Positions 1 to 64,000 of a DNA stretch of 64,000 nucleotides are shown one piece after another. Source of the DNA: Salinarchaeum sp. IM2453 (GTDB lineage Archaea; Halobacteriota; Halobacteria; Halobacteriales; Salinarchaeaceae). Both the position numbers and the translations under genes were made by a program. Numbering within the stretch: position 1 is the first letter of the stretch; each line of letters begins with the position of its first letter. The notes under the pieces were generated by a model. That model was not told the DNA's origin, ran no database searches, and was given only the letters and a program-made list of their open reading frames with translations. The stretch covers positions 1,925,226 through 1,989,225 of the forward strand of contig NZ_CP081183.1 of NCBI RefSeq assembly GCF_019693215.1. The letters run 5' to 3'.

Positions 1-1142
1 GTTGACAATTGATATGAAGGGTAGAAAACAGGGGGAAGAATGCCAATAATTCCATCTCGACGATGGAGTCGCTTGAGCCAGGTGCCTGAATTCACAATCA
101 TGCCGCCGTCAACTGACTGTACACCTGGACGGTGCGTGTGTCCATAACAGAAAAGCGTGGTATGCTCTTCATTAGTAAAAAGTTCTTCTGCGTAGTCTTG
201 ATATGGTCTTTCAGGGTCGACAGTGAGTTCTGTTTCAAACACCCCAAACCGATTAACTGTCTTGCGGATGTCTCGACGAAGGAAATACAGAGGAATCCCA
301 ACAAGAAGAATCAGTCCGGCGATGATGATGTTGACTGTTAAGAATGTCCAAATGGCTGTACCAGGACGACCCAACGACACGAAAAGGGCCTCTATTTCTT
401 CGATTGGCATTGACCATATCCCCACAATATCAAGCCCAGAAAGAACTGCAAGAAGAACACTAATATTAAACAAGAGAAGAAATGGAAATAGCGAATACCG
501 CAACAGCGGATTCATCTCCCGGTAAAAATATTTTGAGAATAACCACACTGGTACCCGCTCGGTGGGCGTAACAGCTTGAACATCTTTGAGCCAGTTGAAT
601 TTTCCCCGATCAGATAATTGTCCAGCACGACTTGTTACCAGTGTATTATAGTAATACCCAAGTGGAGAGGCATGTGGATTGCCCCAGTCCTCAACCTTGT
701 TGTTTGGGTCTTGTTGATGTCCGTGCTCAAAATGAATCACCTGCCCATCAAGTGTTCGCTTGACCGACCTCTCCTGCACGAGATTAATATTATACTTTTC
801 TAACCTGTCAACGTATTCCTCATATGCAGCTAACTCATGATCATGATTTCCCGGAAGAAGTGTGATATCGATATTCTTCCCGGTAGACTTGAACTGCTCA
901 AATAACGACGGGTATGTCTCCTCAAGCATCTCAAACTTCTCGATACCTTCCAACTCGGTGAATTCCCATAAACCAAAGGCGTCCCCATTAATTATTAATT
1001 CAGCATCTTCGTCTGTTGTTTCTAACTCTGTAAGAAAATCAATCAATTCATCAAGAAAGTCAATCTCTTTTAGTTGTTCGTCCCCACCGATATGGAGGTC
1101 GCTGATGACATAGTAAGTACGATTATTAGACTTTGTGCCCAT
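1..1142 (-). CDS. Calcineurin-like metallophosphoesterase with a membrane hairpin (partial)
   Basis: The gene runs off the left edge; 380 codons are present and the C-terminus is missing. The blocks of the calcineurin-like phosphoesterase fold occur in order: D-x-H in ISDLHIGG (residues 13-20), GD in INGDAF (51-56), LPGNHDHE (96-103), HFEHGH (137-142) and YGHTHRPG (333-340). These bind the two catalytic metals in this family. Two hydrophobic segments (about 216-242 and 262-288) lie between the HGH and GHTH blocks and should hold the enzyme at the membrane. The family includes UDP-diacylglucosamine hydrolases, but the substrate cannot be told. The ATG at 1142 starts directly before the first motif. 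It is divergent from the endonuclease III gene. Confidence 0.85.
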   Translation of the reverse strand, partial: MGTKSNNRTYYVISDLHIGGDEQLKEIDFLDELIDFLTELETTDEDAELIINGDAFGLWEFTELEGIEKFEMLEETYPSLFEQFKSTGKNIDITLLPGNHDHELAAYEEYVDRLEKYNINLVQERSVKRTLDGQVIHFEHGHQQDPNNKVEDWGNPHASPLGYYYNTLVTSRAGQLSDRGKFNWLKDVQAVTPTERVPVWLFSKYFYREMNPLLRYSLFPFLLLFNISVLLAVLSGLDIVGIWSMPIEEIEALFVSLGRPGTAIWTFLTVNIIIAGLILLVGIPLYFLRRDIRKTVNRFGVFETELTVDPERPYQDYAEELFTNEEHTTLFCYGHTHRPGVQSVDGGMIVNSGTWLKRLHRRDGIIGILPPVFYPSYQLS

Positions 1143-1230
1143 TGTTTTGATACAGCAAATGAGAAGTGAAAAAACTGGGTTATTTGATCGAAAACCATAG
1201 AATCATAAGACATCGACCGTACTCAATTAT

Positions 1231-1917
1231 ATGGGAACTCCCCTCGAACTTCGATCAAGACAGGCATCGGAAGTTATTAACCGTCTGTCTGAAGAGTATC
1301 CTGATAGTTCAATTTCACTTATCTATTCCAACCGACTCGAGTTACTAATCTCCGTGATTTTATCTGCTCAGTGCACAGATGAGCGAGTTAATCAGGTGAC
1401 CGACAACCTGTTTGATAAATTCCAGTCGCTAAACGACTTTGCCAGTGCGTCAGAAGACGAGATTGCGGATATGATCGATTCGGTTACATATTATAACAAC
1501 AAAGCTCGATATATCCGTAATGCGTGCCAGATGATCAGAGATCATCACGACGGTGAGGTTCCAGAGACAATGGAAGAACTCACGAATCTTCCAGGCGTCG
1601 GAAGAAAAACAGCGAATGTTGTTCTTCAACATGGGCATAATATCACGGAAGGGATTGTTGTTGATACTCATGTCCAACGCCAAACGCGCCGACTTGGATT
1701 AACTGATCACAAGCGACCCGAAAAAATTGAGCGCGAATTAATGGATTATCTGCCGCAAAACGATTGGCAGCAATTTACACATTTGCTGATCGACCACGGT
1801 CGAGCAGTTTGCACAGCGCGGAGTCCAAGCTGTCATGGCTGTGTTTTATCTGACATATGTCCATCTGAGCAGGGCGACTCCAAAGTTGACCTTGCAACCG
1901 GGGAAGAGTGGAACTAA
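1231..1917 (+). CDS. nth: Endonuclease III (DNA glycosylase/AP lyase)
   Basis: Base-excision-repair enzyme that removes oxidised pyrimidines and nicks the abasic site. The helix-hairpin-helix LPGVGRKTANVV carries the catalytic lysine (K126), and the catalytic aspartate is D145 in VVDTHVQR. Four cysteines (C194, C201, C204, C210) with spacing 6-2-5 form the classic [4Fe-4S] loop. At 228 aa it is full length for the family. It is divergent from the phosphoesterase, with about 90 bases between the start codons for both promoters. Confidence 0.95.
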   Translation: MGTPLELRSRQASEVINRLSEEYPDSSISLIYSNRLELLISVILSAQCTDERVNQVTDNLFDKFQSLNDFASASEDEIADMIDSVTYYNNKARYIRNACQMIRDHHDGEVPETMEELTNLPGVGRKTANVVLQHGHNITEGIVVDTHVQRQTRRLGLTDHKRPEKIERELMDYLPQNDWQQFTHLLIDHGRAVCTARSPSCHGCVLSDICPSEQGDSKVDLATGEEWN

Positions 1918-2013
1918 GTCTTATCTGAAATTGAGTCTGCTAGCTTGCACCTATATATTAGTACGACCATCCATCTGGGGGCTCGTTAAGCAGGCGTCTG
2001 TCAACTGTGAAAG

Positions 2014-2754
2014 TTATCCTTTACTTGGTGTCTCTGAAATATCTAACTTAATTGTTTGAAATGTATGTTCAACTACCGACTGAACTGATTGTCCACCAGT
2101 AATAACTGCTTGTTCCTGTCCATCTACTTCGACCGCAACGGGTGCTTCGTCACGGCATACAGTAACCGTCACTTTCTGCGGAGAGACAACCCAATGGTCG
2201 ATATTAATCGTAAAGGGGGCAATTGGCGTGATTGCAATTCCCGTTTCTGGTGCCATCCGTGATCCTCCGGCCGCCGCAGAGTAGCCATGACTGCCAGCAG
2301 GAGTAGAGACGACCACACCGTCTGCCCGAAATCTGGTCGAAAGATCATCCGCAGGACTTTCGATTACATATTCAGATATTCGAGCTGGTGCGTTGGTGAT
2401 CAATCCAACATCCCAAAAAGCAATTGTCTCAATATGATCTACTGTAATCGAAAGTATTGGATGATTGTGTGTGCTGTAGTCGCCTTTCTTAATCCGCTGA
2501 ATTGCAGTCGGTAATTGTTCAACCGGTATTGATGCAATTCCTCGTTGAAAGTCTACAGGGAGAATCGAAGATATCTGCTCTTGTGTTGCAGCACTACGAA
2601 ATGCTTCTTCACCTGAAACTGCTAAGCAATCAATGTCTGCCGAAAACTCTGATGGTTCACCAATAATTAGATCAGCATTTGTTTTGCTTACAGCTGACTT
2701 GATTTTTGCTATCTCAGTGTCGGACCGTACAAGACCTATCTGTGGTGTATTCAT
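2014..2754 (-). CDS. NAD kinase-like protein lacking the GGDG motif
   Basis: The C-terminal half matches the ATP-NAD kinase fold: DGVVVSTPAGSHGYSAAAGG (145-164) is the NAD-binding block DG-[VL]-[IV]-VSTP-[TA]-GS-x-x-YS of NadK. The N-terminal GGDGT motif, which holds the phosphate and the catalytic aspartate in true NadK enzymes, is not visible; the equivalent stretch reads AVSGEEAF (45-52). At 246 aa it is slightly short. It may be a diverged paralogue with regulatory or altered activity rather than the housekeeping kinase. It stands alone between endonuclease III and a mobile relic. Confidence 0.75.
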   Translation of the reverse strand: MNTPQIGLVRSDTEIAKIKSAVSKTNADLIIGEPSEFSADIDCLAVSGEEAFRSAATQEQISSILPVDFQRGIASIPVEQLPTAIQRIKKGDYSTHNHPILSITVDHIETIAFWDVGLITNAPARISEYVIESPADDLSTRFRADGVVVSTPAGSHGYSAAAGGSRMAPETGIAITPIAPFTINIDHWVVSPQKVTVTVCRDEAPVAVEVDGQEQAVITGGQSVQSVVEHTFQTIKLDISETPSKG

Positions 2755-2884
2755 GATGGAAACATCTCAAATGCAGACAGTCAACCGGTTACTTGGATTG
2801 GCATTTTGTCGACAAGAATATCAATCCACCGCCATGACTTGGTATTTCCGGAAACAACGATGCGCTTTGGAGACACTTCATTGA

Positions 2885-3135
2885 CTGTCGCCTCGGTGTC
2901 CCCAGAGAGTGTAGTCTCCACCAGCCGTTGATTCGGCTATACCCTGACCCACGTCTTTCGTCGAAGGCCGACTCCGAACTGCTGTAGCCCGAGGCGCAGT
3001 CTGACGTTGCAGCGTACTTGAACAGCCCCTCAACCACAACTAATTTGATAGGAGGTTCCTCTCTTGAACGTTCCATCAAAGAGCGTACGGCTGTATCCCC
3101 GCCCTATTCGCTCCTTGAAAACGGGGACATACCTG
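2885..3135 (-). mobile_element. TnpB-derived mini-element relic (copy A)
   Basis: Read on the minus strand, a left-end block (3132 down to about 3081, containing a GTCCCCGTTTTCAAGGAGCG-type core and a run ending GGGGATACAGCCG) is followed after a short spacer by a degraded TnpB tail. One frame gives GQGIAESTAGGDYTLWG, matching GQGMAELTPAETALPVD in copy B. Same architecture as the copies near 42.8, 57.6 and 61.9 kb. Not coding any more. Confidence 0.65.
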
Positions 3136-3141
3136 CAACTG

Positions 3142-4437
3142 TTAAAATGGCCAGTCCCCGGTTGCTCGTAACCCTGTTGCAATACCTTGTTCTTCAAGCG
3201 CTTCTGCAATGGAATCGGGATCTTTTCTTGCCAATGGATATGACGACGTCGCAAGACGAACCGTTAACTCAGAGAGCAATATTGACTGATCCCGAAGGTT
3301 TCGTTGACTTAACTTATCAAACGTATCCGCTGCTGTGTGTCCCCATCCCCGAGCCTTATCAGTTTTAGCAGACGCCATCAATCCGGGGGTTCCCTGAGCC
3401 ACAAAGGGCCAGTGATCACTGTGCGGAATGATCCGAGGGTTAACCGTTATAGGTTGTCCTAAATCAGCCTCTGTATCTCGAATCGGATCCTGCAGACAAT
3501 CATATTGGTTTGTGTTGATCTCTAATTCTTGCGAGGCTACAACGCTGTCACAGTTAACAACAGCATATGGAGTCGTATCTCGGGTTTCTGCTTCGTATGA
3601 TGATCCAACGAGACCCACTTCTTCTGCTCCAAACACAATACACTCAACGCCAATGTCAAGTTCATCCTCTCGGTGTGTCAGTGCATGTGCAATCTCAAGA
3701 ACAGTGGCTACTCCCGCAGCATTGTCTGCTGCTCCTTGACCAATGTCGTGTCCGTCCACATGTGCAGTAACCAGGAGACGTCGGTCAGTCCTCGGCCCGA
3801 TTGCAGCGTGTATATTTTGACTTTCAGTTTGTGAAATCTCAGCGTTTACGCTGATTTCAACAGAGTCACCGGTAGATTTTCGAGATAGCCTTTTACCAAT
3901 CTCTTGGCTGACACCAAGTGCCGGAATTGGCCCAATTGCCTGCTTTGACCTCCCAACACTTCCCGTAGGGGCTAGTTGCCCCGGTGAATGCTGATAGTAA
4001 ATAAATCCCGCTGCATCATGCTCGACTGCCCGATAGTACTTCTCACGACGATGTACATAACGCCCATAGTAGTCTGGAACACCAGCCTCAACTAGTGCAA
4101 TAGAGTCATCTATATTAGCTGATTCAAAATCGCCGGGAAGTCCATACCCCAAATCAACCAATTCTCCTGTTGCTGATCTTGAAGGGCTTCGAGGCAATCC
4201 AATACAGTTAAATTCCGTTCCATTAGCGCGCAATGAGCTTCCGATACGCTCCCATCTTGTAATCGGAAACGGCTCTTGTCGGACATTCCGTAATCCTAGC
4301 TTCGAAAATTTATCCTCGACAAGATTGGCGCCTCTCTGCTCACCCTCCGATCCGGGCATCCGATGAGTAAGGTCAGCAAGTGACTCAAGCGTAGTCCAAC
4401 CGATCTCACTTCGATATAGCGAATCAATCCAACCCAT
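3142..4437 (-). CDS. M28-family zinc aminopeptidase
   Basis: A 431-aa metallopeptidase predicted to release N-terminal residues from peptides. The M28 metal ligands can be placed: H226-x-D228 in AHVDGHD, bridging D238 in GAADNAAG, the catalytic pair E272-E273 in FGAEEVGLVGS, D297 in VNCDS, and a late histidine in HSDHWPF. Residues about 80-200 separate the N-terminal part from the catalytic domain and look like the PA-type insertion seen in this family. No signal peptide is visible, so it is probably cytoplasmic. A mobile relic begins 7 bases after the stop codon. Identification at family level is secure; the substrate is unknown. Confidence 0.88.
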   Translation of the reverse strand: MGWIDSLYRSEIGWTTLESLADLTHRMPGSEGEQRGANLVEDKFSKLGLRNVRQEPFPITRWERIGSSLRANGTEFNCIGLPRSPSRSATGELVDLGYGLPGDFESANIDDSIALVEAGVPDYYGRYVHRREKYYRAVEHDAAGFIYYQHSPGQLAPTGSVGRSKQAIGPIPALGVSQEIGKRLSRKSTGDSVEISVNAEISQTESQNIHAAIGPRTDRRLLVTAHVDGHDIGQGAADNAAGVATVLEIAHALTHREDELDIGVECIVFGAEEVGLVGSSYEAETRDTTPYAVVNCDSVVASQELEINTNQYDCLQDPIRDTEADLGQPITVNPRIIPHSDHWPFVAQGTPGLMASAKTDKARGWGHTAADTFDKLSQRNLRDQSILLSELTVRLATSSYPLARKDPDSIAEALEEQGIATGLRATGDWPF

Positions 4438-4567
4438 ATCTCCGAATCCAGATCAGCACTCATACATCTTTTGTCTGCAAGCATCTCCCCGATCGAGTAC
4501 CTTGGGTGTCCTCCGAGCGCACTTGCTGAACCTCGATCTCAGCAGCCATGACTACACTTTAATTTCT

Positions 4568-4653
4568 CCAGGCAACGTCCCGATCCTCAAGGAACGACCC
4601 GCGTCAGCGGTACGTGAAGTACCGAGGCACTCTGCCTGCCTTCTCTGTAGATA
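4568..4653. repeat. Mobile-element end relics (left-end and right-end blocks)
   Basis: A plus-strand left-end block (about 4570-4600, core CGTCCCGATCCTCAAGGA) is followed directly by a minus-strand right-end block (about 4656 to 4613, reading TCTACAGAGAAGGCAGGCAG then GTGCCTCGG). Both recur elsewhere in the window. The rest of 4438-4653 shows no gene. Confidence 0.6.
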
Positions 4654-4875
4654 TCAGTGATCTTCAATTTCAATAACTACCGGACGATGATCCTCGTGTT
4701 GTTGCTGCTGAGCAATTGAGTTTCCAAGCATGTATCCTGTCGCTCCTCCAACCACACCGCCGATGGCAGCTCCAATTGGTCCATTTCTCGATCCAATTAT
4801 CGCCCCTGCAAACCCGCCGACCGTTGACAACCGGGTAGCTGTCCGTGTTAGTTCTTCCTCTGAGCTACGTGGCAT
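4654..4875 (-). CDS. Small glycine-zipper protein
   Basis: 73 aa from the start MPRSSEEE. Residues about 18-52 form a glycine-zipper run (GGFAGAIIGS, then GAAIGGVVGGATGYMLGNS) typical of small membrane-associating proteins, followed by a glutamine/histidine stretch and an acidic tail. An upstream in-frame ATG at 4917 would give 87 aa, but a TATA-like TATAAG (plus-strand view) at 4900-4905 sits 25-30 bases before the 4875 ATG, as expected for a leaderless transcript. No function can be assigned. Confidence 0.6.
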   Translation of the reverse strand: MPRSSEEELTRTATRLSTVGGFAGAIIGSRNGPIGAAIGGVVGGATGYMLGNSIAQQQQHEDHRPVVIEIEDH

Positions 4876-4899
4876 AGAGTAACATAGTTGGTCTAACCG

Positions 4900-4905
4900 T
4901 ATAAG
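4900..4905 (-). promoter_or_regulatory. TATA box of the glycine-zipper gene
   Basis: CTTATA on the minus strand, 25-30 bases upstream of the ATG at 4875. The spacing fits leaderless transcription and favours that start over the longer frame. Confidence 0.5.
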
Positions 4906-4978
4906 TTTCACTTCCACACATAATCTCTGACTTCTCTAGGCAGAGTAGGTCGCTCGCTAAGTCTTAACTCCGGGTAGT

Positions 4979-6586
4979 TCACTCAATGTCTCTTCCACCG
5001 TCAGTTGCCGGGGTTGTCTGCTTATGATCTACTTCAGAGCGTCCTGATATGTTCTCTTTCTCTTCTTTACCGTGTTTGTTTCGCAGCCACCATGCCAGTC
5101 CACTGATCGCTACGATACAAACGATGGCAAAAGGTGCTCCTGTGACAATCACCGAAGATCTAAGAGCTGTCACTCCTCCGAGTACAACCAACACAGATGC
5201 GACCATCCCCTGAAGAACACTCCAGAATACACGATTGATACTTGATGGTGTCATCTTACCTCCAGTTGTCAGCATTCCTAATGCGAGGGTGGAGGAATCG
5301 GCTGAGGTCGCAAAGAACGTTACTACCAGAACAAAAAACAAAGCTTGCCAAATCTCTCCGCCGGGGAATGCTCCAAAGAGCACGTACCCAGAGACCCCTT
5401 CTCCATGGGTGTTGATAGCCTGTAGAATATCAACAGCACCAGTGTGCTGCATCCATACAGACCCTCCGCCGACGACGCTAAACCAGAGAAGTGAAATGAT
5501 AGTCATTGTCACAAAGGCGGTTCCGATTACTGATCGAATCGTCCGCCCTTTTGAGATCCGCGCCAAAAATAGTCCGACAAACGGAGCCCAAGCGATCCAC
5601 CATGCCCAGTAGAAGACGGTCCACGAAGCTGCCCATCCTGTGTCGGCTTCTGATCCAACTCCAGTAAACAGACTCATCTCAAAGAAGTGGTTAATATATG
5701 TTCCTACTGCTGATATTCCTGTATTTAAGATGTTAATTGTCGGACCCCCAACGAGGACAACAATCAGAAGTAGTGACATAATTATCACATTAAATCCAGA
5801 TAATCGTCGAATACCCCGCGATATCCCTGCAACAACAGAGATGGTAAACAACACAGTAATGGCAGTGATTGCCAGAACCGTCTCAAGATTGCTAAACTCG
5901 TATCCTGTCTGCAGTGTGACTCCATCGAGTAGTTGTAGAGAAATAAACCCAAGTCCCGTTGCAATTCCTCCTATCGTTGCAACCACTGCTAACGTATCAA
6001 CAGTTCTTCCAATTACTCCATCCAAATTTTCCCGACCCAATACCGGTAACAGTGCCGTTGATACACGAAATGGGGCATCATATCGATATGCAAAATAGGC
6101 AACTGGAATGCCAATAGCTAGATATCCTGCCCACGCGCTCACTCCATAGTGGAAAACACTGTAGGTGACTGCTGGAACAATTGCTTCTGTTGTCTCTGCT
6201 CCGACTGTATCACCAAAAACAGGCGGAACTGCTTCATAGTGCCACAGTGCTTCGGCCGGTCCAAAGAATACAATACCAGCGGAGAGACCAGCAGAAAAGA
6301 ACATCGCAAAGTATGCAAATGTTCCATACTCTGGCGGGCCCTCTCCAAGTCTAATTTTTCCATATTTGCTGATCATGAGATATCCAGCAAAGATCAACAT
6401 TGCTAGCACGCTCCCAAGGTATAGCCAGGCGAGGTGCTCGCCTACGGTAAATTGAGCCCAACCAATCCAACTTGCTACAGTTTCAGTATCGAGGGCTGCC
6501 CAGCTAACAAACCCAAGCGTGATGACGACGCCAATCAAAAACGGTACACGATCTACTTCATTGCGAAAATCACGCCAAACCTGCAT
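4979..6586 (-). CDS. BCCT-family osmolyte transporter
   Basis: Secondary transporter of the betaine/carnitine/choline family, predicted to import glycine betaine or a similar compatible solute across the cell membrane. About twelve hydrophobic segments are visible. The family signature is clear in the middle: FYWAWWIAWAPFVGLFLARI followed by SKGRTIR; the preceding region has the glycine-rich GFISLQLLDG stretch. The C-terminus is a charged cytoplasmic tail of about 40 residues. A GTG would start at 6601, but the ATG at 6586 (MQVWRDFRNEV) is preferred, giving 535 aa. It is divergent from the CinA-type gene. The exact substrate is inferred from the family only. Confidence 0.9.
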   Translation of the reverse strand: MQVWRDFRNEVDRVPFLIGVVITLGFVSWAALDTETVASWIGWAQFTVGEHLAWLYLGSVLAMLIFAGYLMISKYGKIRLGEGPPEYGTFAYFAMFFSAGLSAGIVFFGPAEALWHYEAVPPVFGDTVGAETTEAIVPAVTYSVFHYGVSAWAGYLAIGIPVAYFAYRYDAPFRVSTALLPVLGRENLDGVIGRTVDTLAVVATIGGIATGLGFISLQLLDGVTLQTGYEFSNLETVLAITAITVLFTISVVAGISRGIRRLSGFNVIIMSLLLIVVLVGGPTINILNTGISAVGTYINHFFEMSLFTGVGSEADTGWAASWTVFYWAWWIAWAPFVGLFLARISKGRTIRSVIGTAFVTMTIISLLWFSVVGGGSVWMQHTGAVDILQAINTHGEGVSGYVLFGAFPGGEIWQALFFVLVVTFFATSADSSTLALGMLTTGGKMTPSSINRVFWSVLQGMVASVLVVLGGVTALRSSVIVTGAPFAIVCIVAISGLAWWLRNKHGKEEKENISGRSEVDHKQTTPATDGGRDIE

Positions 6587-6714
6587 CAGTGACAACAACA
6601 CCTGATATTAGATGAAGTGGACACAGTCAGTTAAATACACCGAGGTCGACCTACAAAGACGCTGTAAAATGGTTCGGACGACTTTTAGCATCCGATAATA
6701 TATTAAAAATACAG

Positions 6715-7416
6715 ATGAATGCAGCAGTGGTCACCGTGGGCGATGAACTGCTCACTGGAGATACAGTAAATACGAATGCTACATGGCTCTGTACAGAATT
6801 GACCGACCGGGGAGTCTCCGTTAGACGAACCGTCGTTGTTCCAGATAACCTTGCAGAAATTGCACAGACTGTCAACGAATATCGAGCGAAATATGATGCT
6901 GTTATTGTCACAGGAGGTCTTGGACCAACTCATGACGATGTAACAATGGAAGCTGTTGCCACCGCTTTTGGTCGCACGCTTGTGGAAGATGAGGAAGCAG
7001 CTGAATGGCTATGTGAGCATGGCTACGCAGCTGAGGATTTAATCGAAGGAACTGCGCAACTACCAGAGGAAGCAAGACCACTTCACAATGAGGTGGGTGT
7101 TGCGCCTGGTGCAGCTATTGGGTCTGTCTATGTCCTTCCTGGTGTCCCTTCAGAAATGAAAGCAATGTTTAACAACATTGCAGATGAGTTTGGTGGAGAA
7201 AAACCTATTACAGAATTTATCGTCGCAAATGAGCCTGAGAGTGAATTAATTGGCCGTATGGAACAACTACAAGAACAGTACGATGTCAAAGTTGGAAGCT
7301 ATCCAGGAGAGAATGTCAGAATAAAAATCACCGGATCAGACGAGACAACAGTACAGGAAGCGGCTACGTGGCTCAAAGAGAAGGTAACGCTAGCAGACCC
7401 TCAGTCCCAAAGCTGA
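6715..7416 (+). CDS. CinA/MoaB-type molybdopterin-binding domain protein
   Basis: A 233-aa protein of the COG1058 group, a single MoCF-binding domain. Diagnostic stretches are VGDELLTGDTVNTN (8-21), TGGLGPTHDD (about 66-75) and LPGVPSEMKAMF. In bacteria this domain is part of CinA, which has ADP-ribose or NMN-related hydrolase roles; archaeal stand-alone forms are poorly characterised. There is no C-terminal deamidase domain. A TTTTAG at 6683-6688 is a plausible TATA element for a near-leaderless start. Its 3' end faces the aglM-type gene. Confidence 0.85.
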   Translation: MNAAVVTVGDELLTGDTVNTNATWLCTELTDRGVSVRRTVVVPDNLAEIAQTVNEYRAKYDAVIVTGGLGPTHDDVTMEAVATAFGRTLVEDEEAAEWLCEHGYAAEDLIEGTAQLPEEARPLHNEVGVAPGAAIGSVYVLPGVPSEMKAMFNNIADEFGGEKPITEFIVANEPESELIGRMEQLQEQYDVKVGSYPGENVRIKITGSDETTVQEAATWLKEKVTLADPQSQS

Positions 7417-7466
7417 TTACATTTGACCTTGTCTCCAGAACAAATGATTTGATTACTGAGTTTTTG

Positions 7467-8756
7467 TCACCAGGTTAGACCTTCATAGACTGCGTCTTCC
7501 TCCGCGATATCATCTGGCTCGATGATCCTACGACCGTCCACAATAACCGGTTGATTCATTTTTGAAAACTCTGTTGTCAATGTTGCAAATTCATCCCAGT
7601 CTGTGACTACAACAGCCCCATCTGCACCAGTTAGTGCCTCTTCCGCCGAACGGGTGTATTCTATTTCTGGGAACTGTTCAGTCATATTACCAACTGCTAC
7701 TGGATCGTAACCTACTGGATCTGCTCCTTGCTGCTGAAGTAGATCGATGACTGGAATAGCACGAGAATTCCGTATATCATCTGTTCCCGGTTTGAATGCG
7801 AGCCCAAGAACTGCAATGCGGGCCCCGTCGAGCTGAACATGCTTATCTAGCAATTCTACAAGTCGCCGTGGCTGTAATTCGTTAATATTGACTGCGGACT
7901 GTAGCATCTCAGGCTCATAGCCCTGTTCCGATGCAGCATTGATAATCGCTCGAACATCTTTCGGGAAACAAGACCCACCCCATCCAACCCCCGAACGAAG
8001 GAACTTTGCCTCTATTCGATTGTCAAGGCCAATTGCATCGGCAACCTCGTATGCATCGATATTGAACTCCTTGCAGATATTCCCAATATCATTTATCAAG
8101 CTAATTTTTGATGCGAGGAACGCGTTGTTTGCATACTTAATCATCTCCGCCTCGGAGATACCTGTCTTTACTACTGCCGGATTTACTTCATCAATTAGCG
8201 GTCGGAATACCTTCTGTAGCTCTATCCGCGCTGATCTGTTTTCTGTACCGAACACGACTTTATCCGGTTCAAGAAAATCTTGAACAGCAGTCCCTTCTCG
8301 AAGAAACTCTGGATTCATCCCGATGTCAATTGCTTCTCCGGCTTCTGACTTAATTTTCGGAGCAAGTACCTCTTGTGTTGTCCCGGGAACGACAGTACTT
8401 TTGACAACCACTGTGTGACTATCTGTCGACGCAAGCACCTCACCGACTCTCTCCGCTCCTGTCTCGATAATTGATGTATCAATTGACCCGTCCTCATTGG
8501 CTGGTGTTGGTAGCGCAAGGAACGTAACTTCAGTATCTTGTATGTCTGTATATTCTGTTGTCGCCATTAATCGACCTTCAGCATGCTCAGAGATCAACCC
8601 ACTAAGACCAGGTTCATGAATTGGTGCTTTACCATTGTTAATCTCTGAAACAATCGCTTCGTCAATGTCTACTGCTGTCACTTCATGCCCAAAATCTGCA
8701 AAACAGGCTGCAATTGTTGTTCCCACGTAACCGCTACCCACTACGCTTATGTCCAT
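7467..8756 (-). CDS. aglM: UDP-glucose 6-dehydrogenase (AglM type)
   Basis: NAD-dependent four-electron oxidation of a UDP-sugar to UDP-glucuronate, which in Haloferax feeds S-layer N-glycosylation. The Rossmann motif VVGSGYVGTTIAACFADFGH is at the N-terminus; conserved K207 and N211 lie in EMIKYANNAF, and the catalytic cysteine is C263 in GSCFPKDVRA. The C-terminal UDP-binding domain is intact (AFKPGTDDIRNSRA). At 429 aa it is full length. A glucose-1-phosphate nucleotidyltransferase lies divergently across a mobile-element-filled gap, which supports a shared sugar-nucleotide role. A GDP-mannose or UDP-HexNAc dehydrogenase cannot be fully excluded. Confidence 0.85.
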   Translation of the reverse strand: MDISVVGSGYVGTTIAACFADFGHEVTAVDIDEAIVSEINNGKAPIHEPGLSGLISEHAEGRLMATTEYTDIQDTEVTFLALPTPANEDGSIDTSIIETGAERVGEVLASTDSHTVVVKSTVVPGTTQEVLAPKIKSEAGEAIDIGMNPEFLREGTAVQDFLEPDKVVFGTENRSARIELQKVFRPLIDEVNPAVVKTGISEAEMIKYANNAFLASKISLINDIGNICKEFNIDAYEVADAIGLDNRIEAKFLRSGVGWGGSCFPKDVRAIINAASEQGYEPEMLQSAVNINELQPRRLVELLDKHVQLDGARIAVLGLAFKPGTDDIRNSRAIPVIDLLQQQGADPVGYDPVAVGNMTEQFPEIEYTRSAEEALTGADGAVVVTDWDEFATLTTEFSKMNQPVIVDGRRIIEPDDIAEEDAVYEGLTW

Positions 8757-8827
8757 AACTGAAACCTACCACGCCATTCGGAATATGAATTACGGAAATT
8801 TGAGATAAAAGCTGTGTGCTTGCGAGT

Positions 8828-9117
8828 TTGACCTCCTCCCACTCCTGAAGGGCTGTCTCTTACCCACAACTCACGTCGCTGCCGAGATCAATGAACTCGG
8901 CTGAAATACCGGTATCTACGGATATAACGCCCTCATAGAACGATTTTACTGATCTCGGTTATCCGCATTTAGTCACTCCCTACCGCCGATATCACTGCCC
9001 AAATCGCTGCTCATCTCGATCTCTCGAGTACAGATCAGGGTCGAAAGCGTCTGAAACGTCCGTTTGAGTCTCCGTGAACTTATGGGTAAAAGACAGCCCT
9101 GAAGGGGTGGATTTTCG
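8828..9117. repeat. Mobile-element terminal palindrome split by a MITE
   Basis: Joining 8828-8850 to 9105-9117 rebuilds TTGACCTCCTCCCACTCCTG followed by AAGGGGTGGATT. This closely resembles the RE hairpin at 46228-46262 (TTGACATCCTCACCCGCCTG, AAAGTGGGTGAAT). It is therefore read as an older IS200/IS605-type end that was later interrupted. The rest of 8757-9202 contains no gene. Confidence 0.55.
8852..9097. mobile_element. MITE with terminal inverted repeats and 8-bp target duplication
   Basis: A non-coding segment of about 246 bp. The left end GGCTGTCTCTTACCCA (8851-8866) and the complement of the right end GGCTGTCTTTTACCCA (9083-9098) match at 15 of 16 positions, and similarity continues weakly to TCACG. 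CCTGAAGG occurs on both sides (8844-8851 and 9098-9105), consistent with an 8-bp target-site duplication. No open frame inside. An 8-bp duplication fits IS5-group transposases, but no parent element with these ends is in the window. Confidence 0.75.
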
Positions 9118-9202
9118 CCTCGTACATTCTATAATTATAACAATATATCCCTTTGATGTATGATTAACAAGATATTTGTCCTGTTACAAAGTGAAATCAT
9201 AT

Positions 9203-10003
9203 ATGAACAGCGAGATGCAGGCAGTAGTTCTAGCAGCCGGCAAGGGAACTCGACTGCGGCCATTAACAGAAGATAAACCAAAAGGTATGGTCGAGGTAGC
9301 TGGAAAACCTATCTTGACGCATTGTTTTGAGCAGCTTGTTGAGCTTGGAGCAACTGAATTGCTTGTTGTTGTTGGCTATCGAAAAGAAGACATCATCGAA
9401 CACTATGGCGATGAATTCCAGGGTGTTCCAATTACGTACGCACATCAGCGTGAACAAAGTGGACTTGCTCATGCATTGCTCACGGTTGAAGAGCACGTCG
9501 ACGACGACTTCATGCTAATGCTTGGCGATAACATTTTCCAAGCAAATCTAAGTGATGTCGTCCGCCGACAGAAGGAGGATCGAGCAGATGCAGCATTCCT
9601 TGTCGAAGAAGTACCATGGGACGACGCATCTCGATATGGGGTCTGTGACACCAATAAATACGGTGAGATTGTTGAAGTCATTGAGAAGCCAGATGAACCA
9701 CCAACAAACCTTGTTATGACCGGATTCTACACATTTACTCCTGCAATTTTCCACGCTTGTCATTTAGTTCAGCCATCTGACCGGGGGGAGTATGAAATCT
9801 CTGAGGCAATCGATCTTTTAATTCAGTCTGGCCGTACTATTGATGCAGTAGAGATGGACGGATGGAGGATTGACGTTGGATATCCAGAAGACCGTGATGA
9901 GGCGGAGCGACGAATACAAGAAAACAACAGCACCGAGCCTGAAGATACCGCCGATAATTCGTCAACAACTGATCCTGCCGAGACTGCCGCTGCTGACGAA
10001 TAG
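9203..10003 (+). CDS. aglF: Glucose-1-phosphate nucleotidyltransferase (AglF type)
   Basis: Makes a nucleotide sugar from sugar-1-phosphate and NTP. The N-terminal signature VVLAAGKGTRLRPLTEDKPK with G-x-G-T-R and the distal lysine is the NTP site, and LMLGDNIF carries the metal-binding aspartate. The core ends near residue 245; the last 30 residues are an acidic, low-complexity tail (PEDTADNSSTTDPAETAAAD). The frame extends upstream to a TTG, but the ATG at 9203 is preferred; the ATG at 9215 is also possible. With the AglM-type dehydrogenase across the gap it probably supplies UDP-glucose for glycosylation; thymidylyl or uridylyl specificity cannot be read from sequence. Confidence 0.82.
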   Translation: MNSEMQAVVLAAGKGTRLRPLTEDKPKGMVEVAGKPILTHCFEQLVELGATELLVVVGYRKEDIIEHYGDEFQGVPITYAHQREQSGLAHALLTVEEHVDDDFMLMLGDNIFQANLSDVVRRQKEDRADAAFLVEEVPWDDASRYGVCDTNKYGEIVEVIEKPDEPPTNLVMTGFYTFTPAIFHACHLVQPSDRGEYEISEAIDLLIQSGRTIDAVEMDGWRIDVGYPEDRDEAERRIQENNSTEPEDTADNSSTTDPAETAAADE

Positions 10004-10020
10004 CAATTCTTAATTCTCTG

Positions 10021-10052
10021 ATTCACTATCGCGACAATTCACTATCGCGACA
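10021..10052. repeat. Perfect tandem duplication of 16 bp
   Basis: ATTCACTATCGCGACA occurs twice in direct succession (10021-10036 and 10037-10052), just after the nucleotidyltransferase gene and upstream of the aldolase. Too short to be a CRISPR or a larger satellite. Confidence 0.85.
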
Positions 10053-10111
10053 GCACACATAAGTTAATGCACAGAGATGTTCTTTTTGCGCCGTCAAATT
10101 TAGTTATCTGT

Positions 10112-10744
10112 ATGTATCAGCAAGAGCGACAACAACTTGTTGAGGCTGCTTCAAGAATCTCCTCACTAACACCTGGTAGAACCGGAAATATCAGTATTCG
10201 GCACGACGGCCATATTCTCATTACTCCGTCTGGAGTTCCATACGACGAAATGCGGTGGAAAAACATCTCTGTTATCAATGCTGACGGGAAGCAAGTTGCG
10301 GGTAATCGGGAGCGTTCAAGCGAATTTCGACTTCACCAGTTAATTTACAAGCAACGTGCCACAACAGCGATTGCTCACACACACTCGCCATGGATTACGA
10401 CGCTTGCAGTTTTACGCGAGCCACTCCCTCCGGTCCACTATCAACTTGCGATGGCTGGTGGAACCGTTCCTGTGGCTAAATACGCCACATTCGGGACAGA
10501 TAAGCTGGCAAACTCTGTTATTGAGACTCTTAACGATTCTAACGTTAATGCATGTATCTTGGCTAATCATGGATTGGTTGCAACTGCTAACGCATTATCT
10601 GAGGTAACTGAACTCACCGAACTTATTGAATCAACTGCTCAGATATATTGTCAAGCCCGAGCCGTTGGAACACCAAAATTATTAACTGAGGAAGAACTTC
10701 AGACCGCATCACGCCGGTTTGAATCATACGGCCAGAATGACTAA
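10112..10744 (+). CDS. Class II aldolase (fuculose-1-phosphate aldolase family)
   Basis: Zinc-dependent class II aldolase/adducin-fold enzyme that cleaves a ketose-1-phosphate to DHAP and an aldehyde. Counting from the ATG at 10112, the catalytic glutamate is E71 in SSEFRLH and the zinc histidines are H89 and H91 in AHTHSPW and H153 in LANHGLVA; PGRTGNIS is the phosphate loop. The frame could start at an ATG at 10067, but family members begin near MYQQERQQLVEAA. It converges on a gene pair that includes mtnA. The closest defined roles are FucA and the methylthio/deoxy-ribulose-1-phosphate aldolase of the DHAP shunt; context favours the latter. Confidence 0.82.
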   Translation: MYQQERQQLVEAASRISSLTPGRTGNISIRHDGHILITPSGVPYDEMRWKNISVINADGKQVAGNRERSSEFRLHQLIYKQRATTAIAHTHSPWITTLAVLREPLPPVHYQLAMAGGTVPVAKYATFGTDKLANSVIETLNDSNVNACILANHGLVATANALSEVTELTELIESTAQIYCQARAVGTPKLLTEEELQTASRRFESYGQND

Positions 10745-10821
10745 GATTTCCTGTTGGGACAATTCACATTCTTGGGATACGCCTTTCGCCGATTGTCTGT
10801 CCTGATAATACAGTGATCGTC

Positions 10822-11262
10822 TCAATTGATACCAGCATCAGTCTTAATATCCCGTAGCCTCCTTTCGTTTCGAATATAGTCGCCATCGTTGTATACACCG
10901 ATACCAACCTCAATGTAGGATTGGATCTTCTCAACGTACTCGATGACCGTGTCCATGTCTGCAACATTTTCATCGGTTGTTGAAATACCACGAGTGTATG
11001 TTTTTCCAGCAAGTTGTTTTATCTCTTTTCGTATCTCTCTTAGTTTTTGAGCTTCGTTTGGTAATGCTCCTGCTTCCTGGCACGGCACTGTCCGAGGACT
11101 TGTTTCTCCATTGAGAAGAGAATATGCTTGGTTAAGGTGTTGTATTCCACGATCTAGTAGATCAATCGCTGCAACCCGTTGATCAAGGTACTCCCCAAGT
11201 GCGTACTCGGCCGTACTGGCTAATCGCCCTGCGGCACTAAGGTGATATTCTATTTCAGACAT
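10822..11262 (-). CDS. Helical protein of unknown function
   Basis: 146 aa, acidic, without a membrane segment or signal peptide. The sequence is almost wholly predicted helix (AEYALGEYLDQRVAAIDLLD, KLREIRKEIKQLAG), and has no motif I recognise. The ATG start MSEIEYHLSAAGRL is clean and codon use matches the neighbours. It lies 42 bases downstream of mtnA on the same strand, so the two are probably co-transcribed. Confidence 0.6.
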   Translation of the reverse strand: MSEIEYHLSAAGRLASTAEYALGEYLDQRVAAIDLLDRGIQHLNQAYSLLNGETSPRTVPCQEAGALPNEAQKLREIRKEIKQLAGKTYTRGISTTDENVADMDTVIEYVEKIQSYIEVGIGVYNDGDYIRNERRLRDIKTDAGIN

Positions 11263-11304
11263 ATCAGCTATACCTATCTATTTGCGTCGTCTGTACGTAT
11301 AGAT

Positions 11305-12345
11305 TTAGTTTATATCCATCTCTAGTGGCGGCTCATATCGGCCAGACTCTGTGACGATCCAATCAACGAGCTTTGCAGGGGTAGCATCAAACGCTGGGTT
11401 TCCAACTGAAATATCTTCTGGGGCATTTTGCTCTCCGTGGCATCTTCGAATTTCATCAGGATCCCGCTGCTCAATTTCAACGTCGCCTGCTGTTTGCTCT
11501 GTATCAACAGTTGATGTGGGGGCGGCTACGATAACTGGGATATTATGTTGGTTAGCAAGAACAGCAATTGGATAGGTTCCTATTTTGTTGAACACAACTG
11601 CCTGTCCATCAAACGCTTCGCCGCCATCAAGAACAATACGGTCAGCACCCACAATAACTGCGTCAATTTCCCCTTGCTGCATGAAGTGACCTACTGCGCT
11701 GTCTGGAATTAATTTCGTATTAATCTCTCGCTGTTGTAACTCTGTAGTTGTAATCCGAGCTCCCTGATTCAACGGTCTAGTTTCTGTTGCTATGACATCG
11801 AGATTGATTCTTCGTTGTTTTGCAGAATAAACAATACCCAATGCTGTTCCCCAGTCAACAGTCGCTAATGCTCCAGCATTACAGTGTGTAAGAACAGTAT
11901 CACCGTCATCTAGAAGCGTACATCCATGCTCACCGATCCGCTTATTTCGCTTGACATCTTGATCAGCAATACTCTGAGCGGTGTCTTTTGCTTGCTGTCT
12001 GATAGCATCCTTATTCTCAAGAGATTGTATTTTTCTGAGAACTTGGTTCACCTCTCGCTCCAAGTTAACAGCTGTTGGTCGAGCGTTTGCGATTGCCTGA
12101 GCATCGCTTTCAACCGCGCGTTTGTACTCATCGAAACTCTTCTGATTGTTCTGATACGCTGACAATGCGACACCGTATGCACCAGCAGCACCAAGTGCTG
12201 GTGCCCCGCGCACTTTGAGTTCTCGAATTGCGGTAATGAGTCCATCAACTGTTGTTATAGATATCTGTCTGTATTCCGATGGTAATCGCGTTTGGTCAAT
12301 CATGACAATGCAGTTCCGATTGTTGTCCCAGTCGATGGTTCGCAT
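11305..12345 (-). CDS. mtnA: Methylthioribose-1-phosphate isomerase family (MtnA)
   Basis: Isomerises 5-methylthioribose-1-phosphate (or 5-deoxyribose-1-phosphate) to the ribulose form in salvage of methylthioadenosine. Family hallmarks: KVRGAPALG (44-52), LTHCNAGALAT with the catalytic cysteine C155, ATETRPLNQGARIT (186-199), GADRI with the catalytic aspartate D235, VFNKIGTYP, and NPAFDATPA near the C-terminus. The complete N-terminal RGAPA block distinguishes it from eIF2B subunits and from ribose-1,5-bisphosphate isomerase. 346 aa, full length. A class II aldolase next door suggests a DHAP-shunt fate for the product. Confidence 0.88.
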   Translation of the reverse strand: MRTIDWDNNRNCIVMIDQTRLPSEYRQISITTVDGLITAIRELKVRGAPALGAAGAYGVALSAYQNNQKSFDEYKRAVESDAQAIANARPTAVNLEREVNQVLRKIQSLENKDAIRQQAKDTAQSIADQDVKRNKRIGEHGCTLLDDGDTVLTHCNAGALATVDWGTALGIVYSAKQRRINLDVIATETRPLNQGARITTTELQQREINTKLIPDSAVGHFMQQGEIDAVIVGADRIVLDGGEAFDGQAVVFNKIGTYPIAVLANQHNIPVIVAAPTSTVDTEQTAGDVEIEQRDPDEIRRCHGEQNAPEDISVGNPAFDATPAKLVDWIVTESGRYEPPLEMDIN

Positions 12346-12548
12346 GTTATCTAATAGGAGATCGTCTTTATTATGATTCGGATCCCCAAGTGTACTAAAC
12401 AGATATCCACGCGATCCGCAGATTAGATCAGCGGTTAAAATTCTCCGTACGTCAGGACTGTATAAAGACAGTGCAAACTGTCTTCAACAAGCGTATTCAC
12501 AGGGATTTTATATTGAATAGATATTCAGCTATATACAAGAGACAAAAA

Positions 12549-12797
12549 ATGAGCGAATCAAAACCACTGATCATTGAGAAATTTGAGGAGTGGAATGAAG
12601 ATGGAGATCTGTATCTCTGGGGGGGTGCATTCTCCGTGGTGTTTGCATGGGTCCTGCCGTTCGACTTGGTTGCGTTCATTGCCGTACTATTTGGGTTACA
12701 GTTATACAATGAACATGGAAAACCAATTGCTGGTGCTGTAGTCGGTATTCCGGGAGGTCTTGTGTTGCTTTACTTTATTATGACAACACTAGTCTAG
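12549..12797 (+). CDS. Small membrane protein
   Basis: 82 aa from the ATG at 12549 (MSESKPLIIEKFEEWNEDGD); an in-frame GTG at 12471 would add 26 unlikely residues. After a short acidic cytoplasmic head there are two hydrophobic segments, about residues 25-50 (LWGGAFSVVFAWVLP) and 60-80 (IAGAVVGIPGGLVLLYF). No known domain. AT-rich TATA-like elements precede it. It stands alone, divergent from mtnA. Confidence 0.6.
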   Translation: MSESKPLIIEKFEEWNEDGDLYLWGGAFSVVFAWVLPFDLVAFIAVLFGLQLYNEHGKPIAGAVVGIPGGLVLLYFIMTTLV

Positions 12798-12870
12798 ATT
12801 GAAAGCAGCGTACCTCCTGGTTCTCTAATATAATACCGCATCCTTTGTTCTGATATTGGTTTTGGTGCTG

Positions 12871-13243
12871 TTACAGCGGTAGCAAGGCGAAAAACCACCC
12901 GTTAACGAGTATGGATGAAGCCGACAACTAGGAATTGTTTTCTGGGATTGAGCGGGTCCAGCGTTTTATACTCAGTTAGGACGTGAACACGACCAGACAG
13001 AGGCGGCGTTGCCGCCCTGTTAAACGAATAATATCGGGAGTTGGGCAACACCACGTCTGAAGGCATTCACTTCGGGCGCTGACTGTGGATCCCGAACAAA
13101 CACGGTAACACTGAATCCCATGTTAGGATAGGAGTAACAGCAGCTTCACCCCCGCTAAGAGTCTGGTCATGGCGACCAAACCGTAAACCTGAACCTCCCA
13201 ACCAAGTGGTGCGGTGCCGTGGGAATCGGAGGTAGTCAACTAT
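12871..13243 (+). mobile_element. IS200/IS605-type right-end relic (family 2, copy 1)
   Basis: Similar to 47524-47752: both begin TTACAGCGGTA, share GTGGATGAAGCCGACAACT-like and GGTAAC-x-CTGAATCCCATG blocks, and end AACCTCCCAACCAAG then GGTGCCGTGGGAATC. One frame gives PEPPNQVVRCRGN, matching EPPNQALRCRGN in the other copy. This copy has an extra stretch of about 180 bp (12930-13115) that the other lacks. Read as decayed 3' ends of TnpB-type elements. The remainder of 12798-13562 holds no gene except the AT-rich island. Confidence 0.55.
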
Positions 13244-13289
13244 GGTCCAATTTTCCTTAGAGAGAACTCGAAGCTCTGTACCTTTGATA

Positions 13290-13520
13290 AGCTAATTGAA
13301 TATATTGCTAATGTATAAAAATAATTAATAGTATTAAAAAATTATGAATGGAATTTGATTAAAAATTATAACGGCAATATGCGCGATAAAAATATAAGAA
13401 AAACAGCTTTAGATCATATAATTTGGTTTATTGGGAATAAAAAGAATATAACTTGTTATAAAATATAATAGAAAATAACATAAATATTACTATTAATTGT
13501 TGTTGATGGGTTAAATATGT
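13290..13520. other. Very AT-rich island upstream of rdfA
   Basis: About 230 bp made almost wholly of A and T (for example AAAAATAATTAATAGTATTA), far below the surrounding composition, with no open frame. It ends next to the rdfA promoter. It may be a chromatin- or regulator-binding region or a curved-DNA element; the sequence alone does not decide. Confidence 0.7.
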
Positions 13521-13532
13521 TTCAGGAGTAGG

Positions 13533-13538
13533 TTTATT
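13533..13538 (+). promoter_or_regulatory. TATA box of rdfA
   Basis: TTTATT lies 25-30 bases upstream of the GTG at 13563, the distance expected for a leaderless archaeal transcript. This supports GTG as the true start; the nearby ATG at 13559 is out of frame. Confidence 0.6.
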
Positions 13539-13562
13539 GTAACTGCATGTCAATTCACATGT

Positions 13563-14201
13563 GTGTCAGAAGAACCCTGTTGCAAAGTTTCACGAATAGT
13601 TAATAAGTATGATCTATCTCCAGGACGTCAGGAGACAGATATTGATTCATATCTCCGGTCTCGTTGGTTAGGCTCGACTGAGTACCCAGAGACGCCACTT
13701 CGTGATCTAGTTGCTTGGTTTAACCAGTCTATCCTTCGAACGGTATATGCGGAGGCAGGACGAAAAACATTAGAGCCACAGATCGAGACAGAATATAACG
13801 CTCTTACGGGTAACGATGATGACGATCGGCAATTAGTACTTGATGACCTACAGGCAAACGGGATAGACGGGTCACAACTACGTACAGACTTTATTTCTAC
13901 TGCTACACTTCATCGCCATTTAACAACCTGTCTTGAGGTAAAGAAGCCACCAGCAAATACGGATTCAAACTGGGAAGAGAAAAAACTGGATTATACTTTC
14001 CAAATCGTCGAAGAAAATGTACAGGAAATCCTCCAGTCATGGGAGAATAGTGGCGTGATTCCAAACGCCACCGAGACCGAGATTGCAACTCGACTCTATC
14101 TTGAGTGTCCGATCTGTTCTGCACAAGTAGACATTAAAACAGCAAGGCAGAGGGGATACATCTGTAAGCATTTATCTGAACCAGATTCTGACGAACAGTA
14201 G
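13563..14201 (+). CDS. rdfA: Rod-determining factor RdfA family protein
   Basis: A 212-aa haloarchaeal protein recognised by its opening block CCKVSRIVNKYDL, the following DSYLRSRWLG, and LRDLVAWFNQSILRTVYAEA, which are characteristic of RdfA. In Haloferax volcanii RdfA is needed for the rod cell form. A C-terminal CPIC ... GYIC pair (about residues 183-204) could bind zinc. There is no signal peptide or membrane segment, so it is cytoplasmic. It starts with GTG and has its own TATA box. The next gene on the same strand is an archaea-specific SMC-like ATPase, a pairing known in haloarchaea. Identification is from memory of the family, not a database search. Confidence 0.72.
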   Translation: MSEEPCCKVSRIVNKYDLSPGRQETDIDSYLRSRWLGSTEYPETPLRDLVAWFNQSILRTVYAEAGRKTLEPQIETEYNALTGNDDDDRQLVLDDLQANGIDGSQLRTDFISTATLHRHLTTCLEVKKPPANTDSNWEEKKLDYTFQIVEENVQEILQSWENSGVIPNATETEIATRLYLECPICSAQVDIKTARQRGYICKHLSEPDSDEQ

Positions 14202-14299
14202 GGCTGGAAAGTATGTCTGTCAGAAATGTCTTATGTTCTCTTACTGGTCCTCCTGGATGAACAATATGAGCCCATCAAATCCCACAGAAGAAAGGAGGA

Positions 14300-14331
14300 T
14301 ACCACGGGGCTCTTGTCCCGAGGCAGTTGAC
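14300..14331 (+). repeat. Solo right-end-type hairpin
   Basis: ACCACGGGGCTCTTGTCCCG followed by AGGCAGTTGAC. The stem CGGG/CCCG and trailing GCAGTTGAC resemble the terminal hairpin of IS1341/TnpB right ends (compare 61561-61585). No adjoining tnpB is present. Confidence 0.5.
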
Positions 14332-14407
14332 ATGAAAATGTGATCGATCTAATATGGCTATGTTTGTCTAGCTTTGATGCCAGTTATTTGACCACAATAT
14401 GCTCATT

Positions 14408-14462
14408 GTGAACTGCTCCGGGGTCAAGCCCCGAGGCACGCTGCCTGCTATTTCGGTAGACA
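14408..14462 (-). repeat. Solo right-end block with hairpin
   Basis: On the minus strand it reads AAATAGCAGGCAGCGTGCCT, CGGGGCTTGACCCCGG and then AGCAGTTCAC: a strong 5-bp GC stem with a short loop followed by the conserved GCAGTTCAC end. It faces the hairpin at 14300-14331 across 76 bp. The remaining bases of the 336-bp rdfA-SMC gap show only the promoter region of the SMC-like gene. Confidence 0.6.
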
Positions 14463-14537
14463 CTTTGGTTTCAGCGTAGGATGAGTTAAGATATAGCACT
14501 ATTTTCATATGTGTCCTTGCCGTATCATCAATAGGTC

Positions 14538-16379
14538 ATGTGGTCGTTAACTATCAACAACATTGCTGGAATTCAATCTGGGTCAGCAACTATCGACTCA
14601 GGACTCAATGTTGTTCAGGCTTCAAATTTTCGGGGTAAATCAAGCTTTACTGCTGCTGTTCGAGTTGCAATAGGTGCAACTGGATACTATGAGGATCATC
14701 CTCTTACTGAAGGGGAAAATAAAGGAAATGTCAACCTCAGCACCTCGGGTGACCAGTACGATGTGCACATAGAGCGTACTGGCGACACGTGTGTTCGGTC
14801 AGGAAATCCGTATTTATCTACTGAGGAAAATCAGATTGCCGCCAGATTGTTTGCATTTCTTGGAGAAGATAATCCAATTCGATACGCTGTTCGGCATAAT
14901 GAAGACCTTACAGAATTGCTACAGGCACCCTTAGACATTGAGGACATAGACGCCAAAATTAACGAATTGCAAAACAGCCGATCAGAGATACAATCCCAGT
15001 TGTCAGAAGCTAGGATGGCTGCTGATAAGATACCAGAGCTGGAAAAACAACAAACTACTCTGCAGGATGAACTTGAGTCTCTTCGTGATACTCAATCACA
15101 GTTCTCAGCAACGGAAGAAACAAAGCAACGCGCTGAAGATCTCAGTGAAGAGCTAACCGCTAAACAAGAGAAACTCGAAATCACCACGCAACGAATTAAA
15201 CGCCTTGAACAACAAATAGAACGCAAGCAGTCGACTCTCTCAGAAAAAAGAGCAAAACTCACCGAGATCGATATACAAGATAAACCAACATTGTCAACTG
15301 ATCTTGAGACAAAACAAAATAAAATCAATAGCCTTGATCGAAAAATAACATTAGCTGAGGATCTTCACCGTGCAAATCGAAATATCCTTGAGGAAGAGGG
15401 TATCGAAGTTATCGCAGATGTCGAACACACTGTTGTAGATGATGAGATTGAGTGTTGGGTTTGTGGATCAGGAACACTCCGTGATACAATAGAAAACAAA
15501 CTTGACTCGCTACAGAACACTATCGATCAACTCAGAGATCAAAAGTCACAGCTTGAAACTGAAATAAAGCAGTATAAAAACAAAAAAAGAGAGTACGAAG
15601 AAAAACAACGACGGCAAGAACAACTGGAGCGTACGGTTAGCATTTTGAAGGCTGAAATTGATGATCTCCAAGGACAGCTAGACACCGCTCAAGCACAAAA
15701 AAGTGCCTTACAACAAGAGGTTGACAAGTTAAAGAATAAGCTAGAGGCAGTTGAACGTGAATATAATGACAAGCTTGCAACTGTTAAGACCAAAATTCGG
15801 TCCAAGGAACGAAAGTTACAGAGTATCGAAGAAAAACTTTCCAATGCTCGATCGCGCGAGCAAGACATAAATGAACTCCGTAAACAGGAACGAGAAATCA
15901 CAGATACAATTGAGACCCTCCGGAAGCGGAAAACAGAAACTCAATATGAAATTAAACGCCAGTTTGACACAGCAATCAAAGAGATAGTGGATAGGTTTGA
16001 CCCAGGATTTGATGGCGCGCACCTAAACCTTAAGACTGATCCTTCGGGAGAAATCGAATCTATAGAATTACAAATTGCCCGTGATGGACGCGAGACATCT
16101 CTTAACGCCTTAAGCGAAGGTGAAGTAGAGCTCGTTGGGCTGGTTGTTGCATTGGCTGGATACCGGACATACGATGTAAATGAGCATACACCCGTTTTGA
16201 TTGTAGATGGAGTCGGAGAGCTAGCCGCAGAGCATCTCCGAACACTTCTTTCTTACCTTGCTGAAACATCAGAGATAATCATTACTACGGCCTATCCTGA
16301 AGCTGGATCATTTGACGGTAACATTATTAACCCTGCTTCATGGAATGTCGTTTCGGACTCCAAGGCGTCATCTGCATGA
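14538..16379 (+). CDS. Archaea-specific SMC-related ATPase with zinc hook
   Basis: 613 aa with SMC/Rad50 architecture. An N-terminal ATP-binding half carries a Walker A that fits A-x4-GK-S (ASNFRGKS, 28-35). A long coiled coil (about 140-300) leads to a zinc-hook CWVC (306-309), and a second coiled coil (about 315-475) returns to the C-terminal ATPase half with a signature-like LSEGEVELVGLVVAL (525-539). The Walker B strand PVLIVDGVGEL (552-562) has the metal-binding aspartate, but the usual following glutamate is glycine. It probably dimerises through the hook and acts on DNA. It follows rdfA on the same strand with its own upstream region; the pairing suggests a linked role in cell shape or chromosome organisation. 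Confidence 0.82.
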   Translation: MWSLTINNIAGIQSGSATIDSGLNVVQASNFRGKSSFTAAVRVAIGATGYYEDHPLTEGENKGNVNLSTSGDQYDVHIERTGDTCVRSGNPYLSTEENQIAARLFAFLGEDNPIRYAVRHNEDLTELLQAPLDIEDIDAKINELQNSRSEIQSQLSEARMAADKIPELEKQQTTLQDELESLRDTQSQFSATEETKQRAEDLSEELTAKQEKLEITTQRIKRLEQQIERKQSTLSEKRAKLTEIDIQDKPTLSTDLETKQNKINSLDRKITLAEDLHRANRNILEEEGIEVIADVEHTVVDDEIECWVCGSGTLRDTIENKLDSLQNTIDQLRDQKSQLETEIKQYKNKKREYEEKQRRQEQLERTVSILKAEIDDLQGQLDTAQAQKSALQQEVDKLKNKLEAVEREYNDKLATVKTKIRSKERKLQSIEEKLSNARSREQDINELRKQEREITDTIETLRKRKTETQYEIKRQFDTAIKEIVDRFDPGFDGAHLNLKTDPSGEIESIELQIARDGRETSLNALSEGEVELVGLVVALAGYRTYDVNEHTPVLIVDGVGELAAEHLRTLLSYLAETSEIIITTAYPEAGSFDGNIINPASWNVVSDSKASSA

Positions 16380-16406
16380 GCTTGATATGGCTCGAACGCT
16401 GATATT

Positions 16407-16541
16407 TTGCCCGTTGAAACATTAACGTTAAACGGAGATAACGAAGATACGAGAGCATTTATCGAATCCGCTATTAGCAGCTCATATAGTCAAACTTCAG
16501 CCATTTCCGATTGGAAATTGCTATTTGAATCAACCTTCTAA
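16407..16541 (+). other. Short protein-like open frame downstream of the SMC-like gene
   Basis: 44 codons from TTG at 16407 to TAA at 16539-16541. The conceptual peptide (LPVETLTLNGDNEDTRAFIE and onward, ending WKLLFESTF) has haloarchaeal-looking acidic composition. It is in the same frame as the SMC-like gene, separated from it by the TGA stop and one more TGA. It could be a small protein, a gene remnant, or chance; no promoter or family supports it. Confidence 0.3.
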
Positions 16542-16612
16542 GAAATTCTCACATTTCAGCCGATATTTTGTCCCGCAGATTTATTGTATTCGTCTATAAT
16601 AGCTATATAACT

Positions 16613-18271
16613 ATGCCAGGCGGCAGTAATATGACGCTTCATCAGTTTTTGTGGAGGGCTGAGAATGTTTTTCCTGATCGAGAGCTGGTTTCAAGACATC
16701 ACGATGGAGTCTCTCGATTTACTTATTCAGAATATGGAAACCGTGTCCGGCAGCTAGCAAGTGCACTCGACGCATGGGGTATCGAACAGGGAGACCGAAT
16801 TGGAACGTTCGCTTGGAATCATCATTGGCATCATGAACTATACTACGGCGTCCCCTGTATCGGGGCCCAACTGCATATGGTCAATATTCACCTTCCTAAA
16901 CAGCACGTCCACCATACCGTCTCAGAAGCTTCTGATCGAATACTATTTATTGACGCGACAATGGTTAGACGGCTGGAAAATATATATAACTCAGACCCTG
17001 AGGCATTTTCATCGGTCAAACAATTTGTTGTCATGAGTGACTCCGTTCCGGACACTCATCTTTCTCCAATTGTGGATTATGAATCATTCATCTCGAAGGG
17101 CACAGAAGACTATACTTTTCCACCCGTCGACGAAGAACAACCTGCTGGACTGTGTTACACATCAGGAACAACTGGGCTACCAAAAGGTGTAGAATACACA
17201 CATAAGATGTACTGGGGCCATACAATGGGACTTATGACTGGTGAGTTGGGCCTCACAAATACCGATACTGCACTGACTATTGTCCCAATGTACCATGTTA
17301 ATGCTTGGGGTCGACCATTTGCAACTGTCGCTGCAGGAGCAAAAACTGTACTTCCAGGGCCTGATCCCGACTCAAAAGATATTGCGGAACTTATCGAGGA
17401 TGAACAAGTAACAACAAGTGCTGCTGTGCCAATGGTATGGCGAGGACTGCTTGAGTATTCTCACAATCATGATTTTGACATTTCTTCCTTAGAGTATGTT
17501 ATTTCGGGAGGGGCCTCAACTCCTGAAGATCTCATTAACTCTTACTACAATCAACTAAATGTCAAGATGGTCAGCGGATACGGCATGACTGAAACAACTC
17601 CCGTCACACACCAGTCAGCACATAAGCCTCAGACTATCTCCTACACAAACAGCGAACTTACAAAAATGCGGTCTCAGTCTGGCATCCCTTTACCTGGGGT
17701 ACAAATGAAAGTCGTAGACGAAGATGGTAATGAGCAACCGTGGGATGGAGAGGCGCTTGGGGAACTATTACTGAAAGGCCCATGGGTCACAACTGAATAT
17801 TTCAACTCCACAAATCAGACCGAGGAATCGATAACAGAAGATGGCTGGTTCCGGACCGGAGATATTGTCCGCGTTGACAGTGAAGGATACGTCAACGTTG
17901 TTGACCGAATGGACGACCTCGTCAAAAGTGGGGGAGAATGGATTTCATCTGTTGAAATAGAGGATCACCTTATGCATCATGAACTTGTCAAAGAAGCAGC
18001 TGTTATTGCAATTGATCATGATCGATGGGATGAACGACCGGTAGCATTTGTAGTGTCTGAAGCTGACACCCCAGATGAAGCATTAGCCAATGAACTTCGT
18101 GAACACGTCGCCCAATCCTATCCAACGTGGTGGGCTCCAGACGTGATCGAGTTTATCGAAGAAATACCAAAAGGTTCGACTGGTAAACGATCTAAGCGAA
18201 CTCTTCGTGATAATCTTGTTGATGAGCAGCTTCGAGCACGGGTGCAGGAGAATGCCCCTGGCAAACACTGA
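16613..18271 (+). CDS. Medium/long-chain fatty acid-CoA ligase
   Basis: ANL-superfamily ligase that activates a fatty acid with ATP and CoA. Motifs in order: AMP-binding loop CYTSGTTGLPKGVEYTH, SGYGMTETTPV, WFRTGDIVRVDSEGYVNVVDR, the hinge region DDLVKSGGEWISSVEIE, and the C-terminal catalytic lysine in PKGSTGKRSKRTLR. It resembles the AlkK-type group of about 540-550 aa. The frame opens at a TTG, but the ATG at 16613 (MPGGSNMTLHQF, 552 aa) is chosen; TTTATT at 16580-16585 is a fitting TATA element. It is the first gene of the beta-oxidation block. Confidence 0.9.
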   Translation: MPGGSNMTLHQFLWRAENVFPDRELVSRHHDGVSRFTYSEYGNRVRQLASALDAWGIEQGDRIGTFAWNHHWHHELYYGVPCIGAQLHMVNIHLPKQHVHHTVSEASDRILFIDATMVRRLENIYNSDPEAFSSVKQFVVMSDSVPDTHLSPIVDYESFISKGTEDYTFPPVDEEQPAGLCYTSGTTGLPKGVEYTHKMYWGHTMGLMTGELGLTNTDTALTIVPMYHVNAWGRPFATVAAGAKTVLPGPDPDSKDIAELIEDEQVTTSAAVPMVWRGLLEYSHNHDFDISSLEYVISGGASTPEDLINSYYNQLNVKMVSGYGMTETTPVTHQSAHKPQTISYTNSELTKMRSQSGIPLPGVQMKVVDEDGNEQPWDGEALGELLLKGPWVTTEYFNSTNQTEESITEDGWFRTGDIVRVDSEGYVNVVDRMDDLVKSGGEWISSVEIEDHLMHHELVKEAAVIAIDHDRWDERPVAFVVSEADTPDEALANELREHVAQSYPTWWAPDVIEFIEEIPKGSTGKRSKRTLRDNLVDEQLRARVQENAPGKH

Positions 18272-18318
18272 CTTGACTTTAGTGTGAAGTTCTTCAGGGC
18301 AATCGATTAGAAGATATC

Positions 18319-18340
18319 GATTCTCTTGATCACGAGAATC
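18319..18340 (+). terminator. Hairpin downstream of the acyl-CoA ligase
   Basis: GATTCTC and GAGAATC form a 7-bp stem with an 8-base loop, 48 bases after the stop codon. It has no following T-run, so it is only a possible processing or termination structure. Confidence 0.35.
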
Positions 18341-18350
18341 AAAGATCTTC

Positions 18351-18390
18351 GAGTGCCCGAGGTACTCTGCCTGTTATCTCTGTAGATATA
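18351..18390 (-). repeat. Truncated right-end block
   Basis: Minus strand: ATCTACAGAGATAACAGGCA then GAGTACCTCGGGCAC. It is the same block as 4656-4613 and 14462-14408 but lacks the GC hairpin and the GCAGTTCAC end. The rest of the gap 18272-18784 shows no gene. Confidence 0.5.
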
Positions 18391-18784
18391 TTTTTGAACG
18401 CCTCTAAGTAGCTTGCTCTAATATCACACTATTCGTTTGAAACATCTTACTTTGTTTCAGAATTATTTTCCGGTAGTCGATCACACCAGTGATTATCACA
18501 TGAGCACAGAATAATCGCTCACAAGTCCATATAGCCTCTTAATTGTTCGAATCTCGGATCGTCGGAGATGGCGATGACCAACTAGCAATTGTGAAGTATG
18601 CCAGAAAATCACGAATTATCTCTGTCTCTCCTATAGATAGCACTTATACGCAATTTGGCCATTTTGCCCGCTATCAAAGAGTATGCAATAGATCAGGATA
18701 AACATCGCACTCGACAACAGGCATCTACCCAGACGTACCCGGACAACGCTTCACCAATACCGAATAAGAGTTGAATAGCTGGGT

Positions 18785-20905
18785 TTATGTTTTCGAAGGA
18801 GTCGAATCGTCAACTGCTTCGGCGACTAACTCGGATAGGCCAACAACGTCAATCTCTTCCTCAAATCCTCCTGTTTTCCGACCGTCTTCGTACATCGTTA
18901 CGCACAGTGGACACGTGACGACGAACGTGTCCACAGGTCCATCTGTTTCATCCAACGCTTCAGTTAACCGATCCTCGCTTGCCTTTTCATCCTGTGGCGG
19001 ATCAAGCCAGAGTCCGCCACCACCGCCACCACAACAGTAGCTATCCTCTCGGTTACGGGGCATTTCATACAGTTCACAGCCAATTGTTTCTATCAGTTCT
19101 CGTGGTGCATTGTATACCTCGTTGTATCTTCCAAGATGGCACGGGTCGTGGAATGTCACGTCACGGTCAATCGTCGTATCGATATCTATCTTGTCATCTT
19201 CCATAAGATCTGCCACAACCTGTGTCCAGTGAGCGACATCCACCTCGCCGTCTTCATTCCAATAACCTTCAACGTCAAATGGCATCATTGGGTCATCTGC
19301 ATACGGTGTGAAATCAACCTCCGGATACTCATTTTTGAACGTGTTAAATGAATGAGGATCAGTACAAACGATTGTATCTGGGTCACATTTTTCAAACTGT
19401 TCTACATGATGCCCAGCGAGTTCTAAAAAGAGAAGTTCTTCTCCGAGGCGCCGAATATCGTTTCCGTTGTATCGCTCGTCCTCATAGAGTATACCCCAGC
19501 TGATTCCTGCTTGGTCGAAAATTTTGGCAAGCGACTTAGCAAGCTTCTTATTTCGGTCATCGAAGCTTGGACGATCGCCGACGTACCAGAGATATTCAAC
19601 ATCAGTGGATCTAGCGTCCGCTGGCTCAACATCTATGTCATTAGCCCAATCAGCCCGCTTCCGTTGCTGTTCTCCCAGCGTATTTCCATTACGCATCACC
19701 TGTTCAAAAACGTCCTGAACATTTGGATCAATCTCACCATCTTCTACCAACTGTCTGTTTAGATGCGTGAACGATTTTAGATGTTCAATTTCAACCGGAC
19801 ATGCATCCATACATGCCATACATGCCATACACGATTCCATTGTCGTTGAGTCAATAACTGCTCCTCCATCAGCAATGATTGGTGTTGAGTCATCCCCCGA
19901 ATCACGGTGTTGCTTGAGATCGAGAATGACATTCCTAGGATCCAATGGCCGTCCAGATGACTTCGCAGGACACACTGCCGAACAGCGCCCACATTTCGTA
20001 CACGCATCTTGTTCAAGCAACTCTCTCCATGACAGATCGTCAATTGATGTCACCCCTGTATCTGCATCAATATCCGCTGGCACGCCTGGAAGACGCTTTC
20101 CGGCTTTCTCATCTTTTGTAAGTATCGAAGCTGCTGATGAAAGCATGTGGAAGGGCTTTGAGTATGGAATCCACGCGATAAACGCCAGTGAAACAATCGT
20201 ATGGATCCACCAAATTCCCCAATGTGCAGTCTCTGCTCCTATTAGAACAGAAATACTTGCGCCTGCATCAATTGCTAATGCAATTGAATAGCCAACGAAG
20301 CTCACAGCCTCATGAGATGGGATGCCATTGATATAAATCCGAAGTCCTTCCAATAAGAATCCGGTCACGCCAATTGCGAGTAGAGCAAAAATAAAGACAT
20401 CATCTTCTCTGTTTGTATGGCGATCCCAAAGTCGGGTTGATTTGACAAAGTACCGACGATGCATTGCCATTAGAATCCCCACAACGAACAACAACCCAAA
20501 TGCATCGACCACGAATTGGTATGAAAGATAAAAATCACCGACCCAAAATGAGCTAGCTATCTCCCGAACTCCTTCATCGATAAACAGAATGCTGGTCGCA
20601 ATAAACAAAACGAGAAATCCAGTCATCACAAAGGCGTGCATTGCTCCAGCAAACCAGTCACGGTCAAATTGATTTTGATTCGATGCTATCGTGACACTAC
20701 CTTCCTTGATTCGATCTGCAGCAACACTCAGTCGATTAAACCAGTCTTCTCCTCCCTGTGTGTAGCGCTGTACCCGCAGATATACGCCGTATACGAACGC
20801 AATTACTGCAAGTGCTGAGAGGACATAAAAGACGACTTGGCCGGTGCTAGAAATTGTCTCGAATGTTTCCCGAGTCGCCCCGTCAGTCGATAACACGACA
20901 TTCAT
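18785..20905 (-). CDS. Membrane Fe-S oxidoreductase of the EtfD type
   Basis: 706 aa. An N-terminal membrane domain of five or six helices (about 20-255, NarI-like) is followed by two 4Fe-4S motifs, C302-x2-C-x2-C-x3-C312 and C359-x2-C-x2-C-x3-C369, and a CCG domain with DPCHLGR (587-593), CCGGGGGG (624-631) and CPLC (665-668). An earlier CCG-like repeat (about 440-540) has lost most cysteines. In mycobacteria a protein of this layout (EtfD) takes electrons from EtfAB to the respiratory quinone; EtfA, EtfB and an acyl-CoA dehydrogenase are encoded nearby, supporting that role here. The upstream in-frame TTG at 20911 is less likely than this ATG. Heterodisulfide-reductase-like function is the alternative. 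Confidence 0.82.
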   Translation of the reverse strand: MNVVLSTDGATRETFETISSTGQVVFYVLSALAVIAFVYGVYLRVQRYTQGGEDWFNRLSVAADRIKEGSVTIASNQNQFDRDWFAGAMHAFVMTGFLVLFIATSILFIDEGVREIASSFWVGDFYLSYQFVVDAFGLLFVVGILMAMHRRYFVKSTRLWDRHTNREDDVFIFALLAIGVTGFLLEGLRIYINGIPSHEAVSFVGYSIALAIDAGASISVLIGAETAHWGIWWIHTIVSLAFIAWIPYSKPFHMLSSAASILTKDEKAGKRLPGVPADIDADTGVTSIDDLSWRELLEQDACTKCGRCSAVCPAKSSGRPLDPRNVILDLKQHRDSGDDSTPIIADGGAVIDSTTMESCMACMACMDACPVEIEHLKSFTHLNRQLVEDGEIDPNVQDVFEQVMRNGNTLGEQQRKRADWANDIDVEPADARSTDVEYLWYVGDRPSFDDRNKKLAKSLAKIFDQAGISWGILYEDERYNGNDIRRLGEELLFLELAGHHVEQFEKCDPDTIVCTDPHSFNTFKNEYPEVDFTPYADDPMMPFDVEGYWNEDGEVDVAHWTQVVADLMEDDKIDIDTTIDRDVTFHDPCHLGRYNEVYNAPRELIETIGCELYEMPRNREDSYCCGGGGGGLWLDPPQDEKASEDRLTEALDETDGPVDTFVVTCPLCVTMYEDGRKTGGFEEEIDVVGLSELVAEAVDDSTPSKT

Positions 20906-21047
20906 ACACAATATATCAGTCGAATATGCGCATCATAAATGTTGTCATTGCTGTATTCGCCATAGCCTAGGCGTCTTCTTTTATCAATATATAGATATAT
21001 TATGCACAGATATAAGTAGACATCTGACAGATATGCATGTGTTCACC

Positions 21048-23000
21048 ATGAGTAGCGATATCAATACTGTTACTGTTCTTGGTGCCGGTAATATGGGTCA
21101 CGGAATTGCTGAAGTAGCTGCCCTTGGCGGCTATGATGTTAATCTACGAGATATTTCCGAGGAACTTGTTCAAGAGGGGTATGAGCAGATTGAGTGGAGC
21201 GTCGGTAAGTTCGCTGAGAAGGGCCAGTTATCAGATGATGAGGCCAAAGCGACGCTTGATCGAATCGAGACATATGTTGATCTGGAGTCATCTGTCAGTG
21301 ATACTGATCTCGTCATCGAAGCTGTCCCTGAGAAAATGTCTATTAAAAAAGAAGTATATGAAGAGGTAGATGCCAGTGCTCCTGACCATGCAATACTAGC
21401 ATCAAATACATCGACACTCTCAATTACCGAACTTGCATCTGTGACTACTCGGCCAGAGCGGGTCTGTGGTATGCATTTCTTTAATCCTCCTGTCCGGATG
21501 CCGCTTGTAGAAGTTGTTGCTGGCGAGCAAACTGATGATGAAGTCCTCTCAACAGCTGAGTCTTTAGCTGAGGAGATGGACAAAACACCGGTTCTGGTCC
21601 GTAAAGATGTGCCCGGTTTTATTGTTAACCGGATTCTTGTCCCTCTGCTGAATGAGGCTGCATGGCTTGTTGAGGAAGGAAAGACAACCGTAAGTGAAGT
21701 AGACAGTACAACAAAGTTCGGATTAGGTTTACCGATGGGTACGTTTGAATTGGCCGACCAAGTTGGAATTGATATCGTTGTTGATGTACTCAATTATATG
21801 CATACAGAACTCGGTGAAGCGTATAGACCGGCTCCTCTCCTGGTTGACAAAGTTGAAAATGAGCAGCTTGGTCAGAAAACAGGAGAAGGATTCTATACCT
21901 ACGAAGAGGATGGTGTGGAAATCCCTTCTGACCAGCAAAGTGAATCTATAAAACACAAGCTTGTCGCGGTTGCTGCGAATGAGCTCGCCAAACTGGTTGA
22001 GGCTGATGTAGCTTCGACCTCAGAAATCGATCAAGCATTGATGCTCGGGGCAGCATTCCCTCAAGGCCCGTCTCAGATTGCTGAGGATGTTGGGTATGAT
22101 ACGCTATTTGAAGTTCTTCAAGAAAGTGCTACTGATACAAACCGCCCTCAACATCAACCGTCTCCATTGCTAAAACAATGGGGTGCAAATAACCAAGACC
22201 AATCTTCTACGACAGAAGACTCGACCTATGATACTCTTGAGATCACATACCCTGCTGATGGAGTTGCTCAACTCACACTTGACAGACCACACCAACTCAA
22301 TGTCATTAACATGCAGGTACTTGATGATCTTGACACAGCAATTGAAGAGCTTGAAGACGATTCAGATACAAGAACTGTTGTTCTTGCAAGTAACGGTGAT
22401 CGGGCATTCTGCGCTGGTGCGGATATCAAGGATCTAATGGGTGATCCTGATCCGTTTGATGCATCTGAATTATCTGAGTACGGACAGCAAGTCTTCGGGA
22501 AACTCCGATCTGCTTCAATGCCTGTAATAGCTGCCGTTGATGGTGCTTGCTTTGGTGGCGGCATGGAGCTCGTTATTTGTGCCGACCTCTGTGTCGCTGA
22601 GGATGCAGCTAAATTTGGACAACCAGAACATGATTTGGGTATTCTCCCAGCTTGGGGAGGAACACAGCGCCTACGGCAAATTGTCGGAGATCGGCGCGCT
22701 CGAGAGATTATCTTTACAACTAACCAATATGATCCGGAAACGATGGTTGAATATGGCTTTGTAAACGAGGTTGTTGATAATTCGCTGGAAGCAGCGGTCG
22801 ACTTAGCAGAGGAGATGGCTGCAGGTCCTCCATTAGCTCAAGCGGCTACTAAGAGAGTAATGAATATTGGGTTCAAGGATTACGAGGCTGGTTTGAAAGC
22901 TGAAGCAGATGCATTTGGGTTGCTTTGGACAACAGATGATGCCCAAGAGGGTGTTACCGCATTTCTCAATGACCGTGACCCTGACTTTGATGGGTCATAA
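21048..23000 (+). CDS. 3-hydroxyacyl-CoA dehydrogenase/enoyl-CoA hydratase fusion
   Basis: 650 aa. The N-terminal NAD-binding domain opens with VLGAGNMGHGIAEVA, continues with HFFNPPVRMPLVEVV and the dimer domain (to about 385), and the C-terminal crotonase domain (about 395-650) has CAGADIKDLMGD, FGGGMELVICADL and FGQPEHDLGILPAWGG, with both catalytic glutamates. It would hydrate enoyl-CoA and oxidise 3-hydroxyacyl-CoA, the middle two steps of beta-oxidation. The domain order is the reverse of bacterial FadB and is common in archaea. The frame could be opened at 20844, but only the ATG at 21048 gives a family-like N-terminus. It is divergent from the EtfD-type gene. Confidence 0.92.
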   Translation: MSSDINTVTVLGAGNMGHGIAEVAALGGYDVNLRDISEELVQEGYEQIEWSVGKFAEKGQLSDDEAKATLDRIETYVDLESSVSDTDLVIEAVPEKMSIKKEVYEEVDASAPDHAILASNTSTLSITELASVTTRPERVCGMHFFNPPVRMPLVEVVAGEQTDDEVLSTAESLAEEMDKTPVLVRKDVPGFIVNRILVPLLNEAAWLVEEGKTTVSEVDSTTKFGLGLPMGTFELADQVGIDIVVDVLNYMHTELGEAYRPAPLLVDKVENEQLGQKTGEGFYTYEEDGVEIPSDQQSESIKHKLVAVAANELAKLVEADVASTSEIDQALMLGAAFPQGPSQIAEDVGYDTLFEVLQESATDTNRPQHQPSPLLKQWGANNQDQSSTTEDSTYDTLEITYPADGVAQLTLDRPHQLNVINMQVLDDLDTAIEELEDDSDTRTVVLASNGDRAFCAGADIKDLMGDPDPFDASELSEYGQQVFGKLRSASMPVIAAVDGACFGGGMELVICADLCVAEDAAKFGQPEHDLGILPAWGGTQRLRQIVGDRRAREIIFTTNQYDPETMVEYGFVNEVVDNSLEAAVDLAEEMAAGPPLAQAATKRVMNIGFKDYEAGLKAEADAFGLLWTTDDAQEGVTAFLNDRDPDFDGS

Positions 23001-23081
23001 TCACTGACATACTCTCCAACTCTTCTTAAATAATATTCAACCTTACATTGTATTTATGATGATGGACTATGATGTACAATT

Positions 23082-23945
23082 ATGACGTTCACTCCTCCTG
23101 ATCTATCTGGGCAGACAGCATTCATTACAGGAACAACCAGAGGCATAGGAAAACAGATTGCATTAGGGCTTGCACGACAGGGCTGCAACATTGTATCGAC
23201 AGGAAAAACAAGTGAATCGAATGAATACGGGAAAAGAGACGATCTTGAGGGAACAATTGAGCAAACTGCTCGAGAATGTAAACAACGTGGGGTTGAGACC
23301 CTCTCTATAGAGCTCGATGTTCGCGATCAGGATAACGTCCACCGCGCTGTTGATCAAGCGGTCGATCATTTTGGTGAAATTAATATCGTAATTAACAATG
23401 CTAGTGCCATTCAACTAGCCGCAGTTGACGAAATTCCAGCCAATCGATTTGATCTACTTACTGAGGTAAATGTCCGGGGCACGTATCTTGTATCCCGAGC
23501 ATTCATTGAGCACTTATCGAATACCGATTCTAATGCATGGATTCTCTCAAACTCTCCTCCCTTGCTTGTAGATCGGGCTCCTAACAAAGCCGCATATGCA
23601 TGGTCAAAACTTGGGATGACATTTGTGACGCTATCACTTGCCGACGAGTTGGCAGATCAAGATATTGGATGCAACACGTTTTGGCCCGTCACAGCAATTG
23701 ATACAAGAGCAACTCGATACTTCGGGTTAGGAACCGAAGATGATTGGCGAAGACCAAACATTGTTTCTGACACTGTCTTGGCAATTCTTACCCGTGATCC
23801 AAGAGAATTTACTGGTAATGCTGTTTACGACGAACAAATGCTCAACGAGGTTGGTGTTGCTGACTTCACGAGATATAACCTAACCGATGGAGATCCTCCC
23901 CCAATGTCGGCTCGAATGTTTGATCCCGAATTTCAGCGCTCATAA
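23082..23945 (+). CDS. Short-chain dehydrogenase (HSDL2-like)
   Basis: Classical SDR of 287 aa: NAD(P) loop TGTTRGIGKQIALGLARQG, NNASA, and the active-site Y-x3-K in AAYAWSKLGM. The stretch ILSNSPPLL ahead of the tyrosine and the long substrate region resemble the HSDL2 group, which acts near fatty-acid metabolism in eukaryotes. It lies 81 bases after the fused beta-oxidation gene on the same strand, probably co-expressed. The substrate is not known. Confidence 0.85.
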   Translation: MTFTPPDLSGQTAFITGTTRGIGKQIALGLARQGCNIVSTGKTSESNEYGKRDDLEGTIEQTARECKQRGVETLSIELDVRDQDNVHRAVDQAVDHFGEINIVINNASAIQLAAVDEIPANRFDLLTEVNVRGTYLVSRAFIEHLSNTDSNAWILSNSPPLLVDRAPNKAAYAWSKLGMTFVTLSLADELADQDIGCNTFWPVTAIDTRATRYFGLGTEDDWRRPNIVSDTVLAILTRDPREFTGNAVYDEQMLNEVGVADFTRYNLTDGDPPPMSARMFDPEFQRS

Positions 23946-24114
23946 TTCTATTTTTTGTCATAATAGGTTTGCATCTGCCAAAGCCCATCAATGAATTATG
24001 CTAAACAGAGAAATCCTTTCCTCAAGCTTAGATATCGGAAAAGTGTAAACCGTCTGCCTCACTCGTCAGAACAATGTTGCGCTCCTTGAGGCTGAGAGAT
24101 GCAGCCTATAAGTG

Positions 24115-25299
24115 TTAAACGCGCTCAAGAATCGTTGCTACTCCTTGTCCAAAGCCAATACACATTGTTGCGAGGGCATACTGCTGGTTAGCATCCTGTA
24201 GCTCATGCGCAAGCTTCCCGATAAGTGCTCCTCCGGTTGCGCCAAGTGGGTGTCCATGTGCAATAGCCCCGCCATTGACATTAGTATCTTCCCAGTCTGC
24301 ACCTGTTTCTTCAAGCCATGCAGCGACCACAGATGCAAATGCCTCATTAACCTCAAAGATATCGATATCATCAATTGACATATCGGCTTTCTCAAGAACT
24401 TGCTCTGTAGCAGGAATTGGTCCCTTCAGCATGGTAAGTGGATCCACTCCAACAACTTCGGTCGCTACAATTCGTGCCATTGGGTCCCAGTCTTGCTCTG
24501 CAACTGCATCTTCGCTAGCAAGAAGAACAGCTGTTGACCCGTCTACAATTCCCGATGAGTTTCCAGCATGATGTACTCCATCCCCGCTTGGTCGGAACGC
24601 AAGTGGAAGTTTAGACAATGTTTCAGTATCGGTCTCTGGGCGAGGGTGTTCATCCCTTTCAACAGTAATATGCTCTCCCTCATGCGTTGTCTCCACTGAG
24701 ACAATTTGATCATCATATTTCCCAGCATCCCACGCTTCTTTCCATCGATTCTGTGAATCTACTGCCAGTTTGTCCAAATCTCTCCGGCTAAATTCGTATT
24801 CATCAGCGATTCGCTCCGCACCTTCTCCCTGTGTGGTAACCTCATCGAAGTGTTCAAAATATGTTGGTGTTATCGACGATGGGTTTTCTACAGTTTGTAC
24901 TTCTGTTGACCCATCGATACCCATCGGGACACGCGTCATGTGTTCTACTCCGCCAGCAATTAGTACATCATGCTGGTTGGCCATAATGTTTGCAGCAGCA
25001 AAGTTGACCGCCTGCTGCCCGGATCCGCACATTCTATTAAGCTGTACGCCTGGAACTGTTTCGTCCCATCCCGCAACAAGCGGTGCGATCCGTGCGATAT
25101 TCATGCCCTGTTCTCCGACTGGAGTGACACATCCATAGAGAACGTCTTCAACCACCTGTCCGGGTGCATCAATTCCATTCCGCTCGGCAAGTGCAGAGAG
25201 AGGTTTCGCAGCTAAATCTTGTGGATGTGTCTCTTTGAAAACTCCATCTTCTGCGCCAAATGGAGTTCTAACTGCGTCGACAATGTATGCTTCTGTCAT
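24115..25299 (-). CDS. Acetyl-CoA C-acyltransferase (thiolase)
   Basis: 394 aa, catalysing thiolysis of 3-ketoacyl-CoA. The nucleophilic cysteine is in LNRMCGSGQQAVNFA, the histidine in AIAHGHPLGATGG, and the second cysteine in TMCIGFGQGVA. The frame extends 88 codons upstream into etfA, but the family start MTEAYIVDAVRTPFG is the ATG at 25299. A TTTATA element about 30 bases further upstream indicates its own promoter, although it follows etfBA on the same strand. Confidence 0.93.
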   Translation of the reverse strand: MTEAYIVDAVRTPFGAEDGVFKETHPQDLAAKPLSALAERNGIDAPGQVVEDVLYGCVTPVGEQGMNIARIAPLVAGWDETVPGVQLNRMCGSGQQAVNFAAANIMANQHDVLIAGGVEHMTRVPMGIDGSTEVQTVENPSSITPTYFEHFDEVTTQGEGAERIADEYEFSRRDLDKLAVDSQNRWKEAWDAGKYDDQIVSVETTHEGEHITVERDEHPRPETDTETLSKLPLAFRPSGDGVHHAGNSSGIVDGSTAVLLASEDAVAEQDWDPMARIVATEVVGVDPLTMLKGPIPATEQVLEKADMSIDDIDIFEVNEAFASVVAAWLEETGADWEDTNVNGGAIAHGHPLGATGGALIGKLAHELQDANQQYALATMCIGFGQGVATILERV

Positions 25300-25402
25300 A
25301 ACGTCTATGTACATTGTGGACAACTCACTATAAAAATCTCCTGATGGTTTGGCTGACTCAGCGAGGTTGTATTGTTGCCTTGGAAAAACAGCGTAAGTCC
25401 AG

Positions 25403-26365
25403 CTATGAGGCGGCCTCAACTTCTTCGATAAGTTGCGGAATAACATCAAATAAGTCATCAACAACCCCATAATCTGCAACATCGAAGATTGGCGCATCTG
25501 GATCGTTATTAATCGCAATAACTGTATCCGCGTTTTTGATTCCTGCAATATGCTGCACTGCACCAGAAATGCCGATTGCTATGTAGATATCTGCTGACAC
25601 GCTTTTCCCTGACTGACCGACTTGCCGACTAGGAGGAAGCCACCCATTATCTACGATTGGCCGCGATGATGCAAGTGTCGCATCTGCTGTTTCAACCAAG
25701 TCCTCGACAAGTTCAATGTTTTCTTCCTCTTCGATTCCCCGACCAACTGAGATCACAAAGTCAGCCTCAGAAATATCTATATCTGCATCACCTGCCTCCT
25801 CAAAACTATTTACTGCTGACTTGATGATGTCTTCCTCTATTGAGACTTCAAATGGCTCTATTGTTGCATTCCCAATACCTTCTGCTGCTGGCCACTCTGT
25901 CCCGCGAACCGTTAGCACGGCTCTGTCTGCATCAACGGCAACATCTGTCCGCACCTTCGATCCGTACATTTCTCGCGAGACAACCAGATCTTTGCCAACT
26001 TCAAAATCAACAATGTCCGTCACAATTGGTATAGCAAGATCTTCAGCCACTGCCGGAGCATAGTCCAATCCATTGACTGAGTTTAGTGTCATTATGAACT
26101 GCGGTGAACATTGGTCGTCTATTGCATTGACTGCCTCAACATAGATGTCGTGATTGAACTCATCTCCAGCATCGACAGTATGAATTGTGTCAACTCCTTC
26201 ACAATTTAGTTGCTCTGCAAAGGTTCCAACATCACCGTTGATTACCGCAATATGCAGTTCTCCTCCTGTCTGGTTTGCCATCTCTCTTGCTGCGGTGACG
26301 AGATTTAGCGACTCATCACGAAGTTCTCCTTGTCGATGTTCAGCAATTGCAAGTACATTACTCAT
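25403..26365 (-). CDS. etfA: Electron transfer flavoprotein, alpha subunit
   Basis: 320 aa, the FAD-binding half of ETF, which takes electrons from acyl-CoA dehydrogenases. The FAD domain motif is near the C-terminus: SRQVGQSGKSVSADIYIAIG, then GAVQHIAG and INNDPDAPIFDVADYG. Its ATG overlaps the stop of etfB (ATGA), so the pair is translationally coupled. No extra ferredoxin domain is fused. Confidence 0.95.
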   Translation of the reverse strand: MSNVLAIAEHRQGELRDESLNLVTAAREMANQTGGELHIAVINGDVGTFAEQLNCEGVDTIHTVDAGDEFNHDIYVEAVNAIDDQCSPQFIMTLNSVNGLDYAPAVAEDLAIPIVTDIVDFEVGKDLVVSREMYGSKVRTDVAVDADRAVLTVRGTEWPAAEGIGNATIEPFEVSIEEDIIKSAVNSFEEAGDADIDISEADFVISVGRGIEEEENIELVEDLVETADATLASSRPIVDNGWLPPSRQVGQSGKSVSADIYIAIGISGAVQHIAGIKNADTVIAINNDPDAPIFDVADYGVVDDLFDVIPQLIEEVEAAS

Positions 26366-27150
26366 GCTTCAATCACCCCTGATTCATGCAAATATTCCGC
26401 AAGTTTTTCTGTTGACTCCTCTGTCGAGCCCTCCCAGACTGTAGCCTCACCGCCGGTATCTGGAACATACATATCGGTAACTTCAAGCCTTGAATCAGCT
26501 ACATCTGTCGACAACTCAAGATCAGACAAACTTAGCACATTTAGTTCTTTGCGCTGTGCCTGCCTAATCCCTCGTAAGCTCGCATATCGAGGGTCGTTAA
26601 TACCTGTTTGGATTGTGAGAACTGATGGCAAGTCAACTTCTGTCAGCTCCTCGATTCCTCCTTCAAGTTCACGATGTACCGATGCAAGATCCTCATGTAA
26701 GTCTAAGTCGTTAACTACAGCAGCCCATCCATAGTCGAGTCGTCGGGCAAGCGCAACTCCAGTAGCGCCAAACGCTTCGTCTCCAGCTTGGACTCCGGTA
26801 AGAATCAAGTCTGGATCTTCTTGTTTAGCGACAGCAGCTAGTATTCTAGTTTTCGCTTCAACATCAAGCAACTGCTGGTCTGCAAGTGCTTCATCCCAGA
26901 TGCGAATTCCCCGATCGGCTCCTTTCGCAAGCGCCATTCGAATTGTTTCTTCAGATCGCTCAGGACCAATTGTTACTGTTACTACTTCAACGTCGTCTCG
27001 TTCTTCACTAATCTGAACTGCTTCTTCTACCGCATAGTCATCCCATTCGTTCAATTCATATTCTAGGTATCGGTCGTCAACCTGTGTCCCTTGTATTTCA
27101 AATTCATCCGGGATGGTCGCGACTTCCCTGACAGTTACGAGGATTTTCAT
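26362..27150 (-). CDS. etfB: Electron transfer flavoprotein, beta subunit
   Basis: 262 aa. The family signature DPDLILTGVQAGDEAFGATG with the following VALARRL is present, as is the N-terminal MKILVTVREVA strand of the adenine-nucleotide-binding fold. First gene of the etfBA pair; it is divergent from acyl-CoA dehydrogenase across about 266 bases that hold both promoters. TTAATTA lies about 26-32 bases before the ATG. Confidence 0.93.
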   Translation of the reverse strand: MKILVTVREVATIPDEFEIQGTQVDDRYLEYELNEWDDYAVEEAVQISEERDDVEVVTVTIGPERSEETIRMALAKGADRGIRIWDEALADQQLLDVEAKTRILAAVAKQEDPDLILTGVQAGDEAFGATGVALARRLDYGWAAVVNDLDLHEDLASVHRELEGGIEELTEVDLPSVLTIQTGINDPRYASLRGIRQAQRKELNVLSLSDLELSTDVADSRLEVTDMYVPDTGGEATVWEGSTEESTEKLAEYLHESGVIEA

Positions 27151-27386
27151 GTAACCACTAGTGTAGTATTCTTACTAATTAATAATTTTACCGCCCATCT
27201 TGGAACATAAAGCTAATCAGGTGATATTGGACCTATACTTGTTCTAAAGAGATTTTAGCAGATTCTCCCGATCTATCGCCTTTTGAGGCGGAGCTGTAGC
27301 CTGCAAAAATTGAACACTGTCCTCCAAAAGCTGGTTGCAATGATCGATATGGATTAGCATCAGTTACCTTGAGCATCGGAGCAGAA

Positions 27387-27392
27387 TTTATA
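27387..27392 (+). promoter_or_regulatory. TATA box of the acyl-CoA dehydrogenase gene
   Basis: TTTATA lies 25-30 bases before the GTG at 27417. It fixes GTG as the probable leaderless start and argues against the TTG at 27369, which lies upstream of the box. Confidence 0.65.
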
Positions 27393-27416
27393 TGTTATCA
27401 CGTTCTACGCCAAGTC

Positions 27417-28559
27417 GTGCCATACCAATTGTCAGCCGAACATGAAGCTATACGTAAAGCGGTACGTGAGTTCGGGGAGGAAGAAATCCGGCCAGTCGCA
27501 AAAGAATATGAAAAAGAAAAGCGATATCCAGAAGACCTTCGCCAAGAGGCAGCAAAATATGATTTTGTCGCTCCCCACATCCCTGAAGAATACGGCGGGC
27601 CTGACATGGATACCCTCTCTAATGTGATTGTCGTTGAAGAACTGTGGCGAGCTGACCCGGGAGTCGGTGGAGCAATTGCGGCTGCCGCATTTGGAACTGG
27701 AATGCTGTTGAAGTACGGAGATGAATGGATGTGCGAAGAGTGGCTACCGAAGATTGCTGGCGGTGATACACCGATTGCCACAGCTATCTCAGAACCTGGA
27801 CACGGCTCAAATGTTGTTGGGATGGAAACCACGGCAGAGAAAGATGATGATGAGTATGTCATCAACGGCAATAAAATGTGGATTACCAATGGGACTGTTT
27901 CTGATGTTGCCATTATACTCGCTAAAACATCTCCTGGAGAACGCCACCATGGCATAACGGCTTTCCTTACCACAACAGATGTTCCAGGATACCAAGCAGA
28001 GAAGATTGACAATAAACTCGGTATTCGGGCCCAAGATACTGCTGAAATTGTACTAGACGACCTTCGTGTTCCTGAGGAGAATATCGTTGGTCATGTTGAC
28101 CAGGGATTCTATCAACTTATGGAGTTCTTTGCTCCGGCCCGTGCAGCCGTTGCTGGTCAGGCTGTCGGAGTATCACAGGCTGCCTTCGATGAAGCACTTG
28201 AGTATGCACAGGAACGTGAGCAGTTCGGCAAACCTATCTCAGAATTCCAAGCAATCCAGCACAAGTTAGCTGAGATGTCAACCAAGATTGAAGCTGCACG
28301 ATCACTCACATATCGAGCAGCAGCGGAAATTGATGATGATAATCTCCAAGAGGGAACGAAATTAGCTAGTATGGCAAAGTTATTCGCCAGTGAGGAATCC
28401 GTTGATATTACTGACGAAGCGATCCAGATCTTTGGAGGTTCAGGGTACGTGAGCGATTATCCTGTTGAACGATTCTTCCGCGACGCTCGGATCACCAAGA
28501 TCTATGAGGGGACTAGCGAAATTCAGAAAAATATCATCGCAGATCAGTACCTCGACTAA
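27417..28559 (+). CDS. Acyl-CoA dehydrogenase
   Basis: 380 aa flavoenzyme that introduces the first double bond of beta-oxidation and passes electrons to ETF. Landmarks: ISEPGHGSNVVGMETTA and KMWITNGTVSDVAI (flavin and acyl-CoA site), FGKPISEFQAIQHKLAEM, and the catalytic glutamate in RITKIYEGTSEIQKNIIA. Starting at GTG 27417 (PYQLSAEHEAIRKAVREF) gives the usual family length. Divergent from etfB. Confidence 0.93.
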   Translation: MPYQLSAEHEAIRKAVREFGEEEIRPVAKEYEKEKRYPEDLRQEAAKYDFVAPHIPEEYGGPDMDTLSNVIVVEELWRADPGVGGAIAAAAFGTGMLLKYGDEWMCEEWLPKIAGGDTPIATAISEPGHGSNVVGMETTAEKDDDEYVINGNKMWITNGTVSDVAIILAKTSPGERHHGITAFLTTTDVPGYQAEKIDNKLGIRAQDTAEIVLDDLRVPEENIVGHVDQGFYQLMEFFAPARAAVAGQAVGVSQAAFDEALEYAQEREQFGKPISEFQAIQHKLAEMSTKIEAARSLTYRAAAEIDDDNLQEGTKLASMAKLFASEESVDITDEAIQIFGGSGYVSDYPVERFFRDARITKIYEGTSEIQKNIIADQYLD

Positions 28560-28722
28560 TTGCTACTGACTACACTGCTTCTCTCTCATTGGGAATCTAA
28601 TAATCTCCACGAGAAATTATACTGACCTCCTAAAATGAGTTACACATATTTTCCAGGACTCAGTTCTATACGGTTGCCCCTTGCAGGTACTTTTATTCAA
28701 GAACGGGAGAGAAATTTTCTAG

Positions 28723-28971
28723 TTATATTAGGTCTTGTTCCTCCAGCGCGTCAAGCACATCCTCAACCAGTGTGTCTACATCATCATATGGCCAGTCTCC
28801 TGAGAGCTTCGAGTTCAGTTCCATTACCGTAATTGAGAAGTCACCAGACTCGAACCGTGTTCCAGGCCCCTGAGGAAGTGCAGGAAGAAGGTCCATTGGA
28901 CCGGATACTGGATAATCGGCATCTTCAAACGCTTCGGTCATCTGTTCTCTAAGCTCAGATTTGTCTGCCAT
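28723..28971 (-). CDS. MTH865-family small protein
   Basis: 82 aa. MADKSELREQMTEAFEDADY with the following SGPMDLLPALPQGPGTRFES matches the MTH865 (PF07747) family of small archaeal helical proteins, which have a known fold but no known function. It is cytoplasmic and acidic. It sits alone between acyl-CoA dehydrogenase and the second acyl-CoA synthetase. Confidence 0.75.
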   Translation of the reverse strand: MADKSELREQMTEAFEDADYPVSGPMDLLPALPQGPGTRFESGDFSITVMELNSKLSGDWPYDDVDTLVEDVLDALEEQDLI

Positions 28972-29110
28972 GCTATATCATGACCTGTACGGGATAGGTA
29001 AAAGGTCTATCGGTATTGGATAGCTGACGACTATCGTGACTCTCAGCATATTAGTCACATATCTTACATTAATCAATACACTTTTACATCATGCAATGGT
29101 TTAACATATC

Positions 29111-31093
29111 ATGTCAATTCGCGAAGCTGAACAGGAGTATACACACCCCGCAATTGACGAGACCGTCTTGCCGGTTGAGCTTGAAAATGCAGTAGAGCGG
29201 TACCAAGATCAACCCGCACAACAGTATAAAGGGGGTATCTACAATCGCTCATTGACAGGTGATATTCTTCCTGAGGCTCCTGTTGGTGAATTTGCCTCTA
29301 TTTCGTACCAGACATTAGGGCAGATTACTCAGTACCTTGCTGCAGGATTTCGTGACTTAGGAATAGAAGCAGATGATCGTGTAGCCATCTTCTCAGAAAC
29401 ACGAATGGAATGGGCGCATGCCGACTTTGGACTTCTTGCCGCTGGTGCCACTGTGACAACTGTGTATCCAGACGTATCAGACGACAAGTTGGCATACTTG
29501 ATTTCTGATCCCAACGCGACTGCAGTCATTGTTGACTCTGAAGGGGCTCTTAAGCAGCTCTTAGACATTGAGGATGATATTGACATCTCATATATCATCA
29601 CCATGGATACAGTTGATATTTCTCGCCCTGACGTATTGACATTGAGTGATGTGTATAACCGCGGTGAAACTGTATTTGACGAGGCATCCTATCAATCCTG
29701 GCTTGATACCCAGGAGTTTGATGATTTGGCGACACTAATCTATACTAGCGGAACTACCGGACAGCCGAAAGGAGTAAAGCTTACACATCGAAACCTTCGC
29801 TCTAATCTCAATCAGGTGTTGGCCCGGTACGGCTCTCGTGAGGAGATCCCTCCCGAGTATCAAATTGGAACATCGACTCAAACTGTCTCGTTTCTACCTC
29901 TTGCACATGTTTTTGAGCGATTAGCCGGTCATTACCTCATGTTTGCCGGAGGAGCCTCAGTTGCATATGCTGAGAGCCCAGATACCTTACAAGAAGACTT
30001 CCAAGCGATACAACCGACAACATCAACCGCTGTCCCTCGAGTATATGAAAAAATATACGCGGCAATCCGCGAGCAAGCAACAGAATCAGCGATTAAAGAA
30101 CGAATATTCAACTGGGCTGTGGATGTTGCACAGGCATACCATCATACAAACAACCCAGGAAGCATACTCACTGCGAAACATGCGATCGCTGATCAACTTG
30201 TCTTCCAGAAAGTTCGAGAAGAACTTGGCGGTAACATTGACTTTATGATTAGCGGCGGTGGTAGTCTCTCAGCTGAGCTCTGCGCATTGTTCCACGGTAT
30301 GGGCCTACCAATCTTCGAAGGCTATGGGCTGACTGAAACCTCACCTGTCATTTCCGTAAATCCTCCTACGCAACCAAAAGTTGGAACAATCGGCCCTCCC
30401 GTCGTTGGCCTCGATATACACGTTGATACCGCAGCCACCACAGACGGGGATTCAGATAAACAGGGAGATGTTGGTGAACTACTCGTTCGTGGCCCCAACG
30501 TAACCAAAGGATACTGGAATAAGCCAGCTGCTACAGATCGCTCTTTTGAACAACAACTGACAACTGATCAATCGCAAGCAATTGAGGCCGATGGTGGCAC
30601 AAACGCATGGTTCCGAACTGGTGATATTGTGCATCACAGACCCGATGGATACTTAGAATTTGTTGAACGAGCCAAGCGTGTGCTTGTATTATCTACCGGA
30701 AAAAACGTTGCTCCCCGGCCGATTGAAGATGCTTTTGTCAGTAGCAATATTATTGAGCAGTCTGTTGTGATAGGTGATAATCGTAAATTCGTTGCTGCCC
30801 TACTTGTGCCAAATTACCAGCACATACGGGAGTGGGCCGCACAGAATAATATTGACCTTCCGGATCAGCGTGAGGATATCTGTACTGATGACCGCGTTGT
30901 AGATTATATTTGGAAAGAAGTTGATCGTGTCAACGAACAATTTGATCCCCATGAGCAAGTAAAAGAGTTTGCACTACTGCCAGAGGAATTTACTGTCGAA
31001 AATGGATTGCTCACACCTACAATGAAGAAAAAGCGAGGAAGTATCTTTGATCGATACGAGAGTAAAATTGAATCTATCTACGAAGACAGTTGA
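29111..31093 (+). CDS. Long-chain acyl-CoA synthetase
   Basis: 660 aa, the FadD/ACSL-like branch of the ANL ligases. Motifs: IYTSGTTGQPKGVKLTHRN, MISGGGSLSAELCALFHGMG, EGYGLTETSPVISVN, WFRTGDIVHHRPDGYLEFVE, and the hinge RAKRVLVLSTGKNVAPRPIE. It belongs to the AMP-forming long-chain group of about 600-660 aa and is distinct from the shorter ligase at 16.6 kb. It would activate fatty acids for the dehydrogenase encoded upstream. Confidence 0.9.
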   Translation: MSIREAEQEYTHPAIDETVLPVELENAVERYQDQPAQQYKGGIYNRSLTGDILPEAPVGEFASISYQTLGQITQYLAAGFRDLGIEADDRVAIFSETRMEWAHADFGLLAAGATVTTVYPDVSDDKLAYLISDPNATAVIVDSEGALKQLLDIEDDIDISYIITMDTVDISRPDVLTLSDVYNRGETVFDEASYQSWLDTQEFDDLATLIYTSGTTGQPKGVKLTHRNLRSNLNQVLARYGSREEIPPEYQIGTSTQTVSFLPLAHVFERLAGHYLMFAGGASVAYAESPDTLQEDFQAIQPTTSTAVPRVYEKIYAAIREQATESAIKERIFNWAVDVAQAYHHTNNPGSILTAKHAIADQLVFQKVREELGGNIDFMISGGGSLSAELCALFHGMGLPIFEGYGLTETSPVISVNPPTQPKVGTIGPPVVGLDIHVDTAATTDGDSDKQGDVGELLVRGPNVTKGYWNKPAATDRSFEQQLTTDQSQAIEADGGTNAWFRTGDIVHHRPDGYLEFVERAKRVLVLSTGKNVAPRPIEDAFVSSNIIEQSVVIGDNRKFVAALLVPNYQHIREWAAQNNIDLPDQREDICTDDRVVDYIWKEVDRVNEQFDPHEQVKEFALLPEEFTVENGLLTPTMKKKRGSIFDRYESKIESIYEDS

Positions 31094-31140
31094 TCAATAA
31101 AATTTGCATAAACTACCTGTCTTAGCAGTGGCAACACTAC

Positions 31141-31390
31141 GATGATAATGCACCAGAATCGAAATTTATATCAAAAACAATATTATAAAATCATATCGAA
31201 ATTTTAACTTACAGAATTAGACTAATTTTGAAAATTACTTTAATTTAGATGTTAACGTACAAATATACTTGCCAAATAAATAATAAATATATTTATATGG
31301 CAATAATAATTCGAAAGTAAAGTATTAGAGAATAATTTATATATTTATTACATTTAAATAGTTGGATTTATTATAATAAGGTGAAAACTG
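31141..31390. other. Second very AT-rich island
   Basis: About 250 bp of nearly pure A and T, for example AATAAATAATAAATATATTT, with no open frame; this is most of the gap 31094-31484. In composition it resembles the island at 13290-13520. It ends about 100 bases upstream of the DUF7523/cysS unit. Confidence 0.7.
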
Positions 31391-31484
31391 TTCGGCTCAG
31401 AATCACAAGGGCTTTTCTGTTGTAATACTCTGTTCTTCAGATACTTCCGAAACGGATCAAAAGATCGACTTCCTACGAATTGAT

Positions 31485-31976
31485 ATGTCTTTAGCAGAAC
31501 GTACCCGTGATGCAGTTCAACAGACACCATTCTTACATGAGGCGCTTCGGACTGGTGTCTTGAACTACAGAGCAGCAGCTAGAACTCTTGATATCGATGG
31601 CGACGAAGACGCAATTGCAACTGCTCTACGCCGTTATGCTGACACACTCTCTGAACCCATTCAGCAATCAACTCCAGTCGTCCGTGTTAAGCGTGGTGTT
31701 GGGATTGCTGACTCTTCTAAGCCTTCATCATCCCCGCTTTTACAAATTGGTGAAACGACTGTGATTGACCAAGGAGACCAAACAGCTGTGTTGATCTCTG
31801 GATCATGTTCTACAATGGACCAAGCAAGAGTACTTACTCGACTTGGTATCGCTGACATCGAGACTTACGCATGCGGATTCAGCTCCGAAACAGGGATAAT
31901 TGTTGTTTCGAATGCGGATGGAATGAGAGCATTACGGTTGATTGAACAGTCTTTCCAAAATCGACCGACGGTTTGA
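31485..31976 (+). CDS. Haloarchaeal conserved protein (DUF7523-like)
   Basis: 163 aa. An N-terminal helix-turn-helix-like region (HEALRTGVLNYRAAARTLDI, DEDAIATALRRYA) is followed by an alpha/beta region with hydrophobic strands (TAVLISGSCSTMDQARVLTR). The layout resembles small ACT-like or regulatory proteins, but I recognise it only as a family that accompanies cysS in haloarchaea. cysS starts 27 bases downstream, so the two form an operon. Confidence 0.6.
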   Translation: MSLAERTRDAVQQTPFLHEALRTGVLNYRAAARTLDIDGDEDAIATALRRYADTLSEPIQQSTPVVRVKRGVGIADSSKPSSSPLLQIGETTVIDQGDQTAVLISGSCSTMDQARVLTRLGIADIETYACGFSSETGIIVVSNADGMRALRLIEQSFQNRPTV

Positions 31977-32003
31977 AACATCAGCCTCAGATATAGTACA
32001 ACA

Positions 32004-33488
32004 ATGACACTCCGCGTGACAAACACGCTGTCGGGAGAACGGGAACCATTTGAACCAGACGGTGATGAAGTCTTACTCTATCTATGCGGACTAACAACTT
32101 CGGACCCAGCACATCTCGGTCACGCGCGAACGTGGGTTCATACTGATGTTATGCATCGGTGGCTAGAGCACCTAGGCTATGACGTCCAACACGTCGAAAA
32201 TTTCACAGATGTTAATGAGAAAATCGTTGCCCGAGTCGGTGCAGATGGAGAATCAGAGTACGATGTTGGTCGACATTATATTAGTGAGTTTCTTCGAGAC
32301 ATGCGGTCGCTTAATCTTAAGCGAGCAACTGTCTACCCAAAGGTGACTGAGCACATCGACGATATCATCTCGATGGTTGAAACACTCATTGATAAGGGAT
32401 ATGCCTATGAGTCCAACGGATCTGTCTACTTTGATGTAGCAGAGTTTGATGAGTATGGAAAATTATCTAACCAGCAACTGGAGGAGATGGAGTCACAAGC
32501 GGATCCAGACGAACGAGCCGAAAAGAAGCGGGCTGCTGACTTTGCATTATGGAAAGCAGGCGATGTCGATACCACGACAGTTGAGGAAAACCGGCGTGAT
32601 GACGCGGCACCAGTTACAGATGCTTGTGAGACTGCCATGACATGGGATTCACCATGGGGGGAAGGTCGGCCAGGATGGCATATTGAGTGCTCTGTCATGT
32701 CTACGAAGCATCTTGATACAACCTTCGATATTCATGTTGCTGGTGAAGACCTTGTTTTCCCACACAACGAAAATGAAATTGCACAGGCAGAGGCAGCACA
32801 CGGTGAGCAGTTTGCTCGATACTGGCTCCACGTTGGCCTGCTTGAGACAGAGGGTGAAAAAATGTCTTCGAGTCTCCGGAACTACTTCACTGTCGAAAAT
32901 GCAATCGAAGAGTTTGGCCCGAATCCGATTCGGACTTTCCTGCTTTCCACGACATATTCTGAAAAGCAAACATATTCAGAGGCAACGCTGAATGAATGTC
33001 TCGAACGCTGGGATCGTCTCGATCGAAGTTACAGACGAGCCGTCGAGACAGCTGATAGCCCTGAAGCAGCAACGACAGTGGTTGATGACGAACTTCGAGA
33101 CGCAGTAGAATCCTGTGAAGCAACGTTTACCGAGGCTATGAATGATGATTTTAACACTCGAAAAGCAATCTCGGCACTTGACTCACTTGCTGGCGTAATT
33201 AATTCACATATTGACTCATCTGAAGAGTATGATTATCAAGGGCTCCGCCAATCCATCGAGTTATTCGAAATGCTTGGTGGTGATGTATTAGGTTTGTCGT
33301 TTGGGTCTGAACCAGAAAGTGACATCGAGATTGCAGAAGATCTTATTGAACTCATCCTTGGGATCCGCGAAGCGGAGCGTGAGGCCGGAAATTACACCCG
33401 TGCAGATGAGCTTCGCGATGAACTCGAAGAGCTCGGTATCTCTGTTCAAGATACAGACAATGGTCCTGTGTACGAAATCGAACAGTAG
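32004..33488 (+). CDS. cysS: Cysteinyl-tRNA synthetase
   Basis: 494 aa class I synthetase. The zinc cysteine and HIGH-type motif are in YLCGLTTSDPAHLGHARTW, WHIECSVMS and HNENEIAQ carry further zinc/active-site residues, and the KMSKS motif is KMSSS in GEKMSSSLRNYF. The DALR-type anticodon domain follows to the end. Its stop codon is directly adjacent to the stop of the convergent idsA gene. Confidence 0.95.
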   Translation: MTLRVTNTLSGEREPFEPDGDEVLLYLCGLTTSDPAHLGHARTWVHTDVMHRWLEHLGYDVQHVENFTDVNEKIVARVGADGESEYDVGRHYISEFLRDMRSLNLKRATVYPKVTEHIDDIISMVETLIDKGYAYESNGSVYFDVAEFDEYGKLSNQQLEEMESQADPDERAEKKRAADFALWKAGDVDTTTVEENRRDDAAPVTDACETAMTWDSPWGEGRPGWHIECSVMSTKHLDTTFDIHVAGEDLVFPHNENEIAQAEAAHGEQFARYWLHVGLLETEGEKMSSSLRNYFTVENAIEEFGPNPIRTFLLSTTYSEKQTYSEATLNECLERWDRLDRSYRRAVETADSPEAATTVVDDELRDAVESCEATFTEAMNDDFNTRKAISALDSLAGVINSHIDSSEEYDYQGLRQSIELFEMLGGDVLGLSFGSEPESDIEIAEDLIELILGIREAEREAGNYTRADELRDELEELGISVQDTDNGPVYEIEQ

Positions 33489-34553
33489 TTACTTCTCACG
33501 TTTTACCACAAACTCTGTAAATTCGAGTAATTGATCCTTTGGCTCGGGCTGCAGGTCTAACCCATGAATATGTTCTCGCGCTTCTGCGGCTAAATCCAGT
33601 GCGATGTCCTTTGCATACGCGATACTGTCTGTTTCTTGGAGGATGTCGATCGCTTCAATGATTTCTTCGTTAGTATTCTCTTCTGCAGCCAAAATCCTCT
33701 GTAGTCGCCGTGCTCTCTCTTTAGGAGCTGTCTCGACGGCGTGAATGGCCATTAGAGTAGTCTTCCCTTCGCGGATGTCATTTCCAAATTCCTTCCCGAA
33801 GTCACCAGCCTGTCCGAGTGAATTTTCAACATCAAGGATATCATCACCAATTTGGAATGCTACAGACACTTTTTCAGCGTATCTTGCGGCCTCGTGTTCG
33901 ACCTCTTTTGATTGTTCTGTAACAATCGCAGCAAGTCGTGCAACGATCCGACCAAGGCAACCTGTCTTACAGGCACACATTTCTAGATACTCTGGCTCTC
34001 CAACTTCGATTTCTTCGTCGTTATGCCAACAGATATCCATCCCTTGTCCAATGTGCGTTCGATTCAGTTCATACATTAACATCTCGTATGCTCGCAAGCG
34101 AAGCTCAGGATCAAGGTTCCCTGGGTTCTTCGTTATAATCTTCAGCGGGATAAAGTACATAGCATTACCAGCATTCAGTGCAATGTCTACACCAAACTGC
34201 TTGTGAACTGCTGGTTCGCCACGCCGCATTGCTGCTTCGTCTTCCACATCATCAACAATTATTGTTCCGTTGTGTAGTATTTCAGGAATTATCGCGTATG
34301 GAAGATACTCATTGGGATCCTCCCCAAATGCCTCAACAAACACCAAAAATAGCACCGATCGCCACCGTTTTCCACCCCTATCTAACAGGTTCCATATTGG
34401 GTCTGACAGTGCTTTTTGAACGCTCCGTGCATCGTACTGATATGTTGGTGTTCCAAAAAATTCATCGAGATACTCTTCGCTGACCTCCCGAGGAATGACC
34501 TCTTCTATCGCTTGATCAATGTCCGGCCGCCAATCCGCCAGTGTATCCCGCAT
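33489..34553 (-). CDS. idsA: Geranylgeranyl/farnesyl diphosphate synthase
   Basis: 354-aa trans-isoprenyl diphosphate synthase for ether-lipid and carotenoid chains. The first aspartate-rich motif is DDVEDEAAMRRG and the second GDDILDVENSLGQ; HNGTIIVDDVED precedes the first. Product length (C15 or C20) is not certain from sequence. It is convergent with cysS with no bases between the stop codons. Confidence 0.9.
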   Translation of the reverse strand: MRDTLADWRPDIDQAIEEVIPREVSEEYLDEFFGTPTYQYDARSVQKALSDPIWNLLDRGGKRWRSVLFLVFVEAFGEDPNEYLPYAIIPEILHNGTIIVDDVEDEAAMRRGEPAVHKQFGVDIALNAGNAMYFIPLKIITKNPGNLDPELRLRAYEMLMYELNRTHIGQGMDICWHNDEEIEVGEPEYLEMCACKTGCLGRIVARLAAIVTEQSKEVEHEAARYAEKVSVAFQIGDDILDVENSLGQAGDFGKEFGNDIREGKTTLMAIHAVETAPKERARRLQRILAAEENTNEEIIEAIDILQETDSIAYAKDIALDLAAEAREHIHGLDLQPEPKDQLLEFTEFVVKREK

Positions 34554-34771
34554 ATGCTATCTCAGTCGGGCATCTCCAAAAAACTTCCAGAAGCAATCTA
34601 CATATTTTATCCCAAATCTCTGATCGCTTCGAAAAGTGAGGGCCAATATTTACTGTTTTCTTCCAATCATAGGACCACCCTTGAAGGAAAGACCAAGACG
34701 GACCCAATATCCGTTGGAATACTTTCACTTTTATGCGAGATTTTATTCCGGATAAAGACTAATCCACTCAT

Positions 34772-35164
34772 ATGAGCCAATCCACGCTTGATAGCGACGA
34801 GGAGCTATTTGGAGAAGCAGCAAACGAAATACGGACAGATGTAGAAGAGTCGCTTGCTGATGCCCGAGATGCTCTCCCTGAAGGTAAAGAAATTCTGAAT
34901 CTCGAAGCGAACAACGTAATCGGTGTTCTTAATCGACTTAAATCAGAACTTGACACCAGTGGCGCGAAAGACAGTCTTCGAGATGCGAAAAAATGGTATA
35001 CTATCGGCGAACGTGCGGAGGCGTTTGACGATGCCAATGATCTGGCAAGTGAGATTGAGGAAGTTGAGTCGCTGATTACAACTGTTGATGACGCTCATGA
35101 ACATGCAGCAGAACTCGCCTCGACTGTCCCTGAGATTGGAGATCAGTTGAGCAGTGAAGAATAA
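34772..35164 (+). CDS. DUF5790-family haloarchaeal protein
   Basis: 130 aa, very acidic, mostly helical. The opening ELFGEAANEIRTDVEESL and the central DAKKWYTIGERAEAFDDAN match the DUF5790 family as I remember it. Cytoplasmic, function unknown. It is followed after 108 bases by sdhA, which has its own promoter. Confidence 0.65.
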   Translation: MSQSTLDSDEELFGEAANEIRTDVEESLADARDALPEGKEILNLEANNVIGVLNRLKSELDTSGAKDSLRDAKKWYTIGERAEAFDDANDLASEIEEVESLITTVDDAHEHAAELASTVPEIGDQLSSEE

Positions 35165-35243
35165 CTAACTAGCTATTTTATACGGCAAGAGATTCCGATA
35201 ATTCCCAGAGGGCAGTCTCGTGAATGATTCGCATTTCTGTAGG

Positions 35244-35249
35244 TTTATA
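35244..35249 (+). promoter_or_regulatory. TATA box of sdhA
   Basis: TTTATA at 24-29 bases before the sdhA ATG (35273), typical of a leaderless transcript and showing that sdhA is expressed separately from the gene before it. Confidence 0.6.
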
Positions 35250-35272
35250 GTGTTCCAATCCAATGATCAACC

Positions 35273-37108
35273 ATGTACAATCACGACGTCCTTGTTATTG
35301 GTGGCGGTGGAGCTGGTCTCCGTGCCGCAATCGCCGCGCACAATGAAGGGGCTGATGTTGCAATCATCTCAAAGCTTCATCCTGTCCGTAGTCATACTGG
35401 AGCGGCTGAAGGTGGTATCAATGCAGCGTTAAACTCAGACGACAGTTGGGAAGATCATGCATACGACACTGTGAAGGGGTCTGACTACATTGGCGATGCA
35501 CCTGCTATCGACACGTTTGCTCAGGATGTCCGAAAAGAAGTGATCCAGCTTGAGCACTGGGGAATGGCATTCTCGCGTGAGGACGATGGAACTGTTGCAC
35601 AACGACCATTTGGTGGTATGTCGTTCCCTCGAACAACGTTTGCTGGTGCAGAGACTGGTCACCATCTTCTTCATACGCTCTATCAACAGGTAGCGAAACT
35701 CGGAATTGACATCTATGATGAGTGGTTTGTCACACAGCTTGCAGTTACGAATCATGAAGATCCAACCGAACGAGTCTGTCATGGCTGTGTTGCCTACGAT
35801 CTCACCACCGGCGAAATTGCCGGATTCAAGGCAGATAATGGTGTGATTCTCGCTACTGGCGGAAATGGGCAGGCATTTGACCACACCACAAATGCCACTG
35901 CTAACACCGGTGACGGAATTGCGATGGCATACCGCGCCGGGGTGCCGGTCGAGGATATGGAATTTGTGCAGTTCCACCCAACAACCCTTCCGTCAACTGG
36001 TGTGCTGATTACAGAAGGTGTCCGCGGCGAAGGTGGAATCCTGTACAACAGCGACGGTGAACGGTTTATGTTCGAGCACGGATACGCCAAGAATGATGGT
36101 GAGCTTGCGTCTCGAGACGTTGTCTCAAGGGCCGAATTGACTGAAATCAGCGAAGGACGTGGGTTTGAAGATGATCATGTTTACCTTGACATGCGCCATC
36201 TTGGTGAAGAACGGATTCTGGATCGACTCGAAAATATCGTTCACCTCGCTGAAGACTTCGAAGGTGTTGATCCAGTCGAAGAACCAATGCCAGTCAAACC
36301 TGGACAGCATTACACTATGGGTGGTGTTGAAGTCGATGAAAATGGCCAAACATGTATCAATGGACTGTACGCAGCCGGTGAAACGGCCTGTGTCTCACTC
36401 CATGGTGCTAACCGACTTGGCGGAAACGCACTACCTGAACTGATGGTCTTCGGTGCCCGAGCAGGAAAGCATGCTGCTGGTGGCGACCTTGAACCGGCTG
36501 AGATCGATACCGGAAAACCAGCTGATCCAGAAACTGAAGACAAAGAACTTCCAGTCTCTCCCGGTGCCATTGATACCTCAGCTGGCGAAGTCGTAGCAGA
36601 TGGTTCTGGCTTGATAGTCGATCCAGATACTGTCGTTGATACCGCCGTTGACCGTGAAGAAAGCCGCATTGATCAGCTTCTTACTCGTGAAGACGGTGAA
36701 TTCCATGCTGACATTCGGTCTGATGTTCAGGAGACAATGACTGAATACGTCAATGTGTTTCGAGAAGAAGAGGGCCTTAACCAGGCGCTTGAAAGTATCC
36801 GCGCTGCACGCGAACGCTATCAAGACGTATATGTAGGGGATACTTCTCGAACGTTCAATTACGATCTTATCCACACTATCGAGACACGCAACATCATTGA
36901 TGTTGCCGAGACAATCGCTATGGGGGCGCTTGTTCGAACCGAATCACGTGGTGCACACTGGCGGAAGAATCATCAAGAACGGAATGACGCAGAATGGCTC
37001 AAGCACACCATGATTTCATGGAATGAAGGATCACCAGAAATCTGGTACCGATCAGCAAACCTGGAAGGAGCAAATAAAACCTACGAGCCGAAAGAGCGAT
37101 CATACTAA
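35273..37108 (+). CDS. sdhA: Succinate dehydrogenase flavoprotein subunit
   Basis: 611 aa catalytic subunit of respiratory complex II. The FAD loop is VIGGGGAGLRAAIAAHNEGA, the FAD-linking histidine is H41 in VRSHTGAAEGGIN, the substrate-site block is MEFVQFHPTTLPSTG, and HGANRLGGNALPELMVFG closes the FAD site. The C-terminal domain is complete and ends KTYEPKERSY. No sdhB, sdhC or sdhD is adjacent, unlike the usual sdhCDBA operon. Fumarate reductase is unlikely in an aerobic haloarchaeon. Confidence 0.93.
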   Translation: MYNHDVLVIGGGGAGLRAAIAAHNEGADVAIISKLHPVRSHTGAAEGGINAALNSDDSWEDHAYDTVKGSDYIGDAPAIDTFAQDVRKEVIQLEHWGMAFSREDDGTVAQRPFGGMSFPRTTFAGAETGHHLLHTLYQQVAKLGIDIYDEWFVTQLAVTNHEDPTERVCHGCVAYDLTTGEIAGFKADNGVILATGGNGQAFDHTTNATANTGDGIAMAYRAGVPVEDMEFVQFHPTTLPSTGVLITEGVRGEGGILYNSDGERFMFEHGYAKNDGELASRDVVSRAELTEISEGRGFEDDHVYLDMRHLGEERILDRLENIVHLAEDFEGVDPVEEPMPVKPGQHYTMGGVEVDENGQTCINGLYAAGETACVSLHGANRLGGNALPELMVFGARAGKHAAGGDLEPAEIDTGKPADPETEDKELPVSPGAIDTSAGEVVADGSGLIVDPDTVVDTAVDREESRIDQLLTREDGEFHADIRSDVQETMTEYVNVFREEEGLNQALESIRAARERYQDVYVGDTSRTFNYDLIHTIETRNIIDVAETIAMGALVRTESRGAHWRKNHQERNDAEWLKHTMISWNEGSPEIWYRSANLEGANKTYEPKERSY

Positions 37109-37192
37109 GCGCCTTTTGCTTTCTTCGCTCCTACCGTATAAAATCTGAAAACGCAACTGTTTTACTGAAACCACATGTATATATCGTTGCAC

Positions 37193-37267
37193 GCTCCGAT
37201 GGTGTAGGCCGGCCAATCATATTGCCCTCTCGAGGCAATGACCGGGGTTCAAATCCCCGTCGGAGCA
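37193..37267 (+). tRNA. tRNA-Glu (anticodon CTC)
   Basis: A 75-base cloverleaf. The acceptor GCTCCGA pairs with TCGGAGC and the discriminator is A. The anticodon stem TTGCC/GGCAA encloses the loop CTCTCGA with CTC at 37229-37231, and the T-arm is CCGGGGTTCAAATCCCCG. The D-arm is long, as in archaeal tRNA-Glu. A TATA-like TGTATATATC precedes it. No intron, and CCA is not encoded. Confidence 0.95.
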
Positions 37268-37541
37268 TGAGATTTACAGGCATATCACTTGCAAGCCCTG
37301 GGTCAACCATTATTCCGTATATATACGTCGCTTGGTATGCCTATTCTATTTTTTACCTTCATCATTCCAAGTATCGTTATGCGGAAGTCAAAAATCCACC
37401 GAGAAACAGTTAATGTACTTTTTTGTTTACTTTTTGACCATAAAAAGACAGAAATTGGTATGATCTTTTCTATTCTATCCGATTCTTCTGTGTGTAGCGT
37501 GTCTAATTCCTTGCCATCAACCCTACCAAATGGTTAACTTA

Positions 37542-38405
37542 TTACTCAAGCGAGTTACCTATATCTGGAATTATTCGATTAAACACATCCGTCTGATCGT
37601 TGTAGTCAAGAATCCATTCCCACAAAACAAGGCCTGTCACGGTCATCAGACTCGCCAAAAAGAAGAATAATCCTTCTTCAATCGGCAATCCAAGAAGTGG
37701 TACCGATAATTCAGATGTGTATTGATCCGAGATTACCCATGTTCCCATCCCGATTGCAATTCGATCAACTATGATTAGATATAGTGACGGAACAAGCGTT
37801 GCTTCAACCCATGGTCGATATTTTCGGAGTAGATAGCCACCGCCAGCTATCCATTGTATAATTATAATTGGTCCTACCCAGGCAATCAATCCACCAAGGT
37901 ACAGGAACGAATCATCAAGTGTAATTAAATAAAGTCCACCAATGACCATACCTACTCCAATAACTACGCCAACAGCCGCAGATCGAAGCGATAGATCTCC
38001 ACTTTGATATGTATAGTCAAATCCTCTCCAGTGGAGATAAAATCCCACAATTAGCACTTGGATGGTAAAAAACATATACTCGCCCAGTGGGATGTAGAGA
38101 CCTCGCCAAGCAACTGCTGATTCCCCGTACCACCAGACTCCGGTCTGGATCATATAACTCACCCACGGCGTAGTATAAGTGAATGCAATAACATTCAATA
38201 TGACTAGCCCAAGTGCTGCTCGCCGTCGTCGAACTGAATTATAGGAAGGAGCAAGATACCATAGAATGGCAAGCACCGGCAGGGTGAAAACTAAATGAAA
38301 TTGGAGATATGTGAGCATAATCCCATCAAGCGCCTCAATGGCATTATCGATAAGCGTACCAATAAACAATGGCTCGACTGGCGATAATGCAAACTGGTGT
38401 ATCAT
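37542..38405 (-). CDS. crtY: Lycopene beta-cyclase (CrtY)
   Basis: 287-aa integral membrane enzyme that cyclises lycopene to beta-carotene, the precursor of retinal. Two homologous lycopene-cyclase domains are fused: the first includes YLQFHLVFTLPVLAILWYLA and YIPLGEYMFF, the second LPIEEGLFFFLASLM; the P-x-x-E motifs mark the active site. About seven membrane helices. Homologues often begin at the internal MLTYLQFHLVF (ATG at 38318, 258 aa), so the N-terminal 29 residues are uncertain. Its presence implies retinal synthesis; no rhodopsin gene is in the window. Confidence 0.85.
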   Translation of the reverse strand: MIHQFALSPVEPLFIGTLIDNAIEALDGIMLTYLQFHLVFTLPVLAILWYLAPSYNSVRRRRAALGLVILNVIAFTYTTPWVSYMIQTGVWWYGESAVAWRGLYIPLGEYMFFTIQVLIVGFYLHWRGFDYTYQSGDLSLRSAAVGVVIGVGMVIGGLYLITLDDSFLYLGGLIAWVGPIIIIQWIAGGGYLLRKYRPWVEATLVPSLYLIIVDRIAIGMGTWVISDQYTSELSVPLLGLPIEEGLFFFLASLMTVTGLVLWEWILDYNDQTDVFNRIIPDIGNSLE

Positions 38406-38692
38406 TGTCTTAAACTTCCGCCTTATTAGCGAAGCAAGTCATTTTACTCTTGTTCTTCTGGACGTTTGTCCTATCGATTTGTTCCATCTAGCAGGTTAAA
38501 ATCAAAATAACGGTAAGTAATTTTCGATATAATATCTTTTCGTTCGGGATTCACGTTAAATAACACTAAATGTGATACACGAGGAATAGCTGTTAAAAGG
38601 TCTTTGAACTGAAGATATCTTGATATTGTATTATGTGAGAGCCTATTAGCACCTCAGGGAAGATACTGAATAGCTGGAGCTAATTACGGGTA

Positions 38693-39761
38693 GGCGGTGG
38701 TGCAGAAGTCTTCACAAGGAAAGCGGTAGGACGAAATTGATGTGTCCAGCAGCAAGTCCGTCCTACCGAGTAACGATACGGTCGAACAGGTTTTCAAAGC
38801 ACTGGAGACGGAGACGACAGCGCTGTTCGAACACCTTGATCTCTCCTTTCTCAAGGACCTTCCCGTGTTCGCCCCTGATTCGAGGGGGCGAACACGGGTC
38901 CACGAGCCCCCAGAGTTGCTGAAAGGTGTCCTTCACTGCTTCTACAACGACATCTACGGGCTCCGACCAATGGCGCGAGAACTCCGGAATGAAGATGTGT
39001 GGCGGCAATGTGGATTCGAGCGCCCACCGTCCCGGTGGACGCTCTCACGGTTTATCACTGATTTCGCTCTCGTCGCAGAAGACATCTTCATCAAATTGGT
39101 GCATGAGCTTGCCGAGCAGGTCCCGTTCGGCAAGCTCTTCCGCATCGATGGTACCGACATTCCCGTCGATCAGCGTGATGATGACGCTAGCTGGAACTAT
39201 GACCACAGCGAAGACGAGTACTACTACGGTTACGGCTGTTGTGTCGTGACCGCGGCAAACAACATTCCGGTCGCAGCAGCGTTCACTCCAGCAAAGAAAG
39301 TCGATCAGGAGACGGCGATGCGCGTCACGCGTGACGCGCTCGCCGTCGAAATCCCTCGATGGATGGTCGGTGATTCAGAGTTCGATATGCTGGAGTGGCA
39401 CGACTACCTGCTGGCGCAGGCGGTCGTACCGGTTGCACCGTACAATCCACGCAATACGGACGACCCGCTAGAGATTGAGTATCGCGTCGAAGACCAGATC
39501 AAACGGCACAGCGACACAGTTCGTCTCTGGCAGAAACAGCTCGATAAGACGTATGATCAACGCTCACGGGTGGAAACAGCGATTGGTGTCTGCAAGGATC
39601 TCGGCCTCGGGACCTCGCGGGTCCGAGGCCGAGTGAGGGTCAAAGCACACGTTTTTCTGGTTCTGTGTCTTCGGTTGGCCGTTGCGCTCGCTAATCACCA
39701 TCGAGGAAACGATGTCGCCAGCCCCAACATCATGCTATGAGAACCATTCTGCACCACCGCC
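38693..39761 (+). mobile_element. Complete IS5-type insertion sequence
   Basis: 1069 bp. The left end GGCGGTGGTGCAGAA (38693-38707) is the exact complement of the right end at 39747-39761. An exact 8-bp target duplication TACGGGTA lies at 38685-38692 and 39762-39769. The element has visibly higher GC than its flanks and one intact transposase. The 8-bp duplication and length fit the ISH1 group of IS5. It landed just upstream of an IS630 relic. No other gene lies in 38406-38692. Confidence 0.92.
38742..39740 (+). CDS. IS5-type DDE transposase
   Basis: 332 aa, uninterrupted. The candidate DDE triad is D136 in FRIDGTDIPV, D211 in WMVGDSEFD and E278 in QRSRVETAIGVCK, with the Y-x2-R-x3-E-like spacing of IS4/IS5 enzymes. 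The C-terminus SRVRGRVRVKAHVFLVLCLR is typical of halophilic members. The ATG lies 49 bases inside the left inverted repeat. Probably active: ends, frame and target duplication are all intact. Confidence 0.92.
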   Translation: MSSSKSVLPSNDTVEQVFKALETETTALFEHLDLSFLKDLPVFAPDSRGRTRVHEPPELLKGVLHCFYNDIYGLRPMARELRNEDVWRQCGFERPPSRWTLSRFITDFALVAEDIFIKLVHELAEQVPFGKLFRIDGTDIPVDQRDDDASWNYDHSEDEYYYGYGCCVVTAANNIPVAAAFTPAKKVDQETAMRVTRDALAVEIPRWMVGDSEFDMLEWHDYLLAQAVVPVAPYNPRNTDDPLEIEYRVEDQIKRHSDTVRLWQKQLDKTYDQRSRVETAIGVCKDLGLGTSRVRGRVRVKAHVFLVLCLRLAVALANHHRGNDVASPNIML

Positions 39762-39771
39762 TACGGGTAGT

Positions 39772-40030
39772 ATGGTTGGTCGTGAGAAAGAGGTCGTGAA
39801 GCACCTCAGTAGGGGAGATTTAGATCGACTTCAAGCTGAGACTGACAATCTCAAAACCTACAAGCGGCTTACCTTTCTCAAGCATCTCTACGACGGTGAA
39901 ACGTTAGCTGAGGCAGCTGACAAGGTCGGTATCTCGAATGGAGCGGCTAGTAACTGGGTACGTCGCTGGAATCAGGCAGCCCCTGCCGCAAGAAGCCGCC
40001 AACGGCGGCTGGTAGTCAGGGGTAGTTCAC
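39772..40030 (+). pseudogene. IS630-family transposase N-terminal relic with a terminal palindrome
   Basis: The first 68 or so codons give the helix-turn-helix of IS630 transposases: MVGREKEVVKHLSRGDLDRL, then FLKHLYDGETLAEAADKVGI and NWVRRWNQ. After that the similarity stops and a palindrome follows (CCCCTGCCGCAAGAAGCCGC pairing with GCGGCTGGTAGTCAGGGG) ending GGTAGTTCAC, like a TnpB-type right end. The catalytic DDE domain is gone. The intact IS5-type element sits immediately upstream of the ATG. Confidence 0.7.
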
Positions 40031-40088
40031 CTACAACTTGTGCCCAAGCGTATAATCCCACTCAGCTAAGATACACCAGAAACTAACC

Positions 40089-40805
40089 TCACATTATCGC
40101 CTTTGGTTTCTTAACTAGCAACGTCACGATACTTGTCCATACAGCGGCAAGGAACAGTAGTGACAAATTAAATGTTGATATCGCTCCAATCATGGTAATA
40201 TACGGGGCAGCTATGATAACGATCATTGATCCCAGCCCGACGCTGACCGCAACTTGGATTAGTTGTTCGTTCTCTGCTCGGAATGTCACAGCACCGATGA
40301 ATAGTACTAATGGAACTACAGTAAGCCACAGAACTATCTGTGGAACTGCACGGTCAATAGCAGGTCCAGTCGCATGATACCGGTCGCCAGTCAACAGCAG
40401 GTATCGGTTGTCATCCTGTTCGATAATGTCGTATGCTTCATCTATTGATAGCCCTTCGCCATATGTAAAATCGTCTGGAAGCTCGTCTTTGTAATAGCCA
40501 TCACAGATAATGGTATAATTCTGGCAAATATCCGGGGTGAATGATCCATCTACTTTTGCCCTATTGAATACTTCTTGTGCAGCCGGTGAAAGTTCTTCAT
40601 ATTGGTGTACCTCAATAGTATCGTTATGTTCGTGTACAATATCCTCGTAATGTTCGTCAGTTTCCGGACTAACGGAATGGTGATAATCAGCACCACCGGA
40701 AAAAATATATGGATACGCGAGGGACCCAAGATAGAATAGACAGCCAATTAGAAGCACCGCCGTAATGATTCCGAGAATTCGGAACGGATCAGAGAAGCGG
40801 TACAT
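40089..40805 (-). CDS. Membrane protein with an extracellular domain, unknown function
   Basis: 238 aa. One N-terminal helix (about 10-35), an external domain (about 40-155) with the haloarchaeal-type stretch LSPAAQEVFNRAKVDGSF and a cysteine pair in DICQNYTIICDG, then three helices (about 160-232). Similar outward domains occur in other haloarchaeal membrane proteins, but no function is known. Its stop lies 58 bases after the palindrome of the IS630 relic. Confidence 0.7.
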   Translation of the reverse strand: MYRFSDPFRILGIITAVLLIGCLFYLGSLAYPYIFSGGADYHHSVSPETDEHYEDIVHEHNDTIEVHQYEELSPAAQEVFNRAKVDGSFTPDICQNYTIICDGYYKDELPDDFTYGEGLSIDEAYDIIEQDDNRYLLLTGDRYHATGPAIDRAVPQIVLWLTVVPLVLFIGAVTFRAENEQLIQVAVSVGLGSMIVIIAAPYITMIGAISTFNLSLLFLAAVWTSIVTLLVKKPKAIM

Positions 40806-40970
40806 CTACCAAAAATACTGTAGTAGTCGCCGAATAAAAAACCGTTGCCACAATTCAAACATGAGCCGTCAACTTGGAAGTCTTCTTGTTCGGACAATAA
40901 CACCGACAGTGTTGGTAAATGATAAGAAGTGATCGGTTACCGGCCTTGACTTAGTTGTGGAAATGACTAA

Positions 40971-41171
40971 TCACGATTCTTCAAGATTCGAAACCGTTGC
41001 AGTCTCTGTTTCCATCACATCACTAAATACATACGCATCACAGTCTGCTCGAAGATCAGGGAGTGCTTGTGGGTTGTTTTTGATTACAACGTAGTCCTGA
41101 CCTTGTCTCTCACAAAGTTCAGCAAGCTGCGAACAACGTTGATATTCCGTGGTGGTAGAGCATCGAGACAA
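40971..41171 (-). pseudogene. Fragment of a TrkA-N (RCK) NAD-binding domain
   Basis: The 66-codon frame contains CERQGQDYVVIKNNPQALPD and FSDVMETETATVSNLEES. This resembles the second half of the TrkA-N Rossmann unit of potassium channels and antiporters (V-x-D-x-x-P ... L-R ... GD). The Rossmann glycine loop and the membrane part are missing and the frame ends in a stop, so it is a remnant. A plus-strand open frame starting at 41149 overlaps its N-terminus and is not recognised. The rest of 41172-41598 shows no gene. Confidence 0.45.
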
Positions 41172-41598
41172 AGACCAGCTACTTCACCGTCTGGAGAAGG
41201 CCGTTGAAGCTGGTGACATGTACGAGTTGGAGACTGTCGATCACAGTGTTTTCGTCGGATATAGAGGTGATTGCCCAGTCAAGACTGCGGAAACGGGATC
41301 ACCGGGGTCGGCAACCACTCGAAGCACGGCTTCAGCGAACTCCGAGCCAAGCCGGTTCCAAAGTAGGAGGAAAATCAGGGAGGTGACACAAATCGTAATA
41401 GAGGTAAAATATTGACATTACGGCCTGACCGCGTCTCGGCTGACTTCAACTCTCATTCCGGTGTCCACGAAATTGGGCTCACAGACAGTCCTAATAAAGG
41501 TAATCGGACTCTCGAAAACTGATAAACATGTTTTACTGACACCTAACTAATGTGAGCCAGAAAATTAGAATCCGACACCATGAATAAACGGCGACCGA

Positions 41599-41737
41599 CT
41601 AGCCATCCTTAACGAAACCACCGTCATCTTCACCTTTCCAATCGAATTTAACGAACTCAAGATCATCCCTGTCATCGGGATCACGAGGGTCTGTAGTCGA
41701 CCGTTCGTCATCATCCTGTCCGGCCTTAAGTGTAAAC
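41599..41737 (-). pseudogene. Out-of-frame tail of the DUF1102 gene
   Basis: Directly after TVYT of the upstream frame, the +1 frame reads LKAGQDDDERSTTDPRDPDD and DLEFVKFDWKGEDDGGF before a TAG at 41599-41601. The acidic composition and lack of stops indicate former coding sequence. A single-base insertion or two-base loss near 41737 would explain the break; a base-calling error is also possible. Confidence 0.65.
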
Positions 41738-42682
41738 AGTCTTATCAGCTATGAGCCAGCCATCTTCAACAACATCATCATCCTGATCAAGCGTGGTCAC
41801 AGTCCCTGAGTCAAATCCATTTCCAAAAATAAGGCCAGTTTCCTCGCGATCGAGACCGCCAATGTTGATTACAATTTCTTCAAGTTCTGTATTCCCATCA
41901 AATGATACAGTAACTGGGTCAAGGTCTCCTGATGCGTCATCACCGTTTTTAGCGTCCACTGCTTCTACTTCGGAAATTTCTGGACTCTCTTCCGCAATGA
42001 ATGCTATGAAGCTAATTGTCTCTCCGGCCTCAATGATCCTCGGTTGTTCTTTTTCTGGCACCGTATCGTCTTCGCATGCATCATTGGCATCGGCGACGAG
42101 TTCCACTTCATCAAGTAACACGTCACCATCTTCAGGCTTGTCAAGTGCAAACTCATTGTCAAGGTCTTCTCTGGTATTTACTTGCAATCCGATACATTCA
42201 CATGCTCCGAGTGGAAGGTAGATACCGTCTTCGATATCAGAGAACAGTTGTGCTTCGTCTGGGATTGGCTGTTCACCTGATTGTTCGCCGGTGTAGAAGG
42301 TAACTCGATCCGGGTCTGCTCCGGTTTTCTCAGCAATGTAAACACAGATGTCTTGTTTGCCCTGGTTACAAACCTGAAAAATATCGTCAAACCATGAAAT
42401 AGAGTTTGAATTGACTCCTTCACCATCAACGTCCGTTGGATTCTCTTCGCTCATCTGAATAGCCAGATGCCCATCCTCGTCAATCTCCGCATAACTCTGA
42501 TTCGGCGAGTCAGGACAACTGTCCAACCCTAGATACGCATCCGGGTCTTCGGCCACCTCAATAGTTACTTGCCGCTGCGATTCAACACGGGTGAACGCCC
42601 CGGAGCCAAGCAATGCACTGCCGCCAATAGATACCGACCCAAGTCCGAGAAGAAGGCGCCTCCGTTGCACGGTGGAACACAT
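41726..42682 (-). CDS. DUF1102-type secreted protein with TAT signal (apparently frameshifted at the 3' end)
   Basis: 318 aa. The N-terminus RRRLLLGLGSVSIGGSALLG with a following GAFTRVESQRQVTIEVAED is the twin-arginine leader and first strand typical of haloarchaeal DUF1102 proteins. The mature part is very acidic, has several cysteines and no membrane helix, and is predicted to be exported and surface-associated. Its stop codon at 41726 appears premature: the +1 frame continues with clear haloarchaeal coding sequence to 41599. Genes of this family often cluster with signal peptidases, none of which is here. Confidence 0.75.
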   Translation of the reverse strand: MCSTVQRRRLLLGLGSVSIGGSALLGSGAFTRVESQRQVTIEVAEDPDAYLGLDSCPDSPNQSYAEIDEDGHLAIQMSEENPTDVDGEGVNSNSISWFDDIFQVCNQGKQDICVYIAEKTGADPDRVTFYTGEQSGEQPIPDEAQLFSDIEDGIYLPLGACECIGLQVNTREDLDNEFALDKPEDGDVLLDEVELVADANDACEDDTVPEKEQPRIIEAGETISFIAFIAEESPEISEVEAVDAKNGDDASGDLDPVTVSFDGNTELEEIVINIGGLDREETGLIFGNGFDSGTVTTLDQDDDVVEDGWLIADKTVYT

Positions 42683-42800
42683 TCAATTAATTGGGTAGAA
42701 GATACTTTAGTATCTTCAGCATATACCAGAGATAACCAATGCATGTGCGTAATCTGGTTATATTAACGAGCGATTATTTTAGAGCTGAATTTAAATTTTG

Positions 42801-43080
42801 CAGGCTACGTCCCTGTCCTCAAGGAGAAGCGCAGTGAACCGTAATGAACGAGTAGCGCAGTAGTTCGGGGATACAGCCGTCGCTTAGCCTACGTGAAATC
42901 ATCCAATTTAGGTGCGGTCGAACAACAAACTGTGACGGATTCTACTCATGAGGATGGCTTCGAACGGGATCATAACCGTAGTCAGACTCGATTTGTTCGT
43001 CACCAGCAAGTAGGGCAGGGCATGGCCGAATTAACGCCTGCAGAGACCGCGCTCCCTGTGGACACTGTGGTAGTTCACTC
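42801..43080 (+). mobile_element. TnpB-derived mini-element relic (copy B)
   Basis: Left-end block CAGGCTACGTCCCTGTCCTC then AAGGAG at 42801-42826 and GGGGATACAGCCG near 42870, then a spacer with TGTGACGGATTCTACTCATG, then a TnpB C-terminal frame with GFERDHNRSQ and VGQGMAELTPAETALPVDTV (about 42955-43070). The body of tnpB is absent. The right end is lost, and the stop region of the convergent bactofilin-like gene lies in this tail. It fills the gap 42683-43074. Confidence 0.7.
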
Positions 43081-44142
43081 TACAGATGCACCCTCTGAAC
43101 TTGGCCCAGGAGTGAGACTCATCCGACGTCGTCGTGTAATAAGCCTGAGGACAAGTGCCCCAAGGCCCAGAAGAGTAATAATAAAGTTAACCAGCCCTCC
43201 GATCACTGGTATTTGCCAGAGAATAGCCGCGAGCAGAAGCCCAGCGAGGAGTGCTGCCCATCGGTTATTCACATCAGCTAAGGATAGAAGCCAATCTCCG
43301 ATAGCGAATCGACCGTAGATTGTTCCAATCCAGATGGTTAACAGAAATACGAACAACCCGGCAATCGAGATTGGAATACCGATAACGGTTAGTGCAACTA
43401 TGATGAGAATAATCGGGGCTCCAATCAATATGCCGAGTCCAGTCAGACCACTTCTGATAGGATCGGTTTCAACACGGTCAGACACACGATCCGAGAACTT
43501 CGGGAATAATCCGAGTAATAACGCTCCGAGAAAAAAGTTCAATATAAAACCACCAATGGCAAACACCCATGTGCTAACCGGTTGGAAATCGCCGAAGAAC
43601 ATGGGAGCAATTGACCGGTCTCTTGTGATATCACCTTGGACAGCATCAAGATTTCCGCTGAGTTCTCCATCGTATGTCAGCGAACCATTAATGATTGCTG
43701 TATCACCAAGTTGAATTGTTGCAGCGCCAATCCGAGCATCACCCTGTATGGCTCCATCAATTTGTACACTGCCTGCCCCAACGTTAAAGTCTCCTTCAAC
43801 AACTCCTGTTTCAGTAACTCGGACCGAACCAGCACCAGATGATACATCACCACGGACAGTCCCTGCTATATCAATGCTCCCGGCAAAAGCTTCGATATTC
43901 CCTTCGACTACACCGTTTTCTCGGACAACAATATCACCAGCGAATCCGGAGATATCCCCTGTTACTGTTCCTTCGACAATAATCGTCCCGAACACGCCCT
44001 CGACACTTGAGACGTTTTCTCCACTCTCCACCGTTACCTTGTCGCCAAAACCTGACTGTGCTGATACAACTCCTGGAAATAACCCCACTACGAGCAGTGT
44101 ACTGATAACAAAAACAAATATATGACGTTGTGATGCTGACAT
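43075..44142 (-). CDS. Bactofilin-like exported membrane protein
   Basis: 355 aa from the ATG at 44142 (an upstream TTG is unlikely). A signal peptide (about 1-28, FVFVISTLLVVGLFPGVVSA) is followed by a right-handed beta-helix of roughly 16-19-residue repeats (VEGTVTGDISGFAGDIVV, ENGVVEGNIEAFAGSI) typical of polymer-forming bactofilin-type proteins, and then four C-terminal membrane helices (about 205-335). The helix would lie outside the cell. The last residues (GPSSEGASVE) lie in the tail of a TnpB relic, so the original C-terminus may have been replaced. It may act in envelope structure; the function is not established. Confidence 0.8.
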   Translation of the reverse strand: MSASQRHIFVFVISTLLVVGLFPGVVSAQSGFGDKVTVESGENVSSVEGVFGTIIVEGTVTGDISGFAGDIVVRENGVVEGNIEAFAGSIDIAGTVRGDVSSGAGSVRVTETGVVEGDFNVGAGSVQIDGAIQGDARIGAATIQLGDTAIINGSLTYDGELSGNLDAVQGDITRDRSIAPMFFGDFQPVSTWVFAIGGFILNFFLGALLLGLFPKFSDRVSDRVETDPIRSGLTGLGILIGAPIILIIVALTVIGIPISIAGLFVFLLTIWIGTIYGRFAIGDWLLSLADVNNRWAALLAGLLLAAILWQIPVIGGLVNFIITLLGLGALVLRLITRRRRMSLTPGPSSEGASVE

Positions 44143-44246
44143 GTGTAACAAGTTAACATATAAAGATATAAATTTTCGGAACCCCCGCAACAATACTCGC
44201 AAATACTACTGAAAATCAGAACAGCAAACAGGGAACATCAGTCTCC

Positions 44247-45614
44247 TCATTCTGCAACTACAATAGCCCGTAGATCGTTAACATTCGTTCCTGTTTGTCC
44301 GGTTTTAATAGTTGCATTAACTGATTCAAGAACTTTGTAGGCATCATTGCAATTTAATGCGGATCTCAGTTTTCTGTGGCTTAATTTCTCCTTAACTGAT
44401 TTATCCACGATGCCTCCTGCAACATTCACGGATCCATCAATCCCATCCGTATCAACACTGGACACAATAATACGCGAATCATCTATTTCAAGGGCAGCGC
44501 TAACCGCAAATTCTTGACTTGGTCCTCCATCACCACTGCCTTGCACAGTGACTGTTGTCTCACCGCCGGAGAGAAGAACTGCAGGTGGTTCGACTGGATG
44601 GCCAGATGAGATGATTTCCTCAGCGACGCCGACGTGTACTTTTGCTACCTCACGTGCCTCTCCCCGGATTGACGAAGAAAGAATCAGTGTTTCATATCCC
44701 TTGTCTGTAGCATAATTCTCAGCAGCCTGAATTGCAGTACGGTTATCAGCGAGAATATGCGTATCTACTCTATCGAAGCATTGCATATCAGATGTTGGCG
44801 TCTCCTCGCACTTTCCCTGTCTTCCTTGGTCAAGATGCATGTAAACAGACTCAGGCGGAGTGATTTCATACCAATCAAGAACCGTTAGAGCGTCGTTAAA
44901 GGTAGTCTCATCAGAGGCCAAGGGACCACTGGCAATTGTACTTAGATCATTCCCCACAACATCACTGAACACAAGGCCAACTGCTCTTGCTGGAGCAGCT
45001 GCACGTGCTAGCTGACCGCCCTTGATTGCTGAAAGGTGCTTTCGAACCGTATTTATTTCACCAATTGTCGCACCACTCGTAAGCAGGTTGCTTGTTACTT
45101 CTTGCAGCTCTGACAGCGAAATATTGTTTACAGGTGCAGGGAGGAGTGCACTACCTCCACCAGTAATGATAGTAATGATAAGATCGTCTTTGTCTGCCGC
45201 TCTTGCTAAATCAAGCACCTGCTTTGTTCCTTCTACCGCTGACTGATTGGGTACTGGATGCGATCCCTGTACGCAACTGATTGCAGATAACTCAACTGGG
45301 TTGTCAGTGACAATAATTCCATCAGTTATGTGTCTCTGGATTAGTTCTTCAAGAGACTTTGCCACACGACCTGCTGCATTTCCACCTCCAATGACAAGGA
45401 CACGACTGAACTGATCCAGATCATACTCTGTCTCATTTATCGACAAGACAGCATTATTGACTTCCACCTGAGAGTTTATAACATTCTCCGGCTGTGCTGC
45501 CTCAATGCCGGTCAGTATACAATCAAGTGCGATTCTGTGTTCTTTGGTTTGTATGAGTTGCTCACGGTTTTGCACCTCTACATCGGATTGATCGTGGCTC
45601 ACACCTATCAACAT
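44247..45614 (-). CDS. Glycerate 2-kinase (MOFRL family)
   Basis: 455 aa, phosphorylating D-glycerate to 2-phosphoglycerate. The N-terminal DUF4147 domain has VLVIGGGNAAGRVAKSLE and ITGGGSALLPAP; the C-terminal MOFRL domain has LLSGGETTVTVQGSGDGGPS and SSVDTDGIDGSV. Full length, single gene with its own promoter. Glycerate could come from sugar or glycerol degradation; no partner gene is adjacent. The gap to 45884 has no supported gene. Confidence 0.9.
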   Translation of the reverse strand: MLIGVSHDQSDVEVQNREQLIQTKEHRIALDCILTGIEAAQPENVINSQVEVNNAVLSINETEYDLDQFSRVLVIGGGNAAGRVAKSLEELIQRHITDGIIVTDNPVELSAISCVQGSHPVPNQSAVEGTKQVLDLARAADKDDLIITIITGGGSALLPAPVNNISLSELQEVTSNLLTSGATIGEINTVRKHLSAIKGGQLARAAAPARAVGLVFSDVVGNDLSTIASGPLASDETTFNDALTVLDWYEITPPESVYMHLDQGRQGKCEETPTSDMQCFDRVDTHILADNRTAIQAAENYATDKGYETLILSSSIRGEAREVAKVHVGVAEEIISSGHPVEPPAVLLSGGETTVTVQGSGDGGPSQEFAVSAALEIDDSRIIVSSVDTDGIDGSVNVAGGIVDKSVKEKLSHRKLRSALNCNDAYKVLESVNATIKTGQTGTNVNDLRAIVVAE

Positions 45615-45884
45615 ACATACGTGATATCAAAAGCGTTTATTTAGCAACGAAACGGATGATCTCACGAGAGAATACGTATGTGTGATACTTTAGTCTCTTT
45701 TTGAATGAAACATAGGGCCCGGAAACTACGTTAGTCAATTTTACAAAATAATAAGAGGAGAAAGCAGTGGCCAATGCGTCTCCCGTTGAGACGGAATTAC
45801 AGGACTTGACCTTGAGGTTGCGGAGAGATGGCTGCTCAACCGGGCATACTTTGACCGAAAGAGATTAACAATAGTATACAATTA

Positions 45885-46229
45885 ATGGACGCCGACAGAG
45901 CACCACTTGATGATATTCGTGTGAGCCAAACAGCTCAAAATAAGTCTAGCCGTTATCTAACACCAGAGCAACTTAGAACTGTGCTGCGAACAGCATCAGG
46001 CTATGTCTGTCGTAAAACGTCGCCAAATCACGACGGATTATATGATGACTCGAAATTTATCATGCGCGGCACCTTCTATGAGACACAACTAGATATTGTC
46101 TTTACCGTTGAAAATGACTATGTCACAGTGGTTACACAGATGTCCCAGCATGCAGATAGTCTCCGCGGACGTTTTTATGACCATATTGGTGAAACCGCTG
46201 GTGACGCCATTGAGATAGTATCTAATTGA
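45885..46229 (+). CDS. Conserved hypothetical protein
   Basis: 114 aa, cytoplasmic, without recognised motifs. It contains TPEQLRTVLRTASGYVCRKT and an apparent beta-sheet region (TQLDIVFTVENDYVTVVTQM). ATG start; codon use matches the neighbours. Its stop codon touches the first bases of a TnpB relic on the other strand, so the gene may once have ended differently. Confidence 0.55.
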   Translation: MDADRAPLDDIRVSQTAQNKSSRYLTPEQLRTVLRTASGYVCRKTSPNHDGLYDDSKFIMRGTFYETQLDIVFTVENDYVTVVTQMSQHADSLRGRFYDHIGETAGDAIEIVSN

Positions 46230-46440
46230 CATCCTCACCCGCCTGAAAGTGGGTGAATCCCAAGCGTTGGGATATTAAGGTTTACAGACTCCCTGTTCTC
46301 TCGGGGTGAACCGTCCGCTCTCGCGGTCGAACAGGAAGACTCCGGGCCTGCCGGTGCCGGTTGAATGTGTCACTGAGCGACGGCGCGTATCCACGGCCTG
46401 AAGGCCGTGGTATTGCGCTTGTTCAGCATATAACCTACCC
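46228..46440 (-). mobile_element. TnpB-derived mini-element relic (family 3)
   Basis: On the minus strand: a left-end palindrome ATACCACGGCCTTCAGGCCG then TGGATACGCG (about 46415 to 46386), a short spacer, a TnpB C-terminal frame GVFLFDRESGRFTPREQ and a stop, then a right-end hairpin (GATTCACCCACTTTCAGGCG then GGTGAGGATGTCAA) at the boundary. Both ends are present and only the last codons of tnpB remain. The rest of 46230-46628 has no gene apart from the next promoter. Confidence 0.75.
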
Positions 46441-46628
46441 GGCAAGACATAACAGATAATCTCTAGTATATATACATAGACGAATTAGCTCTACCCACTA
46501 ACCTATTACTCATCTGTCCTTTTGTAGGGGGGCTTCGAAACAAAACCTCCTGATTTTAGCCATGGGAAACTTCAATGGGTGCCTCGATGAGGATAACAGT
46601 AAATACCGCAGGGACGAATACAAAAAAT

Positions 46629-47510
46629 ATGAGCGAAGAGACTGGGCAAAATCAGCTTGTTAGCTATTACCACCAGTATGTCGGAGATCCTGACCGAACC
46701 ATCGATATCTATGCTGGGTTCGGACTCTTTTTTCTCGGATTAGGATTGGGTCTCGCAGGCGTTTTGATATTCCTCTATAGCGCAACTCTGAGTGAAGCAG
46801 TCTACTCCCTTCGTGAGATTGCTATTGTCACTGGCGCGATTGGTACTCCAGCACTGCTTGTTGGGATAGTTGTTCTTTTACCGGTTGATAAACGGATGCT
46901 CGCTATTGCTGGTATTGGGAGTGGTATCTGTGGGATCGGAATTATCAGGTTTGTCGACGCCTATCCATACAATTTTAATGTCGCTGGGCCAGACGCCACT
47001 GCAGAGGTCGTTGGTATCTATAGTGTTGGACTGGTGCTAGTTATTGCTGCAACAGCTGCTGCATTGATTGCACATCGTGTGGAACAGGCAGCTGAGAGAA
47101 CTCCGACCACGGGCACAGAGCAGACTAATCCGAGCACTGACGGCAATGAATCTGTCACCGATGCCGATGTTCAAGCAGATATCAAGCGCGAACTAGATCA
47201 GGCTGAGCTTTCATTGGGAGGTGTCGAGAAACGTGAAACCCGACGTCTAAATCTTGATACAACCGAGCTTAACGATGTGGATCGTGACAGTCTCCCCGAT
47301 CCAAATACCAAAACACGGACATCTGACAACCGTGTTGATGACGCAGTCTCCCAACTTGACGGGCTCAAAGGAAAAGAAAAGAAGACAAAAAGTGGAGAAA
47401 GTACCGATGATCAAGTCGCAGCACTTAGCGAACTCAAAGAACAACAGGCAGACTCGAAGTCTGATACGACACTTTCTGAGCGATTTAAAAATCTATTTTC
47501 ATCGAAATGA
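46629..47510 (+). CDS. Haloarchaeal membrane protein with acidic tail (DUF7139-like)
   Basis: 293 aa from MSEETGQNQLVSYYHQYVGD; an upstream in-frame start at 46575 is less likely. Four or five helices (about 25-155) follow the conserved-looking DPDRTIDIYAGFGLFF. The last 130 residues are a charged cytoplasmic tail rich in D, E, K and T (ELDQAELSLGGVEKRETRRL). Annotated loosely as a permease in relatives, but no transport motif is visible. Single gene between two mobile relics. Confidence 0.65.
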   Translation: MSEETGQNQLVSYYHQYVGDPDRTIDIYAGFGLFFLGLGLGLAGVLIFLYSATLSEAVYSLREIAIVTGAIGTPALLVGIVVLLPVDKRMLAIAGIGSGICGIGIIRFVDAYPYNFNVAGPDATAEVVGIYSVGLVLVIAATAAALIAHRVEQAAERTPTTGTEQTNPSTDGNESVTDADVQADIKRELDQAELSLGGVEKRETRRLNLDTTELNDVDRDSLPDPNTKTRTSDNRVDDAVSQLDGLKGKEKKTKSGESTDDQVAALSELKEQQADSKSDTTLSERFKNLFSSK

Positions 47511-47523
47511 GAAACAAGGTACA

Positions 47524-47752
47524 TTACAGCGGTATCGAGGCGAAATCACATCCGTTTACGGGTGTGGATGAAGCCGACAACTGTGATGCCAACAAACCCG
47601 GTAACGCTGAATCCCATGCCAGGATTGGAGACGGCGACTTGGCCCTGCCAGTAGTCTGGTCATGTCGATCAGACTGCGAACTTGAACCTCCCAACCAAGC
47701 CCTGCGGTGCCGTGGGAATCCCACCCTGTTCACAGGTGGGAGGAGGTCAACC
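47524..47752 (+). mobile_element. IS200/IS605-type right-end relic (family 2, copy 2)
   Basis: Shorter relative of 12871-13243. It has the shared blocks TTACAGCGGTA, GTGGATGAAGCCGACAACTG, CTGAATCCCATG and GGTGCCGTGGGAATCC, followed by a hairpin CCCACCCTGTTCACAGGTGG with GAGGAGGTCAAC. An open frame gives GDGDLALPVVWSCRSD and EPPNQALRCRGN, read as a TnpB tail. It covers most of the gap 47511-47896. Confidence 0.6.
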
Positions 47753-47896
47753 ACATACCATTCGTGATGGGAACGTTATGCTGGCTTGATAGCCCAGGCT
47801 GAGAGTTGATGGTTTGAGCTCGTATATACACCATTGCAGCTCTGAGTAATTACGAAAGTTCACGAAGAATGCCTCGCACCTAAAGTCTGGAGACTA

Positions 47897-50545
47897 TCAC
47901 GACGAGGCTGTGGTATTAGCCTGCGACCCACCTGATCGAGTCCGGTTTCGGCTTGAGAGTCCAGCAAGCAATATTAGCCCAACCAGCCGTAGTGCAAAAG
48001 TTATCTCGAATGTGACGAGACCAGCCTCAATGCCGATAATACCAAAGACACCTTCACCGAGTAACAGTAGAACTTCCGGTATCATAAGCAACGCTGAGGA
48101 AAGGATGTATCCTACACGTTCATTCTGGCTAACCTGTGAGTATTGGTATCCAATAATCGCAACACCCATCGCGTACACCCCGATAAACATCCCAAGCACC
48201 GGAACGACAACTTCTGGTAGGAAATAACTGACCTCCAATACATCAGACCATCCGATCAGCCCCCATTCTCCATCAACCTCTCGAACAAGAAGAATTCCTG
48301 GTGAAAATACGAATGCAAATGGAACTAAAATTTTGTTCAATGATAGCATAAAGGCAATCACTGCTGTTTTGAGCTTTTTTGCGTTTGCAACGCCTGCTCC
48401 AGCGAATGCAGCAACCGCAACCGGAGGTGTCACATCAGCCATCAGGCCAAAATAGAGAATGAAGAGATGGGCAGCGACAATCCAGATTCCAATATCTCCG
48501 ATTGGGCCACCAAGCATCGCAACGAGAATCACATACATAGCTGTTGTCGGCATGCCCATTCCAAAGATTACAGATGCAACACCTGTCAACCCAAGCAACG
48601 CGAGAATTGATCCTCCACTAACAGTATTAATCAGCGAAGCAAGGTTTGGTCCTAATCCAGTGACACTGATTACCCCTGGAACGACGCCGGCGGCAGCCAC
48701 AGCTATCACGACCGTTGTTGCTGTTCGTGCACCATCATCCATAGACCTGAGCACAAAGGTCCCAAATTGAAACGCCGGGTTCTTGCCCCACGATGGACGA
48801 CCAAGCTGATTGGCTACCTGCTCTGAGGTATTTTTAACCCCATCATCAAGTTCCAGTAATGGAGCGTCTGGTCGACGTTGTAATATCATAAATAACACAC
48901 TCACGATAATTGCAATCCAACCTAAGTCGCCAGCAGCAGCCACGAAAGCGTCAATTATTCCATGCGAATTTGTCTCAATTGTTGCACCAAACTGATTACG
49001 GATAAGGTTAAGTAGGCCAGTACCAGCCGTTGCATAGCTCCACGTCTGAAGAAGATATCCTCCTATAATCGAACCGAATAGTAATGATCCATACCGTTCG
49101 TTATAGACTGCAAGGATACTGACAATTGCAACAGTGAGAACAATTGTTAACCATCCTGCATTGTTAATTGAGTAGTTGGCAATGACAAGAAAATACAACA
49201 GCGCGAATAAGGGGACGAGATAGAACCAGCCAGATTTGAGCTTCTCAAGCCCATTAGGAAGTTCTGTCCGTGGTAAGCCTCCGATATCACTCCGGACAGC
49301 CTCAAAGTGCACCATCACCCACATGCCGAAGAAGAACGCAATTGCCGGCAATGTTGCTGCAATAATAACATCAGAATACGGGGTTCCGGTGAATTCAACA
49401 ATCAGAAATGCTGCAGCACCCATAACCGGCGGCAGCATCTGCCCCCCCGAAGAAGCGGATGACTCAACAGCTCCCGAGAACTCTGGGGAATATCCTGACC
49501 GTTTCATCAGTGGAATCGTAAACGCTCCAGTCGTTACGGTATTCGCCACTGATGAGCCACTGAGCATTCCCATAAACCCGCTGGAGACAGTACTTGCTTT
49601 GGCTGGTCCACCTCTGAGTGTCCCAGTCAATGCATATGCAAGATCAATAAACCACTTTCCAGCACCGCTCAGTTTAAGGAATGACCCGAACAGGATAAAT
49701 ATGTAAATGAAACGAACACTAACACTCACCGGCGTGCTGTGAATCCCCGCTTCAACAGTATACCATAAATTGAACACAATGCTATCCCAGGACCCCGGCA
49801 AGATGGCAAGGGAACCAATAAAGGGGGTATCTCGCGGGATAAGATACCCAAACCGAGCATAGATTATAAAGAGGCTCACTAGTCCCATCAGCAGCCATCC
49901 CAGTGTTCGTCGAGTAGCTTCAAGCACAAGCACGATACCAAGACATCCAAGCAAAAACGCATACGAAACCTCATCAAGCGGTATTCCAAAAGCTGCAATC
50001 ACTGACACAAGTGGCTCCATAACTGGATAGACCTCGTGAAGAGGACGACCCGAATCGAGTCCCCGTACCGCAAGCTCTCGGATTTCATCGAACTCTGTAA
50101 CTATGTACGTCGCTGGTAGGACGGAAAGAATGATAAGAACAATATCTGCAGGTGCGACTCGATTCTGATTCGGATCAACAACTGCCCATCGGACAAATTG
50201 TTTGCCCCGTTTCAGATTCAACCGAGTCCATACCCGCGATAATCGGCTGGCGACTGGGCCTGTTCCACGGGTTCCAGGAAACAGCAGAAATGCCAAGATA
50301 AGCGCAAAGGCTACATGGATCGCGTGAACTTGTAGCGGTTGTAGAGCTCGATCAATTTCGAATAGGTATGGAACTGAGATACGGAATGAGTAGCCATACG
50401 CTGCAATCCACATCTGAAACGCAGAGAAAATAATACCAACAATTGCAACAACGAGAACAGCTACTCCTTGGAGATCTCGACTTCGATCGACACCATCTAA
50501 GTCGTCACCGTCTGGTTCTTTAGAGGAAAGCTCATTTACACTCAT
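47897..50545 (-). CDS. TRAP transporter fused permease (DctQM type)
   Basis: 882 aa with about 20 hydrophobic segments: an N-terminal small-subunit (4TM) region, then the large DctM-type domain with AKASTVSSGFMGMLSGSSVA, SASSGGQMLPPVMGAAAFLI, GMGMPTTAMYVILVAM and DVTPPVAVAAFAGAGVANA. The fused form is typical of TAXI-TRAP systems. It imports an organic acid or similar solute using an ion gradient with the binding protein encoded upstream. Third gene of the operon. Confidence 0.92.
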   Translation of the reverse strand: MSVNELSSKEPDGDDLDGVDRSRDLQGVAVLVVAIVGIIFSAFQMWIAAYGYSFRISVPYLFEIDRALQPLQVHAIHVAFALILAFLLFPGTRGTGPVASRLSRVWTRLNLKRGKQFVRWAVVDPNQNRVAPADIVLIILSVLPATYIVTEFDEIRELAVRGLDSGRPLHEVYPVMEPLVSVIAAFGIPLDEVSYAFLLGCLGIVLVLEATRRTLGWLLMGLVSLFIIYARFGYLIPRDTPFIGSLAILPGSWDSIVFNLWYTVEAGIHSTPVSVSVRFIYIFILFGSFLKLSGAGKWFIDLAYALTGTLRGGPAKASTVSSGFMGMLSGSSVANTVTTGAFTIPLMKRSGYSPEFSGAVESSASSGGQMLPPVMGAAAFLIVEFTGTPYSDVIIAATLPAIAFFFGMWVMVHFEAVRSDIGGLPRTELPNGLEKLKSGWFYLVPLFALLYFLVIANYSINNAGWLTIVLTVAIVSILAVYNERYGSLLFGSIIGGYLLQTWSYATAGTGLLNLIRNQFGATIETNSHGIIDAFVAAAGDLGWIAIIVSVLFMILQRRPDAPLLELDDGVKNTSEQVANQLGRPSWGKNPAFQFGTFVLRSMDDGARTATTVVIAVAAAGVVPGVISVTGLGPNLASLINTVSGGSILALLGLTGVASVIFGMGMPTTAMYVILVAMLGGPIGDIGIWIVAAHLFILYFGLMADVTPPVAVAAFAGAGVANAKKLKTAVIAFMLSLNKILVPFAFVFSPGILLVREVDGEWGLIGWSDVLEVSYFLPEVVVPVLGMFIGVYAMGVAIIGYQYSQVSQNERVGYILSSALLMIPEVLLLLGEGVFGIIGIEAGLVTFEITFALRLVGLILLAGLSSRNRTRSGGSQANTTASS

Positions 50546-50590
50546 AGATACTCAATCACTGCCACTACCAACACAGTGGACTCTAGGTGT

Positions 50591-51121
50591 TTATATTTGC
50601 TTTTGATTGCCTGAAAAAATGCCATGACCAATACCACAACAGCCTGTCGAAGTAACAGCCACAACCTCAATCAGGGATTGTTCTTCAATATCAATTGCCA
50701 CCGGCCCATCGGATCTGTTGAGAAGATAGTACTGTTGTCCATTCACAGTAAGTGTGTGATTTGGGACAGGGTGTAAGGCGACTGTAAGCGAGTCGTATGT
50801 GTCCTCTGAATGGACAACGAACCCTTCATCAGTTGTCGTCATATTTGTGGTTGTGGGTAGGCCAGCGCCATACGATCGAAACACAATTTTATTCTCAGCA
50901 AGTTTTGTCCCCGAGATCTCGTATTCTTCCGTAATTGGTGTCCGCTCGACACTATGTGTATACTCTAACTGCACCAAGTCCCCATCAGTAACTTCCTCTT
51001 CAATTATCTCCTCGCCTGTTTCTGTATCAGTTACTACCAGTGTCGTTTGTACAGGCACAAATGCTGCTAAACCGATGAGAACGACAAATGTAACTGCCAA
51101 CCCAATTACGACACGGTTCAT
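50591..51121 (-). CDS. DUF1850-family protein of the TAXI-TRAP operon
   Basis: 176 aa with one N-terminal hydrophobic segment (about 5-25, VVIGLAVTFVVLIGLAAFVP) and an external beta-rich domain. The stretch LEYTHSVERTPITEEYEI is the DUF1850 hallmark (H-S-V-E-x-T-P). DUF1850 genes are found beside TAXI-TRAP permeases in many archaea and bacteria; the role is unknown. It lies 45 bases upstream of the permease and 32 downstream of the binding protein. Confidence 0.85.
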   Translation of the reverse strand: MNRVVIGLAVTFVVLIGLAAFVPVQTTLVVTDTETGEEIIEEEVTDGDLVQLEYTHSVERTPITEEYEISGTKLAENKIVFRSYGAGLPTTTNMTTTDEGFVVHSEDTYDSLTVALHPVPNHTLTVNGQQYYLLNRSDGPVAIDIEEQSLIEVVAVTSTGCCGIGHGIFSGNQKQI

Positions 51122-51153
51122 ACGCTTAGATGAATGAAGTGAGGTTGATAGCG

Positions 51154-52143
51154 TTAGTTGTCTTCGAAGAACGATTCTGCTCCAGGATGTTGCGGCACAT
51201 TCGGAAGCCCGTCTTCAGCAGTCTCTATCGAAATGTCATCTGCTCTCTCTCCGATTTCATCAAGGTTATTGAAAATTGCCTCAAGCACTTCCTCAACAAC
51301 TTCCTCATCTTGATCTTCATGTGTTGCGATCATTGCTTGGACCGACACTGTCTCAACGTCTTCATCGACTCCATCATAAGTGCCGCTAGGGATTGTATCA
51401 GATGCAAAATACTCGATCTCTTCTTGTAGATCGTCTCGGAAATCGCCACTGATTTCAATAATATCGATGTCAATGTCGTTTGCAAGTTCCTCAACAGCAC
51501 CCACTTGGTAACCTCCGACGACAAAAGCTGCGTCAGTATTACCATCCCGGAGTTCATCAGCTGCCCCTGCGAAGTCAGCATTCCCTTCGTCAAAGTCATC
51601 TTCTCCAATCCCTGCCTGCTCAAGGATCTGTAGTGCGTTTGCTTGTGTCCCTGATCCAAGATCCCCTGTGTTTACCTCAGCACCCTCTAGATCATGGACA
51701 GTTTTAATATCTGAATCTGCTGTAGTAATAAGATGGATTGTCTCTGGGTACAGAGTAGCAACACTTCGGAGATTGTCGATTGGCTCGTCGAAATCATCGA
51801 TTCCTTCTCCTTCATACGCAAACTCAAGAATGTCGTTTTGAATCAATGCAAAGTCTGCATCCTCATCCCCGAGGCTACCAGCATTGGCCGTACTAGCGCC
51901 CGTTGATTGAACTTCAAGCGCATATTCCGTTTCTGAATCAATGATAGTCTTAAAATCACCTGACAGCGGATAATATGTGCCAGACGTGCCCCCAGCGTGC
52001 CAGCTAAGAATGTCCTCATCGCCACCAAGGAGGTCACTACAACCTGCGATCCCCGTGGCTGTAACGGCAGCTCCCGCGGCCAGTACTGATCGACGATCTG
52101 CTGTAGATGTAGATTGTTCGGTCATATCGACACCTAATTTCAT
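51154..52143 (-). CDS. TAXI-family TRAP solute-binding lipoprotein
   Basis: 329 aa. A twin-arginine leader (DRRSVLAAGAAVTATGIAGC) ends in a lipobox cysteine, so the protein is probably exported by Tat and anchored outside. The mature part opens with WHAGGTSGTYYPLSGDF, the TAXI ligand-binding signature, and contains TGDLGSGTQANALQILEQAG. First gene of the operon with DUF1850 and the permease. Both ATGs (52143 and 52125) are possible; a CTATAAAT element lies upstream of the first. The ligand is unknown. Confidence 0.92.
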   Translation of the reverse strand: MKLGVDMTEQSTSTADRRSVLAAGAAVTATGIAGCSDLLGGDEDILSWHAGGTSGTYYPLSGDFKTIIDSETEYALEVQSTGASTANAGSLGDEDADFALIQNDILEFAYEGEGIDDFDEPIDNLRSVATLYPETIHLITTADSDIKTVHDLEGAEVNTGDLGSGTQANALQILEQAGIGEDDFDEGNADFAGAADELRDGNTDAAFVVGGYQVGAVEELANDIDIDIIEISGDFRDDLQEEIEYFASDTIPSGTYDGVDEDVETVSVQAMIATHEDQDEEVVEEVLEAIFNNLDEIGERADDISIETAEDGLPNVPQHPGAESFFEDN

Positions 52144-52397
52144 ATAGTAATCTATATAAATTTATAGAATTAGGGTTAACGCTCATCATGATGCTCATAA
52201 ACAAGGAAATTATTGAACTATTGTCAGTTTATACCGATTTAGTGATACTAATCGATGAAATATTGTCGTCTAATGGGCGGGCTTCGACAGGTTGAGATAA
52301 GCCATTTATTGATGTTATATTTATCCAACTCTAGAGTCTGCAGCAACTTCTTATATCTCCCAGAACAGTTTCCTATGGTGGCGACTAGATATATACG

Positions 52398-53069
52398 ATG
52401 GCTGTTCTCTTCGACATGGACGGTGTAATTCTCAAAGGAAAATCCACCCCGCGAGACACGTACTATCAGGCATCCAATCATGTACTTGATAAAATTGACC
52501 AGTCGGTTAGCGAAACTGACCGTAACCGTCTGGAAGTGTATTCATATGAAAAGTTCAAAAAAGCATGCCAATCAGCAGATGCTCCTCTTAACCCGCAGAA
52601 ACTCTGGCAGGAGCGCGAACAGATGGTCTCAGAACTTGAGCACGAGCACATTATGTCTGGAAGTCGGAAACTGTATGAGGACACCTCAGTCCTTTCCTCA
52701 ATACACGAAAACATACCAATCGCTATTGTTAGCAACAACCGACAGGCGACGGTTGAATTCGTTGTCGACTATTATGATTTGCCAGTGGACATCGCCAAAG
52801 GTAGGACTCCGTCACCAGACGGGTTCCGACGAAAAAAACCGGATCCGCACTATCTTACCAAAGCCTGCAATCAACTAGAGGTTTCGGCAGGATTATACGT
52901 TGGTGATCGGCAGAAGGATATGATTGCCGCTGATCGGGCTGGCATATCAGGAGTGTTTATTCGACGAGAGCACAATGAATCCAAACCTCTTCCAGAAAAA
53001 GCAGAATATGAAATTCATTCCCTACGAGAGCTACCGGACACAATAACAAAAGAAAGTGAAATCAGCTAA
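52398..53069 (+). CDS. HAD-superfamily phosphatase
   Basis: 223 aa with all four HAD motifs: nucleophile DMDGVI (7-12), the serine/threonine motif IAIVSNNRQ, the lysine in FRRKKPDP, and the acidic YVGDRQKDM. The helical cap between motifs I and II is about 90 residues, of the PGP/beta-PGM type. The substrate is unknown. Its stop overlaps that of convergent pntB by four bases. Confidence 0.88.
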   Translation: MAVLFDMDGVILKGKSTPRDTYYQASNHVLDKIDQSVSETDRNRLEVYSYEKFKKACQSADAPLNPQKLWQEREQMVSELEHEHIMSGSRKLYEDTSVLSSIHENIPIAIVSNNRQATVEFVVDYYDLPVDIAKGRTPSPDGFRRKKPDPHYLTKACNQLEVSAGLYVGDRQKDMIAADRAGISGVFIRREHNESKPLPEKAEYEIHSLRELPDTITKESEIS

Positions 53070-54493
53070 TGGTTTTCCTTGTATATATTGACTAGTTCCT
53101 GCATTGTCGCCTTTGCATCGCCAAACAGCATATTTGTGTTATCATTTGTGAAGAGCGGGTTTGGTATTCCTGAGAAACCAGGACTTAAGCTCCGTTTGTT
53201 AACAATCACAGATCCTGCATTCGACACCTCAAGAATTGGCATCCCAGCAATTGGACTTGAATCGTCTTCATTTGCAAGTGGATTCACAACATCATTTGCC
53301 CCAGTAACAATCACGACATCTGTCTGTGAGAATGTCGGATTTACCTCTTCTAGTTCTCGCATCTTGTCGTATGGGACATCAGCCTCTGCTAAGAGCGCGT
53401 TCATGTGCCCGGGCATTCGGCCAGCAACAGGGTGAATCCCAAACTCGACATCGACGCCGTTTTTCTCAAGTAGTTCAGCAAGCTCAGCGACAGCGTGCTG
53501 TGCTTGGGCAACAGCCATTCCGTACCCTGGGACGATAACAACCTGCTGGGCTGCGTCAAGAAGAATTTCAACCTCTTCAACAGATGTTTCAGTTATTTGC
53601 CCTTCGTATTCTTCTTCCATCTCAGAGGTAGTTGCCTCCTCGCCGAACCCGCCAAAGAGAACGTTTCGTAGTGATCGGTTCATCGACTCACACATAATTA
53701 CAGTCAGTATAAATCCGGCTGCTCCAACAAGTGTTCCAGCAATAATCAATGCAGTGTTATTAATGACAAACCCAGTGGCTGCCGCTGCAAGCCCTGAATA
53801 TGAGTTTAATAATGCAATGACAACCGGCATATCAGCCCCACCAATAGGGATGACAAGTAATATACCAAGCACTGAAGCCGCCAAAACAAGCAGCCAGTAC
53901 GATGGCACCATATCTGTTTGCAGTGTATCGGCGAGAATATCTGGTTGAATTACAAGGTACGCACCAGCAACCAGAGCAGCAATCAAGAACAATGCCTTAA
54001 CAATCTGTTCGCCAGTGTATCGCACCGCTTGCGTGCTGATGACACCATGGAGTTTTCCGGCAGCAACGAGACTTCCGAAAAACGTTACTGCACCTACAAG
54101 CCCAGAAAAGACTGCTGCAGTTCCTACGTCAGTAGGGATCGAACCACCCTCAAGCATTAATTCCCCTCCTGCAACTAACACTGAAGCCCCCCCACCAAAT
54201 CCATTGAACAATCCAACAAGCTGCGGCATCTCCGTTCGCTCGACCCGAACTGCCAGTAGCACCCCAAAAAGCCCCCCGACGATGAGTCCGGCAATCACCA
54301 ATTCCCAAGTAAGAATCTCAAATGCGACTAACGTAATCACGACTGCGATGATCATTCCGATTGAAGAAATGATGTTTCCACGCATTGCAGTCCGGGGATG
54401 TGTCATATCCCGCAAACCTTGAATAAACAAGATTGCAGCGACTAGGTAAGCGAGTGAGATCCCCCACTCGGGGACAGAAATAAGCTCTGACAT
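53066..54493 (-). CDS. pntB: NAD(P) transhydrogenase, beta subunit
   Basis: 475 aa: about nine membrane helices, then the NADP-binding domain (from about 300) with VVIVPGYGMAVAQAQHAVAE, GIHPVAGRMPGHMNALLAEA and VIVTGANDVVNPLAN. It couples hydride transfer between NADH and NADP to proton movement. Last gene of the pnt operon; its ATG shares a base with the stop of the preceding gene (TAATG). Confidence 0.95.
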   Translation of the reverse strand: MSELISVPEWGISLAYLVAAILFIQGLRDMTHPRTAMRGNIISSIGMIIAVVITLVAFEILTWELVIAGLIVGGLFGVLLAVRVERTEMPQLVGLFNGFGGGASVLVAGGELMLEGGSIPTDVGTAAVFSGLVGAVTFFGSLVAAGKLHGVISTQAVRYTGEQIVKALFLIAALVAGAYLVIQPDILADTLQTDMVPSYWLLVLAASVLGILLVIPIGGADMPVVIALLNSYSGLAAAATGFVINNTALIIAGTLVGAAGFILTVIMCESMNRSLRNVLFGGFGEEATTSEMEEEYEGQITETSVEEVEILLDAAQQVVIVPGYGMAVAQAQHAVAELAELLEKNGVDVEFGIHPVAGRMPGHMNALLAEADVPYDKMRELEEVNPTFSQTDVVIVTGANDVVNPLANEDDSSPIAGMPILEVSNAGSVIVNKRSLSPGFSGIPNPLFTNDNTNMLFGDAKATMQELVNIYKENH

Positions 54494-54789
54494 TAATTCT
54501 CACCTCCCTTACGGAAATCTTCGAGCATGAAATGTGTCACTAAATAACCACCAACAACGTTGGTTGTTGCCATTACAACTGCGATAAATCCGATAACTGC
54601 AGCTATCGTCCCAGATTGGCTACCAGCGACGACAACGGCTCCAATGAGAATAACACCTGTAATAGCATTAGCTCCCGACATCAACGGTGTATGCAAATTT
54701 GTCGGTATACGTGTAATAATCTCATACCCAACAAAAGCAGCAAGCACGAACAGTGTAACGTTAGTTATTAGAAGTTCAATGGAACTCAT
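54493..54789 (-). CDS. pntA2: NAD(P) transhydrogenase, alpha-2 membrane subunit
   Basis: 98 aa with three hydrophobic helices, equal to the C-terminal membrane part of PntA; NLHTPLMSGANAITGVILIG is the conserved helix. The alpha subunit is split into two genes, as in other archaea and Rhodospirillum. Lies 14 bases downstream of the soluble alpha gene. Confidence 0.93.
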   Translation of the reverse strand: MSSIELLITNVTLFVLAAFVGYEIITRIPTNLHTPLMSGANAITGVILIGAVVVAGSQSGTIAAVIGFIAVVMATTNVVGGYLVTHFMLEDFRKGGEN

Positions 54790-54803
54790 CTATTTTCACC
54801 TTA

Positions 54804-55943
54804 TTATTCCTCTTTGTCTCTGTGTGGTTCACGGTTAATACCATCATGTGTGAGTAATGTTGCATCAATGATTTCGTCATCTGTATCAATCACCAAGTCG
54901 CCATCCTCAGCTAGTAATTTTAGAAAGCTCACGAGATTGCTTGAAAACAGTTGGCTGGCTGTATGCGGAATTGTTGCTGGTAAATTTGTGGGACCAAAGA
55001 CCTTTACTCCATCAATTTCTACAGTTTCATCTGCGCGAGTTGGAGCACAGTTTCCTCCACCAGCTGCTGCGATATCAACGACAATTGACCCTGCATCCAT
55101 TCGCTCAATCATCTCTCGGGAGATAATCTCTGGCGCTTGACCGCCAGGAACAGCTGCAGTTGTGATCATAATGTCTGACTTGCCCACAACATCTAAGAGC
55201 ATCTGCCGTTGTCGCTCGTAGAAATCATCTTCTTGCTCTTTGGCATGACCCTCCTCATCAGCAACGTCCTCCGGTTCCTCTTCAATTGCAAAAAACTCGG
55301 CTCCTAGACTTTCAACTTCTTCTTTAACTTCTGGCCTAATATCATGTGCTCGTGTCCGACCACCAAGTCGCTCGGATGTGGAGATTGCTTTTAATCCAGC
55401 AACACCAGCGCCCAGTACAAAAACATCAGCGGGACGGATCGTCCCTGCAGCAGTCATCTCCATTGGAATCATCTTCGGTAACTCTTTAGCAGCAATAGTC
55501 ATTGCTCGATAGCCACTTAGACTATCCATTGAAGATTGAACATCCATACTCTGTGCCCGGCTAATTCGTGGTGTCAGCTCTAAGGCAAACGACGAAATTC
55601 CGCGCTCCGCGAGTTCATCTAACTTTTCATCGAGTTGGTGAGGACCAACTTGACCAATAATCACTTGTCCATCACGATACGGGTCTGCTGGTGCGTCCGG
55701 ATCATTTGCCGCCAATCCACGAACATGCAAAATAATATCTGACTGCTCAAACACTGCAGACCGGTCATTAGCTATCTCGCATCCGGCTGTCCTGTACGCT
55801 TCATCGGTATGCCCTGCGTCATTACCAGCTCCAGTAGCAACGCATATATCAAATCCTTGCTCAAGCAGTTCTTCTGCTCCAGAAGGAGTAAGTGCAACAC
55901 GCGTTTCGTCAGCCCCCGTTTCACTGGGTACACCAATTCGCAT
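54804..55943 (-). CDS. pntA1: NAD(P) transhydrogenase, alpha-1 NAD-binding subunit
   Basis: 379 aa soluble subunit. MRIGVPSETGADETRVALTP is the start of the AlaDH/PNT N-terminal domain; the mobile-loop and NAD region have PADVFVLGAGVAGLKAISTS and TTAAVPGGQAPEIIS. First gene of the operon pntA1-pntA2-pntB, all minus strand and tightly spaced. The complex would set the NADPH pool. Confidence 0.94.
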   Translation of the reverse strand: MRIGVPSETGADETRVALTPSGAEELLEQGFDICVATGAGNDAGHTDEAYRTAGCEIANDRSAVFEQSDIILHVRGLAANDPDAPADPYRDGQVIIGQVGPHQLDEKLDELAERGISSFALELTPRISRAQSMDVQSSMDSLSGYRAMTIAAKELPKMIPMEMTAAGTIRPADVFVLGAGVAGLKAISTSERLGGRTRAHDIRPEVKEEVESLGAEFFAIEEEPEDVADEEGHAKEQEDDFYERQRQMLLDVVGKSDIMITTAAVPGGQAPEIISREMIERMDAGSIVVDIAAAGGGNCAPTRADETVEIDGVKVFGPTNLPATIPHTASQLFSSNLVSFLKLLAEDGDLVIDTDDEIIDATLLTHDGINREPHRDKEE

Positions 55944-56168
55944 ACATATATTCAGGATGTGATGAACTTATACTTTGAGTATAGTTATCATTTTCCGTAG
56001 ACAGTATTCTATATGCATATTTTCATTATACAATGGGATGGCAGTGTAAAATCACTAATACAAACTAGATGGTAACGTGGATTCCTGGCTCCACCGTGGG
56101 TGGGAGATTACTCATTCAGCCGGAGGAGGATCGGCCAATATTCTATTAAGTTAGGATTGAGGACCCCG

Positions 56169-56310
56169 GGTTGACTGGACATAGTACTCCGTAGAAGTCT
56201 TTGAGGAACTGGGAGATGAACGGTCAAAATTCACCGGAAGTGACGGCATTTATCCCCTCGATTGCTGAATTACCTCAATAGCTTTCCCGAGTTACTAACT
56301 CCAGTCAACC
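56169..56310. repeat. Inverted-repeat-bounded element (MITE candidate)
   Basis: GGTTGACTGGA at 56169-56179 is the exact complement of TCCAGTCAACC at 56300-56310, with further similarity inward (TAGTA blocks). 142 bp, no open frame, no clear target duplication. The rest of the 590-bp gap 55944-56533 shows no gene or recognisable relic. Confidence 0.4.
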
Positions 56311-56533
56311 TACTTTGACTCTGAGCTCCCCGACAATCTCTGCACCGCCGGGCGCCGGGTAGTTAATCCTCTGATCTTTCGTGCCAGCGCAGGCCTATCC
56401 ATGAAAGTGGCTGCTGATTAACTCTCGAAGGGAAAGATATCTACGTGATTGATAAATCACAAGATCTGGTATCCACCTGTGATGGTTTGTGTTGGCATGA
56501 CTCTTAATATATTAAGGTCCTTCTATATCCGAC

Positions 56534-57406
56534 ATGCGTGCTGTGTCACTCCTCCCCTCGGCAACTGAGATGCTGTACTCAATTGGCGTCGAACCCATTG
56601 GTGTCTCGCATGAGTGTGATCATCCTCCCGAAGCCCAACAACTTCCGAAAGTAGTCCAATCCAGAGTTGCTCCTAATGCGTCAACGTCATCAATTAACGA
56701 ACAAGTTCAGAATACTGAGTCTGCGGGGGGCGTATATACAATCAATCGCGATGTGCTTGCAGGATTAGCCCCCCGATACAATTGTCTCGCAGGGGATTTG
56801 CGATGTGTGCGCTGTTGATGATAGCTATATCCATACAGCTGTTGATCAATTAGGTATTGATGCCGAGATTATCACTACAAATCCACATAGCCTTTCAGAA
56901 GTTATTACAGATATTGAACGTCTCGGAGAATATTTTGATCGTACTGAGAGGGCAGCTGAGGTAGTAGGTACCCTTGAAGAACGCATTACTCAGGTCCGAC
57001 GAGAAGCAACCCCGTCAGCACAAGCTGGTCCAGATGTCGCAGTGCTTGACTGGATGGACCCGATAATGGCTGCTGGCCACTGGGTACCCGATATAGTTGA
57101 AATTGCAGGTGCAACTTGTTCAATCAATAATGCAGATCAAGCTTCAACACCCTGCAGATGGCAAACGCTACAAAAGCATGATCCAGATGTTATTATCGTA
57201 GCGCCTTGCGGATTTGAGATCGACCAAACGGTAGACAATACGAAAGACCTATCTAACCGCCCTGGATGAAATGACTTGACCGCCGTACAGAATGAGCGGG
57301 TTTATATTGTCGATGGCCACCACTATCTAAATCGTCCAGGTCCGCGTCTGATTGATTCCCTTGAGATTATTGCACAGCTTATTCATCCCGAGATAGATGT
57401 TCTGCC
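56534..57406 (+). pseudogene. Cobalamin-binding (BtuF-like) protein pseudogene
   Basis: Three pieces join into one helical-backbone metal/B12-receptor-type protein. Piece 1 opens AVSLLPSATEMLYSIGVEPI and GVSHECDHPP. At a run of six C (56769-56774) the frame shifts; removing one C restores DTIVSQGICDVCAVDD, which continues in the frame of piece 2 (AVDDSYIHTAVDQLGIDAEI onward). At 57267-57269 a TGA replaces the tryptophan codon expected in RPGWNDL, after which the frame goes on (VQNERVYIVDGHHYLNRPGP). The 3' end runs into a TnpB relic. No signal peptide is seen, as is usual for this COG0614 subgroup in haloarchaea. Confidence 0.8.
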
Positions 57407-57775
57407 AAGTGAACTTCCCCGGCCCTACTCTGCTCGGGCTGCACCCTCTTTGTTGAGGACGGGGGTTCCTGTCTTTCGAACAGGACTTTCTGATTCCACA
57501 ACGGCACTTGCAGACACTTCATGGGTGGCATCTGTGTCCACAGCGGTGCCAGTCTCCGCAGGCGTTGCTTTGGATTGCCCCAACCCTACTTGCTGGTGAC
57601 GGAAAAATAGCGACTGACCGCGGTTATAATCCCGCTCTAAGCCAGCCTCATGAATGGATTCCGTCACAATGTAGCGTATCTTATCAACCGAATTGAATGT
57701 TTGGTTACAGCGAGCGTGCGGCTGTATCCCCGCCCTACTCGCTCCCGTTGATCGCTCCTTGAGGACGGAAACGTA
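57407..57775 (-). mobile_element. TnpB-derived mini-element relic (copy C)
   Basis: The best preserved copy. Minus strand: left end from 57775 (AGGTTACGTTTCCGTCCTCA then AGGAGCG and GGGGATACAGCCG), a spacer containing TGTGACGGAATCCATTCATG, a TnpB tail GLERDYNRGQ and VGLGQSKATPAETGTAVDTD and TGTPVLNKEGAARAE ending in a stop, then GGGCCGGGGAAGTTCAC at the right end (57407-57423). The rest of 57776-57869 holds no gene. Confidence 0.75.
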
Positions 57776-57869
57776 ACCTAAGAGTTAATTCCGCAACCAC
57801 AACAAAGTGGCCAATAGGCACATGACTAGAGAGATTGGTGTATACTGAAACCTACACACAGATACGTGG

Positions 57870-58445
57870 TTAGGCAAGGCCAGTATACTCCCTTAGTGTG
57901 TGCGTTACTCCTCCGTCAACTACCAACGATTCTCCATTAACATAACTGGAAAGATCACTTGCAAGATATACTGCTGCAGCGGCAACATCTTCTGGATTTA
58001 CTGCCTTTCTTAATAGCACTGTCTCAAGGAACTTTTCACTTCGAAAGACGCCTGCATTATTCACCATTGTATCGATACCCCCTAGTTCATCTGCGACATT
58101 CATTGCGCTCTTTAGGTCAGAGGGTGACGTAACGTCACATTCAGCAAATTCAGCTCTAACACCCATCTTCGACTCAATCAACTCATAAATCGGCTTCCCT
58201 CCTCATCTTGGTTCTTTCTGTACAGGCGGTACAAGGCGACTGCCCCGGGGCTTGACCCCGGGGTGAGTTCACGTCAGCGACCACAATGTTTGATCCTTCC
58301 TCTGCAAATTTTTTGCCATTGCTCGACCGTTACCACTCGATGCACCGGCAATAACTGAAATGTTACCAGATAATATAACGCTTCCAAGGCTTGCAACTGT
58401 ATCACTTTGCTGGACGTTGTCAATGCTAGAAAACGATACCTTCAC
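57870..58445 (-). pseudogene. SDR-family oxidoreductase pseudogene
   Basis: Remnant of a short-chain dehydrogenase. The N-terminal loop survives as VIAGASSGNGRAMAK (near 58350) followed, after a frame change, by EEGSNIVVADVN. A mobile right-end block then interrupts it, and the gene resumes with PIYELIESKMGVRAEFAECD and NNAGVFRSEKFLE. The segment with the catalytic S-Y-K is deleted, and the C-terminal PEDVAAAAVYLASDLSSYV and VVDGG remain. Confidence 0.8.
58229..58272 (+). repeat. Solo right-end hairpin inside the SDR pseudogene
   Basis: GGCGACTGCCCCGGGGCTTG followed by ACCCCGGGGTGAGTTCAC: a strong CCCCGGGG/CCCCGGGG palindrome with the conserved AGTTCAC end. It separates VVADVN from the downstream SDR frame, so it arrived after the gene. 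The gap 58446-58628 has no gene. Confidence 0.65.
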
Positions 58446-58616
58446 GATAGAATGTCTGCTTCTGTGTAGCTATCTTAGGAGTATGGTAGCATAATTAATT
58501 TGTTTCAAATGACATATGATTACATCACTTGTGTCTGAATTGGCATCCAAATATTGAAATGTTCATACAATTAAGTTTTTGTGACACGCAGCAAAACCAA
58601 TAGATATCATCTAATG

Positions 58617-58621
58617 GAGGA
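58617..58621 (+). promoter_or_regulatory. Shine-Dalgarno-like site before the AMP-ligase gene
   Basis: GGAGG, seven bases before the ATG at 58629. This is unusual among the mostly leaderless genes here and decides the start against the upstream GTG (58581) and ATG (58614). Confidence 0.5.
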
Positions 58622-58628
58622 CTTGACC

Positions 58629-59816
58629 ATGGATATCCTAACCGAAATACAAGAAAATCAGCTTGAGAATACAGTCAATGGCCCTGTTCAGACATCTGAA
58701 GATATATTTGGCGATCTTCCAGATGACTTAGATGATGGTGTTGTGTTTGAGACATCAGGTACTACAGGTGATCCTACACCAGTACCACACACTAACGTTG
58801 ATCACGCTATTGAATCTGTAGTGGATGTATACCGCTTAGTAGGTCTTGATGAGAATGATAGTATTCTCAACTTTGGTGCTCCTGAGCCACATATCTCCGG
58901 CTGGGGAGTGAACAAAGCCATTGAACGGTATGGGTGTAGATCAGTGAACAATCACTTTGAGGATTATCACCAGGTGTTCGAAAACGAAGCGGCACACGAG
59001 GTAACTACCCTATTTACCGTTCCTAAAATTGCTGAGGCCGTAGGTGAAAAAATCGCTGCTAAGCGAGAATCTCCATCAGAACTGTTCCCAGACCTTGAGT
59101 TAATTATCTGTGGTGGGCAGATTGTTACTCAAAAGAGCAAGGAACGATTAAAAGAGTTGTGGGGAGCAGATAGAGTACGAGATATATACGCGACCACTGA
59201 AGTTGGAATCATTGCCAGCACAAATGATGATACTCGACAGTCAGTTCCGTTCTTACATCGGTATATTCTGGAGATTATTCCAGATGATAGCTCCGATGAA
59301 ATTATTGATATACGGAATGTCTCTGAAAAGAGAGAAGGATCATTATTAATTACAGCCCCGGACAGAGAAGCGGCTGATATCACAAGATACCGGATCGGTG
59401 ATAAAGTCGCCGTTCACCCTCGTGATGGAATTCCTAGAATTTCACACCTTGGTCGTGAGGACAACAGCATCGATATTTCTGGTGCACTCTTGTATCCTGC
59501 ACAACTACATGTCGCTGTGAAAAATGCATATGGTACGGATGCTGACTGGGTTGTTCGTGTTTCACATGAAGATTATCCTGCACTCGATGTCTATGTCATC
59601 GACGGAGATGCTCAATCAAATCCAGAATTCAGGTCTCAGCTTTACGACCAAAATGATGCAATAAAGTTAGTCTACGAAGAAATTGGTTCTTTAGAACGGC
59701 TTGATATACATCATGTCGATAGTCGGGAAGACATTCCTGGTCTGTCACCAGACTCCGGCATCAAAAAAGAACATGTCCTTTTTGATGACTCATATACACA
59801 AATGTATCGCGGCTAA
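58629..59816 (+). CDS. Phenylacetate-CoA-ligase-like AMP-binding enzyme
   Basis: 395 aa, short for an ANL enzyme. The P-loop FETSGTTGDPTPVPHT (about residues 37-52), IYATTEVGII and TRYRIGDKVAVH fit the adenylating family of phenylacetate-CoA ligase and related proteins. The region before the loop is very short (about 35 residues) and the C-terminal domain is reduced, so the reaction is uncertain; it could load a carboxylic acid onto CoA or a carrier. No carrier protein is adjacent. The next gene, a histidine kinase, starts 58 bases downstream. Confidence 0.7.
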   Translation: MDILTEIQENQLENTVNGPVQTSEDIFGDLPDDLDDGVVFETSGTTGDPTPVPHTNVDHAIESVVDVYRLVGLDENDSILNFGAPEPHISGWGVNKAIERYGCRSVNNHFEDYHQVFENEAAHEVTTLFTVPKIAEAVGEKIAAKRESPSELFPDLELIICGGQIVTQKSKERLKELWGADRVRDIYATTEVGIIASTNDDTRQSVPFLHRYILEIIPDDSSDEIIDIRNVSEKREGSLLITAPDREAADITRYRIGDKVAVHPRDGIPRISHLGREDNSIDISGALLYPAQLHVAVKNAYGTDADWVVRVSHEDYPALDVYVIDGDAQSNPEFRSQLYDQNDAIKLVYEEIGSLERLDIHHVDSREDIPGLSPDSGIKKEHVLFDDSYTQMYRG

Positions 59817-59874
59817 TATAATCAAAAATATTTATTTGGACTCTGTACATTCACGCTAACAGGCCCTCCAAAAG

Positions 59875-61533
59875 ATGCCTTCAGAAAGTATTATTTATCT
59901 AACTGGGATCATCTCGAGTCTAGTTCCTCTCCCAATGCTCTTTCTCGTTTATTTACTCTGGGATTCGCGATATAATATTTCGGTCGGATGGTTTCTCGCT
60001 GCTGTTATCTTTTCGGGCACTTGGGGATTGATCTCTGGGTTAGCTCTTCTAATCCCAGCTGAAGGAACATCAGCCTTTTTATTATATACTGCCCGTGTTG
60101 TTGGTATACTTGCAGGCGTCAGTTTCTTTCTATTTGTCCTTGAGTTTACAACCGGAAAGGCCCTTTCGTGGAAGGTTGTTTCTCCGTTCTTGGCAGTTCC
60201 GCTGATCACTTTTGTAGTGATTTTAGCCGATCCATCTGCGTTCATGTCGGTACAATTTGAGGGAAGAGGATATTCTCTCGAATTGCATGAATTTGGAATG
60301 GCTCTACTCACGTATGGGTTGATTTTACATATTATGGCCATTTCACTCCTTTTTCGAGGGTACCTTACTACAGATGGAGCACAACAGAATCAGGTAGGGA
60401 TAATAATTATTTGGTACTTAATCAGTGTGGTAACTGTATTTGCGCCGTTTGTTCTCCCAATACCAGATTACTTTACTGTAGGTGTTTTCGGACTGTTGTT
60501 TTTATTTATCGGAACAGCCTACGCACTACAGAAGTTCAACCTCTTTACAATCAGTCCTATTAGTAAAAAAGAAATATTTGACAAGGTAAGCGACGGAGTG
60601 GTTGTTCTAACTCCACAAAACATAGTTATCGAGGCCAATCAGAGGGCGGAAGAGTTACTCGATCTTGACGGAGGATTTGCTGGAAAATCAGTTGATGAAA
60701 TGTTCGATTCGGATGCTGCAATTCACAAATTGCTCAGTGATGATATCACCGGAGCTACGACGTTTAATGTGGACAGAGAAGATAGCACAAAATACCTCAC
60801 TGTAACAAGCACGGATTTTCATTACGGGCGAGGGAATACAGGAACAATCTTAGTTATCCAAGATGTAACCCCCATTAAAACTCGGGAACAGCAATTAGAT
60901 ACACTTTATCAAGTATTTTCTCGTGTGTTCCGGCACAATATTCGGAATGAACTAACGGTTATTCGGGGGGTGCTTGAATTTGCACAATCAGAAAACAAAA
61001 AGGAACACGTAGATGCGCAACTCGAATCGGCGATTGAGTCAACTGATAAACTATTAGAGCACTCTCGAAAAGCGGGACAAGCAGAAGAACTTATTCGCGA
61101 TCAGCATGAACCGCGTAAACAACCACTAGATGACCTTGTTGAGACTATCGTAACAAAATGTAAAGAGACATATCCAGACGCTACTATTAAAACTAGTGTT
61201 AATGGAGATGATGTTTTAGCCGTCCCAGGTTTTGGCCGGGCAATTGAATGTGCTATTGAGAACGCCATTGTACATAACCCCTATCCAGGAGCAATTAAGG
61301 TATCTTCATCAACTAACGGTGACTTCGTAACAGTTTCCATTGAGGATAATGGACAGGGTATCCCAGATGATGAGATTGAGGTCTTACAAAACGAAAAAGA
61401 AAATTCTCTCACGCATGGGAGCGGAGTCGGGTTGTGGTTGATCAAGTGGTACACTGAAAAGTCAGGCGGGGAGTTTGATATCACTAGCACCAACTGTGGT
61501 ACAACTGTCAGTATGACTATCCCTAAAGCTTGA
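59875..61533 (+). CDS. Histidine kinase with 7TM sensor and PAS domain
   Basis: 552 aa. Seven hydrophobic segments (about 8-220) match the N-terminal 7TM region of haloarchaeal histidine kinases; a PAS domain follows (about 235-332, VSDGVVVLTPQNIVIEANQR). The phosphorylated histidine is H354 in VFRHNIRNELTVIRG; the ATPase part has the N box ENAIVHNP, DNGQGIPDDEIE and GSGVGLWLIKW. No response regulator is adjacent, so it is an orphan kinase. A mobile right-end block starts at its stop codon. Confidence 0.9.
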   Translation: MPSESIIYLTGIISSLVPLPMLFLVYLLWDSRYNISVGWFLAAVIFSGTWGLISGLALLIPAEGTSAFLLYTARVVGILAGVSFFLFVLEFTTGKALSWKVVSPFLAVPLITFVVILADPSAFMSVQFEGRGYSLELHEFGMALLTYGLILHIMAISLLFRGYLTTDGAQQNQVGIIIIWYLISVVTVFAPFVLPIPDYFTVGVFGLLFLFIGTAYALQKFNLFTISPISKKEIFDKVSDGVVVLTPQNIVIEANQRAEELLDLDGGFAGKSVDEMFDSDAAIHKLLSDDITGATTFNVDREDSTKYLTVTSTDFHYGRGNTGTILVIQDVTPIKTREQQLDTLYQVFSRVFRHNIRNELTVIRGVLEFAQSENKKEHVDAQLESAIESTDKLLEHSRKAGQAEELIRDQHEPRKQPLDDLVETIVTKCKETYPDATIKTSVNGDDVLAVPGFGRAIECAIENAIVHNPYPGAIKVSSSTNGDFVTVSIEDNGQGIPDDEIEVLQNEKENSLTHGSGVGLWLIKWYTEKSGGEFDITSTNCGTTVSMTIPKA

Positions 61534-61585
61534 TCTACAGAGAAAGCAGGCCGAGTGCATCGGGGCTTGACCCCGGAGCAGTTAA
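61532..61585 (+). repeat. Solo right-end block with hairpin
   Basis: GATCTACAGAGAAAGCAGGC, then GAGTGCATCGGGGCTTGACC and CCGGAGCAGTTAAG. Same block as 14462-14408, here in plus orientation, starting within the histidine kinase stop codon. No further gene in 61586-61784. Confidence 0.65.
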
Positions 61586-61784
61586 GTTGAAGCACCCTAT
61601 GTGCAATCTTCAAGATGCTCTACTTGTTTTCCTTACAGAGGCGCAGTCTAAAGCAACTGGCAATTGTGAATTATGAAGCTGTACCCTGTCAACTCCGATT
61701 AACTCTGGCATGAAAATCAGATTTAATGTTTTCAAGCTAAACAGGGTCTGAGATCTCTTCTTGCTGAACTTTAACTCTCATAGG

Positions 61785-62150
61785 TTAGGTCCCCGTCCTC
61801 GAGGAACGACCAACGGGAGCGAGTAGGGCTGGGATACATTGCCGTTTTCGGTTCGTATTCACTTTGGCGGGTATGTACACCACTGCCGGTCGAAAACCGA
61901 ACGTGTGATGACAGTTGCACATCGTTTCGGCTTCGAGCCTGACAAGAACGGCCGCCGAAATGTATCTCGCCATCACCGCTGAGTAGGAGTGGGTCGCTCT
62001 GAATCCATGTCTGTGGAGACTGCGCTCCTCGCGCGGATGGCCGGCAACAACCGACCAGCCATGAAGAAGCGCGTTGTGGAACAAAGAACTCCCGTCCGAA
62101 AAGTACGGATCAGCGCGAGCAGGGTAGGTAGCTCACCAAACCATCGTAAC
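61785..62150 (+). mobile_element. TnpB-derived mini-element relic (copy D)
   Basis: Left end AGGTCCCCGTCCTCGAGGAA then CGACCAACGGGAGCGAGTAG and GGGATAC (to about 61839), nearly identical to the left end of copy C. A TnpB tail follows: FGFEPDKNGRRN, then VGVGRSESMSVETALLARM and KRVVEQRTPVRKV (to about 62130), ending GGTAGCTCACC. The rest up to 62411 is the AT-rich promoter region of the transporter. Confidence 0.7.
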
Positions 62151-62411
62151 CGTCCGTTATTGATATTAGGAATTAGCAATCATTTAAAATCACTTGAGTA
62201 TAGGACAACAAATCTGCCACTTATTATTACTATTCGATCATGTTGAACAAACATAATATTTTACTGTCTACATATGGTTATTTTTGAGTGAAATTCGATT
62301 AATATAAGTATTTAATCTATAACTGTTGCACAGTGGAATACGATAGATGAGTACACAATTGTTCGAATCCACTGACGGTTCTCTCAGACTATACGGGGGT
62401 GTCGGTGTTTC

Positions 62412-63782
62412 ATGAGTAGTGAAAAATCAACTACTGATATTACGCTTGACTACCCAGCCTCCGATTGGAAAGGTTTCTTTAAACATCACTTTGGTCCTTC
62501 AATGATGTGGGCACTGATCAGCATTGGAGGCAGTCATATTGTATTAGGGCCGGAAATGGCTGCTACGTTTGGTTTATTTGCTGTCTGGGTTTTTGCGTTT
62601 GTCTATGTTGCGAAGTACGGTGCCTGGGAGCTGGGAATACGTTATAATTACGGAGCGGGGGAAAATCCTGTTGAAGCGTATGACCAACTCCCCGGGCCGA
62701 AAAACTGGATGCAATGGTTTACTGTCATTGTATTCGGGGTACTGTACGTTGGAATCACTGCCTCTGTTGGCATGAGCACCGCCGCCTTGGCAGCAGCAAT
62801 TACACCTCTTTCAGTTCCTGTCGCATTCGTCGTGTTTGTCGGCGGTGCAGGTATACTGGTCTTCTTTGCAAAGTACAGTTTATTAGAGAAAATCCTAATT
62901 GGTTTTACCGCAGCACTTGGTGCATTATTGATTCTCGGCGTTTTTGCTGGTCCACCATCCACAGATGTTGCTGCTGAAACCGTATTCTCTCTCAACCTCG
63001 GCGGCGAGCGAACGATTGCGTTTGTTGCGCTCTTTGCTGCCGTTGCTGGATTTGCTCCAACTGGATTTAGTACGAGCGTGCTAATCGGTAGTTGGAGTAT
63101 GGCAAAGGGCGAAGGAGCAAGCCAACTCAAAAAACATGGGCTTGACCCTCACGATGACCAATATCATGATTATATCAAAGAGTGGATACAGACCGGACGA
63201 CGAGACTTTAATATCGGCTATCTTCTGAGTTTTGTTGTTGTCATCGCCATGGTTCTGTTAGCGACAAACGTGCTGTATCCTGATCCACCGGGCGATGAAA
63301 ACTTCGCTATTGCAGTTGGTGAAATTCTTTCCGAATCGTTTGGTGAATGGTCTTTCTGGGCAATGATGCTTGGGGCATTTGCTGCGTTGTATTCAACAGT
63401 AATCACGCTGCTTGATGGTGCATCTCGTGCTGTTGGTGATGTAATTCCAATGGCTATGGAAAACGATGATCTCGATAGCGACCTGATTCGTCGGGTCATG
63501 GTCGTGTTGATTGTCGTTGTGAGTAGTCTTACCGTTCTCATCCTCGGGAACATTCCGGTCACATTACTCGTCTCGGTTGCAGCGATCCTTGCAGTCACCG
63601 AGATCCTATTTTACCCTGCAAACTACTACATTGTCAAAAAGAACCTTCCAGACGCATTCCAACCGTCCCGAGCATGGACTATCTACTATGCACTCAGCTT
63701 AATTGCGGTGCTTGGGTTTGGTGTTATGGGTGCTGCAGTTGAATTAGGGTTTGTTCCAGAACTTGTTGGGCTACTTTCCTAA
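62412..63782 (+). CDS. NRAMP-superfamily transporter lacking canonical metal-site motifs
   Basis: 456 aa with about eleven hydrophobic helices. The overall pattern fits the NRAMP fold, but the first helix reads SIGGSHIVLGPEMAATFG where metal transporters have DPGN, and the sixth reads GFAPTGFSTSVLIGSWSMA where they have MPH. The substrate is therefore probably not a transition metal. It is followed after 53 bases by an FAD-linked oxidase. A TAT-type leader is absent; ATG start MSSEKSTTDITLDYPASDW. Confidence 0.75.
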   Translation: MSSEKSTTDITLDYPASDWKGFFKHHFGPSMMWALISIGGSHIVLGPEMAATFGLFAVWVFAFVYVAKYGAWELGIRYNYGAGENPVEAYDQLPGPKNWMQWFTVIVFGVLYVGITASVGMSTAALAAAITPLSVPVAFVVFVGGAGILVFFAKYSLLEKILIGFTAALGALLILGVFAGPPSTDVAAETVFSLNLGGERTIAFVALFAAVAGFAPTGFSTSVLIGSWSMAKGEGASQLKKHGLDPHDDQYHDYIKEWIQTGRRDFNIGYLLSFVVVIAMVLLATNVLYPDPPGDENFAIAVGEILSESFGEWSFWAMMLGAFAALYSTVITLLDGASRAVGDVIPMAMENDDLDSDLIRRVMVVLIVVVSSLTVLILGNIPVTLLVSVAAILAVTEILFYPANYYIVKKNLPDAFQPSRAWTIYYALSLIAVLGFGVMGAAVELGFVPELVGLLS

Positions 63783-63835
63783 CGAACATACTCAATTTCT
63801 TATATCCTGAATCTAAATGAGCAAGTAGACTGACT

Positions 63836-64000
63836 ATGGAGCACGATTTTCTGACTGAGATTGTCGGCACACAACGCGTTAGCACCGATCCAAGTACGTT
63901 GAATGATCATAGTCATGACTGGGGCACTCCGGACGAACATCATGTGCGTCCCGATGTCGTTGTTTGGCCTCGCTCAACTGAGGAGGTTGCTGCTATCTTA
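63836..64000 (+). CDS. FAD-linked oxidase (GlcD/Dld type), partial
   Basis: The first 55 codons only; it runs off the right edge. EIVGTQRVSTDPSTLNDHSH, then VRPDVVVWPRSTEEVAAIL, is the opening of the FAD-binding-4 domain of glycolate oxidase GlcD and D-lactate dehydrogenases. A 2-hydroxyacid oxidase next to a transporter could mean uptake and oxidation of the same organic acid; this is inference. Confidence 0.75.
   Translation, partial: MEHDFLTEIVGTQRVSTDPSTLNDHSHDWGTPDEHHVRPDVVVWPRSTEEVAAIL

Follow-up and report, generated by a model that had tools for sequence, protein, structure and literature searches.

The window analysed here, a stretch of 64,000 nucleotides from Salinarchaeum sp. IM2453, contains a gene for an RdfA-family protein followed by a gene for an ASRP, the family that encloses Sph and coalescin and carries a zinc hook (Yoshinaga et al., 2022; PMC9389158). 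The original prediction had read the locus as rdfA and then a zinc-hook ASRP gene on the same strand, and the two ORFs lie exactly where it had placed them (Table 1), with rdfA upstream and a spacer of 336 nt. Both family assignments hold: the RdfA profile PF21811 matches residues 7–200 of the first protein (E = 1.4e-32, 113.5 bits compared with a cut-off of 27), and the NCBIfam ASRP profile NF045487 matches the second along profile positions 1–593 of 593 (433.8 bits compared with a cut-off of 300), with the hook cysteines in place at residues 306–309. The nearest named relatives of the window RdfA include the product of an rdfA near an Sph1-type ASRP gene in Halorubrum sp. CBA1229 (47% identity) and that of the rdfA adjoining sph1 in Halobacterium (38%).

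Table 1. Features of the rdfA–ASRP locus, in window positions.
Feature	Position	Strand	Remarks
Decayed dispersed non-coding MITE-like element of ~357 nt, IS200/IS605-like ends	12871..13227	+	Upstream of rdfA
rdfA, RdfA-family protein, 212 aa	13563..14201	+	GTG start; Pfam PF21811
RdfA C-terminal zinc-knuckle-like motif C182-x2-C185-x15-C201-K-H203	14106..14171	+	
Dispersed palindromic repeat of ~53 nt	14408..14460		rdfA–ASRP spacer
ASRP/Sph gene, Sph1 clade; SMC-like head, coiled coil, zinc hook, 613 aa	14538..16379	+	ATG start
Walker A ASNFRGKSS, GKS retained	14619..14645	+	Alignment of 159 ASRPs
Zinc hook CWVC (C306, C309)	15453..15464	+	ASRP alignment
ABC signature LSEGE	16110..16124	+	ASRP alignment
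Walker B PVLIVDG, catalytic Glu position = Gly558	16191..16211	+	ASRP alignment

The neighbouring genes are metabolic and code for a sugar nucleotidyltransferase, a methylthioribose-1-phosphate isomerase-like protein, an acyl-CoA synthetase, an Fe–S oxidoreductase and a 3-hydroxyacyl-CoA dehydrogenase-like protein. The AT-rich island described in the original prediction is real but mild: the GC content of the region is 0.40–0.44, compared with a mean of 0.465 ± 0.024 for the genes of the window, the upstream spacer being the most AT-rich part. The codon-usage scores of rdfA and the ASRP gene (−1.095 and −1.097, respectively) are typical of the window or better (mean −1.134 ± 0.048), and the GC3 of both genes is within 1 s.d. 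of the window; the lower GC content of the ASRP gene plausibly stems from its Lys/Glu/Asn-rich coiled coil. The mobile relics that had been noticed at the locus are indeed present. The ~357 nt element has about a dozen near-full copies and about 50 matches in total in the genome (68–80% identity, with shared end points); the better copies follow a TTAC and close with a hairpin and GGTCAA, ends that appear to resemble those of IS200/IS605. The ~53 nt repeat has about 40 matches (74–97% identity). Copies of both elements are found genome-wide and do not bracket the pair. An Rfam search around the pair gave no match, and no homologue of ddfA, from the Haloferax rdfA–sph3–ddfA locus, was found in the window. 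The suggestion of a Haloquadratum-like host does not stand on the single protein compared: one enzyme of the window has partial matches of at most 44% identity in three Haloquadratum assemblies, compared with full-length matches of 54–58% in five other haloarchaea.

The genome (2.66 Mb, one contig) carries three RdfA and three ASRP genes above the curated cut-offs, and every ASRP gene is immediately preceded by an rdfA in the same orientation. With so few genes in a genome of this size, and every ASRP gene paired, chance adjacency is excluded. Two of the pairs are Sph1-type (that of the window and one at 1.18 Mb) and the third is Sph2–4-type (2.27 Mb).

The predicted structure of RdfA is confident (pLDDT 91, pTM 0.77) and all-helical; rows from plasmid records were left out of its alignment. 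Eight helices extend to residue 162, the last of them long (137–162), and are followed by a small Cys-rich end. Of 135 paired RdfA proteins, 127 keep the three cysteines of the motif found there (C182, C185 and C201), its fourth position varies, and the motif may bind zinc. Foldseek at E ≤ 0.001 returned no match to the model in the PDB and none among viral models, a profile search of the PDB sequences gave no convincing match, and Pfam and NCBIfam matched nothing other than RdfA itself. These profile, PDB-sequence and fold searches revealed no likeness to a kleisin, a KITE, a nuclease or an HTH protein, so there is no evidence that RdfA is a kleisin, KITE or HTH protein. A search of phages for RdfA found none. 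A weak RdfA match in one genome was rejected, the protein being SurA-like.

The ASRP model is less certain (pLDDT 85, pTM 0.56). Its fold best matches Rad50 (PDB entry 7zr1, E = 3.8e-15), followed by the heads of MukB, Smc5/6, cohesin, Lamassu and Wadjet; the low global TM-scores of these matches are probably due to the flexible coiled coil of the model. The hook lies between helices 134–285 and 315–486, i.e. in the middle of the coiled coil, and its cysteines are almost invariant (the first in 159/159 and the second in 157/159 of the aligned ASRPs). The N-terminal Walker A motif keeps GKSS, with its first glycine replaced by alanine, and the C-terminal Walker B motif keeps its aspartate, with glycine in the position of the catalytic glutamate. 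The term 'ATPase' used in the original prediction is therefore doubtful, even though the P-loop is retained. Although its predicted fold matches the heads of Rad50 (of Rad50–Mre11) and of the SMC–kleisin–KITE complexes, Sph is about half as large and has lost the hydrolysis residues; moreover, no kleisin or KITE partner is encoded beside the window Sph, and RdfA resembles neither. The Lamassu and Wadjet SMC defence systems gave only weak LmuB/JetC matches, mostly on the coiled coil, and none for RdfA.

The original prediction regarded the role of the ASRP partner as undefined, which is no longer the case. In Haloferax, rdfA (HVO_2174) and the adjoining SMC-like gene sph3 (HVO_2175) are both needed for rods and for motility, and their synteny was reported in the same work: among the 54 RdfA and 50 SMC-like genes of 24 genomes, 42 of each are directly adjacent (Schiller et al., 2024; PMC10869688). 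The requirement of RdfA for rods has been published for HVO_2174 only, and the loss of rdfA alters the abundance of many proteins in Haloferax (PMC10869688). Few determinants of archaeal cell shape are known, and the module is among them. A 2024 gene-conversion study distinguished two Sph subgroups, Sph1 and Sph2–4, and showed that the four Haloferax sph deletions all lower survival in an intermolecular gene-conversion assay; Δsph3 cannot form rods, whereas Δsph2 remains rod-shaped and Δsph1 and Δsph4 have a wild-type shape (PMC11276520). For ASRPs as a whole, no common gene neighbourhood has been reported (PMC9389158). The pairing of rdfA with sph has been known since 2024, and the window pair is a new, divergent member of this published kind.

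To which subgroup it belongs was read from a tree of 159 ASRPs in which six non-haloarchaeal members served as the outgroup. The window ASRP falls into a clade of 20 (support 1.0), apart from the other haloarchaeal proteins and together with Halobacterium Sph1 (represented by sequence L210 after the removal of identical sequences), which is its nearest named relative at 43% identity and whose gene likewise follows an rdfA. The sister clade (support 0.999) consists of the other 133 haloarchaeal ASRPs; we take it to be Sph2–4 from the published tree and by exclusion. The ASRPs of loci with the Haloferax rdfA–sph3–ddfA order, recognised by their downstream HalOD1 gene (PF18545, E = 9e-17), fall into this sister clade. 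Judged by its sequences, the window pair is thus an Sph1-type member of the haloarchaeal RdfA–Sph system.

Among the closest known counterparts is the rdfA–sph1 pair of Halobacterium salinarum (VNG_RS11645/VNG_RS11650, on pNRC200), which shares with the window the gene order, the common strand, the short spacer and the clade of both proteins, and whose Sph1 has the same Walker A GKS, Walker B D-G and zinc hook. Yet the proteins are only 43% (Sph1) and 38% (RdfA) identical, and their settings differ: the Halobacterium pair is carried by a megaplasmid and followed by an integrase gene, whereas that of the window lies on the main contig, flanked by metabolic genes. The Haloferax rdfA–sph3–ddfA locus (HVO_2174–2176) also combines RdfA and an ASRP on the same strand and in the same order, but differs in its Sph2–4 clade, its eroded P-loop (GRNATNRTS), its Walker B DS and its downstream ddfA/HalOD1 gene. 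The coalescin/ClsN and Sph proteins share with the window ASRP an NCBIfam ASRP score above the cut-off, the zinc hook, the coiled coil and Rad50-like heads; on the coalescin side, however, the Sulfolobus control genome has no RdfA match, and among the controls a match was found in Haloferax volcanii only.

We then considered how constant the association is. Across 116 Halobacteria genomes, among the matches listed, 97 have both families, two have RdfA only, none has an ASRP only and 17 have neither (Fisher p = 1.7e-18, related genomes not being independent). The RdfA–ASRP module is therefore present in about five of six of the sampled genomes, and ASRPs are co-inherited with RdfA without exception in this sample. 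At the level of loci, and again among the matches listed, an RdfA gene is found within 3 kb in 123 of 141 haloarchaeal ASRP loci and within 500 bp in 121. Adjacency is not absolute: 18 of the 141 ASRP genes lack an RdfA neighbour within 3 kb, and neither these loci nor at least ten orphan RdfA loci showed remnants of a partner. In the Sph1 clade, RdfA lies within 2.5 kb in 20/20 cases, some of them from plasmid records that were retrieved by sequence similarity. Megaplasmids carry many of the pairs, and one pair is found outside the Halobacteria, on plasmid NC_014254 of the methanogen Methanohalobium evestigatum, where the NCBI annotation already names both proteins.

The arrangement of the pairs varies. 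With gene order judged by midpoints (overlapping genes occur), the 123 pairs comprise 71 with rdfA before the ASRP gene, 22 convergent, 19 with the ASRP gene first and 11 divergent, and by parsimony the orientation has changed about 16 times. That the genes stay neighbours while their order and strand are reshuffled argues for a partnership between the proteins and not only for a shared promoter. Indeed, the RdfA and ASRP trees mirror each other (Mantel r = 0.91 for 134 pairs, 0.96 within the Sph1 clade and 0.82 within Sph2–4), an agreement of which species descent explains part and could account for most, and the RdfAs paired with Sph1-clade ASRPs form a clade of their own (20/20, support 0.98). 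Adjacency that survives reorientation, together with matching trees, gives strong grounds to seek a physical RdfA–Sph complex. The surroundings of the pairs yielded no third gene that is conserved, only IclR-type regulators, metabolic genes common on these plasmids and spurious antisense ORFs.

ASRPs are said to carry Walker A and B motifs (PMC9389158); the functional papers searched make no mention of these motifs, and in the literature read we found no discussion of a loss of ATPase residues. Nearly all haloarchaeal ASRPs, including the rod-determining Sph3, have lost residues that are key to ATP hydrolysis. The catalytic Walker B glutamate is present in only one of 153. It is absent from all 133 Sph2–4 proteins (Ser in 125, Ala in 8), and in the Sph1 clade its position is occupied by Glu in 1/20, Gly in 14, Arg in 4 and Gln in 1. 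The P-loop Gly-Lys, kept in 20/20 of the Sph1 clade, is mostly Asn-Arg in Sph2–4 (Asn in 128/133, Arg in 123/133, Lys in 10/133); the Haloferax rdfA–sph3–ddfA loci carry GRNATNRTS and DS[VL]EAID. The six non-haloarchaeal ASRPs keep Gly-Lys in 6/6 and the Walker B glutamate in 3/6, and that of M. evestigatum retains both GKT and DE. Going by these sequences, the simplest history would be that the Gly-Lys P-loop was lost once, in the ancestor of Sph2–4. The GxNATNRTS that has taken its place is strongly conserved in its own right and so does not reflect random decay. A protein without the Walker B glutamate need not have lost hydrolysis; in Sph2–4 a near-invariant glutamate two positions further on (131/133) may conceivably stand in for it. 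The glycine of the ABC signature is kept in 20/20 of the Sph1 clade and is serine in 133/133 Sph2–4 proteins; since the outgroup also has serine here, this change is not special to Sph2–4.

How might such a pair work? We give about even chances to a dedicated two-protein scaffold of RdfA and Sph, derived from SMC proteins and hydrolysing ATP weakly or not at all. Two Sph molecules would join through the zinc hook and the Rad50-like heads, and RdfA would be a dedicated subunit of this dimer, binding at the heads or neck and standing in for the kleisin and KITE of ordinary SMC complexes. The Sph1-type head probably binds ATP, whereas hydrolysis by the window protein would be slow or absent because its Walker B glutamate is replaced by glycine. 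Instead of working as a loop-extruding motor, an Sph1-type complex may then form a long-lived clamp or scaffold, either on DNA or between it and the cell periphery. In Sph2–4, Sph3 included, scaffolding would be largely independent of ATP, since the P-loop itself is eroded. In that case a zinc-hooked SMC scaffold that does not hydrolyse ATP would underlie the shape of haloarchaeal cells, an idea that we hold only tentatively and regard as rather improbable as it stands. The ten Sph2–4 members that keep the P-loop lysine count against ATP-independent scaffolding.

The original prediction had also seen in the pair a candidate cell-shape/chromosome module. It is a genuine functional module, while its role in shape is an analogy from Haloferax, where the sph1 deletion leaves shape unchanged (PMC11276520). 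In the strict form of this proposal, the window pair drives rods in its host as rdfA–sph3 does in Haloferax, where both genes are required (PMC10869688); in addition, Haloferax cells that overexpress Halobacterium Sph1 (Hp71) become rods or show an altered morphology (PMC10869688; PMC9389158). We nevertheless find it unlikely, in view of the Δsph1 phenotype, the position of the window pair in the Sph1 clade, apart from Sph2–4, and the separate pair at 2.27 Mb, which is a better candidate for rods. A DNA-maintenance module, in which an SMC-like complex would serve homologous recombination, gene conversion or the maintenance of replicon copies and would affect shape only secondarily, deserves serious consideration while falling short of even odds in our judgement. 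It would fit the lowered survival of all four sph deletions in the gene-conversion assay (PMC11276520), the cell-cycle regulation of Halobacterium sph1 (PMC1906763), the frequency of pairs on megaplasmids and a fold closest to Rad50, but the catalytic residues are eroded, and neither a linked nuclease or Mre11-like gene nor a conserved third gene accompanies the pair. For the window pair, an output in DNA maintenance is at least as likely as one in shape by analogy with Haloferax Δsph1, which combines normal shape with poorer gene-conversion survival (PMC11276520).

Two further readings concern RdfA itself and the origin of the pair. That RdfA regulates the neighbouring sph gene, and others, instead of being a subunit of a complex would agree with its zinc-knuckle-like Cys motif and with the many proteins that change in abundance on loss of rdfA (PMC10869688). 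We consider this quite improbable, as no HTH or DNA-binding match emerged from the profile, PDB-sequence or fold searches, and as adjacency maintained under freely changing orientation is ill-suited to simple cis regulation. The import of the pair as a recent mobile cassette, as first proposed, is very improbable: insertion-element relics do lie upstream of and between the two genes, and related pairs are common on plasmids, but codon usage is native, GC3 is ordinary, the flanking genes are metabolic, none of the genome-wide element copies brackets the pair and the best relatives are only 40–47% identical.

As the gene pairing itself is not new, what is added here are the co-inheritance counts, the erosion of residues and an RdfA fold without a PDB match. 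The RdfA fold is worth following up, as is the erosion of the ATPase residues across the family, which is the less expected result and predicts that Sph3 works without ATP turnover. The plasmid copy of Methanohalobium, with its ATPase residues intact, offers a natural comparison of the ancestral type, and the genome of the window itself carries three pairs of two classes.

The rdfA-asrp pair of the window is not alone in its genome: two more pairs are found, one of Sph1 type and one of Sph2-4 type, both with rdfA first and asrp on the same strand. L045 lies at 1.18 Mb and L044 at 2.27 Mb. Outside Halobacteria, an ASRP encoded at locus L204 on a Methanohalobium evestigatum plasmid (NC_014254) has intact GKT and DE motifs and is directly followed by a divergent RdfA (36 bits, against a cut-off of 27). 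This ASRP-RdfA arrangement is a candidate for an ancestral-type pair.

For Sph3, the published accounts are in opposition. Deletion of sph3 was reported in 2024 to give disks only (PMC10869688), a result confirmed in PMC11276520, whereas the 2026 CsmR paper states that Sph3 promotes plate morphology and that its deletion yields exclusively rods (PMC13286277).

Repeats and other features of the window
Feature	Position	Strand	Details
Dispersed non-coding element, ~357 nt	12871-13227		further copies in the genome, including loci L307-L319
Palindromic dispersed repeat, ~53 nt	14408-14460		core GGGGTCAAGCCCCGAGGCA
DDE transposase	38742-39740		PF01609
Protein with bactofilin (polymer-forming cytoskeletal) domains	43075-44202	-	PF04519

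The dispersed non-coding element is MITE-like, with about 12 near-full copies and about 50 matches overall in the 2.66 Mb genome, at 68-80% identity. TTAC precedes the start of the better copies, and a hairpin and GGTCAA lie at their end; the element probably originates from IS200/IS605. An Rfam search around the window copy gave no match. The palindromic repeat, one copy of which lies in the rdfA-asrp spacer, occurs at about 40 sites in the same genome. The DDE transposase gene, 22 kb from the pair, has a GC content of 0.566 and a GC3 of 0.656, compared with means of 0.465 and 0.391 for the genes of the window, and is likely to be a recent arrival. Finally, it should be noted that the window also carries the bactofilin-domain gene, about 27 kb from the RdfA-Sph pair.
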